Part shown: piece after piece, positions 1-27,621 of the stretch
How the letters are laid out: each line of letters opens with the position of its first letter
Numbering within the stretch: the stretch's first letter is position 1
DNA from: a virus
Strand: one strand, 5' to 3'
DNA: 27,621 bases
Virus record (IMG/VR): IMGVR_UViG_3300009093_000110
Coordinates: 1-27,621 of that record
Program-made: the position numbers and the translations under genes
The notes under the pieces: model-generated
The model's database searches: none
What the model was told of the DNA's origin: nothing
The model's input: only the letters and a program-made list of their open reading frames with translations

Positions 1-291
1 CAGCCCGCGCCCCTGATTGGCGGCGTCGGCCGGGGTATAGACCCCGATCGTGCCTTCGGTCACGTCCGACGCGGCAACCAGATCGGTCCCGGTCGCCGTG
101 GTGCCAGCGACAAGGACGTTGGTCGTCCCGGCGTTGAACGCCTCGTCCACATAGACGATGATCTGCTTGATCTTGGCGCCCACCGGAACGGCGCCGATTT
201 CGACGCCGGCCGCGATGTTGGTCGTGTTGAAGGCGATGTCCTTACGCAGATAATGGACCGCCTGAAGTTCGAATTGACGTGCTACTGCCAT
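1..291 (-). CDS. Putative head/virion protein, 3' end outside window
   Basis: The minus-strand frame is open from an ATG at 291 to the window edge and gives 97 residues beginning MAVARQFELQ. The protein has no signal peptide or membrane segment and is rich in Ala, Thr, Val and Gly, as small capsid-associated beta proteins often are. It follows the major capsid gene with only 10 bp between them. A GAGG Shine-Dalgarno (minus strand, about 295-300) precedes the ATG. I do not recognise the family; the position suggests a head decoration or other minor head protein. The C-terminus is missing because the gene runs off the window. Confidence 0.75.
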   Translation of the reverse strand, partial: MAVARQFELQAVHYLRKDIAFNTTNIAAGVEIGAVPVGAKIKQIIVYVDEAFNAGTTNVLVAGTTATGTDLVAASDVTEGTIGVYTPADAANQGRGL

Positions 292-301
292 CTTGGCCTC
301 C

Positions 302-1390
302 TCAAACCAGCGGGGCGTAGGTCGGGAGGATGAACGTCCCGAACCGTGCGTTGTTGAATTGCGAGGCTTTCAGTCCGCAGATGGACCATGCCGAGACGCC
401 AAGCTGGTTCTCATAGTCGAAGCGCTCCTCGACCCATTTGAACTTCTTGTCGTCGCTGGGGGTCTCGCCGCCCGTGCCGAACATGGCTGCCTGAGCACCG
501 CAGAGAACGGCGCGGCGGGCATTGGTGACGGCGGCTCCCGTGGTCGAATTGACGCCGTAAGGCACCTTCTCCGACTGGTGGAGGACGATGCCGTTATACA
601 TGCCGACATAATCGCCGCCGGTGAACAGCGGAAGATCCTGCATGCCGCCCTGGATGGCCGCGCGCTGCAAGTCTGCCCACTGCCCGGTGGAAGTCTGCGA
701 GCGCAGGCTTTGCACCTGGTTGGGGTGGACGAACATCACATAATAATTGCCGCCCTTGATCTTGATCGGGCGGATCGGCATCACACCGGTGGACGCATAG
801 GTTCCCTGACGAAGCCGGGCCGCGATGCGGTCAAGCTGGACCAGCGTCAATTCGTCGCCGGTCGTAAGGGATTCGTCCGTCGTGCGGCTGTTCGGGCGCA
901 GGATGTGGCTCGAGTCCACCGCAACGACCGCGTTGAAGCCGGTATAGGCCGTATCGGTCTGATAGGTGGCGCCGCCGATCTGGTTGAAAAACCACGTATC
1001 GAAGCGGGTGGCGAACCAATCGGCCAAACCATCCTTGGCTTCCGTCCGCATGTTGAAGGCAACACGCTGTTCGGACATGCGGCCCTTCGAGATGACGGCA
1101 TGACGGATCTGGTTGATGGTGAACTGATCGTTGAACGTGACCAGTGCCTCCTCGTTGCCGTGCAGCGTATCGTCGCCGGTCGTACCGCGACCAGTAAGCT
1201 GCGGGCGCAGCCCCATGACGAGTTTGTCGCCGGCCTTGGTCGAGAAATCGGTCTTGTTGACAAGTAGGGCGTTGCTGCTCGTCCCCATGAACGACCAGAC
1301 ATAGGTTTGCTGGATTGCTTCGGCCGCCAGCTCGCGTTCCCAAATCGTCGGGCTTAGCGCGTGGCCGGTTGTATATTCGGTGTATGCCAT
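302..1390 (-). CDS. Major capsid protein, N4-gp56 type (DUF4043-like)
   Basis: This 362-residue protein should form the icosahedral shell. The N-terminus (MAYTEYTTGHALSPTIWERE), the block around residues 25-60 (FMGTSSNALL, then KAGDKLVMGLRP) and the following LTGRGTTGDDTLHGNEE segment resemble the N4-gp56/DUF4043 capsid family, whose members are of similar length. The start at 1390 has a GGGGAG ribosome site 5 bp upstream. It lies downstream of a scaffold-like gene, the usual order. A long open frame on the opposite strand (293-1267) is a GC-codon shadow. The family assignment is by sequence pattern, without a search. Confidence 0.85.
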   Translation of the reverse strand: MAYTEYTTGHALSPTIWERELAAEAIQQTYVWSFMGTSSNALLVNKTDFSTKAGDKLVMGLRPQLTGRGTTGDDTLHGNEEALVTFNDQFTINQIRHAVISKGRMSEQRVAFNMRTEAKDGLADWFATRFDTWFFNQIGGATYQTDTAYTGFNAVVAVDSSHILRPNSRTTDESLTTGDELTLVQLDRIAARLRQGTYASTGVMPIRPIKIKGGNYYVMFVHPNQVQSLRSQTSTGQWADLQRAAIQGGMQDLPLFTGGDYVGMYNGIVLHQSEKVPYGVNSTTGAAVTNARRAVLCGAQAAMFGTGGETPSDDKKFKWVEERFDYENQLGVSAWSICGLKASQFNNARFGTFILPTYAPLV

Positions 1391-1603
1391 GATGGCTCCC
1401 CAAGAATGGATTGAGTTCGGTCGGCCGCTGCGCTTGGCCGGTGCGAACCCCCATTCGCCGGGAGTGTGCGAGGGACACTTGAGGCAGTCCGCGCCTTCCC
1501 CTCATCCGCTTCGGGGCTGCGTGATGGCGAAATCCAGCTAAGTTATGCGCTGAAAATCGCCGTTGGCGATTACACTACTGACATTTTTTGTTCAATGCAA
1601 GAG
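1391..1603 (-). other. Scaffold-capsid intergenic region, no gene
   Basis: This 213-bp gap separates the scaffold-like and capsid genes, an unusually long gap for this arm. It holds a 7-bp inverted repeat at 1555-1571 (AATCGCC, loop GTT, GGCGATT). In the leftward direction this is followed by TTTTC. A weak promoter-like pair for leftward transcription is also present (TTGAAC at 1595-1590, 17-bp spacer, TAATCG at 1572-1567). The region may modulate or boost capsid mRNA relative to its neighbours. I see no coding frame in it that I can support. Confidence 0.45.
1555..1571 (-). terminator. Possible weak terminator or processing hairpin
   Basis: A perfect 7-bp stem with a 3-nt loop lies between the scaffold-like and capsid genes. 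Leftward transcripts would carry the hairpin followed by a short U-rich run (TTTTCA). The U tract is poor, so partial termination or a 5'-end stabilising hairpin for capsid mRNA is as likely as true termination. Confidence 0.3.
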
Positions 1604-2446
1604 TCAGCCGCCCATAGCCCGCTTGATCGCAGCGCGGCCTTCAGGCGTCTGACGAAATGTGTTGTAATCTTCCTCGGACATCGCCGCGAGCTGCTGAGCC
1701 GTAACCGCTCCAGGAGCGGCGCCGGCACCATTACCGAATGAGCGGCCGCCAGGAGTTCCCGTCTGCCGGTTCTGCGTTTGCGGCATCGGAACGACGTTCG
1801 AGCCGTTGTAGCCGCGCGCCTGCGCCATCCGATAGATCGATTCTGCCGGGGAGCGATTGTTCAGCGCGCTTTCCCGAAGAAGCTGCTGCGCTTCGGCCAC
1901 CAAAATCTGCTCGGCCTGAGCGCCCTCGATCCCGAACGCCTGCAGTTCGTTGATGCGCGACTGGATGTAATGCTGCACGGCATTGGGGAAGTCGGGCTGC
2001 TGTTGGCGAAAGCGCTGCTCGTCCATGTCGGCAAATTGCCGAACCTGGGCTTCAAATACCTCGGCCTGGCGCTGTTCGTCAGCCGTCTGGAGGCGCTTGT
2101 CGATCGCCTCGACCTTTTCGACCAGCGGCTTGAGCGGATCGGGCGCTTCCTGCTCATTGGGATCTTTGCCGCCCGCGATGGCCGACATATCATCCAAGCG
2201 CTTCTGGAGCGCCAAATGCGCCGCCTTCGCCTCTTCGGCTGCCTTGCGGGCTTCATCGCGCTCCTGAGCATAGCGGCGGATTGCAACGTCCTGATCAGGC
2301 TTGCCGCGCGGACCTTCGCCTTCGGGATGATCCTGCTTCGACGCAAATCGTCCGCGCTCGTCGCGCTCGCGCTGATCCTTCTGCTCCTGCGATTCAGCAG
2401 GCGCATCGACCTGCACTTGATCCATCGGAAGAATTTCGTCGCTCAT
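1604..2446 (-). CDS. Capsid scaffolding-like protein
   Basis: This 280-residue protein is very charged and predicted to be largely helical. An acidic N-terminus (MSDEILPMDQ) is followed by a Lys/Arg/Glu-rich part, heptad-like coiled coil from about residue 50 to 130 (AEEAKAAHLALQKRL, VEKVEAIDKRLQ), and a Gly/Pro/Gln-rich tail near the C-terminus. Such a composition directly upstream of a capsid gene is typical of phage internal scaffolds. I chose the ATG at 2446 because GGAG lies 9 bp upstream; an earlier in-frame ATG at 2476 would overlap the spike gene and lacks a good site. The function is inferred from composition and position. Confidence 0.75.
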   Translation of the reverse strand: MSDEILPMDQVQVDAPAESQEQKDQRERDERGRFASKQDHPEGEGPRGKPDQDVAIRRYAQERDEARKAAEEAKAAHLALQKRLDDMSAIAGGKDPNEQEAPDPLKPLVEKVEAIDKRLQTADEQRQAEVFEAQVRQFADMDEQRFRQQQPDFPNAVQHYIQSRINELQAFGIEGAQAEQILVAEAQQLLRESALNNRSPAESIYRMAQARGYNGSNVVPMPQTQNRQTGTPGGRSFGNGAGAAPGAVTAQQLAAMSEEDYNTFRQTPEGRAAIKRAMGG

Positions 2447-2462
2447 AATAGTATGCTCCAAT

Positions 2463-4976
2463 TTACGATCCCACAATCTGCTTGATGCGCGCCCGATTGA
2501 GGCTTGTCGGCACGCTGTACGAACCGGGTGATACCGTGACGCTCTGCGACGAATTGTTATCGAACGTGAATGTGAGTGTTCCGATGCCGATGGGAACAGT
2601 GACCGTCATTGCATCGGCAGCTCTGGTCGCCGCAGAACCGGCGGTAGCAATGAACGTAGACGGCGCCGCACCGGCCTCTAGCTGCGGAAACCCGATGCGA
2701 ATCGTGTAGTCTACCGCATTGCCGCTGCCATGGTTTCCTTGGAGGAAGAACGACCCGCTTCCGCTCAGCGTCCCAGCTGTCGTTCCTGTCACCTGCACGC
2801 GGCCATTTCTGAGGCCCGTCACCGAGTTTATACTGGCCAAGATGCCGGTCGCCGAGATGTCGGTGCTGCCCGATGGCGACAGATTATAGCGAAAGATTAG
2901 TGAGGACGCCGTGATGTTCGTGAGAGCGCCCGACACAATCCGCGCGTAGAACGACCCGGCATACGCAGTTGACGTGACGAGGCTGCTGACATTGCCGAAA
3001 TTGATTGTGTGGAATGTCGCGCCGGTCGTCCCCTGGATGCGAAGGTCAACATAGGAGATGCCATCCTCGGTCCCGGTGCCGACGATTGTGTACGTCAGAC
3101 CAGTTCCAGACCCAGACCATCCCGTAGGCAAGGAACCGCCAGAACCAACTGCTCCAGCAACAGCCGTTGACGCATCGGTTCTCAATACGAGATTTGTCCG
3201 TGATGGTTCAATGATGACGCCATTGAAGCCAAGCGTCGCCGGGTTATAGTCGAAGCGCGCAACATCGGTGGCCGCGCTCGCCATCGTGCCCGCACTGTTG
3301 ACGTAGGTGCCGGCCGACGAACGTGTAAGCGCGACGCCGGAAGGAATAGAGCCGGAGCCGAAATAATAGCCCCAAGGGATCGTATCGGTTGCCGGAGCGC
3401 CGTTTACCTCGTGCCAACTTGATCCATCCGAATATTGAAGGGTGAGAGTATCCGAGTTCCAGATTGCCTTGTTTGCAAAAGCTGACGCGGCGGGACGGGT
3501 CGCAACGGTGTAGGTCGGGATGCTGCCGCCAACCTGCTGCCAGCCGGTGTTTCCGGTGCCGCTGGCCTTGTAGTAGGGAGCGGCATTGGGAACGAGTGCG
3601 AGAGTGCCGGGCGAGGCCGTGACCGAGCCCTCGGGCGCTCCGCTGGCAAAATAGAGCATGGAGCCGTTGCGCGTCGTCGAGACGGCATCGCTATAATTAT
3701 TGATGCGCCCCGACGTGTCGATGTACGCCGCCGTCACATTGCCATGCGTTATGTTGTTGTGGGTCTCGTTCCCATTAGGGCCGACCGCCGTGGGGTAGGT
3801 CTCGATGAAGGTCCAGGCGATATTACCATCGCTCACCGTGCCTGACGTATGCATCGGAGGCGTCGCGCCCGCTGTATAGCCAGACGTGCCGGTCAGGGAG
3901 TTCGCTGCATAGGTATTGAGCCCGTAATAGCAGAATTTATTATGAGCGTAGAACGTTCCGCCAGAAGTCCAGACGTTATAATCGTTGCGGACCCTGATCC
4001 CATATCGCTGCGTCGGCGTAGCCTGATCGTCGAAGAAGGTATTGCCGATGACGACATTGTTCCCGGCATTGCCGCCATATCCGCAGGCGACATAAATGCC
4101 GCCGAGATTGGCGTTACCGGACTGACAGTTGTTGGAGCAGCTATTGCCGACGATCGAGTTATCCCGGCCGTTGACGCATATCCCGCTATTGTAGTTGTTT
4201 ATACAGACGTTGGATTGAACGATGTTCTTCTCACCGACGATGGATATGCCATTGTCGCCGCTGCCCTCAGCATGATTGCCGATGACACGGTTGTCGAAGC
4301 ACCCCCAATCGACGCAAACCAGCTCAAGTCCGTTTGAGGTCGTCTTGTTGAAGCTGAAGCTGTTTCCGTATGCCCCGTCCCCGACATGGATGCCGAAGCC
4401 CACGCATGACTGAAAACGATTGCGCTCAATGCTATTATAGCACGTGGTCGCGTCATTGACTTCAACGCCGTGAGCGGAAATCGTTAAAAAGTCGCATCGC
4501 TCGATGGCACAGCGCGTGCTGCCATTTTCGAGGCGAAACCCCTTCTTGGAACCTGACAGCTTAACCCTTGTAATCGAGCAGTCGCTACAGGCGTTCAGGT
4601 TGATGACGAGATCGCTTGGGAGGCCAACCTTGGAGCCGTCGATATTCAGATTGTCGATACTGACATTGAAGACGGACGCCAGCGTAAATAGCCTGGTCAC
4701 GGTGCCGTTCAGCTTCAGGTTCGGTTTCTGTCCGCCCGTGCCGTAAATGCTCGTATTGCTCGATATGGAAAAACTGGTCGAGAGGTTGTAAACCGTTCCC
4801 CCATTGTAGGGGATCTCGACAGGCCAGCCGGTTGCCAGTGCCCTTGTTAGAGCGGCGGACCAGTCGGCATCCCCCGTCTGGAAATAGTCGAGAAGAACAG
4901 CTCTGTTTTTCAGCGCTCCCGAGCTGTCTATAACATAGACCTCTCTACCTGACGTGTCCCTCTGTATCCCGCTCAT
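2463..4976 (-). CDS. Beta-helix spike / receptor-binding virion protein
   Basis: This 837-residue protein probably binds, and may depolymerise, host surface polysaccharide. The first ~20 residues (MSGIQRDTSGREVYVIDSSG) match the N-terminus of the next upstream gene product and look like a virion-anchoring tag. About residues 60-330 contain repeated N/G/I-rich rungs (NDATTCYNSIERNRF, GDNGISIVGEKNIV, NYNSGICVNGRDNSIVGN), the pattern of a right-handed parallel beta-helix. A linker follows, then a C-terminal beta domain (about 560-800, RFDYNPATLGFNGVIIEPSR) like phage head-spike fibre domains. The ATG at 4976 is preferred over the one at 5030 because of the shared N-terminus and an AGGGA site. 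No catalytic residues can be assigned. Confidence 0.8.
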   Translation of the reverse strand: MSGIQRDTSGREVYVIDSSGALKNRAVLLDYFQTGDADWSAALTRALATGWPVEIPYNGGTVYNLSTSFSISSNTSIYGTGGQKPNLKLNGTVTRLFTLASVFNVSIDNLNIDGSKVGLPSDLVINLNACSDCSITRVKLSGSKKGFRLENGSTRCAIERCDFLTISAHGVEVNDATTCYNSIERNRFQSCVGFGIHVGDGAYGNSFSFNKTTSNGLELVCVDWGCFDNRVIGNHAEGSGDNGISIVGEKNIVQSNVCINNYNSGICVNGRDNSIVGNSCSNNCQSGNANLGGIYVACGYGGNAGNNVVIGNTFFDDQATPTQRYGIRVRNDYNVWTSGGTFYAHNKFCYYGLNTYAANSLTGTSGYTAGATPPMHTSGTVSDGNIAWTFIETYPTAVGPNGNETHNNITHGNVTAAYIDTSGRINNYSDAVSTTRNGSMLYFASGAPEGSVTASPGTLALVPNAAPYYKASGTGNTGWQQVGGSIPTYTVATRPAASAFANKAIWNSDTLTLQYSDGSSWHEVNGAPATDTIPWGYYFGSGSIPSGVALTRSSAGTYVNSAGTMASAATDVARFDYNPATLGFNGVIIEPSRTNLVLRTDASTAVAGAVGSGGSLPTGWSGSGTGLTYTIVGTGTEDGISYVDLRIQGTTGATFHTINFGNVSSLVTSTAYAGSFYARIVSGALTNITASSLIFRYNLSPSGSTDISATGILASINSVTGLRNGRVQVTGTTAGTLSGSGSFFLQGNHGSGNAVDYTIRIGFPQLEAGAAPSTFIATAGSAATRAADAMTVTVPIGIGTLTFTFDNNSSQSVTVSPGSYSVPTSLNRARIKQIVGS

Positions 4977-4989
4977 GCGACCATCATCC

Positions 4990-5892
4990 CTAAGCCGCAG
5001 TGAAACCTTGAGCGTTGACGTAGACAGCACCAGCGCCGGAGGCGGTCAGTGTCACAACCTCCATCAAGGTATTTGCCGTTCCCTTGAGCGGCACGGGGAA
5101 CTGGATGCTCATTCCACCAGTGATGCCGCCAGTGCCGATCTTGGTCCGCCAGATTACCGTTCCCGCCGCGCCGTCGCGGATCGCAAGTTCCGTCGCGTTG
5201 GTTAGTGCCTCGCTCATGATTTGAAGGCTGGTGATGTAGTTGCGAGTACTCGCGCCAGCCGCCGCAAACATCGTCACCGCCGTGGTCGTATTAGAGATGC
5301 CACCGGAAGCAGCGGCATACTGGATGCGTGACCCAGTCATAGCATGGGGCTGCACCACCGTACCGCTTACATCACCACGTGCACGGTCCCAGGACGTGCC
5401 ATTGAAGAGATAATTGCCCACACTCAACATCGTGCCGGCTGATCCACTGGACGCGATCGGCGCGGTCAGCGTAGCATTGCCCTGACCGTCTGCACCCGTA
5501 ACGCCGCTCGTCGTAGTAGTAATCAACTCTCCTTTGGCGTTGACTGCGATCTCAGCGCGCTGGCCGTCGGCATAGGTTGGTAGTGTGGCGTTATATTTCA
5601 CGCCCACCTTTACCGGGTTTCCGCTATCGGAGACTCCAGACGCGACGTTGCCGACAACACTTAACGGAGACGTTAGCTTGGTATCAATCGAGGCAAGACT
5701 AGTATTTCCAGTGGTCTGTGCCGCTGAAGTTGCTGCTCCGGTTGGAAGCGCTGACGAGTTAACCTGCACGCCATTGGTCGTGCCCGGCGTGGTCTGGTCG
5801 ATCGTGACGCTGCCACCAGTGCCGCCGCCGCTTCCACTGGTATCGAGATTATAGACCTCGCGGCCTCCGGTATCGGTTTTGATCCCACTCAT
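4990..5892 (-). CDS. Virion structural protein with shared MSGI N-terminus
   Basis: This 300-residue protein starts MSGIKTDTGGREVYNLDTSG, nearly the same tag as the spike, then has a Gly/Ser linker. A Thr/Ala/Val-rich beta region follows, with a C-terminal half (LSVGNYLFNGTSWDRARGD, later TAVTMFAAAGASTRNYITSLQI) often seen in uncharacterised phage structural proteins next to portal and tail-fibre genes. Its ATG overlaps the portal stop in an ATGA, so translation is coupled. A fibre, spike base or neck-attached protein is plausible. The exact role is unknown. Confidence 0.7.
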   Translation of the reverse strand: MSGIKTDTGGREVYNLDTSGSGGGTGGSVTIDQTTPGTTNGVQVNSSALPTGAATSAAQTTGNTSLASIDTKLTSPLSVVGNVASGVSDSGNPVKVGVKYNATLPTYADGQRAEIAVNAKGELITTTTSGVTGADGQGNATLTAPIASSGSAGTMLSVGNYLFNGTSWDRARGDVSGTVVQPHAMTGSRIQYAAASGGISNTTTAVTMFAAAGASTRNYITSLQIMSEALTNATELAIRDGAAGTVIWRTKIGTGGITGGMSIQFPVPLKGTANTLMEVVTLTASGAGAVYVNAQGFTAA

Positions 5893-7955
5893 TGCGGACC
5901 CCTTGCTGCCTGGAGAATGGCGGAGACCGCCTGGTTGAGTTGATCGACATTGCGAGAGAGCGCCGCAATCACGTCGGCGTGCGGCAGAACCTTGCCGTCG
6001 ATGGGGACGCCGCCGGTTTGCAGCAGGATGTCGGCTTGAGCCTTCTGGCGATCAGTCTCGGCGCGCATCTGGTCAACCTGGACCTTCTGCGCTTCAATCG
6101 ACTTGTCGGCCTTCAGTTTCTGGTTTTCGAGCTGGACAGTCTGCAACTGCTGTGCTCCCTGTTGAAGCTGCTGCTGCATCTGCTGCTTCTCGGGATCCAT
6201 GCCACCCACTGCCTTGGCCAAGTCGTCCGCAATCGTGGATGGCAGCCCGATATTCTCGATCACCACAGCCTGAGCCTGTGGCGGAAGCTGAACGCCGTTC
6301 TGTGAGAGGATAGCGAGCTTGCCCAGCACCTCCTGCTGCTGGTTCGGAGACGACGGCGCTTCATCCACGATGATGTCGAACTTCATGCTTTCATCGTTGA
6401 GCGCGCGCATCACGGTGTTCAACGCCACGAACATCTCGCGCTTCTTGCCCTCTTCGGCTTGGGCGATCTGCTGTTGAGCCTGCTGCATCTGCTGCTGCCA
6501 CTGAGCGAGAGCCTGCGGGTCCTGGGTCATCGGTTGCGGCGGCAGCATCAATTGCGCCTGCTGTGGATCGAACGGATCGACGGTCACGCGCACCAATGTT
6601 TCAGGGGGCAGCGTCTTCATCAGCGCGAGCAAAGTCCTGCCCTGCTCCTCATGATAGAAGCGCTTGCTATCGAACAGGCTCGCCTGCGTGCTGACAGCGG
6701 ACTGGCGGCGCTGCATTTCAAGGCTCGCGGGTTGATCGCGATCGGCCGAACCCAGCAGCTCGACATTGATGCCGGAGACGCGCGAAATATTCTGCATCGT
6801 GAATTCGATCAGCATCACCGCGCCTTGAGGCAATGGCGGCGACGTGCGCGGCTGAATGCGACCAGCGGCAAGCGCTCCTTCCGTTACCTCGACATTCTTC
6901 TGCGGGTTGCTCCAATCCTCTTCGGCTTTGCGCTGGTCCGCGAAGGCGCCCCGCTCGTACAGCAAGCCGCCCTTCGCGTTGCTGGCGAGGATATGCACGA
7001 CGGTCGCAAGGAACTTGTTGAGGATCTTCTGAGGGTCTTTCAGCGCCCGAACGATGCCGTACCAGGTCTTTTTCTTCTCATCGCGCTTGGTGGTGATGAA
7101 GTTATAGGCCCATACCTCAAGCGGGTTGACCTCAAGAACCGATGTCTGGCCCAAAAATGCCTGCTTGTAGACCTTCTTGCCGCCTTCGAAGTCGTACCAT
7201 TCGACCTCGACCATGCAGACGCGCTTGGGGCGCCCGCTCTCTGGAATGCCTTCGCCTTCGCGCTGGTGCTGCGGATAATCCAGTTCTTCCTTGTTGTCGG
7301 ACGTGTCGTTGATCCCAAGCGCAGCCCATTTCGCGTTGAGCTCAATTGCAAGAACGTCGGGGAACATTTCCTGCGCTTCGTCGAGATCCATCCAGACCGC
7401 GCGGCCACCATAGCGGCGATCGGCCAAGTTGCGCTTCGTGGCGTTCTTGTCCCAGAATGCGGTGCGTGGATCGCGGCGATCGATCGAGATGCTGTCTTCG
7501 CCATTCTTGCGCGTCTCGGTGACGCCGATGCCAGTAATTGCCGCATCGGTGAATGCGTCCGACTCCTCGCGCTCGGACTTCGCCTGATCGCGCACCCACA
7601 TCGCGGCCGATGACAGCAGCTCGTCCACCTTCACATCGCCTGCGGTGCGAGGGAGATATTTCACGTCCTGACGATTGTTGACCTCAAGCCCGGCAACGGC
7701 ATCGATGTTGATCTGAACCAGATTGAACACCGGCGCGGGACGGCCATCGCTTTCGAAGACGGCCAGTTCATCCTTCGACCATTGATAGCCGTTGTAGAAG
7801 TCATAAGCTTCGTCGGCTTCCTTGCGCCATTCGGCAAGGTGGTCGATCGCGCTCTTCGTCCAGCCTTTCAGCCGGCGGAAGAGATCTCCATCGGGATCAA
7901 CGCCAATCGCTTCGACCGTGTCTTTCGTGGCATCATCGGGCTGGATATCGTTCAT
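5889..7955 (-). CDS. Portal protein, P22-like
   Basis: This 688-residue protein is the dodecameric DNA gate at the capsid vertex. The N-terminal part (LFRRLKGWTKSAIDH, EADEAYDFYNGYQW, FNLVQINIDAVAGLE) and the following segment (DPRTAFWDKNATKRNLADRRY) are typical of P22-like portals, as is the length. The last ~200 residues are Gln-rich coiled coil (QQMQQAQQQIAQAEE, QQQLQQGAQQLQTVQ), comparable to the helical barrel of these portals. The start at 7955 has GGGAAGAGG directly upstream. That site lies beside or within an inverted repeat, TTCCCT and AGGGAA (7961-7979). Confidence 0.88.
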   Translation of the reverse strand: MNDIQPDDATKDTVEAIGVDPDGDLFRRLKGWTKSAIDHLAEWRKEADEAYDFYNGYQWSKDELAVFESDGRPAPVFNLVQINIDAVAGLEVNNRQDVKYLPRTAGDVKVDELLSSAAMWVRDQAKSEREESDAFTDAAITGIGVTETRKNGEDSISIDRRDPRTAFWDKNATKRNLADRRYGGRAVWMDLDEAQEMFPDVLAIELNAKWAALGINDTSDNKEELDYPQHQREGEGIPESGRPKRVCMVEVEWYDFEGGKKVYKQAFLGQTSVLEVNPLEVWAYNFITTKRDEKKKTWYGIVRALKDPQKILNKFLATVVHILASNAKGGLLYERGAFADQRKAEEDWSNPQKNVEVTEGALAAGRIQPRTSPPLPQGAVMLIEFTMQNISRVSGINVELLGSADRDQPASLEMQRRQSAVSTQASLFDSKRFYHEEQGRTLLALMKTLPPETLVRVTVDPFDPQQAQLMLPPQPMTQDPQALAQWQQQMQQAQQQIAQAEEGKKREMFVALNTVMRALNDESMKFDIIVDEAPSSPNQQQEVLGKLAILSQNGVQLPPQAQAVVIENIGLPSTIADDLAKAVGGMDPEKQQMQQQLQQGAQQLQTVQLENQKLKADKSIEAQKVQVDQMRAETDRQKAQADILLQTGGVPIDGKVLPHADVIAALSRNVDQLNQAVSAILQAARGPQ

Positions 7956-7960
7956 GCCTC

Positions 7961-7979
7961 TTCCCTTTTTTGCAGGGAA
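7961..7979 (-). promoter_or_regulatory. Hairpin overlapping portal ribosome site
   Basis: TTCCCT (7961-7966) and AGGGAA (7974-7979) are perfect inverted repeats with a 7-nt loop. In the leftward mRNA the arm nearer the start codon reads GGGAA and is part of the purine-rich portal ribosome site, so pairing could hide it. The stem is short, and regulation is only a possibility. Confidence 0.35.
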
Positions 7980-7993
7980 CGGCTAGAATCTGC

Positions 7994-8027
7994 GGGTCGG
8001 AACGGTGCTGGAAACACCGCCCGACCC
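7994..8027. repeat. Nested inverted repeat between portal and HNH genes
   Basis: GGGTCGG (7994-8000) pairs with CCGACCC (8021-8027). Inside it, CGGTG (8003-8007) pairs with CACCG (8015-8019) around a 7-nt loop. Together this gives a 12-bp stem with a small internal bulge. It sits in the 98-bp divergent gap between the portal and the homing endonuclease. Neither side carries a U run, so it is not a classic terminator. It may be an RNA structure or an edge of the inserted endonuclease cassette. Confidence 0.55.
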
Positions 8028-8053
8028 TGACCAACACGTGAAGGAACCACGCT

Positions 8054-8578
8054 ATGGCTGAAATCGATTATAGCGATGATATTGCCGTCGTCATCCCATT
8101 CGCTCCAAGTTATTCTATCACACCCAGCGGGGTCATAACGCGGATCAAGGGAAGCCGCACTTACCCGGCTGGCTATGTGCTGAAACCTAGTAGATTTACG
8201 CGCACGCCCTACAAGAGGGTTGTAATTGTGACGGTCGATGGCCCGCAGACTTGGCAGTTGCATCGCCTGCTGGCTTATGTTTTCCATGGGCCGCCTCCCG
8301 CCGGCAAAGAACTTGCTTGCCACATCGATGGAGATGCGGAGCATAATCACGCGCGCAACATACGTTGGGGAAGCCCATCGGATAATATGCTCGACAAGGT
8401 CGCCCATGGTAATTCTGGTAAAGGCGCGGCAAATCCACGAGCCATCCTGTCCGCTGAGACTGTGGTCATGATTCGGAAGCTGCCTTATCGCAGAGGGATG
8501 ATGACGCGGCTTGCGGTTAAATATGGCGTCACAAAATCCACCATAAGTAAGCTCTATCGCGGAGACACTTGGAGTTAA
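8054..8578 (+). CDS. Free-standing HNH homing endonuclease
   Basis: This 174-residue protein has three parts. The N-terminus (residues 18-45, YSITPSGVITRIKG) resembles NUMOD4-type DNA-binding modules. An HNH_3 core follows, with LHRLLAYVFHG at 69-79, His90 in CHIDG, Asn98 and Asn102 before IRWG. The C-terminal helix-turn-helix (LAVKYGVTKSTISKLYRG, about 153-170) probably contacts the target. It is the only plus-strand gene in the left arm, placed between the terminase and portal genes; its stop overlaps the terminase stop by 3 bp. AAGGAA lies 7 bp before the ATG. Its likely role is self-spread by cutting phages that lack the insertion. Confidence 0.85.
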   Translation: MAEIDYSDDIAVVIPFAPSYSITPSGVITRIKGSRTYPAGYVLKPSRFTRTPYKRVVIVTVDGPQTWQLHRLLAYVFHGPPPAGKELACHIDGDAEHNHARNIRWGSPSDNMLDKVAHGNSGKGAANPRAILSAETVVMIRKLPYRRGMMTRLAVKYGVTKSTISKLYRGDTWS

Positions 8579-10047
8579 GCAGCCCATGATGTACTAGCCC
8601 CGTTTGACATCCTCAAACGAGCACGTTCATACCTATCGGTAGCTCGTTCGATGACCGCAGGCGTCACTGCGAAAGTTGCAACAAAGGCGTCCGCTAGATC
8701 TGGACTTCTACCGAGGCGGTCCTTGGTCTCCTGTTTTGCCTCAAGCTTGATCAGGCCGTTGGAGTTGTATCCGTAGAGGATGTCGGCAAGTTCGCTCGTC
8801 AGGGCGTCGTCGTTGATCTGGCAATCTCTAGCCTCAAACCACATTCGCGCCTTCCAGAATAGCTCATCTCGCAGCTTAGCGTACTTACCGTCGATAGAGG
8901 GTCGCTCGGAGACGTTGAGCATCGTCACCGGCAATCCGAGTTCGCGCATACGATCTGCGACACCCGACCCGATTCCGATAGTGTCCACCACAATGTGACT
9001 TGGCAGCTCATCTCTCGGCGTATCCTCATAGATCGCCAGCACGCGCCCCGCCGTCTGCATCGTATCGAGCCCGCGCCACGCCGTCACCGGCTCCATCAGC
9101 ACGCGGCCACGGCGTTTGGCCAATGCCGTGCGATCATCGCCGAAACGTGCGGGATCAAGGCCCCAGATTGGCTTGACCTGATTGATCGTCTCTTTTGGGA
9201 CGACGCGCTTTGCCGCCTCTTCCATCAACGCCAACGGAATAAGCGTGTTGCTGTCGACCTCGGGAAATTCGCCCAGCACATTGACCTTGACGTGATCGGA
9301 GGAGAGCCCCCAATCGTCGATCATGTCCTGGATCTGCTTCTGGTTGGCGGCCTTGGCGCGGCGGGTATCGACCGTCATCGTCAGCCAGCGGTGGCGGAAA
9401 CGGGTGAAGATCTGGTAGAAGTACGATGCTTTGTGGATCGGGTTGCCAAAGGTGAACACGAAGCTGTCGGGATCGGTGTTCGTGGCCTCAGCTACGGAGA
9501 AGATGGTCTCGGGAACGCCCGAGCCTTCATCGATGATCGTGCATTGCCCGCGCCCGCCATTGTGCAAGCCGCCAAAGGCATCGGGCTTATGCTCCGACCA
9601 CTTTTGAGCAACGACCTTCCACGTGTCGGGCTGCTCGACGTGGACGAACTTGGTTGCAGTCCATTCGAACCAATGCTTGTTCAATGCCCGAGCATGCCAC
9701 AGCGCCAGTTCACGCCAGGTCTTGCCGTCGAGCTGATCGCCTGTGTTGGCGGTGACGACGCCCGAGAAGTTCGGCCGCGTGCTCATGAGGAAAAGCACCA
9801 GCCACGCGATGACGGCGCTCTTGCCCGGCCCACGACCGGATTTGACCGCCATCTTGATGACATCGCCACCGGAGCGTGTTTTGATGGCCTCGCCTAGAAC
9901 GGACAGGAACTCAGTCTGCCATTCATCTGGACCATCCCAGCCCTCAAGCTCACCCTCGCCCCATTCGAAAATGTAGCGCACGAACGACAGCGGATCAGCG
10001 TACATCGCGCCGAGATCGTGACAGAGGATTTCGTCAGCCTCAGTCAT
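8575..10047 (-). CDS. terL: Terminase large subunit
   Basis: This 490-residue DNA-packaging motor has both expected domains. The ATPase part shows Walker A SGRGPGKS (residues 70-77) and Walker B TIIDE (170-174), followed by GNPIHKASYF. The RNase H-like nuclease part begins around residue 295 with GLDPARFGDDRTAL, whose Asp298 is a likely metal ligand. It continues through VVDTIGIGSGVADRM to a late acidic site in SPDLADAFVATF. The length is normal. Its ATG at 10047 lies 8 bp inside the end of the small-subunit gene. Confidence 0.93.
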   Translation of the reverse strand: MTEADEILCHDLGAMYADPLSFVRYIFEWGEGELEGWDGPDEWQTEFLSVLGEAIKTRSGGDVIKMAVKSGRGPGKSAVIAWLVLFLMSTRPNFSGVVTANTGDQLDGKTWRELALWHARALNKHWFEWTATKFVHVEQPDTWKVVAQKWSEHKPDAFGGLHNGGRGQCTIIDEGSGVPETIFSVAEATNTDPDSFVFTFGNPIHKASYFYQIFTRFRHRWLTMTVDTRRAKAANQKQIQDMIDDWGLSSDHVKVNVLGEFPEVDSNTLIPLALMEEAAKRVVPKETINQVKPIWGLDPARFGDDRTALAKRRGRVLMEPVTAWRGLDTMQTAGRVLAIYEDTPRDELPSHIVVDTIGIGSGVADRMRELGLPVTMLNVSERPSIDGKYAKLRDELFWKARMWFEARDCQINDDALTSELADILYGYNSNGLIKLEAKQETKDRLGRSPDLADAFVATFAVTPAVIERATDRYERARLRMSNGASTSWAA

Positions 10048-10360
10048 GCTCGATCAGGTCAACCGTAACCAAGCCCGCGCGCTTGCGAGCCTCGATCAGC
10101 GCGTGCGTGTGCGTGATGTTGCCCGAGATATTGTGCTGCGAAGGAATGACCTTGCCGACCAGCGACATGAACGCAGTCGGATTTTCGCGCGCCTGCTCGA
10201 CCAGATAATCAACGCCGCCGGCTTTATCGAGCGCCTTGATCACCATGTCCTTGACGGCAGTCGTTGCCTTGTTTGGCGTGCCTTTTGGCCGACCTTTGCC
10301 TGCCTGCGCGACGAAACCGGCGTGAATCCGTTTATCGTCCGTTTTTTGCGCCAGGCTCAT
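10040..10360 (-). CDS. Terminase small subunit-like protein
   Basis: This 106-residue protein contains GRPKGTPNKATTAVKDM, a basic motif common in small phage proteins that precede the large terminase, then a helical part (VDYLVEQARENPTAFMSLVGKVIP). Its location directly upstream of terL and the 8-bp overlap support a DNA-recognition subunit. The ATG at 10360 is preferred because it shares its A with the TGA of the preceding small membrane gene (TGATG). A longer TTG version from 10396 has no ribosome site. Assignment as TerS rests mainly on position and size. Confidence 0.7.
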   Translation of the reverse strand: MSLAQKTDDKRIHAGFVAQAGKGRPKGTPNKATTAVKDMVIKALDKAGGVDYLVEQARENPTAFMSLVGKVIPSQHNISGNITHTHALIEARKRAGLVTVDLIEHD

Positions 10361-10515
10361 CAGCGCAACGAAAGCCCGCTGCCAGTGACCAGCCAAACCA
10401 CAAGCACGATCACTAGGACAATCGCTGCAATGCGCATGATGTTGGGGTCTGTGGACACGCCAAGCGCTGGAAGCAGGATGGCGAGAACGATGAGGATAAG
10501 GAGGATAGCCAGCAT
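10360..10515 (-). CDS. Small two-helix membrane protein (Thivi_2564-like)
   Basis: This 51-residue protein is almost entirely membrane: LAILLILIVLAILLPALGV (about 2-20) and IAAIVLVIVLVVWLV (about 29-43), with a short STDPNIMR loop between and a Ser/Arg tail. The loop-plus-helix pattern (DPNIMRI then VLVIVLVVWLV) recalls the small Thivi_2564-type membrane proteins. It is coupled by TGATG to the terminase small-subunit gene. A holin or other envelope role is possible but unproven. No strong ribosome site is visible ahead of the ATG. Confidence 0.65.
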   Translation of the reverse strand: MLAILLILIVLAILLPALGVSTDPNIMRIAAIVLVIVLVVWLVTGSGLSLR

Positions 10516-10566
10516 AATGGCCGAACCATTTACACGAAAAATTCAGCCCCTTGTATATGCAATAAA
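10516..10566. other. Short intergenic gap, AT-rich
   Basis: These 51 bp between two coupled gene pairs are AT-rich for this genome and include AATGG-N5-CCATT (10516-10530), a small inverted repeat just upstream of the membrane-protein start. Nothing else can be assigned. Confidence 0.3.
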
Positions 10567-10722
10567 TCAGATTTTATCGGCTGGCTCGTCATTGGACCAA
10601 TCCTTGATGACCCGAAGCGCGGTGTCTGCGCACATCTCCGCCATCGAAATGGTCATATCCAGCTCAGAATCGCCAGCAAACGCCTCGATCAGCGCATCCA
10701 GAAGATTATCGTCAGCGCTCAC
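10567..10722 (-). CDS. Small acidic protein of unknown function
   Basis: This 51-residue acidic, helical protein (MSADDNLLDALIEAFAG...) starts at a GTG that overlaps the TGA of the gene before it (GTGA). That overlap is the main reason to accept it as real, besides codon use like its neighbours. I do not recognise a family. Its place just ahead of the membrane protein and terminase genes suggests it is expressed with the early-to-late transition genes. Confidence 0.6.
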   Translation of the reverse strand: MSADDNLLDALIEAFAGDSELDMTISMAEMCADTALRVIKDWSNDEPADKI

Positions 10723-10892
10723 GCTGAAGTCCTTGGCAGCGCATAGAATACCGCGCGAATGGAAACACGAAGCTCACGAGCAATCCGCGATTTGTTAACC
10801 CGCTCACCAGCCTCTCGCATTTCCATGGCGCGCTGAATCACGCGCTGGCGTTGCTGCGCTGGGCGGCCGCGTGTGATGTGCTTCAAGTTCAT
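10719..10892 (-). CDS. Small HTH protein
   Basis: This 57-residue basic protein opens MNLKHITRGRPAQQRQRVI and has a likely helix-turn-helix at about 31-50 (RVNKSRIARELRVSIRAVFY), similar in shape to resolvase/invertase C-terminal HTHs. It overlaps both neighbours by 4 bp (ATGA upstream, GTGA downstream). It could be a late-gene activator or a packaging DNA-binding protein, since it lies just before the terminase genes. The role is inferred only. Confidence 0.7.
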   Translation of the reverse strand: MNLKHITRGRPAQQRQRVIQRAMEMREAGERVNKSRIARELRVSIRAVFYALPRTSA

Positions 10893-11140
10893 TTCCCCTC
10901 CCCTTCCCTCAGGACATGGTCGATGTGAGCGCGGATAACTTTTGCCGCCGCCGTCGGGCCTATCCAGAAGTCGCCCTGCAATGCTTCTGAGACGGCGATG
11001 GTCATCCCCTCGTCCACTTGCTTCAGCTCGTTCAGGATGGCGCGGACGACGCGCTCACAATCCTGCCGAGTTGGACCGACGTCGTCAGCTATCGCTCTGA
11101 CACATTTTTCCAGCATCGTGGTGTCTCTGTGGGTCGTCAT
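10889..11140 (-). CDS. Hypothetical phage protein
   Basis: This 83-residue protein (MTTHRDTTMLEKCVRAIADD...) has no recognised domain. It has two amphipathic helical stretches (CERVVRAILNELKQV and AAAKVIRAHIDHVLRE) separated by GDFWIGP. The ATG at 11140 is chosen because it overlaps the stop of the 30-residue gene upstream as ATGA. A longer TTG-started form from 11173 is less likely. Confidence 0.65.
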   Translation of the reverse strand: MTTHRDTTMLEKCVRAIADDVGPTRQDCERVVRAILNELKQVDEGMTIAVSEALQGDFWIGPTAAAKVIRAHIDHVLREGEGK

Positions 11141-11229
11141 GACAGCAGCGCCGCGATGGAAAAGGCTATGCAAATCGCCAGCAGCGAAGCCGCCACAATT
11201 TTGGTGATGTCCCTCTCGTTCTCCATCAT
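11137..11229 (-). CDS. 30-residue single-pass membrane peptide
   Basis: The frame encodes a charged head (MMENERDITK) followed by one hydrophobic helix (IVAASLLAICIAFSIAALLS) that ends the protein. AAGGA lies 5-6 bp before the first ATG, and the stop overlaps the next start as ATGA. Both signals are hard to get by chance in a random short frame. The function is unknown; a holin/antiholin-like or envelope-sensing peptide is possible. Confidence 0.55.
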   Translation of the reverse strand: MMENERDITKIVAASLLAICIAFSIAALLS

Positions 11230-11267
11230 CTCATTCCTTCTGCTTGCGGGGTTGGGGCGAGGATGGG

Positions 11268-11554
11268 CGTAACATCGGGGTTCCCCCTAAAGGGGGAAAC
11301 CCCCGACGACGTTACGCTGCCACCCTTTTCCTGGAAAACCGTAACATCGATGTTACGCCGCCATGTTACGGATGTTACGCAATCCATATCTCTTCTCCTT
11401 GACCATGTATTTTCCCTTTATTCTCAAGAGCTTTTCTGATTCTCCAGAACTGCATACGCGCGGTTTCGCTGTTGTTACGGTCTGTTACGCCAGTGGCCTG
11501 GAGGCGTGTTTTCCAATGATCGAGCGGCGCAGCCGTAACATCTCCCGTAACAGT
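11268..11554. repeat. GATGTTACG repeat cluster, candidate replication origin
   Basis: Ten copies of a 9-bp motif related to GATGTTACG occur in 287 bp. Forward copies start at 11308, 11349, 11362, 11371, 11471 and 11481. Reverse copies (CGTAAC...) start at 11268, 11340, 11534 and 11546. The copies at 11340 and 11349 form a perfect 18-bp palindrome, and those at 11362 and 11371 are direct tandem neighbours. The cluster spans the 3' end of the primase-helicase gene and the gap after it, next to a strong hairpin and an AT-richer stretch (11380-11445). This layout resembles iteron origins such as the one inside lambda O. Origin function is inference. Confidence 0.6.
11277..11304. repeat. Strong GC hairpin downstream of the helicase gene
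   Basis: GGGGTTCCCCC and GGGGGAAACCCC pair around a TAAA loop with one bulged A. This gives about 11 paired bases immediately beside the 9-bp repeats. No U run follows on the leftward strand, so a plain terminator is not well supported. It could be an origin hairpin or an mRNA 3'-end structure. Confidence 0.5.
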
Positions 11555-13357
11555 GGTTTTTGGGTAGCCAACAAGCCCCAAAACCTCTTCGAGACAGGCC
11601 AGGGCATCAGCCTCTTTTGGGGATAGGGAGGAGGTGTTTCGGGCTATCACTGAGGCGCCTTCAGCGTCGATCACGACGCAGGAGGTGACTTCACGCTCCC
11701 TTCTGTTGAGGCCCAGGGAGACACTTTTTAGGGTAAAATTAAACGGGTCTCCGGCTTCGAGGTCGCGTTGCTTTGCGACCCGCACGGATGAAAATGTTAG
11801 CTCGGGGTCTCTCCTAATTTCAATCTCCGTGTCCGTGGCAGCCCTCAAGGAAGAGTGACCCCTTGCCCCTCTGGCCTCGTCCTTGCCGGAATGGTGAATG
11901 ATACAGACATGAGAGCCGGTGGCGGCTCTGATCCTGTCACAATTCCCGATCAGTGCCGTCATGTCTTCGGAGGAGTTCTCGTTTCCCCCGGCCATAGCGC
12001 GGGAGAGGGTGTCAATAATCACCATGCGAACGGGCAGGCCTGTTTCCTCCTCCACATGCTGCACCAACTGAATAACAGCCATCAGGTCCGCCTGATCATT
12101 GAGGAGGTTGATGGGCTTGGGCATTGCGACAAAGGGAAGAGAAGAGATGTCATGATGCTTCCGGAAGGCCGCAATGCGGTTCCTGATGCCCAGAGCGCCT
12201 TCTAGAGACAAATAAACGATTGCCCCTTGGTCGACGGATCGGCCTCTCCATTCACGTCCCCACGCGACGTGCAGCGCCAAATCCAGAATGAAGAAGGTCT
12301 TCCCGCAGTTTGATGGGCCGTACACAACGGACATGGCAGCGGAGGTTAAAAGTCCCTCAACAAAATCATTCGCTTCGAGTGAGGGTGTGGCGTCGTCGAA
12401 CCAGAAGAACGGCAAGGCAGGGGCAGGCGCGGACGTTTCTCCTTTGAGGAGCACATCTATTTGTTCTTGGGAGGCGTCCGCTGCGTCCCATCCGGAAGGC
12501 AAGCCATCGGGCAAATTTATTAACGAAACTGATGAACAGACGTCCTTTAAGAACGTGGTTAATGAGGTGGCGAAATGAAAACCTGGCTCATCGGCATCAG
12601 GCCATATCACCACGTCTTTACGTGAGAGAGGCGATAAATCTGTCTTGTCGAGGGGGGAGTTGGATCCCCCCATAACAGCCGTGGCACACACTCCTCTATC
12701 GATCAGGGATTTGGCAGCCTTTTCTCCCTCACAGAAGATCACCCGGTCGCTTTGTAGTATGCCGGGGATGTTATAGAGGGGGCGAACATCAGGGTTCCCA
12801 TAACGTCTCTTTACCGCGTCCCAGGGCAGAAACTCCTTACCGCCACCATCGGGCTCGAAGCGATAAACAGAAGCAATAATGCTGCCTTCCGCATCCGTAT
12901 AGTGCCACTCGCCTTTTTGCGGGCCAAGATCCCGTTCAAACTTTTTGGCTTTGGCTAATAGTTGCTGGCGGCTGTACACCACCTCCGGCCGGGTGCCTTG
13001 CCCCAGCCATTCAGCGCATTCTGACAGTGCGACGTGGAAGGAAACTCTGCGGTTGGCCTGATAGAGGGCTATAAGATCCCCGCCCTTTTGTGCTGGGTCC
13101 CCAAAGTCTTTCCAGATGCCGGCCTTTGAGCCAGACGTCTCTATCAGGAGGCTTCCGCCTGGATCGCCGTCTGTGTTGCCAATGCGGGCTTGGGTGCGAG
13201 AAAAGATTGCCGATGGGAAAAGCCATGCCACGAAGTGCGCTGCGTTGGCAGCAAGCCCGTCCCTTACAGTTTCGATGCGGGGCGCCTCCCCCTGATCACG
13301 ACCCAGATAGGTTTCGAGTTGCTTGGCCGTAAATGCCTGGTTGAAATCCAATATCAT
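11375..13357 (-). CDS. TOPRIM primase-like / RepA-type helicase fusion
   Basis: This 660-residue protein probably drives phage DNA replication. The N-terminal part (residues 50-100, GGSLLIETSG then GIWKDFGDPAQKGGD) resembles primase-type domains that precede TOPRIM. The TOPRIM core shows CEGEKAAKS (209-217) and DADEPG (254-259). A RecA-like helicase follows, with Walker A GPSNCGKT (347-354), Walker B MVIIDT (445-450) and IIHHSGKDEARGARG, as in RepA helicases. The end (WRIRKALENKGKI) may be a winged helix. The ATG at 13357 overlaps the preceding stop as ATGA. A cluster of 9-bp repeats lies in its 3' end. Confidence 0.88.
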   Translation of the reverse strand: MILDFNQAFTAKQLETYLGRDQGEAPRIETVRDGLAANAAHFVAWLFPSAIFSRTQARIGNTDGDPGGSLLIETSGSKAGIWKDFGDPAQKGGDLIALYQANRRVSFHVALSECAEWLGQGTRPEVVYSRQQLLAKAKKFERDLGPQKGEWHYTDAEGSIIASVYRFEPDGGGKEFLPWDAVKRRYGNPDVRPLYNIPGILQSDRVIFCEGEKAAKSLIDRGVCATAVMGGSNSPLDKTDLSPLSRKDVVIWPDADEPGFHFATSLTTFLKDVCSSVSLINLPDGLPSGWDAADASQEQIDVLLKGETSAPAPALPFFWFDDATPSLEANDFVEGLLTSAAMSVVYGPSNCGKTFFILDLALHVAWGREWRGRSVDQGAIVYLSLEGALGIRNRIAAFRKHHDISSLPFVAMPKPINLLNDQADLMAVIQLVQHVEEETGLPVRMVIIDTLSRAMAGGNENSSEDMTALIGNCDRIRAATGSHVCIIHHSGKDEARGARGHSSLRAATDTEIEIRRDPELTFSSVRVAKQRDLEAGDPFNFTLKSVSLGLNRREREVTSCVVIDAEGASVIARNTSSLSPKEADALACLEEVLGLVGYPKTTVTGDVTAAPLDHWKTRLQATGVTDRNNSETARMQFWRIRKALENKGKIHGQGEEIWIA

Positions 13358-14070
13358 GCCCAGCACTCCGCTGAGTGGGGGCACCATTTGCATTCAAAGA
13401 AGGAGGAAGACGCATAAGCGCGTGGAAGCCACTCACCGGCATCGCAGGCCTTGAGGATTGCCACCCCTTTGTCGGATAGGTTTTGAGCAAGCTGGGGATT
13501 GAATGGCACTCGTTCGAATGCAACCTCTCCCGTATCCCGATTACCGATTGAGAGTAGCGCCGGATTTTCCGTCAGCTCCATATAGGCTTGGTAAATGGCA
13601 ATCTGGCCGGCATAGACTGGGCGCTCAACGGCAACGCCCTTTTTTACGATTGCATTCCAATACTTGGCGCCGACCCATTTTGATTCCCATAGGTACGGGA
13701 ATGGCCCCATTTCGGCCGAGCCCCCACAAATCACCCCATCAATGTGGCCGCGTATGCGTCCCCCGGCCACTGAGAAGCCAAATTGCAGCCCATCCTTCCC
13801 ATGGGTTCGCAGATCAAAACCAACCCCTTTTAAAAGCTCAGCAACGCTAGCCTCGCCCGCATGACCGATTGCAAAGATGTTGTGGGTTGAAGCCCCAAAA
13901 GGAGAAGGCCTCCCCAGGAACTCATACTGGAGTTTGCGGGCACACGGCTCCCCCAAGCGAGAGCCCCCAAGATAGTCACGCGGCGCGGATGGTCGGACAG
14001 CCGCATCTAGCATTGCGGTGGTAGGGATTGCCGCCTTGCTCTTTAAAGCGCCATGATTGAAATCGATCAT
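13354..14070 (-). CDS. Cas4/RecB-like PD-(D/E)XK nuclease with Fe-S cysteines
   Basis: This 238-residue protein carries all marks of the RecB/Cas4 exonuclease family. Cys43 precedes a conserved helix, His70 is in GHAGE, Asp111 in HIDG, Glu129-x-Lys131 in WESKW and the QxxxY motif is Gln156...Tyr160. A C-terminal Cys227-x2-Cys230-x5-Cys236 can complete a four-cysteine 4Fe-4S site with Cys43. It probably resects DNA ends during phage recombination or replication. No other cas genes or repeats are near. The start at 14070 overlaps the preceding stop as ATGA. Confidence 0.82.
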   Translation of the reverse strand: MIDFNHGALKSKAAIPTTAMLDAAVRPSAPRDYLGGSRLGEPCARKLQYEFLGRPSPFGASTHNIFAIGHAGEASVAELLKGVGFDLRTHGKDGLQFGFSVAGGRIRGHIDGVICGGSAEMGPFPYLWESKWVGAKYWNAIVKKGVAVERPVYAGQIAIYQAYMELTENPALLSIGNRDTGEVAFERVPFNPQLAQNLSDKGVAILKACDAGEWLPRAYASSSFFECKWCPHSAECWA

Positions 14071-14624
14071 CGGCGCCACGCGGTTTTGTTGGAGGAAGCT
14101 GTCCAAAGATACTTGGCGTACACGCTCGAACAACTACAGGGGTTTTGATCCTGATTGCTGGTCAGACGGCCAAAATAGCTCATTACGTCGTGACAGAAAT
14201 CAAGGCCATCTTCGGGGTTCTCGGGCCAGTTACCGAAAGATGCCCGCCCCCACTGCCGGGACGGCTCACCATCTACCGTTGCCCACTCTGCTAGCCATCC
14301 TATGGCGGGACGCTTGAATTGATCTTCAATCAATCCATTCCCAAGAACAAGGACCTCTCCAGACCAACCGGATTGGTCGATCTTTTCGAGACTTACGGCG
14401 GGGAAATCCTTCCATTGCCATATGGGTTTCACTTCGACAGCAACGGGATCGCGGGCGCCATGCAACACAAAGTCCGGCACCCAGCCCTTCAGATCGAGCG
14501 GTTCATATTCCCAACGCCAGCGGCACAGATCAAAAAAAGCCGCCCACGTCGCCTCGAGGCGCGACCGAAAGCGAATGCCATCATAGAATGTTGGCTTTGC
14601 CGCAATATTATAGGTGACGCCCAT
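14067..14624 (-). CDS. PD-(D/E)XK nuclease-like protein
   Basis: This 185-residue protein shows the pattern of small phage nucleases. YDGIRFRSRLEATWAAFFD (residues 14-32) supplies Glu24, WEYEP leads to VPDF with Asp51, and AVEVKP supplies Glu64 and Lys66. These are the core acidic and lysine residues of the PD-(D/E)XK fold. The rest is Trp-rich (WLAEW, RQWGRASFGNWPE) and unassigned. It is coupled on both sides (TGATG upstream, ATGA downstream) to a Zn-finger protein and the Cas4-like nuclease. Possible roles are Holliday-junction or branched-DNA processing; the substrate is unknown. Confidence 0.75.
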   Translation of the reverse strand: MGVTYNIAAKPTFYDGIRFRSRLEATWAAFFDLCRWRWEYEPLDLKGWVPDFVLHGARDPVAVEVKPIWQWKDFPAVSLEKIDQSGWSGEVLVLGNGLIEDQFKRPAIGWLAEWATVDGEPSRQWGRASFGNWPENPEDGLDFCHDVMSYFGRLTSNQDQNPCSCSSVYAKYLWTASSNKTAWRR

Positions 14625-15016
14625 CAGTACGGCACATCATCATTGAGGTCGCGCAGAGCCGCCACCTCAGCCAAAAAGGAACATACCGCCGCGCGCGCCA
14701 ATCCCAGCGCTTCCTCTTTGGTATAGTCTTGAAGGGGCTTCTCCATCCCCACGGTGGCAACATAAGCCCCCATTGCAGGCAAAGTCTTCCCGACAGCCAA
14801 TTCTTCAACTGTGTCCAATTTAGTCAATTTGGCCATGATGGCCTCCCATTGTTCCAGACAACGACGACCGCAGAACATGACCTGGGAAGAACCCCAGAAA
14901 AGCCCCCAACCAGATGAAGGTTTCCCGCACCCTCTGCATATCAGCCACCCTGGAGGTAGTTCTCTGTGGGGAGCAGGCCCTCGCACCGCGCTTGCTCTGC
15001 CCTTGCCAGCACCCAT
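14624..15016 (-). CDS. Zinc-ribbon protein, DUF6511-like
   Basis: The frame encodes a zinc-ribbon-like pattern (CRGCGKPSSG, then MFCGRRCLEQW) followed by a region with ALPAMG-like and TKEEALGLARAAV helices. The order resembles DUF6511 phage proteins. The start is uncertain. The ATG at 15016 gives 130 residues but overlaps the previous gene by 76 bp. A CTG at 14944 would overlap that gene's stop as CTGA and begin just before the zinc ribbon. An internal ATG at 14836 has a perfect GGGAGG site and would make a 70-residue form lacking the cysteines. The C-terminus is coupled to the next gene by TGATG. Confidence 0.6.
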   Translation of the reverse strand: MGAGKGRASAVRGPAPHRELPPGWLICRGCGKPSSGWGLFWGSSQVMFCGRRCLEQWEAIMAKLTKLDTVEELAVGKTLPAMGAYVATVGMEKPLQDYTKEEALGLARAAVCSFLAEVAALRDLNDDVPY

Positions 15017-15201
15017 GCACTAATCGCCGCCGCTGCCATGAAGCGCAGCTCGTCACGAGACAGATGCGCGATCGGCCGGTTATAATTGGTTCCCATGAGC
15101 CAATCGCCGATTGCATCCCCCGCCCTTTGCTCCGCTTCGCGTTGAAGTTCGTCTTCGAATGAAGGGGGCCTTGCGGCCCCCTCCGATTTTATGCGGCCCA
15201 C
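14941..15201 (-). CDS. Small hypothetical phage protein
   Basis: This frame gives up to 86 residues and ends in a conserved-looking helix (LSRDELRFMAAAAISAWVLARAEQ). The longest form starts at a GTG (15201) that overlaps the preceding gene and runs through a GC hairpin. A shorter form starts at an ATG at 15096. The C-terminal half looks the more reliable part. I recognise no family; similar small helical proteins are common in phage replication regions. Confidence 0.6.
   Translation of the reverse strand: MGRIKSEGAARPPSFEDELQREAEQRAGDAIGDWLMGTNYNRPIAHLSRDELRFMAAAAISAWVLARAEQARCEGLLPTENYLQGG
15164..15181. repeat. GC hairpin with GCAA tetraloop
   Basis: GGGGGCC (15164-15170) pairs with GGCCCCC (15175-15181). 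On the leftward transcript the loop reads GCAA, a stable GNRA tetraloop. It follows the DUF669-like stop by a few bases. No good U run follows leftward (TTCATT), so termination is uncertain; mRNA stabilisation or attenuation is as likely. Confidence 0.45.
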
Positions 15202-15770
15202 TTGGGAACTGCGCTGCCGGCTGGGGCAGAGGCGGCTCCCTGAATGGGAGTAACGTTGCCACCGCCAGCCTTGGCTTCGGCATAGGCGCTGTTTTCAGGA
15301 CCGATCGGGGCCAAGAGCTTGTTCTTGTCGCTGTAACCGCCTTCACCCTTTTCGATGCCGATTTTGCCGACAAACTCCATGCCGGAAAAATCACCATAGC
15401 CGGAGACAAGGCGAGCTTTCTTTGCGGCCTCGCTTTCATCGTCCGCCTTGATGCCGCGCGCGCTTTCCAGAATACCGCGCAGGGTGGAACGGGTGATGTT
15501 GCCAGCCTTGCTCTGGCCATTTTCATCGACCTTGCCGCCGCTCACCACCATGTTCTGCCAAAACTTGCGGCCGCGATAACGCCCGCCAGTGATGACAAAT
15601 TCAGCATTGAGATAATGGGCATCGCTTGGCGGCTTGCCAGCGGTAAGCCACCCACCATCCCCGACCGAGCCGGGCCGGATCGTGATGATCATCGGTGCAA
15701 TGGTATTGACGGGAATGAGATCAAAGCTGTTGCTATCAGCATTGTTGAAATCGAATGGATTCGTGCTCAT
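15189..15770 (-). CDS. DUF669-like / single-strand DNA-binding candidate
   Basis: This 193-residue protein begins MSTNPFDFNNADSNSFDLIP and contains FVITGGRYRGRKFWQNMV (about 59-76). It resembles DUF669 proteins found beside phage recombination ATPases and thought to act like SSB. The middle is charged (KADDESEAAKKARL) and the end is Ala/Pro/Gly-rich (AASAPAGSAVPKWAA), a disordered tail like that of SSBs. Its ATG overlaps the ATPase stop as ATGA, supporting joint action on single-stranded DNA. The DNA-binding role is inferred from family resemblance and context. Confidence 0.65.
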   Translation of the reverse strand: MSTNPFDFNNADSNSFDLIPVNTIAPMIITIRPGSVGDGGWLTAGKPPSDAHYLNAEFVITGGRYRGRKFWQNMVVSGGKVDENGQSKAGNITRSTLRGILESARGIKADDESEAAKKARLVSGYGDFSGMEFVGKIGIEKGEGGYSDKNKLLAPIGPENSAYAEAKAGGGNVTPIQGAASAPAGSAVPKWAA

Positions 15771-16639
15771 TGAACTTGCTCCTGTTGAGTCGCTTCGGTG
15801 GGAGTGCTCGCGTCGGGCGTCGGGGTGTGGAAATTCAGGCGTTCCGGCGCGGGCTTTTGAGGTGTGCGGATTTTGGCCATGAGTCGGCCAAGGTGCGGCT
15901 CCTCGATTAATTCTAGCCTACCGCTCCGATCCTTGGCGGGGTATCCCCACGGGTTCACAGCATGGGCAACAAATGCCCGATAGGGCTTTCCCTCTTCTGG
16001 TTGCATTTGGACCATGCTGATTACCTGATCGGTAATGCCTGGGGCTTCGAGGGCGGTTTTGCTGCCTTCAATCTGCATAACGTGCGACGTGCGGCCGAAC
16101 TCATCCTTGATGGTATTGAGAAGGCCAACCAGCCATACGTTGACACGAGGGGCGTGCTGGAACTGTTTCAACCAGTCCACCATCTCGCGTCCAAGCAACC
16201 CATAGGTTCCCCGAGTGTCCGGCTTCCCAGTGCGCTCAGAAAAGCTTTCCGGTTGGAGTTTGGCCCATGTAAAGGCCAGCCTACCAACCTCCGTGATGGA
16301 ATCGATAAAGATGGTCTCGTACTTGGCGAGAGCATCCCCAAAAATCTCCAACGCGGCCTTGTAGTGGCCCGGCCCATACACCGCATCTTCCGCATAGCTG
16401 GGGTTGGGACCCCCAACTGCCACGGCAAGATTGCGGGCCTCGCCCCAAGTGCGAAGCCGGATCATGTCACCACCCCAATCCTGAACCGACAGCTCGCCTG
16501 CTTCGGCGTTCACGAACAGTGTAGTGGCAGGGTCGAGAGAATGCAGAAGAGAGGTCTTACCAATCCCCGCCGGTCCTAGGATGATGCCTTTGATGCCTGA
16601 TTTTGCGGCAAGCCGCTCGTCAGCGGAAATAATCTTCAT
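15767..16639 (-). CDS. AAA_24 / Sak4-like recombination ATPase
   Basis: This 290-residue P-loop protein has Walker A GPAGIGKTS (residues 22-30) and a Walker B-like ETIFIDSI near 110. The domain matches the RecA-like AAA_24 group that includes Sak4 single-strand annealing ATPases. The last ~40 residues are Pro/Thr/Gln-rich and disordered. It lies between an unknown charged protein and the DUF669-like protein, with ATGA overlaps on both sides. Likely role: annealing or loading on single-stranded DNA in phage recombination. Confidence 0.8.
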   Translation of the reverse strand: MKIISADERLAAKSGIKGIILGPAGIGKTSLLHSLDPATTLFVNAEAGELSVQDWGGDMIRLRTWGEARNLAVAVGGPNPSYAEDAVYGPGHYKAALEIFGDALAKYETIFIDSITEVGRLAFTWAKLQPESFSERTGKPDTRGTYGLLGREMVDWLKQFQHAPRVNVWLVGLLNTIKDEFGRTSHVMQIEGSKTALEAPGITDQVISMVQMQPEEGKPYRAFVAHAVNPWGYPAKDRSGRLELIEEPHLGRLMAKIRTPQKPAPERLNFHTPTPDASTPTEATQQEQVQ

Positions 16640-17109
16640 GCCACCGCCTCCTTTAGAGGGGCAAGCGCATAGGTTGCCTTGCCGGTTTTTAGGGTCCGGG
16701 CCCCGGCCAAAATGGAACGAATAGCAGGAGGCGCGTTCTCGAACTTACGCTCCTCCACGGCAAAAACGATTTTCGCGTAATGCCGAGCTTCATCCTGGTC
16801 AATCTTGTCGAAGGCATCGCGCAACGCGCGCTGATCCCATTCGACTTTCTTGGGAACGTTGACCAGTACGTCCCATTCGCCATCCACAATATGGACGGAG
16901 CCGGTATCCTTGCCTTCGGCAAGACGCTGTTGGGCAGCGGCACTGGCATAGCGACGTTCAAAAATGCCGTGGAGCGCAGCCTCCCGTTTTGCCAGCGCAA
17001 CCTTTTCGTCCGCCAGCTTCCAGTGCAGGTCCGCCAAAACGCCCGGCGGCAGTTTATCAAGCTGGTCAGGCTCTAGCCTTTCCAGCATGTCAGTAGAAAC
17101 ATTGTCCAT
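16636..17109 (-). CDS. Hypothetical early phage protein
   Basis: This 157-residue protein is mostly helical and charged (LHWKLADEKVALAKREAAL, then VEWDQRALRDAFDKI). It has no recognised domain. The start at 17109 has AAGGA 8 bp upstream, and the same CTTCAGTCCTT sequence block is repeated 17 bp further up. Its stop overlaps the ATPase start (ATGA), so it is probably made together with the recombination proteins. Confidence 0.7.
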   Translation of the reverse strand: MDNVSTDMLERLEPDQLDKLPPGVLADLHWKLADEKVALAKREAALHGIFERRYASAAAQQRLAEGKDTGSVHIVDGEWDVLVNVPKKVEWDQRALRDAFDKIDQDEARHYAKIVFAVEERKFENAPPAIRSILAGARTLKTGKATYALAPLKEAVA

Positions 17110-17111
17110 TG

Positions 17112-17139
17112 CTTCAGTCCTTCTTGTCCTTCAGTCCTT
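17112..17139. repeat. 11-bp direct repeat in leader
   Basis: CTTCAGTCCTT occurs at 17112-17122 and 17129-17139. On the leftward strand each copy reads AAGGACTGAAG, so the ribosome site of the 157-residue gene is present twice. This may be a small duplication or a ribosome standby or regulator site. Confidence 0.45.
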
Positions 17140-17147
17140 GAAAGTGA

Positions 17148-17216
17148 GTGAGAGGCCTGGACTCGGCTTGGACATCGCCGCCGGGGTATTTGGATATTTC
17201 CCCGGCGACCTCTCAC
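17148..17216. repeat. Two-part long hairpin in early intergenic gap
   Basis: The outer arms GTGAGAGG (17148-17155) and CCTCTCAC (17209-17216) are perfect complements. The inner arms CGCCGGGG (17179-17186) and CCCCGGCG (17200-17207) enclose a 13-nt loop. The two stems are separated by a single base on one side and 23 bases on the other. The structure fills the gap between the DUF1064-like gene and the next gene, the largest break in the early leftward operon. It may terminate, pause or protect mRNA. Confidence 0.5.
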
Positions 17217-17223
17217 CTATTCG

Positions 17224-17781
17224 CTATGCCGCCCTCTTCTTTCGCGCCTTGCGCTTCTTCGGCGGCCAGATGGAAATAACGATGCCGGGGTGTGTCGCCT
17301 CCACCAGCTTCTTTTTCAGGTTGAACAGCGGGGTCGTCATGCCCTTCACGTCAAGCACGATGGGTAGGCCGCTATCCGACATGCGATAAGAGAAGTCGGC
17401 GCGGTAGGTGCAGACAGGTCGGCCGTCGATGACAACCCTGAACTCGGGTTGTTGAGTAAGGTGCGTGATCTGGCCTTCATTCTCCTGCCGGCAAAGATCG
17501 TCGCACTTGGCAGCTTCGGTCTTGCTGTCGTGCAGATGACCGGCCTGGCAGACCGTCTTTTTCGCTCCGAATTTATTACCTCCGACACGCTTCACGGCTG
17601 CACTCCGCAGGATATGCGCGCCGGAAATGGTGGTGGCGTTGTTCAAAGCATATCGCTTGAGCGCCTGCAGGAGCTTTTCAGATCCATGACGTGCGGCCTG
17701 TATTTCCGCAGCATTATCGCCAAAGATCGGGCCACCATCGCTCCGATAGCGATAATTACGCATACCAGTTCTTATGCTCAT
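17224..17781 (-). CDS. DUF1064-type PD-(D/E)XK nuclease
   Basis: This 185-residue protein has a variable N-terminal ~65 residues, then the DUF1064 core: NKFGAKKT, HDSKTEAAKCDDL (catalytic Glu), ITHLTQQPEF, YRADFSY (Asp) and VLDVKG (Asp-x-Lys), followed by FNLKKKLVEATHPGI and a Lys/Arg-rich tail. The family is a PD-(D/E)XK nuclease group common in phages; a Holliday-junction role has been proposed for relatives. A GGGGA site lies before the ATG, whose first bases overlap the previous stop as ATGA. A later ATG at 17763 is possible. Confidence 0.8.
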   Translation of the reverse strand: MSIRTGMRNYRYRSDGGPIFGDNAAEIQAARHGSEKLLQALKRYALNNATTISGAHILRSAAVKRVGGNKFGAKKTVCQAGHLHDSKTEAAKCDDLCRQENEGQITHLTQQPEFRVVIDGRPVCTYRADFSYRMSDSGLPIVLDVKGMTTPLFNLKKKLVEATHPGIVISIWPPKKRKARKKRAA

Positions 17782-17927
17782 GCGCTTTTCCCCAGCTGGT
17801 ATTCCGAAGCCTGCTCGGCAGCGGTGAAACTGGCCTTGCGTGACAGGGTGAAAGGAAGTTCAGCCAAAGAGCCGTCGCCGTTCAGCAGCCGGAACTTCTT
17901 GGCGAAGATGATGATGCGGTTTTTCAT
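17778..17927 (-). CDS. Small basic early protein
   Basis: This 49-residue protein (MKNRIIIFAKKFRLLNGDG...) overlaps the preceding gene by one base (TGATG) and the following one by four (ATGA). This exact fit between two genes is strong evidence that it is translated. I recognise no domain; a beta-rich N-terminus with a Lys/Arg patch and a C-terminal helix seem likely. Confidence 0.65.
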   Translation of the reverse strand: MKNRIIIFAKKFRLLNGDGSLAELPFTLSRKASFTAAEQASEYQLGKSA

Positions 17928-18172
17928 CACGCCGCCTCCCGCACCGACATCAGCGGATCGGGCAGCTTCGGCATCTTGCGATGGTGACGACGGGCGAGCT
18001 GGCGTTTCAAACCGAGGTTGAGGCTTCTCTGTTCAGCCAAATCCTCGTGCAGCAGTTCGTTCTCGGCCTCGGCAAACTTCCAGCGCAGCCAGTATGAGAA
18101 TGTGAACGCGAGGGCGACGCAAGCTGTTGCCCCGCCCAGGATCCCGAACAATATTGCTGAAGTTACAATCAT
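17927..18172 (-). CDS. Membrane-anchored coiled-coil early protein
   Basis: This 81-residue protein has one N-terminal membrane helix (SAILFGILGGATACVALAF, about 5-23). A charged coiled-coil part (EAENELLHEDLAEQRSLNLGLKRQL) and a basic Pro-containing tail follow, and would face the cytoplasm. It is the first gene after the Cro-like regulator. A GGGG/AGGAC purine stretch precedes the ATG. The shape recalls small Rz- or tail-anchored phage proteins, but the early position argues against lysis. The function is unknown. Confidence 0.7.
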   Translation of the reverse strand: MIVTSAILFGILGGATACVALAFTFSYWLRWKFAEAENELLHEDLAEQRSLNLGLKRQLARRHHRKMPKLPDPLMSVREAA

Positions 18173-18278
18173 GTCCTACCCCCTCGTCCCCAAGCGGGAC
18201 GCGTTGTTAACTATCTTTTGATAATGCACGCCCTCGCCGAGCCGGTTACATGGGCGTAACGATGGATAAGGTCGCACC
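18173..18278. other. Leader between Cro-like gene and early genes
   Basis: This 106-bp gap contains a perfect 6-bp hairpin, CGTCCC-N5-GGGACG (18185-18201), just upstream of the ribosome site. It also contains TTATC-AAAA-GATAG-like symmetry (about 18210-18224) and a GTTAC-N6-GTAAC inverted repeat (about 18244-18259). It may hold an extra promoter or a regulator site, but no clear -35/-10 pair stands out. Confidence 0.35.
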
Positions 18279-18506
18279 TCACGCCGCTATCGCCTGCGAA
18301 AGATACAGAACAGCATCCGAAGGAAGTTCGATGTTGAGGCGGCGGGCCGTTGCCAGCACGAGCGACCTGCGCCACTCGGGTATGTTCGGCTTGCCGTTGC
18401 GAGCGTTCTTCCAGCTATCGACGGTCGAGATACTGAGGCCAGTGGCTTGCGCCAGCTTGGTCTGCCCCCCGAACGCCGTGAAGATTTGAGCGATGATTTC
18501 GTCCAT
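18279..18506 (-). CDS. Cro-like transcription regulator
   Basis: This 75-residue protein begins MDEIIAQIFTAFGG and contains a clear helix-turn-helix (TKLAQATGLSISTVDSWKN, about 16-34), as in Cro and YdaS-type proteins. It is transcribed leftward, divergent from the S24 repressor gene. An inverted repeat and promoter lie directly before the ATG, and the predicted transcript start falls at or within 3 bp of it, so the message may be leaderless. A longer start at 18542 would include the operator and is unlikely. It probably competes with the repressor for the same sites in the lytic switch. Confidence 0.82.
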   Translation of the reverse strand: MDEIIAQIFTAFGGQTKLAQATGLSISTVDSWKNARNGKPNIPEWRRSLVLATARRLNIELPSDAVLYLSQAIAA

Positions 18507-18515
18507 ACAGCGCAC

Positions 18516-18543
18516 ATTATCCGAAAAGCGGATAACATGCAAG
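18516..18543 (-). promoter_or_regulatory. Leftward early promoter with operator O1 in it
   Basis: On the minus strand, CTTGCA (18543-18538) and GATAAT (18521-18516) are separated by 16 bp. The perfect inverted repeat TTATCCG-AAAAG-CGGATAA (18517-18535) covers the -10 and most of the spacer. Binding there should block leftward transcription. The next bases lead almost directly to the Cro-like ATG at 18506. A lone half site TTATCCG is at 18552-18558. Confidence 0.7.
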
Positions 18544-18603
18544 AGGGGGAATTATCCGATTTCACAGACTGATCGTTACGGCGCCTATCCGTTAAAAAGC
18601 GGC

Positions 18604-19191
18604 ATGAGCGATTCGGCGTACGATCCGGCCTATTGGGAGCGCGTAAAGGCGCGCATGAAGGAGCTGGGCGTCTCCCAAACCGACATGGCACGGGCGCTTG
18701 GGCTGCCAGCACAGTCTGCTTTTTCAAATCTCACGAAAGGCCGGCGCGAGCTAAAAGCCCATGAGAAGGCCGAACTAGATAGTTACCTGGGGCTTGACGA
18801 AGAATCTAATGTATTTTTCGTCCCCATTATTGGCTTGACGAACGCCGGCAACTGGCGAGAAGCTGTCGAAATGCCGATAGGTCACACACCAGTGATGCGC
18901 GGCGTGGCGGGGCGAAGGGCTTTTGCTGTCGAGATAAAAGGCGACAGCATGAACAAGGTTGTGCAGGACGGTGGCTATGTTGTCATCGATCCTGACAAAA
19001 CGACCCTCTACGATGGCAGCATCTATCTTATCGCGAACGGCGACGGCGAAACCACGCTGAAATGCTACCGGTCGAACCCGGCCCGCTTCTGCCCGGCGTC
19101 ATCCAATCCCGAACATACTGACCTGATCCTTGGCGAGCACGAATTTCGCGTTATCGGCAAGGCAGTTACGGCGATACAGAACCTCCCGTAA
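18604..19191 (+). CDS. CI/LexA-type repressor, S24 peptidase family
   Basis: This 195-residue prophage repressor has an N-terminal HTH (SQTDMARALGLPAQSAFSNLTKG, about 24-46) and a C-terminal LexA-like autoprotease. The Ala81-Gly82 pair in LTNAGNW fits the cleavage site, Ser115 in KGDSM is the nucleophile and Lys153 in TTLKCYR the general base. All key residues are present, so RecA-stimulated self-cleavage and SOS induction are likely. The ATG at 18604 gives a standard-size protein; an earlier one at 18493 would cross the operator. The ribosome site is weak. It sits between the two operator regions it presumably controls. Confidence 0.88.
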   Translation: MSDSAYDPAYWERVKARMKELGVSQTDMARALGLPAQSAFSNLTKGRRELKAHEKAELDSYLGLDEESNVFFVPIIGLTNAGNWREAVEMPIGHTPVMRGVAGRRAFAVEIKGDSMNKVVQDGGYVVIDPDKTTLYDGSIYLIANGDGETTLKCYRSNPARFCPASSNPEHTDLILGEHEFRVIGKAVTAIQNLP

Positions 19192-19195
19192 AAAA

Positions 19196-19240
19196 TATCC
19201 GTTTTTCGGATTGACAGCCTATCCGTTTTTCGGATAGATA
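19196..19240 (+). promoter_or_regulatory. Rightward promoter with operators O2 and O3
   Basis: A consensus -35 TTGACA (19211-19216) is followed, after a 17- or 18-bp spacer, by ATAGAT/TAGATA (19234-19240). O3, TATCCG-TTTTT-CGGATA (19220-19236), fills the spacer. O2, ATCCG-TTTTT-CGGAT (19197-19211), ends on the first base of the -35 box. The centres are 24 bp apart, close to two turns of DNA, which would suit cooperative repressor binding. The promoter drives the right arm towards the integrase. Confidence 0.8.
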
Positions 19241-19280
19241 TCTCCCCATGCAAACAGACACCCAGCATGGGAGGCAGACG

Positions 19281-19430
19281 ATGGCGACCCTCAACGGTAA
19301 ACGTTTCTGGAAAGTAACCCAGGGCAGCAGCGTGGCGACAGTGACCGCCGCCGATTACGAGGGAGCCAAGGAGCGCGCTGCGTACCTCGGCTTCCACAAG
19401 CCCGACAGCATCGTCCCGAAGGCATCCTGA
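19281..19430 (+). CDS. Small hypothetical protein, first right-arm gene
   Basis: This 49-residue protein (MATLNGKRFWKVTQGSS...) probably forms a small beta-alpha fold (KVTQGSSVATVTAADYEGAKERAAYLGF), reminiscent of short phage proteins that modulate host functions. The ATG at 19281 is preceded by GGGAGG, an excellent ribosome site. An ATG at 19248 also exists almost exactly at the expected transcription start and could be used as leaderless. I recognise no family. Confidence 0.65.
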   Translation: MATLNGKRFWKVTQGSSVATVTAADYEGAKERAAYLGFHKPDSIVPKAS

Positions 19431-19431
19431 C

Positions 19432-19731
19432 ATGCCCGCCACCGCAATCATAGAGACCTATACCGAAGTCCATGGCGATCCGTTCCGCGCGGCCCGTCAC
19501 CGCGCAGAGGCGCAACGGCTGGTAACGGCGATCGACAAGCTAACCCCGCTGCTCGACGAATACCGCACCCATACGGCGCGCCGGGTCGAGAACGGCAAGG
19601 ACGCAGGCACCTGCGAGCTGATGATCCGCTGCGACATTCTCAAGGTCCTCTACGACCTGACCGAGGTTGACGAGCTGTGCGTAGCCGCCCGCGATCTGAC
19701 GCAGGAATTGGGAGTTGGTGATGATGACTGA
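19432..19731 (+). CDS. Hypothetical phage protein
   Basis: This 99-residue, mostly helical acidic protein (FRAARHRAEAQRLVTAIDKL, later CDILKVLYDLTEVDELCVAARDL) starts one base after the previous stop. It overlaps the next gene by 11 bp. No domain is recognised. It may be one of the early right-arm effectors expressed straight after release of repression. Confidence 0.65.
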   Translation: MPATAIIETYTEVHGDPFRAARHRAEAQRLVTAIDKLTPLLDEYRTHTARRVENGKDAGTCELMIRCDILKVLYDLTEVDELCVAARDLTQELGVGDDD

Positions 19732-20044
19732 CTGGAAAGCTGGAGATCTCGCCCTTTGTGTCAGCGATTACTACGACAAGACACCGGGAGACGAACCGTG
19801 GTGGCCAAGGGCCGGCAGCGTTCATGCCGTAATTGCGGTTGTTCATGAAGAGCTAGGCGTGTTTCTTGAGTTTGCGGAAGATCCTGACCGCTTTAATCCT
19901 GACATGAGTTGGAGCGCGTCCTTCTTTCGCAGGATCGACCCACACACCGAAGACGAGGACGACCGCGAGGTTATAGCTCATATGATTTACGCCCCCGTCT
20001 CCCACGACGTGAAGCAGGCTTTTGCTGCGGAGAAGGGGGAATAA
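19721..20044 (+). CDS. Hypothetical phage protein
   Basis: This 107-residue protein (MMTDWKAGDLALCVSDYYD...) has aromatic and acidic residues arranged as a small beta protein: a WKAGDLALCV strand, VHAVIAVVHEELGVFLEF strands, then SASFFRRIDPH. This pattern (a short barrel with an FRRI ending) recurs in alphaproteobacterial phage proteins of unknown role. GGAG lies 6 bp before the ATG at 19721; the ATG at 19724 is also possible. Confidence 0.7.
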   Translation: MMTDWKAGDLALCVSDYYDKTPGDEPWWPRAGSVHAVIAVVHEELGVFLEFAEDPDRFNPDMSWSASFFRRIDPHTEDEDDREVIAHMIYAPVSHDVKQAFAAEKGE

Positions 20045-20045
20045 C

Positions 20046-20333
20046 ATGGCTGTGGAAGCTCGTCGAATTAACAACAGTCGAAAACCCTGGGCGGTCATCA
20101 ATCCTAACGCGGTGTTCGGTGACGAAATTGTTGCTGGGTTTTTGACTGAAGAAGACGCCCACATGCTCGCAAGCGCAATCAATGCGCGCGATGATCTTGT
20201 GCCCGCGCTCGTGCGCGCGCTGGAGCGGCTCAAGAGAAACTTTGACTTGCTGCTTGAAGGCCGGCCGGTTCGCGATGTCGCGGAAACTGAAGCCGAGGTT
20301 CTGGCCGCCTTAGCCAAGGCTCAAGGGCAATGA
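20046..20333 (+). CDS. Hypothetical helical phage protein
   Basis: This 95-residue protein starts MAVEARRINNSRKPWAVINP. It has a compact first half with an EEDAHMLASAINARDDLVPAL helix and a second long helix (RALERLKRNFDLLLEGR, then AEVLAALAKA). GGGGGA sits just before the ATG. Similar proteins with AINARDDLVPAL-type segments are frequent in phages, but no function is known. Its stop overlaps the next ATG. Confidence 0.7.
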   Translation: MAVEARRINNSRKPWAVINPNAVFGDEIVAGFLTEEDAHMLASAINARDDLVPALVRALERLKRNFDLLLEGRPVRDVAETEAEVLAALAKAQGQ

Positions 20334-20449
20334 GTGGCATGGGCTGGAACCTCCCCCTCGCCCTCCGCATCCTCGGCTACGGATGCCTGCTGTTCGTCGC
20401 TGTGCCGTGTTGGGTGGGGCTGGCTGCTGATTATTTGGGAGCTTGGTGA
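20330..20449 (+). CDS. 39-residue membrane protein
   Basis: This small protein (MSGMGWNLPLALRILGYGC...) has one hydrophobic helix (ILGYGCLLFVAVPCWVGLAA, about 14-33). It overlaps the gene before by 4 bp (ATGA) and the next by one base (TGATG), which is the main evidence that it is real. A membrane effector such as a superinfection-exclusion peptide is possible; the function is unknown. Confidence 0.6.
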   Translation: MSGMGWNLPLALRILGYGCLLFVAVPCWVGLAADYLGAW

Positions 20450-20775
20450 TGGGCTACTTTCCAAACATGACATCTTGGGAATGCTGGGCGACGGATAATT
20501 GCTTTCGTTGCTCCCACTGGCCCAAAGATGATGACGCTCCCGCATGCCCCGTGGAAATGGCCCACTCCCTTTATAGCTACGAGCTTTGTAACGAGAAAGA
20601 GCATCCCGGCAAAATCATTCTCGACCTGCTGATACCCATCGGCAAGATCGACAACAAGAAATGCGCAATGTTCTCACCGCGCAATGGAGTGACGGACAAG
20701 CATCTCAAGGACTGGGAAAAATACAAAGCGGCGATGGCCGAAGCAGCAGGAGCCAACACCAATGCCGGCGCATAG
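20449..20775 (+). CDS. Cys-rich hypothetical protein
   Basis: This 108-residue protein has several cysteines spaced as in a metal site (WECWATDNCFRCSHW, then APACPVEMA, LCNEKEHPGK and KKCAMFSP). The tail is Ala-rich and helical (WEKYKAAMAEAAGA). Cys-rich proteins of this size and order are common in phages of alphaproteobacteria without known function. The ATG at 20449 is coupled by TGATG. Overlap with the next gene is 14 bp. Confidence 0.7.
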   Translation: MGYFPNMTSWECWATDNCFRCSHWPKDDDAPACPVEMAHSLYSYELCNEKEHPGKIILDLLIPIGKIDNKKCAMFSPRNGVTDKHLKDWEKYKAAMAEAAGANTNAGA

Positions 20776-21061
20776 CGAGCGGGAGACGCTGGGCGAACTG
20801 ACGACTTCGCTGCATGCCATCCGCGATCAGGGCGAGAGTGGGCTTATCCTGTCGTTCGGCAGCCACGGCCCCAGCTATGACAGCAAGGTCGGGCATATGT
20901 CCGTGACGATCACGCGAGACGGCGAAACCGCCACTTCGGAAGCCGTCCATCTGCACGACGCGATCTGTCTGGCACGCGCCAAGGTCAAGCACCAGATCGA
21001 GTTACGCGAAAAGAAACGGGAGGAAGGCAAAGCCGCCGCCCGTGCCGGGAGTGAGGGATGA
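20762..21061 (+). CDS. Hypothetical phage protein
   Basis: This 99-residue protein starts MPAHSERETLGELTTSLHA. It has a small beta region (ESGLILSFGSHGP, VGHMSVTITRDGETA) and a long basic C-terminal helix (ICLARAKVKHQIELREKKREEGKA). No family is recognised. Its stop overlaps the next start (ATGA). Confidence 0.65.
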   Translation: MPAHSERETLGELTTSLHAIRDQGESGLILSFGSHGPSYDSKVGHMSVTITRDGETATSEAVHLHDAICLARAKVKHQIELREKKREEGKAAARAGSEG

Positions 21062-21354
21062 GCGACTGGCAACCCCTTTCGCCCACATGCGGGAAATGCG
21101 AACAGGTAACTGGCAAGACCACTTGCTTTCCGGGGCCGTGCGTTTTTTTCCACGAACGCAGCGTGCCGGGCACCAAGTCATTCAATATCGCCACACTGGA
21201 TCGAATTAGGCGAGGCACGCTCGATCCTGTTCACGCACGCAACACTTCGCCGCTCTCCTCACCCCCTGAAGAGAGCATATCAGTCGCGCCGGATACGAGC
21301 GACGAGCCCCCGCTGGAGACGGCTAAGGCCGGGGCAACCGGAGATCCCGCATGA
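21058..21354 (+). CDS. Hypothetical protein with Cys cluster and disordered tail
   Basis: This 98-residue protein has CGKCEQVTGKTTCFPGPC in residues 11-28, which could bind zinc. The central part is basic and the last ~35 residues are acidic and Pro/Ser/Thr-rich (SSPPEESISVAPDTSDEPP), probably disordered. It is coupled to both neighbours through ATGA overlaps. Confidence 0.65.
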   Translation: MSDWQPLSPTCGKCEQVTGKTTCFPGPCVFFHERSVPGTKSFNIATLDRIRRGTLDPVHARNTSPLSSPPEESISVAPDTSDEPPLETAKAGATGDPA

Positions 21355-21554
21355 CGAACGCAGGCGATACCGCAGCCTACAACCTCCGCAGGCAGATCGA
21401 TCTGGAGCGCCGCCTTCTGGAGCAGCTACGCGGCGTGCGGGAGTATATCGACGCTCTGTGTGTCGAGTATTCCAGGCTGAACGGAACAACCAATCTGACC
21501 AAAGACCAGGTGCTGCGCGATATCATGTTCAAGCAGCAGCGGAGGGCAGCGTGA
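21351..21554 (+). CDS. Small helical hypothetical protein
   Basis: This 67-residue protein is helical and charged (NLRRQIDLERRLLEQLRGVREYIDAL), likely a short coiled coil, ending in a basic patch (MFKQQRRAA). It is coupled by ATGA upstream and GTGA downstream. No family is recognised. Confidence 0.65.
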   Translation: MTNAGDTAAYNLRRQIDLERRLLEQLRGVREYIDALCVEYSRLNGTTNLTKDQVLRDIMFKQQRRAA

Positions 21555-21736
21555 AGCACTCCTATCAAGACCCGCTGGTGGAAATCATCCCCGTCGAGAT
21601 AGCGCCAGACAAATTCGTGCGCATCCACGGTATCAATCACGACATCTCGAAAGAGCAGGCAGAGAAGATTTGCCGGGTCGTGATGGCGATGGTTATCCCT
21701 CCCAGCCCCACGCAAGATGCGGGAGGTGACACATGA
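21551..21736 (+). CDS. Small hypothetical protein
   Basis: This 61-residue protein starts at a GTG overlapping the previous stop (GTGA): MKHSYQDPLVEIIPVEIAPD. It has a short beta part and a helix (SKEQAEKICRVVMAMV). Longer forms from upstream starts would overlap the previous gene by ~90 bp. No family is recognised. Confidence 0.65.
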   Translation: MKHSYQDPLVEIIPVEIAPDKFVRIHGINHDISKEQAEKICRVVMAMVIPPSPTQDAGGDT

Positions 21737-21876
21737 TCCTAACCTGTTTGGAATGTGATGAGCTCGTCGAGAAGCTGGGCGATCTGTGCCCTGAACACGC
21801 CCATTTGTACGCCGACAACGACAATCGGCCGATACCTTGGGCAGACGAAACGGACCCTAGGGGAGATGCAGCTTGA
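21733..21876 (+). CDS. Small zinc-finger-like protein
   Basis: This 47-residue protein has Cys5-x2-Cys8 (LTCLECDEL) followed by LCPEH, a Cys/His pair, so it could bind one zinc. The rest is acidic. It starts with ATG overlapping the previous stop (ATGA) and ends overlapping a TTG start. Its shape resembles minimal DksA/TraR-like or ribbon fingers, though too short to assign. Confidence 0.6.
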   Translation: MILTCLECDELVEKLGDLCPEHAHLYADNDNRPIPWADETDPRGDAA

Positions 21877-22097
21877 GCCAGTGGCAACCCATAGAGACGG
21901 CACCGAAAGATGGGACGAAATTCCTTGCGGGGCGCTTCGTGAAAAAGTGCCCTTACGATGCCAATGGTCATATAGCTGTCGACAGATGGCACGAGCGCGC
22001 CAAGGGCGATCATTATAATGGGCTTGGATCGTTTAACGGCAACTATTGGCCGGCAACCCACTGGATGCCCCTCCCCCAGCCCCCGGAGGATATATGA
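21873..22097 (+). CDS. Phage protein with WQPIETAPKDG motif (DUF551-like)
   Basis: This 74-residue protein opens SQWQPIETAPKDGTKFLAG, a motif shared by many small phage and prophage proteins (DUF551-type), and ends WPATHWMPLPQPPEDI, a typical Pro-rich finish of these proteins. The start is TTG, overlapping the previous stop as TTGA; no closer ATG fits. The function of the family is unknown. Confidence 0.75.
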   Translation: MSQWQPIETAPKDGTKFLAGRFVKKCPYDANGHIAVDRWHERAKGDHYNGLGSFNGNYWPATHWMPLPQPPEDI

Positions 22098-22285
22098 CCC
22101 CCGAGGAGGAGCGCGCTGCGGAATACACACTGAGCCCGTCTCAGGCCCATCAGCTGATGGCGCTGGCGGTATTGATCCGCGAAGGAGACTTGGCCTTTCG
22201 AGGATATGAGCAAGAGGATGAGGAAAACGCGACATCACTTATAGCCGATGTCGCGCAGGAGCTTGCATTGCAGGTTGGGCCATGA
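22094..22285 (+). CDS. Small acidic helical protein
   Basis: This 63-residue protein (MTPEEERAAEYTLSPSQAHQ...) is acidic and helical (LMALAVLIREGDLAFRGYEQEDEE, then LIADVAQELAL). The ATG at 22094 overlaps the previous stop as ATGA. Longer forms are disfavoured. No family is recognised. Confidence 0.65.
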   Translation: MTPEEERAAEYTLSPSQAHQLMALAVLIREGDLAFRGYEQEDEENATSLIADVAQELALQVGP

Positions 22286-22668
22286 TGGACGACCCTTATG
22301 CCGATATGCCGCCGAAGATGCGGAAGTTCTTGTCCAAACCGCCCCGCCGGATTGACCCGGCCACGGTGGAGGCGCGTCGCAATAAGAACATCAGGCGCGC
22401 ACAGCCGAAGGGGTGGTTGACCGAGTTGTGCGAATTGCAGGGATGGAAATGCGCCTATTGCAGGCGCCCGATGAAGAAGACGCGCAAGGGGGTGGTAACT
22501 CCTTCGACCGCAACTCTCGACCATGCCCTGCCCATATCGCGCGGTGGCCGAAACCAACGTAGCAATCTCGTCGCGGCATGTTCATCCTGCAATGGAGCAA
22601 AAGGCTCAATGACGGCAGAGGAGTTTAATGCCTCCCGCGCCCACCTCTCATATGGCGAGCCGGGATGA
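22282..22668 (+). CDS. HNH endonuclease
   Basis: This 128-residue protein has a classical HNH zinc fold: Cys57-x2-Cys60 (CAYC), Asp80-His81 (TLDHALPISRGG), Asn95 (RSNLVAAC) and Cys100-x2-Cys103-Asn104. The basic N-terminus probably contacts DNA. Unlike the gene at 8054 it is on the operon strand and fully coupled (ATGA on both sides), so it may be a regular phage nuclease (for example for packaging or host DNA) instead of a homing gene. Confidence 0.85.
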   Translation: MMDDPYADMPPKMRKFLSKPPRRIDPATVEARRNKNIRRAQPKGWLTELCELQGWKCAYCRRPMKKTRKGVVTPSTATLDHALPISRGGRNQRSNLVAACSSCNGAKGSMTAEEFNASRAHLSYGEPG

Positions 22669-22934
22669 TGGGGGCGGAGGTGCCTGAAGCGTTCGACCCA
22701 GCGGCTCGCTTACAGACCAAGGACGGCATTTGTGCCTACTTGGGCCATATCAGCCATGCGACCTATGATGCATGGCAGGCCAAAGGGATCGTGCCGGGAT
22801 CGGTTGAAGGCACGACTCGCTACGATGTACGCGCCCACGACCGAGCGCTCGACAGGCGCAGCGGCTTGCTGGAAAGTGGTCGCAAGCTATCACCGCTCGA
22901 GCAATGGGAGGCCGCGAATGGACGTGCGGCTTAA
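22665..22934 (+). CDS. Excisionase-like HTH protein
   Basis: This 89-residue protein shows a MerR/AlpA-type winged-helix pattern: LQTKDGICAYLGHISHATYD (residues 16-35), AKGIVPGSVEGTTRYD (39-54) and VRAHDRALDRRSGL. It directly precedes and overlaps the integrase gene by 17 bp, the common place for a directionality factor. ATGA coupling links it to the HNH gene. Excisionase function is inferred from fold and position. Confidence 0.72.
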   Translation: MMGAEVPEAFDPAARLQTKDGICAYLGHISHATYDAWQAKGIVPGSVEGTTRYDVRAHDRALDRRSGLLESGRKLSPLEQWEAANGRAA

Positions 22935-23985
22935 ACTCAAGGGTGTCTATGAAAGCCGTCGCGTTCTCGCGAGCGGCACTCGAGCGATTTATTATTATCT
23001 GCGGGGCTTCGGACGATTGAAGCCGCTCCCGGATGACGTTGACGAGCCGTTCCACCCGCGCTCGGCTGCATTCCTTCGCGCATACAACGCCGCCTCATCC
23101 GCCCCGCGTAGGGCTCGAGACCTTAGCACGTTGAAGGGGCTGGTCTCAGACTTCAAGGCTAGCCAGTCCTGGGCAAAGCTCGCCGCACGCACCAAGGCTG
23201 ATTATGACAAACATCTCGAGCGAATCGAAACCAAGTGGGGCGCTTACCCGCTTGACGTACTCGAGGATCCGAAGATCCGCGTCCGCTTCCTCGAATGGCG
23301 CGACGACATGGCAAAGCGTTCACCAAGGCAGGCTGACAGCGTGTTCGCCGTGCTGCGCGTCCTGCTCGAGTTCGGCCGGGACCGGGGGTTGATCCTTCAC
23401 AACCACGCATTGCGGCCAAAGAAGGTTTATAAAGCCGACCGCTCCGATAAGCTATGGCTGCCGGAACATCTCGAGCGATTCCGAGCTGTGGCGTCTCCTG
23501 AAATGAGGCTGGCGCTCGAGCTTGCACTTGGTACCGGCCAGCGGAAGGGCGACCTGCTCAAGCTCGGCTGGTCATCTTATGATGGAGACCGTATCTCATT
23601 CCGCCAAGGCAAACGGCGGCGCAAGATTGACATGCGCGTCACCGCCAAGCTCAAAGCAATGCTTGATGCCGAACCGAAGCGGGCTGCCACGATCCTGACG
23701 ACATCTGGCAGGCCGTGGACGGTGAACAAAACCGGAGGCTCGAGCCACTTTGACCACAAGTGGCGCAAGACGATGCTCGAGGCTGGGCTGGACGGCTTGC
23801 ACTTCCATGACATTCGTGGGACGACCTGCACCATGCTCGCGGAGGCCGGCGCAACCCCGTCAGAAATAGCCGCATGGCTTGGCTGGACTGTCCAAACGGT
23901 CAACACAATGCTCGATACATATCAGGCGATGACGGCCGCGCTTAGCGATTCTGCCGTTGCAAAACTCGAAGCGAGGGCAAAATAA
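22918..23985 (+). CDS. int: Tyrosine integrase
   Basis: This 355-residue recombinase inserts and excises the phage. The core-binding part spans about 75-165 and the catalytic domain about 180-345. The active site shows Arg209 (GQRKGDLL), His297-x2-Arg300 (HDIRGT), Trp323 in place of the second His (AWLGW) and nucleophile Tyr335 (LDTYQ). A GGGAGG site lies 6 bp before the ATG. The N-terminal ~60 residues probably bind arm sites. The reading frame contains ten CTCGAG hexamers in or at its edge. The att fragment of tRNA-Gln lies 70 bp downstream. Confidence 0.93.
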   Translation: MDVRLKLKGVYESRRVLASGTRAIYYYLRGFGRLKPLPDDVDEPFHPRSAAFLRAYNAASSAPRRARDLSTLKGLVSDFKASQSWAKLAARTKADYDKHLERIETKWGAYPLDVLEDPKIRVRFLEWRDDMAKRSPRQADSVFAVLRVLLEFGRDRGLILHNHALRPKKVYKADRSDKLWLPEHLERFRAVASPEMRLALELALGTGQRKGDLLKLGWSSYDGDRISFRQGKRRRKIDMRVTAKLKAMLDAEPKRAATILTTSGRPWTVNKTGGSSHFDHKWRKTMLEAGLDGLHFHDIRGTTCTMLAEAGATPSEIAAWLGWTVQTVNTMLDTYQAMTAALSDSAVAKLEARAK

Positions 23986-24054
23986 GTGCGAAATGAATTG
24001 CGAAACGGCGGCGGGATAAGTTTGGGGATAACCCATGAAACCCGCAGAAATCCT
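23986..24054. other. attP left flank with short direct repeats
   Basis: TGCGAAA occurs at 23987-23993 and 23999-24005, 12 bp apart. GGGATAA occurs at 24013-24019 and 24025-24031, also 12 bp apart. Such repeats beside the core could be integrase or excisionase arm sites. They are short, so chance is not excluded. Confidence 0.4.
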
Positions 24055-24106
24055 TGGCTGGGGCGGGAGGATTCGAACCTCCGAATGACGGTACCAAAAA
24101 CCGTTG
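24055..24106 (-). other. attP core: 3' fragment of tRNA-Gln(UUG)
   Basis: On the minus strand the fragment has an anticodon stem-loop (ACGGT, TTTTGGT, ACCGT) with TTG as anticodon. A 5-nt variable region and T arm (GGAGG, TTCGAAT, CCTCC) follow, then the 3' acceptor half (CGCCCCA), discriminator G and an encoded CCA. The 5' acceptor (TGGGGCG) and the D arm are missing, so this is not a full tRNA. Its place 70 bp after the integrase stop identifies it as the attachment core; integration would rebuild the host tRNA-Gln gene. Confidence 0.85.
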
Positions 24107-24218
24107 TCGCGCCTTGTAAAACAATCATTTTTCTGCGGACTAACAGACTTACCCACACGCAAATATCAATAGCTTATGGGCGAATTGCGGACTGCACCGC
24201 CCCCGCAGGAGGGGCGTG
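24107..24218. other. attP right flank, no gene
   Basis: This 112-bp stretch is AT-rich at 24108-24180, as expected for arm-binding and DNA-bending sites on the outer side of attP. The last part holds the ribosome site AGGAGG for the next gene. I see no supported gene or terminator. Confidence 0.4.
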
Positions 24219-25082
24219 ATGTCGGGAAAACCAGATGTCTGGAACCATGACGCTCTGGCCGTCGACTTGGCGCGCAAGCTCATGCACGACGGCAAGGTTT
24301 GGTGCTGGCTGAACTCGACGATCGGAGCCTGGTCTGGACCTCGCCCTGATGTCATGACCTATCGGCGCTATACCTACGACAATCCGCAGATCCACGCCTA
24401 TGAAATCAAGGTCAGCCGCAGCGATCTCGCCAGCGACCTCAACAGCGACAAGTGGCGGAAATATCTGGAGCACTGCCAGTCAGTGACATTCGCCATGCCC
24501 TCGGGCCTCTGCCACAAAGATGAGATCCCCCGTGAATGCGGTGTCATGTTCAGAACCGGCCGAGGCTGGCGCGTCGAGCGGAGGCCGCACAATATCGGTA
24601 GCGGCTGTTCCATTCAATCGATGGCGAAGTTGTTGACGGAGCACCCACTGCGGTTGGCACCGCCTGATGGGAAATACCTATCCGATTGGCAGCGCGACGG
24701 ACTGTCCAGGCTTGCCGGTGATAAATTCCAGCGGGGCGCCGGAGAGCGTTACGGGCACGCCCTAGCGAGACTGGCTCGCGATGTTGCCGACGGCGTCGAT
24801 CCCGCTGGCAAGGCAAAGGAACAGGCGGATAAGATCATTGCCGACGCCAAAGCTGAGGCCGAGAGCATTATCGGCTGGCTCGCGCCTGCCTGCGAGGCCG
24901 TTGGCATAAAGCTTGACCGTAACAGCCTGTGGGGCCTCAGGACCGACTTGGCTGCGCGCGTCCGCGCCCTCGACACCGACGCCCGTTGTAGATCGGCAAC
25001 GGTCGCCCTTGAGGCGGCAAGGCGGGAGATCGACCGCGCTCTGAAGAATGTGCCGAGCGACGAACAGCTTGACGCAGCATGA
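24219..25082 (+). CDS. MmcB-like PD-(D/E)XK protein with helical extension
   Basis: This 287-residue protein has an N-terminal nuclease-like domain (1-120) with Asp44 (GPRPDVMT), Glu62-x-Lys64 (AYEIKVSRSDL) and HCQSVTFAMPSGL, similar to MmcB-type DNA repair nucleases. The C-terminal ~150 residues are helical (AKEQADKIIADAKAEAESI) and unassigned. An AGGAGG site lies 6 bp before the ATG. It is the first gene on the far side of attP. The likely target is DNA, but no substrate can be stated. Confidence 0.75.
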   Translation: MSGKPDVWNHDALAVDLARKLMHDGKVWCWLNSTIGAWSGPRPDVMTYRRYTYDNPQIHAYEIKVSRSDLASDLNSDKWRKYLEHCQSVTFAMPSGLCHKDEIPRECGVMFRTGRGWRVERRPHNIGSGCSIQSMAKLLTEHPLRLAPPDGKYLSDWQRDGLSRLAGDKFQRGAGERYGHALARLARDVADGVDPAGKAKEQADKIIADAKAEAESIIGWLAPACEAVGIKLDRNSLWGLRTDLAARVRALDTDARCRSATVALEAARREIDRALKNVPSDEQLDAA

Positions 25083-25102
25083 CCCACCTAAAGGAGAAAC
25101 AC

Positions 25103-25312
25103 GTGTCGGAAGAGATGAGGGAGCAAACCTACGCCGATTGCCTGCCCTGCCGGTTCTGCCAGCAACGTCCGCGCGTAGGCGACTACCTCGATGGCGACGA
25201 AGGGTATGCATCCGTCCAATGCCCCGGCTTGGATGATGGCCATTTCGTCGGGGTTCACTGCGACAGCGAGCACGAGGCCGTGAGCATATGGAACTGGATG
25301 ATGAAGCCATGA
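25103..25312 (+). CDS. Lar-like zinc-binding protein
   Basis: This 69-residue protein starts at a GTG with AAAGGAG 6 bp upstream. An alternative ATG at 25079, coupled by ATGA to the previous gene, would add eight residues. It contains CLPCRFCQQRP, then VQCPGLDDGHFVGVHC and a late Ala/Trp-Asn (AVSIWNWMMKP), the order seen in restriction-alleviation (Lar) type zinc ribbons. Lar proteins relieve host type I restriction. The second cysteine pair is wider spaced than usual, so the family call is tentative. Confidence 0.6.
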   Translation: MSEEMREQTYADCLPCRFCQQRPRVGDYLDGDEGYASVQCPGLDDGHFVGVHCDSEHEAVSIWNWMMKP

Positions 25313-25854
25313 CCAATCCCACGCCCCTGCCGCCCGAGGGGGTGACGGCCACCCAAGCCGATCGGGATGCCCTAAAGGCCGCTTGGAATGAATACGCCTG
25401 TTATATGGGCGATCCAGACGGCAAGGATGATATCGAGACGGCTTTCGAGGAGGCGGCAAAAATCATCGCCCGCCACCGCATCGCAGCAACCAGCGCGGCG
25501 GAGGGTGAGGTTGAGGCCGATGGGTGGCACCATCAACGGAACCATATACCGATCATCCAGTCGATCGTGGCGGATGCTCTTGATTCGATGGTCTCTGATA
25601 CCGACCAGAAATCACGCGACGCCGCCGAGTGCATATTGTCCTACGTGAATCAGCATATCACGCCGGCCGCCACCAAGGCCGAAGCCGCGAATGCGCGATT
25701 GAAGGAGTTCATATCTGATCAAGCCACGCTTGCTGAAATGCGCATCAAAAACGGAATGGATTTGGGTGCAACCGTTTGGCGAATAGCTCTCGAAGACTTC
25801 ACCCGCGAGAGCCGGGCGATCCTTGATCGCCTCGATCAGGGAGCGGAAGAGTGA
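25309..25854 (+). CDS. Hypothetical helical phage protein
   Basis: This 181-residue protein (MTNPTPLPPEGVTATQADRD...) is mostly helical. An N-terminal part contains FEEAAKIIARHRIAA, a type common in phage proteins with a Pro-rich start, and later helices include IIQSIVADALDSMV and CILSYVNQHI. It starts with ATGA coupling and ends with GTGA coupling. No function can be assigned. Confidence 0.7.
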   Translation: MTNPTPLPPEGVTATQADRDALKAAWNEYACYMGDPDGKDDIETAFEEAAKIIARHRIAATSAAEGEVEADGWHHQRNHIPIIQSIVADALDSMVSDTDQKSRDAAECILSYVNQHITPAATKAEAANARLKEFISDQATLAEMRIKNGMDLGATVWRIALEDFTRESRAILDRLDQGAEE

Positions 25855-26048
25855 GCGAGGATGATCTTCGTGATGCTATGCGTCAACGCTTCAAAGTCAT
25901 GTCAATGCGCGAGTGGTGCCGGTTAACAGGGTGTAATGTCAGTCATGTCTCAAAGTTCATGACCGGACGAGGAGGGCCGCCATCAGGCTTGCTCCGCGCT
26001 CTCAATCTCGAAATTCAATACACCCGCAAGAGGAATTCCAAGCCATGA
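25851..26048 (+). CDS. Small HTH regulator
   Basis: This 65-residue protein carries an XRE-like helix-turn-helix (MREWCRLTGCNVSHVSKFMTGRGGPP, about 19-44, too degenerate at both ends to place exactly), followed by LLRALNLEIQYTRKRN. It starts at a GTG that overlaps the previous stop. It could be an additional regulator of the far right arm. Confidence 0.75.
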   Translation: MSEDDLRDAMRQRFKVMSMREWCRLTGCNVSHVSKFMTGRGGPPSGLLRALNLEIQYTRKRNSKP

Positions 26049-26302
26049 CCGACACTGCACCCCAGGCATTGGCGGGGAAGCTGAGCGAGGCCCGGCGAAT
26101 ATACCTCGCGAGACCGCTCACCGATCCCGAAAGCATCCATCTCGCACTTGCACGTTTCAAGTTCATGGGCCGTCATTTGCGAAAACGTATTCGCAAGCAT
26201 CAGCGGCGAGTGGGTCCTCTCATTAAGCGTCTAGATACAGCCTCAGACGCCCTCCGATCCTACCTCATGAGCAACAGCGAAGGGAAAGGCAATGACGGAT
26301 AA
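26045..26302 (+). CDS. Small basic helical protein
   Basis: This 85-residue protein (MTDTAPQALAGKLSEARRIY...) is very basic in the middle (RHLRKRIRKHQRRVGPLIKRL) and likely binds nucleic acid or acidic partners. It is coupled by ATGA to the HTH gene and overlaps the next gene by 11 bp. I recognise no family. Confidence 0.65.
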   Translation: MTDTAPQALAGKLSEARRIYLARPLTDPESIHLALARFKFMGRHLRKRIRKHQRRVGPLIKRLDTASDALRSYLMSNSEGKGNDG

Positions 26303-26537
26303 ATCTCAGTACGGGTGGCTAATTGAAGCGCCGGGACAAAACTATTTAGCGGTGCGAAAATTGGGCAAACATGAGTTCTTCTGGTCGAAAGATCACGTGC
26401 AAGCCATCCGTTTTTATTCAGAACAGCAAGCGGATGGCGTGATGATGGCAGTGCGTAGCCTAGCCCCGGCCCTATTTGCATTCGCGGTCAATCTTGGAGA
26501 CGCTCGTGCAGTCGAGCATGGATGGATGCCGTCATGA
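26292..26537 (+). CDS. Hypothetical phage protein
   Basis: This 81-residue protein begins MTDKSQYGWLIEAPGQNYLA and continues with FFWSKDHVQAIRFYSEQQAD, a pattern of small phage proteins of unknown function that fold as a beta-alpha unit. A GGGAAAGG purine tract precedes the ATG. Its stop overlaps the next start (ATGA). Confidence 0.7.
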   Translation: MTDKSQYGWLIEAPGQNYLAVRKLGKHEFFWSKDHVQAIRFYSEQQADGVMMAVRSLAPALFAFAVNLGDARAVEHGWMPS

Positions 26538-26743
26538 CCACCTCCCCACCCGTTCAAGCCGCGTCGGCGGTGGAGCAACGCGACCGTGACGACTACGCAC
26601 GCCTAGTTGAAGGCGATAGCGACAACCCTCTACGTGTTGCCAAGGCAAACCGCATCTACGTTGGCGAGTATGACGATGAGGTTGCTCAATATGTTCGGGA
26701 TACCGCCATCACCTCCCTCCAGGACACCCCCGATGCCGGATGA
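26534..26743 (+). CDS. Hypothetical acidic protein
   Basis: This 69-residue acidic protein starts at ATG 26534, overlapping the previous stop as ATGA, and reads MTTSPPVQAASAVEQRDRDD. The body is charged (ARLVEGDSDNPLRV, EYDDEVAQYV). It overlaps the next gene by 11 bp. No family is recognised. Confidence 0.6.
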   Translation: MTTSPPVQAASAVEQRDRDDYARLVEGDSDNPLRVAKANRIYVGEYDDEVAQYVRDTAITSLQDTPDAG

Positions 26744-26972
26744 CGTGACCGCGATGGCGCGGGAGATATTGCACCAACACGCTGATGCTTGGGCGACAAC
26801 CGTGACGGTCAAGGAGGCGGTGTCTGCCCTCGAAGCCGCCATCATCACAGAGCGTGAACGGTGCGCGAAGGTGGCTGAGAACTGGAACCCCGGCCGCAAA
26901 GATCGGCTGACCGAGAAAAGCATTGCCTATGCCATCCGGTCCATCGGCGCAGAGGGAGGGGAGAATGGATGA
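26733..26972 (+). CDS. Hypothetical helical phage protein
   Basis: This 79-residue protein (MPDDVTAMAREILHQHADAW...) includes VSALEAAIITERERCAKVAENW, a helix with ERERCA that is common in small phage proteins. The ATG at 26733 lies inside the preceding gene's end. Its function is unknown. Confidence 0.65.
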   Translation: MPDDVTAMAREILHQHADAWATTVTVKEAVSALEAAIITERERCAKVAENWNPGRKDRLTEKSIAYAIRSIGAEGGENG

Positions 26973-27249
26973 TGTAGAGCCATGTCCAGCCTGTGGTGCG
27001 CTGCCGTGTGATTGGGCGAACAACCCCTTCGCCACCCTCGCGCCTGCCGCTCCGGTTGAGGATCTGCGGGCAATAGCTAATGAAGCGCAATTCCTCATCG
27101 ATCGAATTAGAAGCTGGGCTGACTGGTCGCTCGATGCTGAGACCCTTGCGAATGAATGGAACGGGCATGTTGATCCGCCTCTAAGCCGTCTGAGCAAGCT
27201 TCTCGCCACCCTCGACAAGCCGCAGGGCGTTGGAGATAATGAGGGATGA
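26965..27249 (+). CDS. Hypothetical protein with CxxC motif
   Basis: This 94-residue protein starts MDDVEPCPACGALPCDWANN, where Cys7, Cys10 and Cys15 could bind a metal. Two amphipathic helices follow (VEDLRAIANEAQFLIDRI and LSRLSKLLATLDKP). GGGAGGGGAG lies before the ATG, which lies within the end of the previous gene. No family is recognised. Confidence 0.7.
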   Translation: MDDVEPCPACGALPCDWANNPFATLAPAAPVEDLRAIANEAQFLIDRIRSWADWSLDAETLANEWNGHVDPPLSRLSKLLATLDKPQGVGDNEG

Positions 27250-27478
27250 GCGAAGAAAGGTCACCGATATGGTCAATATGATCGCTCACGAGCGTGAGTG
27301 CGCCCGCGAGCACGGCGAACCGGTCCCCTCGTTCGTGGATGCGTTTCGCTTCAAGGGCAACGATCAGTTTGCTCCCTGTGAAGGGAGATACGAGCGACGA
27401 TACGTCTTCACGCCGAATAAAGGCGAGAGGTTCTTAGTCAGGCCAGATGAGGTAGAGCTAATCTGGAAGGCTGGATGA
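27239..27478 (+). CDS. Hypothetical protein
   Basis: This 79-residue protein (MRDERRKVTDMVNMIAHERE...) ends in a beta part (RRYVFTPNKGERFLVRPDEVELIW). The ATG at 27239 is chosen because it overlaps the previous stop; an ATG at 27269 with a weaker ribosome site is possible. No function is assigned. Confidence 0.65.
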   Translation: MRDERRKVTDMVNMIAHERECAREHGEPVPSFVDAFRFKGNDQFAPCEGRYERRYVFTPNKGERFLVRPDEVELIWKAG

Positions 27479-27525
27479 CCCAAGCCCCGCTCGCGGACAT
27501 AGATCGGCGCGGGCTGGATTTGTGA
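27475..27525 (+). CDS. Tiny coupled frame, possibly broken
   Basis: An ATG overlapping the previous stop (ATGA) opens a 16-residue frame (MTQAPLADIDRRGLDL) that stops at TGA 27523-27525. A second frame carries on without a stop to the window end, reading DAALCFGVITGAATEALS after skipping one base. Either a short leader, a frameshift or a sequence error would explain this. Nothing further can be said because the window ends. Confidence 0.3.
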   Translation: MTQAPLADIDRRGLDL

Positions 27526-27621
27526 TGCGGCCCTCTGCTTCGGTGTGATCACAGGTGCAGCAACAGAGGCTCTTAGCTACCGGTGGGGCCAAGCCCGCCG
27601 CATCACGTTTCCCTCTTACCA

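Follow-up and report, generated by a model that had tools for sequence, protein, structure and literature searches.

A candidate phage replication origin whose iterons, at the 3' end of a primase-helicase gene, covary with the helicase C-terminus

The alpha protein of phage P4 contains a superfamily 3 (SF3) helicase, and the repeats of P4 ori and crr are 8-bp sequences of the TGTTCACC type. Primase, helicase and a C-terminal winged-helix DNA-binding domain that reads short origin repeats are combined in this single protein (PMC4234260). Primase-helicase-winged-helix proteins are also found in plasmid pRN1 and in replicons of the Bordetella phage BPP-1 type, with a proposed origin just 3' of the gene, and the RSF1010 origin, which is served by RepA, RepB' and RepC, has iterons adjoining the stem-loops used for priming (PMC4234260). 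For SaPI Rep and SCCmec Cch2, a short-iteron origin immediately follows the helicase gene on its 3' side and is bound by the C-terminal domain of the helicase (PMC7581432). In the PLE satellites of Vibrio cholerae, the DNA-binding domain of RepA and the origin covary, and a nuclease directed at the origin selects for swaps of the two as a module (PMC8263062). Geminiviruses conserve the positions of their iterons, the sequences of which are highly diverse and matched to the cognate Rep (PMC12548392).

We analysed a 27,621-nt stretch of viral DNA (the window) in which a repeat array lies at the 3' end of a primase-helicase gene. The layout is common to P4 alpha, SaPI Rep, PLE RepA and RSF1010; here it comes with a different protein fusion and a hypervariable specificity. 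As in P4 alpha, primase, helicase and a predicted C-terminal winged helix occur in one protein (the Toprim match narrowly misses the Pfam cut-off), but the motor is of the RepA/AAA_25 RecA type rather than SF3. SaPI Rep and SCCmec Cch2 likewise have 3' iterons and a helicase C-terminal reader, the role proposed here; they differ in helicase class, in their separate primase and in belonging to satellites or cassettes rather than a tailed phage, and the motif-residue covariation found here is not reported in the available part of that work (PMC7581432). PLE RepA resembles the present system in that reader domain and origin covary and are exchanged as a module, but it has an N-terminal RepA_N domain, iterons of ~30 bp, no fused helicase or primase, and two module types against dozens here.

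RSF1010 has a RecA-like ATPase of the RepA family, as does the window (AAA_25, 1g8y match), but distributes the functions over three separate proteins and separate ssi hairpins, whereas here reader, motor and primase are fused and there is one central palindrome. In place of a separate RepC-like iteron binder and RepB'-like primase, we find that the C-terminus of the fused protein itself covaries with the motif. pRN1 and BPP-1 share both the primase-helicase-winged-helix fusion and a proposed origin 3' of its gene, but their helicase is of the SF3 class and their large stem-loop is not accompanied by iterons. Geminiviruses show the same fixed iteron positions, diverse sequences and matched reader, but are rolling-circle plant viruses with an unrelated Rep protein. 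The preliminary description of this DNA had taken lambda, with its iterons inside O, as its model. An iteron origin partnered by a helicase remains the favoured reading, but the iterons do not lie within a separate O gene with DnaB engaged via P: the helicase would itself read the array, half of which lies beyond the gene, and P4 alpha, SaPI Rep, PLE RepA and RSF1010 are closer models.

The iteron array and primase-helicase of the window

The sequence TGTTACG/CGTAACA occurs in 10 exact copies in the window against 1.30 ± 1.11 in shuffled sequences, none of 100 shuffles reaching 10. Nine of the ten lie within 11268–11552, and the single remaining copy in the other 27 kb is at 24918. Together with one variant, the nine make up the ten clustered copies, in both orientations, that had been described before. 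An inverted iteron lies beyond the hairpin at 11268–11274 (minus strand), followed by the variant CGTTACG at 11310–11316 (plus strand), which a mismatch-tolerant count finds within a one-mismatch copy spanning 11308–11316; the others come from the exact motif count. The iterons at 11340–11346 (minus) and 11351–11357 (plus) are the left and right halves of the 18-bp palindrome CGTAACATCGATGTTACG (11340–11357), and those at 11364–11370 and 11373–11379 (both plus) fall in the tandem pair at 11362–11379. The latter overlaps the helicase stop codon, which it supplies as CG-TAA-CA on the coding strand; the other non-coding copies lie in the gap after the gene. Four iterons are inside the helicase coding sequence (11473–11552), at 11473–11479 and 11483–11489 (plus) and at 11534–11540 and 11546–11552 (minus). 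Codon use was rejected as the cause of the repeats, in line with the preliminary description, because half of the copies are non-coding and relatives carry different motifs at the same place.

The hairpin, or central palindrome, CGGGGTTCCCCCTAAAGGGGGAAACCCCCG occupies 11276–11305 (unstranded), with its core TTCCCCCTAAAGGGGGAA at 11281–11298; its position and those of the 18-bp palindrome and tandem pair are as given previously. Folded as single-stranded DNA, the non-coding part of the array reaches −31 kcal/mol (z −5.3). We rejected the hairpin as a Rho-independent (intrinsic) terminator; its GC stem has no T run, and no terminator-like site was found. Rfam families gave no match in the window. 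The AT-richer stretch noted beside the array is present, but it is mild and lies in the coding part. A GC-skew switch anticipated at 11.3–11.5 kb is not clearly seen there, the window being a fragment in which skew largely follows gene direction. The window phage itself is temperate-looking with an unusual structural gene set, comprising a CI-like repressor (18493–19191), a Phage_capsid_3 head protein (302–1390) and a P22-type portal.

The primase-helicase gene (11375–13393, minus strand) encodes 672 aa, not the 660 residues first given, and the open reading frame, Pfam matches and models together describe a TOPRIM domain, a RepA-like (AAA_25) RecA-type ATPase and a C-terminal winged helix. 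The Pfam matches are AAA_25 (E 6e-40) and Toprim (E 1.7e-4, slightly short of the Pfam cut-off); a sequence search of the PDB returned RSF1010 RepA (1g8y, E 2.8e-7) as its sole match, and both the TOPRIM and the ATPase region can be made out in a full-length model of moderate confidence. About residues 592–672 (11378–11620, minus strand) are predicted by AlphaFold to form a winged helix (pLDDT 95–98), whose fold matches at Z 8–9 include CAP, a plasmid Rep–DNA complex and the winged helices of MCM and ORC, Foldseek E-values alone not being significant. This domain had no meaningful match in Pfam or, by sequence, in the PDB. The P4 alpha C-terminal structure was absent among the fold matches listed, which is uninformative either way. 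As a query against viral contigs, the window's C-terminal domain alone found no relative, and that of relative L306 found only close relatives from the same phage group. In winged-helix domains the third helix is usually the recognition helix; here it is predicted to span residues 642–658 (11420–11470, minus strand), and residue 647, a methionine (codon 11453–11455), lies near its start in the AlphaFold model.

Layout and motif among relatives

We counted arrays in 146 distinct TOPRIM/RepA-like helicase relatives with complete 3' ends, an array being at least 6 copies of any 7-bp motif starting between −400 and +60 of the helicase stop. Such arrays were found in 106 of the 146, and the same count was reached elsewhere in the locus in only 8. 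About a quarter of the relatives have no clear array by this exact 7-mer count, which undercounts degenerate arrays. The literal TGTTACG is mostly absent from relatives. Taken at first as a refutation, this absence lost its force once a search for any clustered 7-mer showed arrays in this position in almost all close relatives, each relative with an array of its own. The conservation sought in relatives thus holds for the layout and not for the literal motif. About 40 different 7-mers (counted from the listing) vary by lineage, among them CGAAACA (L012), CGTGACA (L010), CGGGACA (L006–L008, L009, L013), GGGAACA (L005), CGCAACA (L011), GGTAACC (L014) and CGTAACG (L023).

Spacing, orientation and the central palindrome are similar across phages with different motifs, and the iteron positions are nearly superposable: the register is −2, 7, 20, 31, 61, 103 in the window, −2, 8, 20, 30, 62, 103 in L010 and −2, 8, 20, 31, 61, 101 in L012. 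Many relatives have their iterons in two clusters ~100 bp apart, one coding and one non-coding. Of 75 arrays, 40 contain a CTWWAG-centred palindrome, and 31 of these have it between a forward and a reverse iteron, whereas two control stretches gave 0 of 75 each; by eye, other arrays carry TATA-type palindromes at the same spot. Average GC content is 0.48 at the helicase stop codon against about 0.58 around it. In the window, L010 and L012 the helicase stop codon is part of an iteron, which reads CG-TAA-CA or CG-TGA-CA. The other iterons of L012 are CGAAACA, but the one at the helicase stop is CGTAACA, so that the stop is kept.

Cultured phages have these arrays too. In the complete 32.6 kb genome of Roseobacter phage CRP-811, all 11 copies of CTACAAA follow the helicase, as do 11 of the 13 copies in CRP-823; CRP-831 has 10 copies of GTATAAA after its helicase, and Rhizobium phages 16-3 and X2_25 have 14 and 15 copies of CGTGACA. 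Wolbachia WO and AcaML1 have weaker arrays of five copies, and exact 7-mers revealed none in Microcystis Mae-JY30, a count by which a degenerate array would be missed. The examined stretches of these cultured phages contain no annotated origin, and the main text of the CRP paper is silent on repeats, iterons and any replication origin. Nor did we find a prior description of the arrays in the open-access papers searched, which is weak evidence of novelty.

Covariation and exchange of the helicase C-terminus and the array

Differences in motif track the C-terminal winged helix of the helicase and not its ATPase. In partial Mantel tests on 75 loci, motif and C-terminus remain correlated given the ATPase (r 0.415, p 5e-4), whereas motif and ATPase do not given the C-terminus (r 0.000, p 0.49). 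Among single columns, that of residue 647 covaries most strongly with the motif (z 13.9), ATPase columns having a mean z of 0.08. Lys or Arg occupies residue 647 in 16 of 21 cases with G at motif position 4 and in 0 of 14 with A (p 1e-5), a pair chosen after seeing the data. The association persists after identity clustering (p 0.0055 at 50% and 0.04 at 40%), p values that are optimistic because the sequences are related. All four loci fetched later (L335, L337, L338 and L339) fit the rule, as, by eye, do both modules of L009. The exceptions are 5 of the 21 with G, which have Thr, Ala or Gln; Rhizobium phages 16-3 and X2_25 have Gln at 647 with G at position 4. Judged from this covariation and the predicted fold, the most likely reader of the iterons is the last 80 residues of the same primase-helicase.

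Comparison of near-identical phages points to the same part of the protein. Relatives L305 (TGCAACA) and L306 (CGTAACA) have ~90% DNA identity on the upstream side and 93–96% just downstream, and only about 55% across roughly −300 to +150, which is the C-terminus and the array. The dip recurs in L031/L035 and L028/L061, and is absent from the same-motif pair L305/L321. Since divergence is confined to this region, the helicase C-terminus is the sole coding sequence that changes with the array; and since near-identical phages differ only across both, C-terminus and array are swapped as one module. In L009 (4983–7540), a complete helicase and its GAGACA array are followed by another copy of the C-terminus, headless and with a CGGGACA array of its own, and it looks as if one origin module had been inserted ahead of another.

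The N-terminal half varies as well. Where these halves were compared on the same motor (L306 and L269 against the window, L013 and L258), TOPRIM stood against Prim-Pol: the primase end is TOPRIM in the window and L013 and Prim-Pol in L306 and L269, and no primase domain was recognised in the N-terminal halves of L012, L010 and L023. Like the C-terminus, the primase end of the helicase is exchangeable. Separately, one Sphingomonadales genome (G022) has three related helicases (L336, L340 and L341) with two TGACAAA arrays and one AAACTGG array; exclusion of identical codes within one genome is unsupported there, two helicases sharing TGACAAA.

Origin model and alternative readings

The array at the helicase 3' end is very probably a self-contained phage replication origin. 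As in iteron origins, motif copies are clustered beside the gene of the proposed initiator, and this putative cognate initiator has a predicted DNA-binding domain matched to the motif, as judged by covariation and the predicted winged helix. The suggested partnership of an iteron origin with the helicase gains support from distant relatives, where the array follows the helicase, and from covariation with its C-terminus. From the fold and the likeness to P4 alpha, SaPI Rep and RSF1010, we infer how such an origin may fire. The C-terminal winged helix of the primase-helicase would bind the 7-bp iterons, and several helicase molecules would gather at the array. The RepA-like ring would then be loaded and unwind the DNA around the GC-armed, AT-cored central palindrome that convergent iterons flank; priming on the exposed strands would fall to the TOPRIM domain.

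That the array is instead an operator, through which the helicase C-terminus or another regulator controls the helicase operon or downstream genes, seems quite improbable. It does sit between the early operon and the next genes, and the DNA-binding domain of CAP is among the folds that the C-terminus resembles; but some ten copies in two orientations, partly coding and placed around a central palindrome, are unlike an operator, and no promoter-like site was found in 10800–11800. Genes downstream vary between relatives while the array stays with the helicase, and regulation of the downstream packaging genes, which had been raised as a second possibility, is disfavoured because these genes differ.

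We regard as very improbable that the initiator binds the array as a copy-control, incompatibility or exclusion site and not as a start site, in the manner of the second P4 site, crr. The two iteron clusters ~100 bp apart, coding and non-coding, in many relatives would suit such a site, and extra origin copies block lambda replication (PMC4488673); but there is no second array in the complete CRP-811 genome or elsewhere in the window fragment, so that the origin itself would then lack iterons. Scarcely credible is a packaging or terminase recognition site brought near the helicase by chance of gene order: TGTTACG arrays of 5–6 copies do lie directly 3' of terminase large subunit (TerL) genes in L103 (2790–3114) and L172 (12364–12639), which the origin model does not explain, but in the TOPRIM/RepA-like helicase family the array stays behind the helicase and varies in step with the helicase C-terminus, and the window's TerL (8575–10047) is more than 1.2 kb away.

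If the array is an origin, winged helix and array would constitute a single specificity cassette, exchanged and diversified between phages, probably because it is costly to have an origin code in common with a competitor, satellite or origin-directed nuclease. Origin competition is a plausible driver, since extra lambda origins block lambda and a nuclease selects PLE module swaps. We are evenly divided on the fullest form of this proposal, in which reader and origin are a hypervariable, exchangeable specificity cassette, one polypeptide acts as primase, ring helicase and origin reader, and the whole is a widespread type of origin in tailed phages and prophages that has gone unannotated, its dozens of putative codes excluding one another and evolving like an immunity or compatibility type. 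TGTTACG arrays also lie directly 3' of unrelated SF3-type DUF5906 primase-helicases (L198, 4645–4939; L114, 4431–4669) and of a primase-like fragment (L102, 559–822). Because the former are SF3-type, the plan of a helicase with 3' iterons is not limited to the RepA-like motor, and these sequences suggest that it is wider than the TOPRIM/RepA-like helicase family.

The arrays would give a sequence-only origin map for a large group of phages and prophages with an unannotated replication start, among them the cultured Roseobacter phages CRP-811, CRP-823 and CRP-831 and Rhizobium phage 16-3. They would also make up a naturally varied set in which each reader is paired with its site, suited to deriving and testing a recognition code for the winged helix. 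Finally, cassette exchange suggests that origin identity is a contested trait among phages, as has so far been shown for satellites such as PLE.
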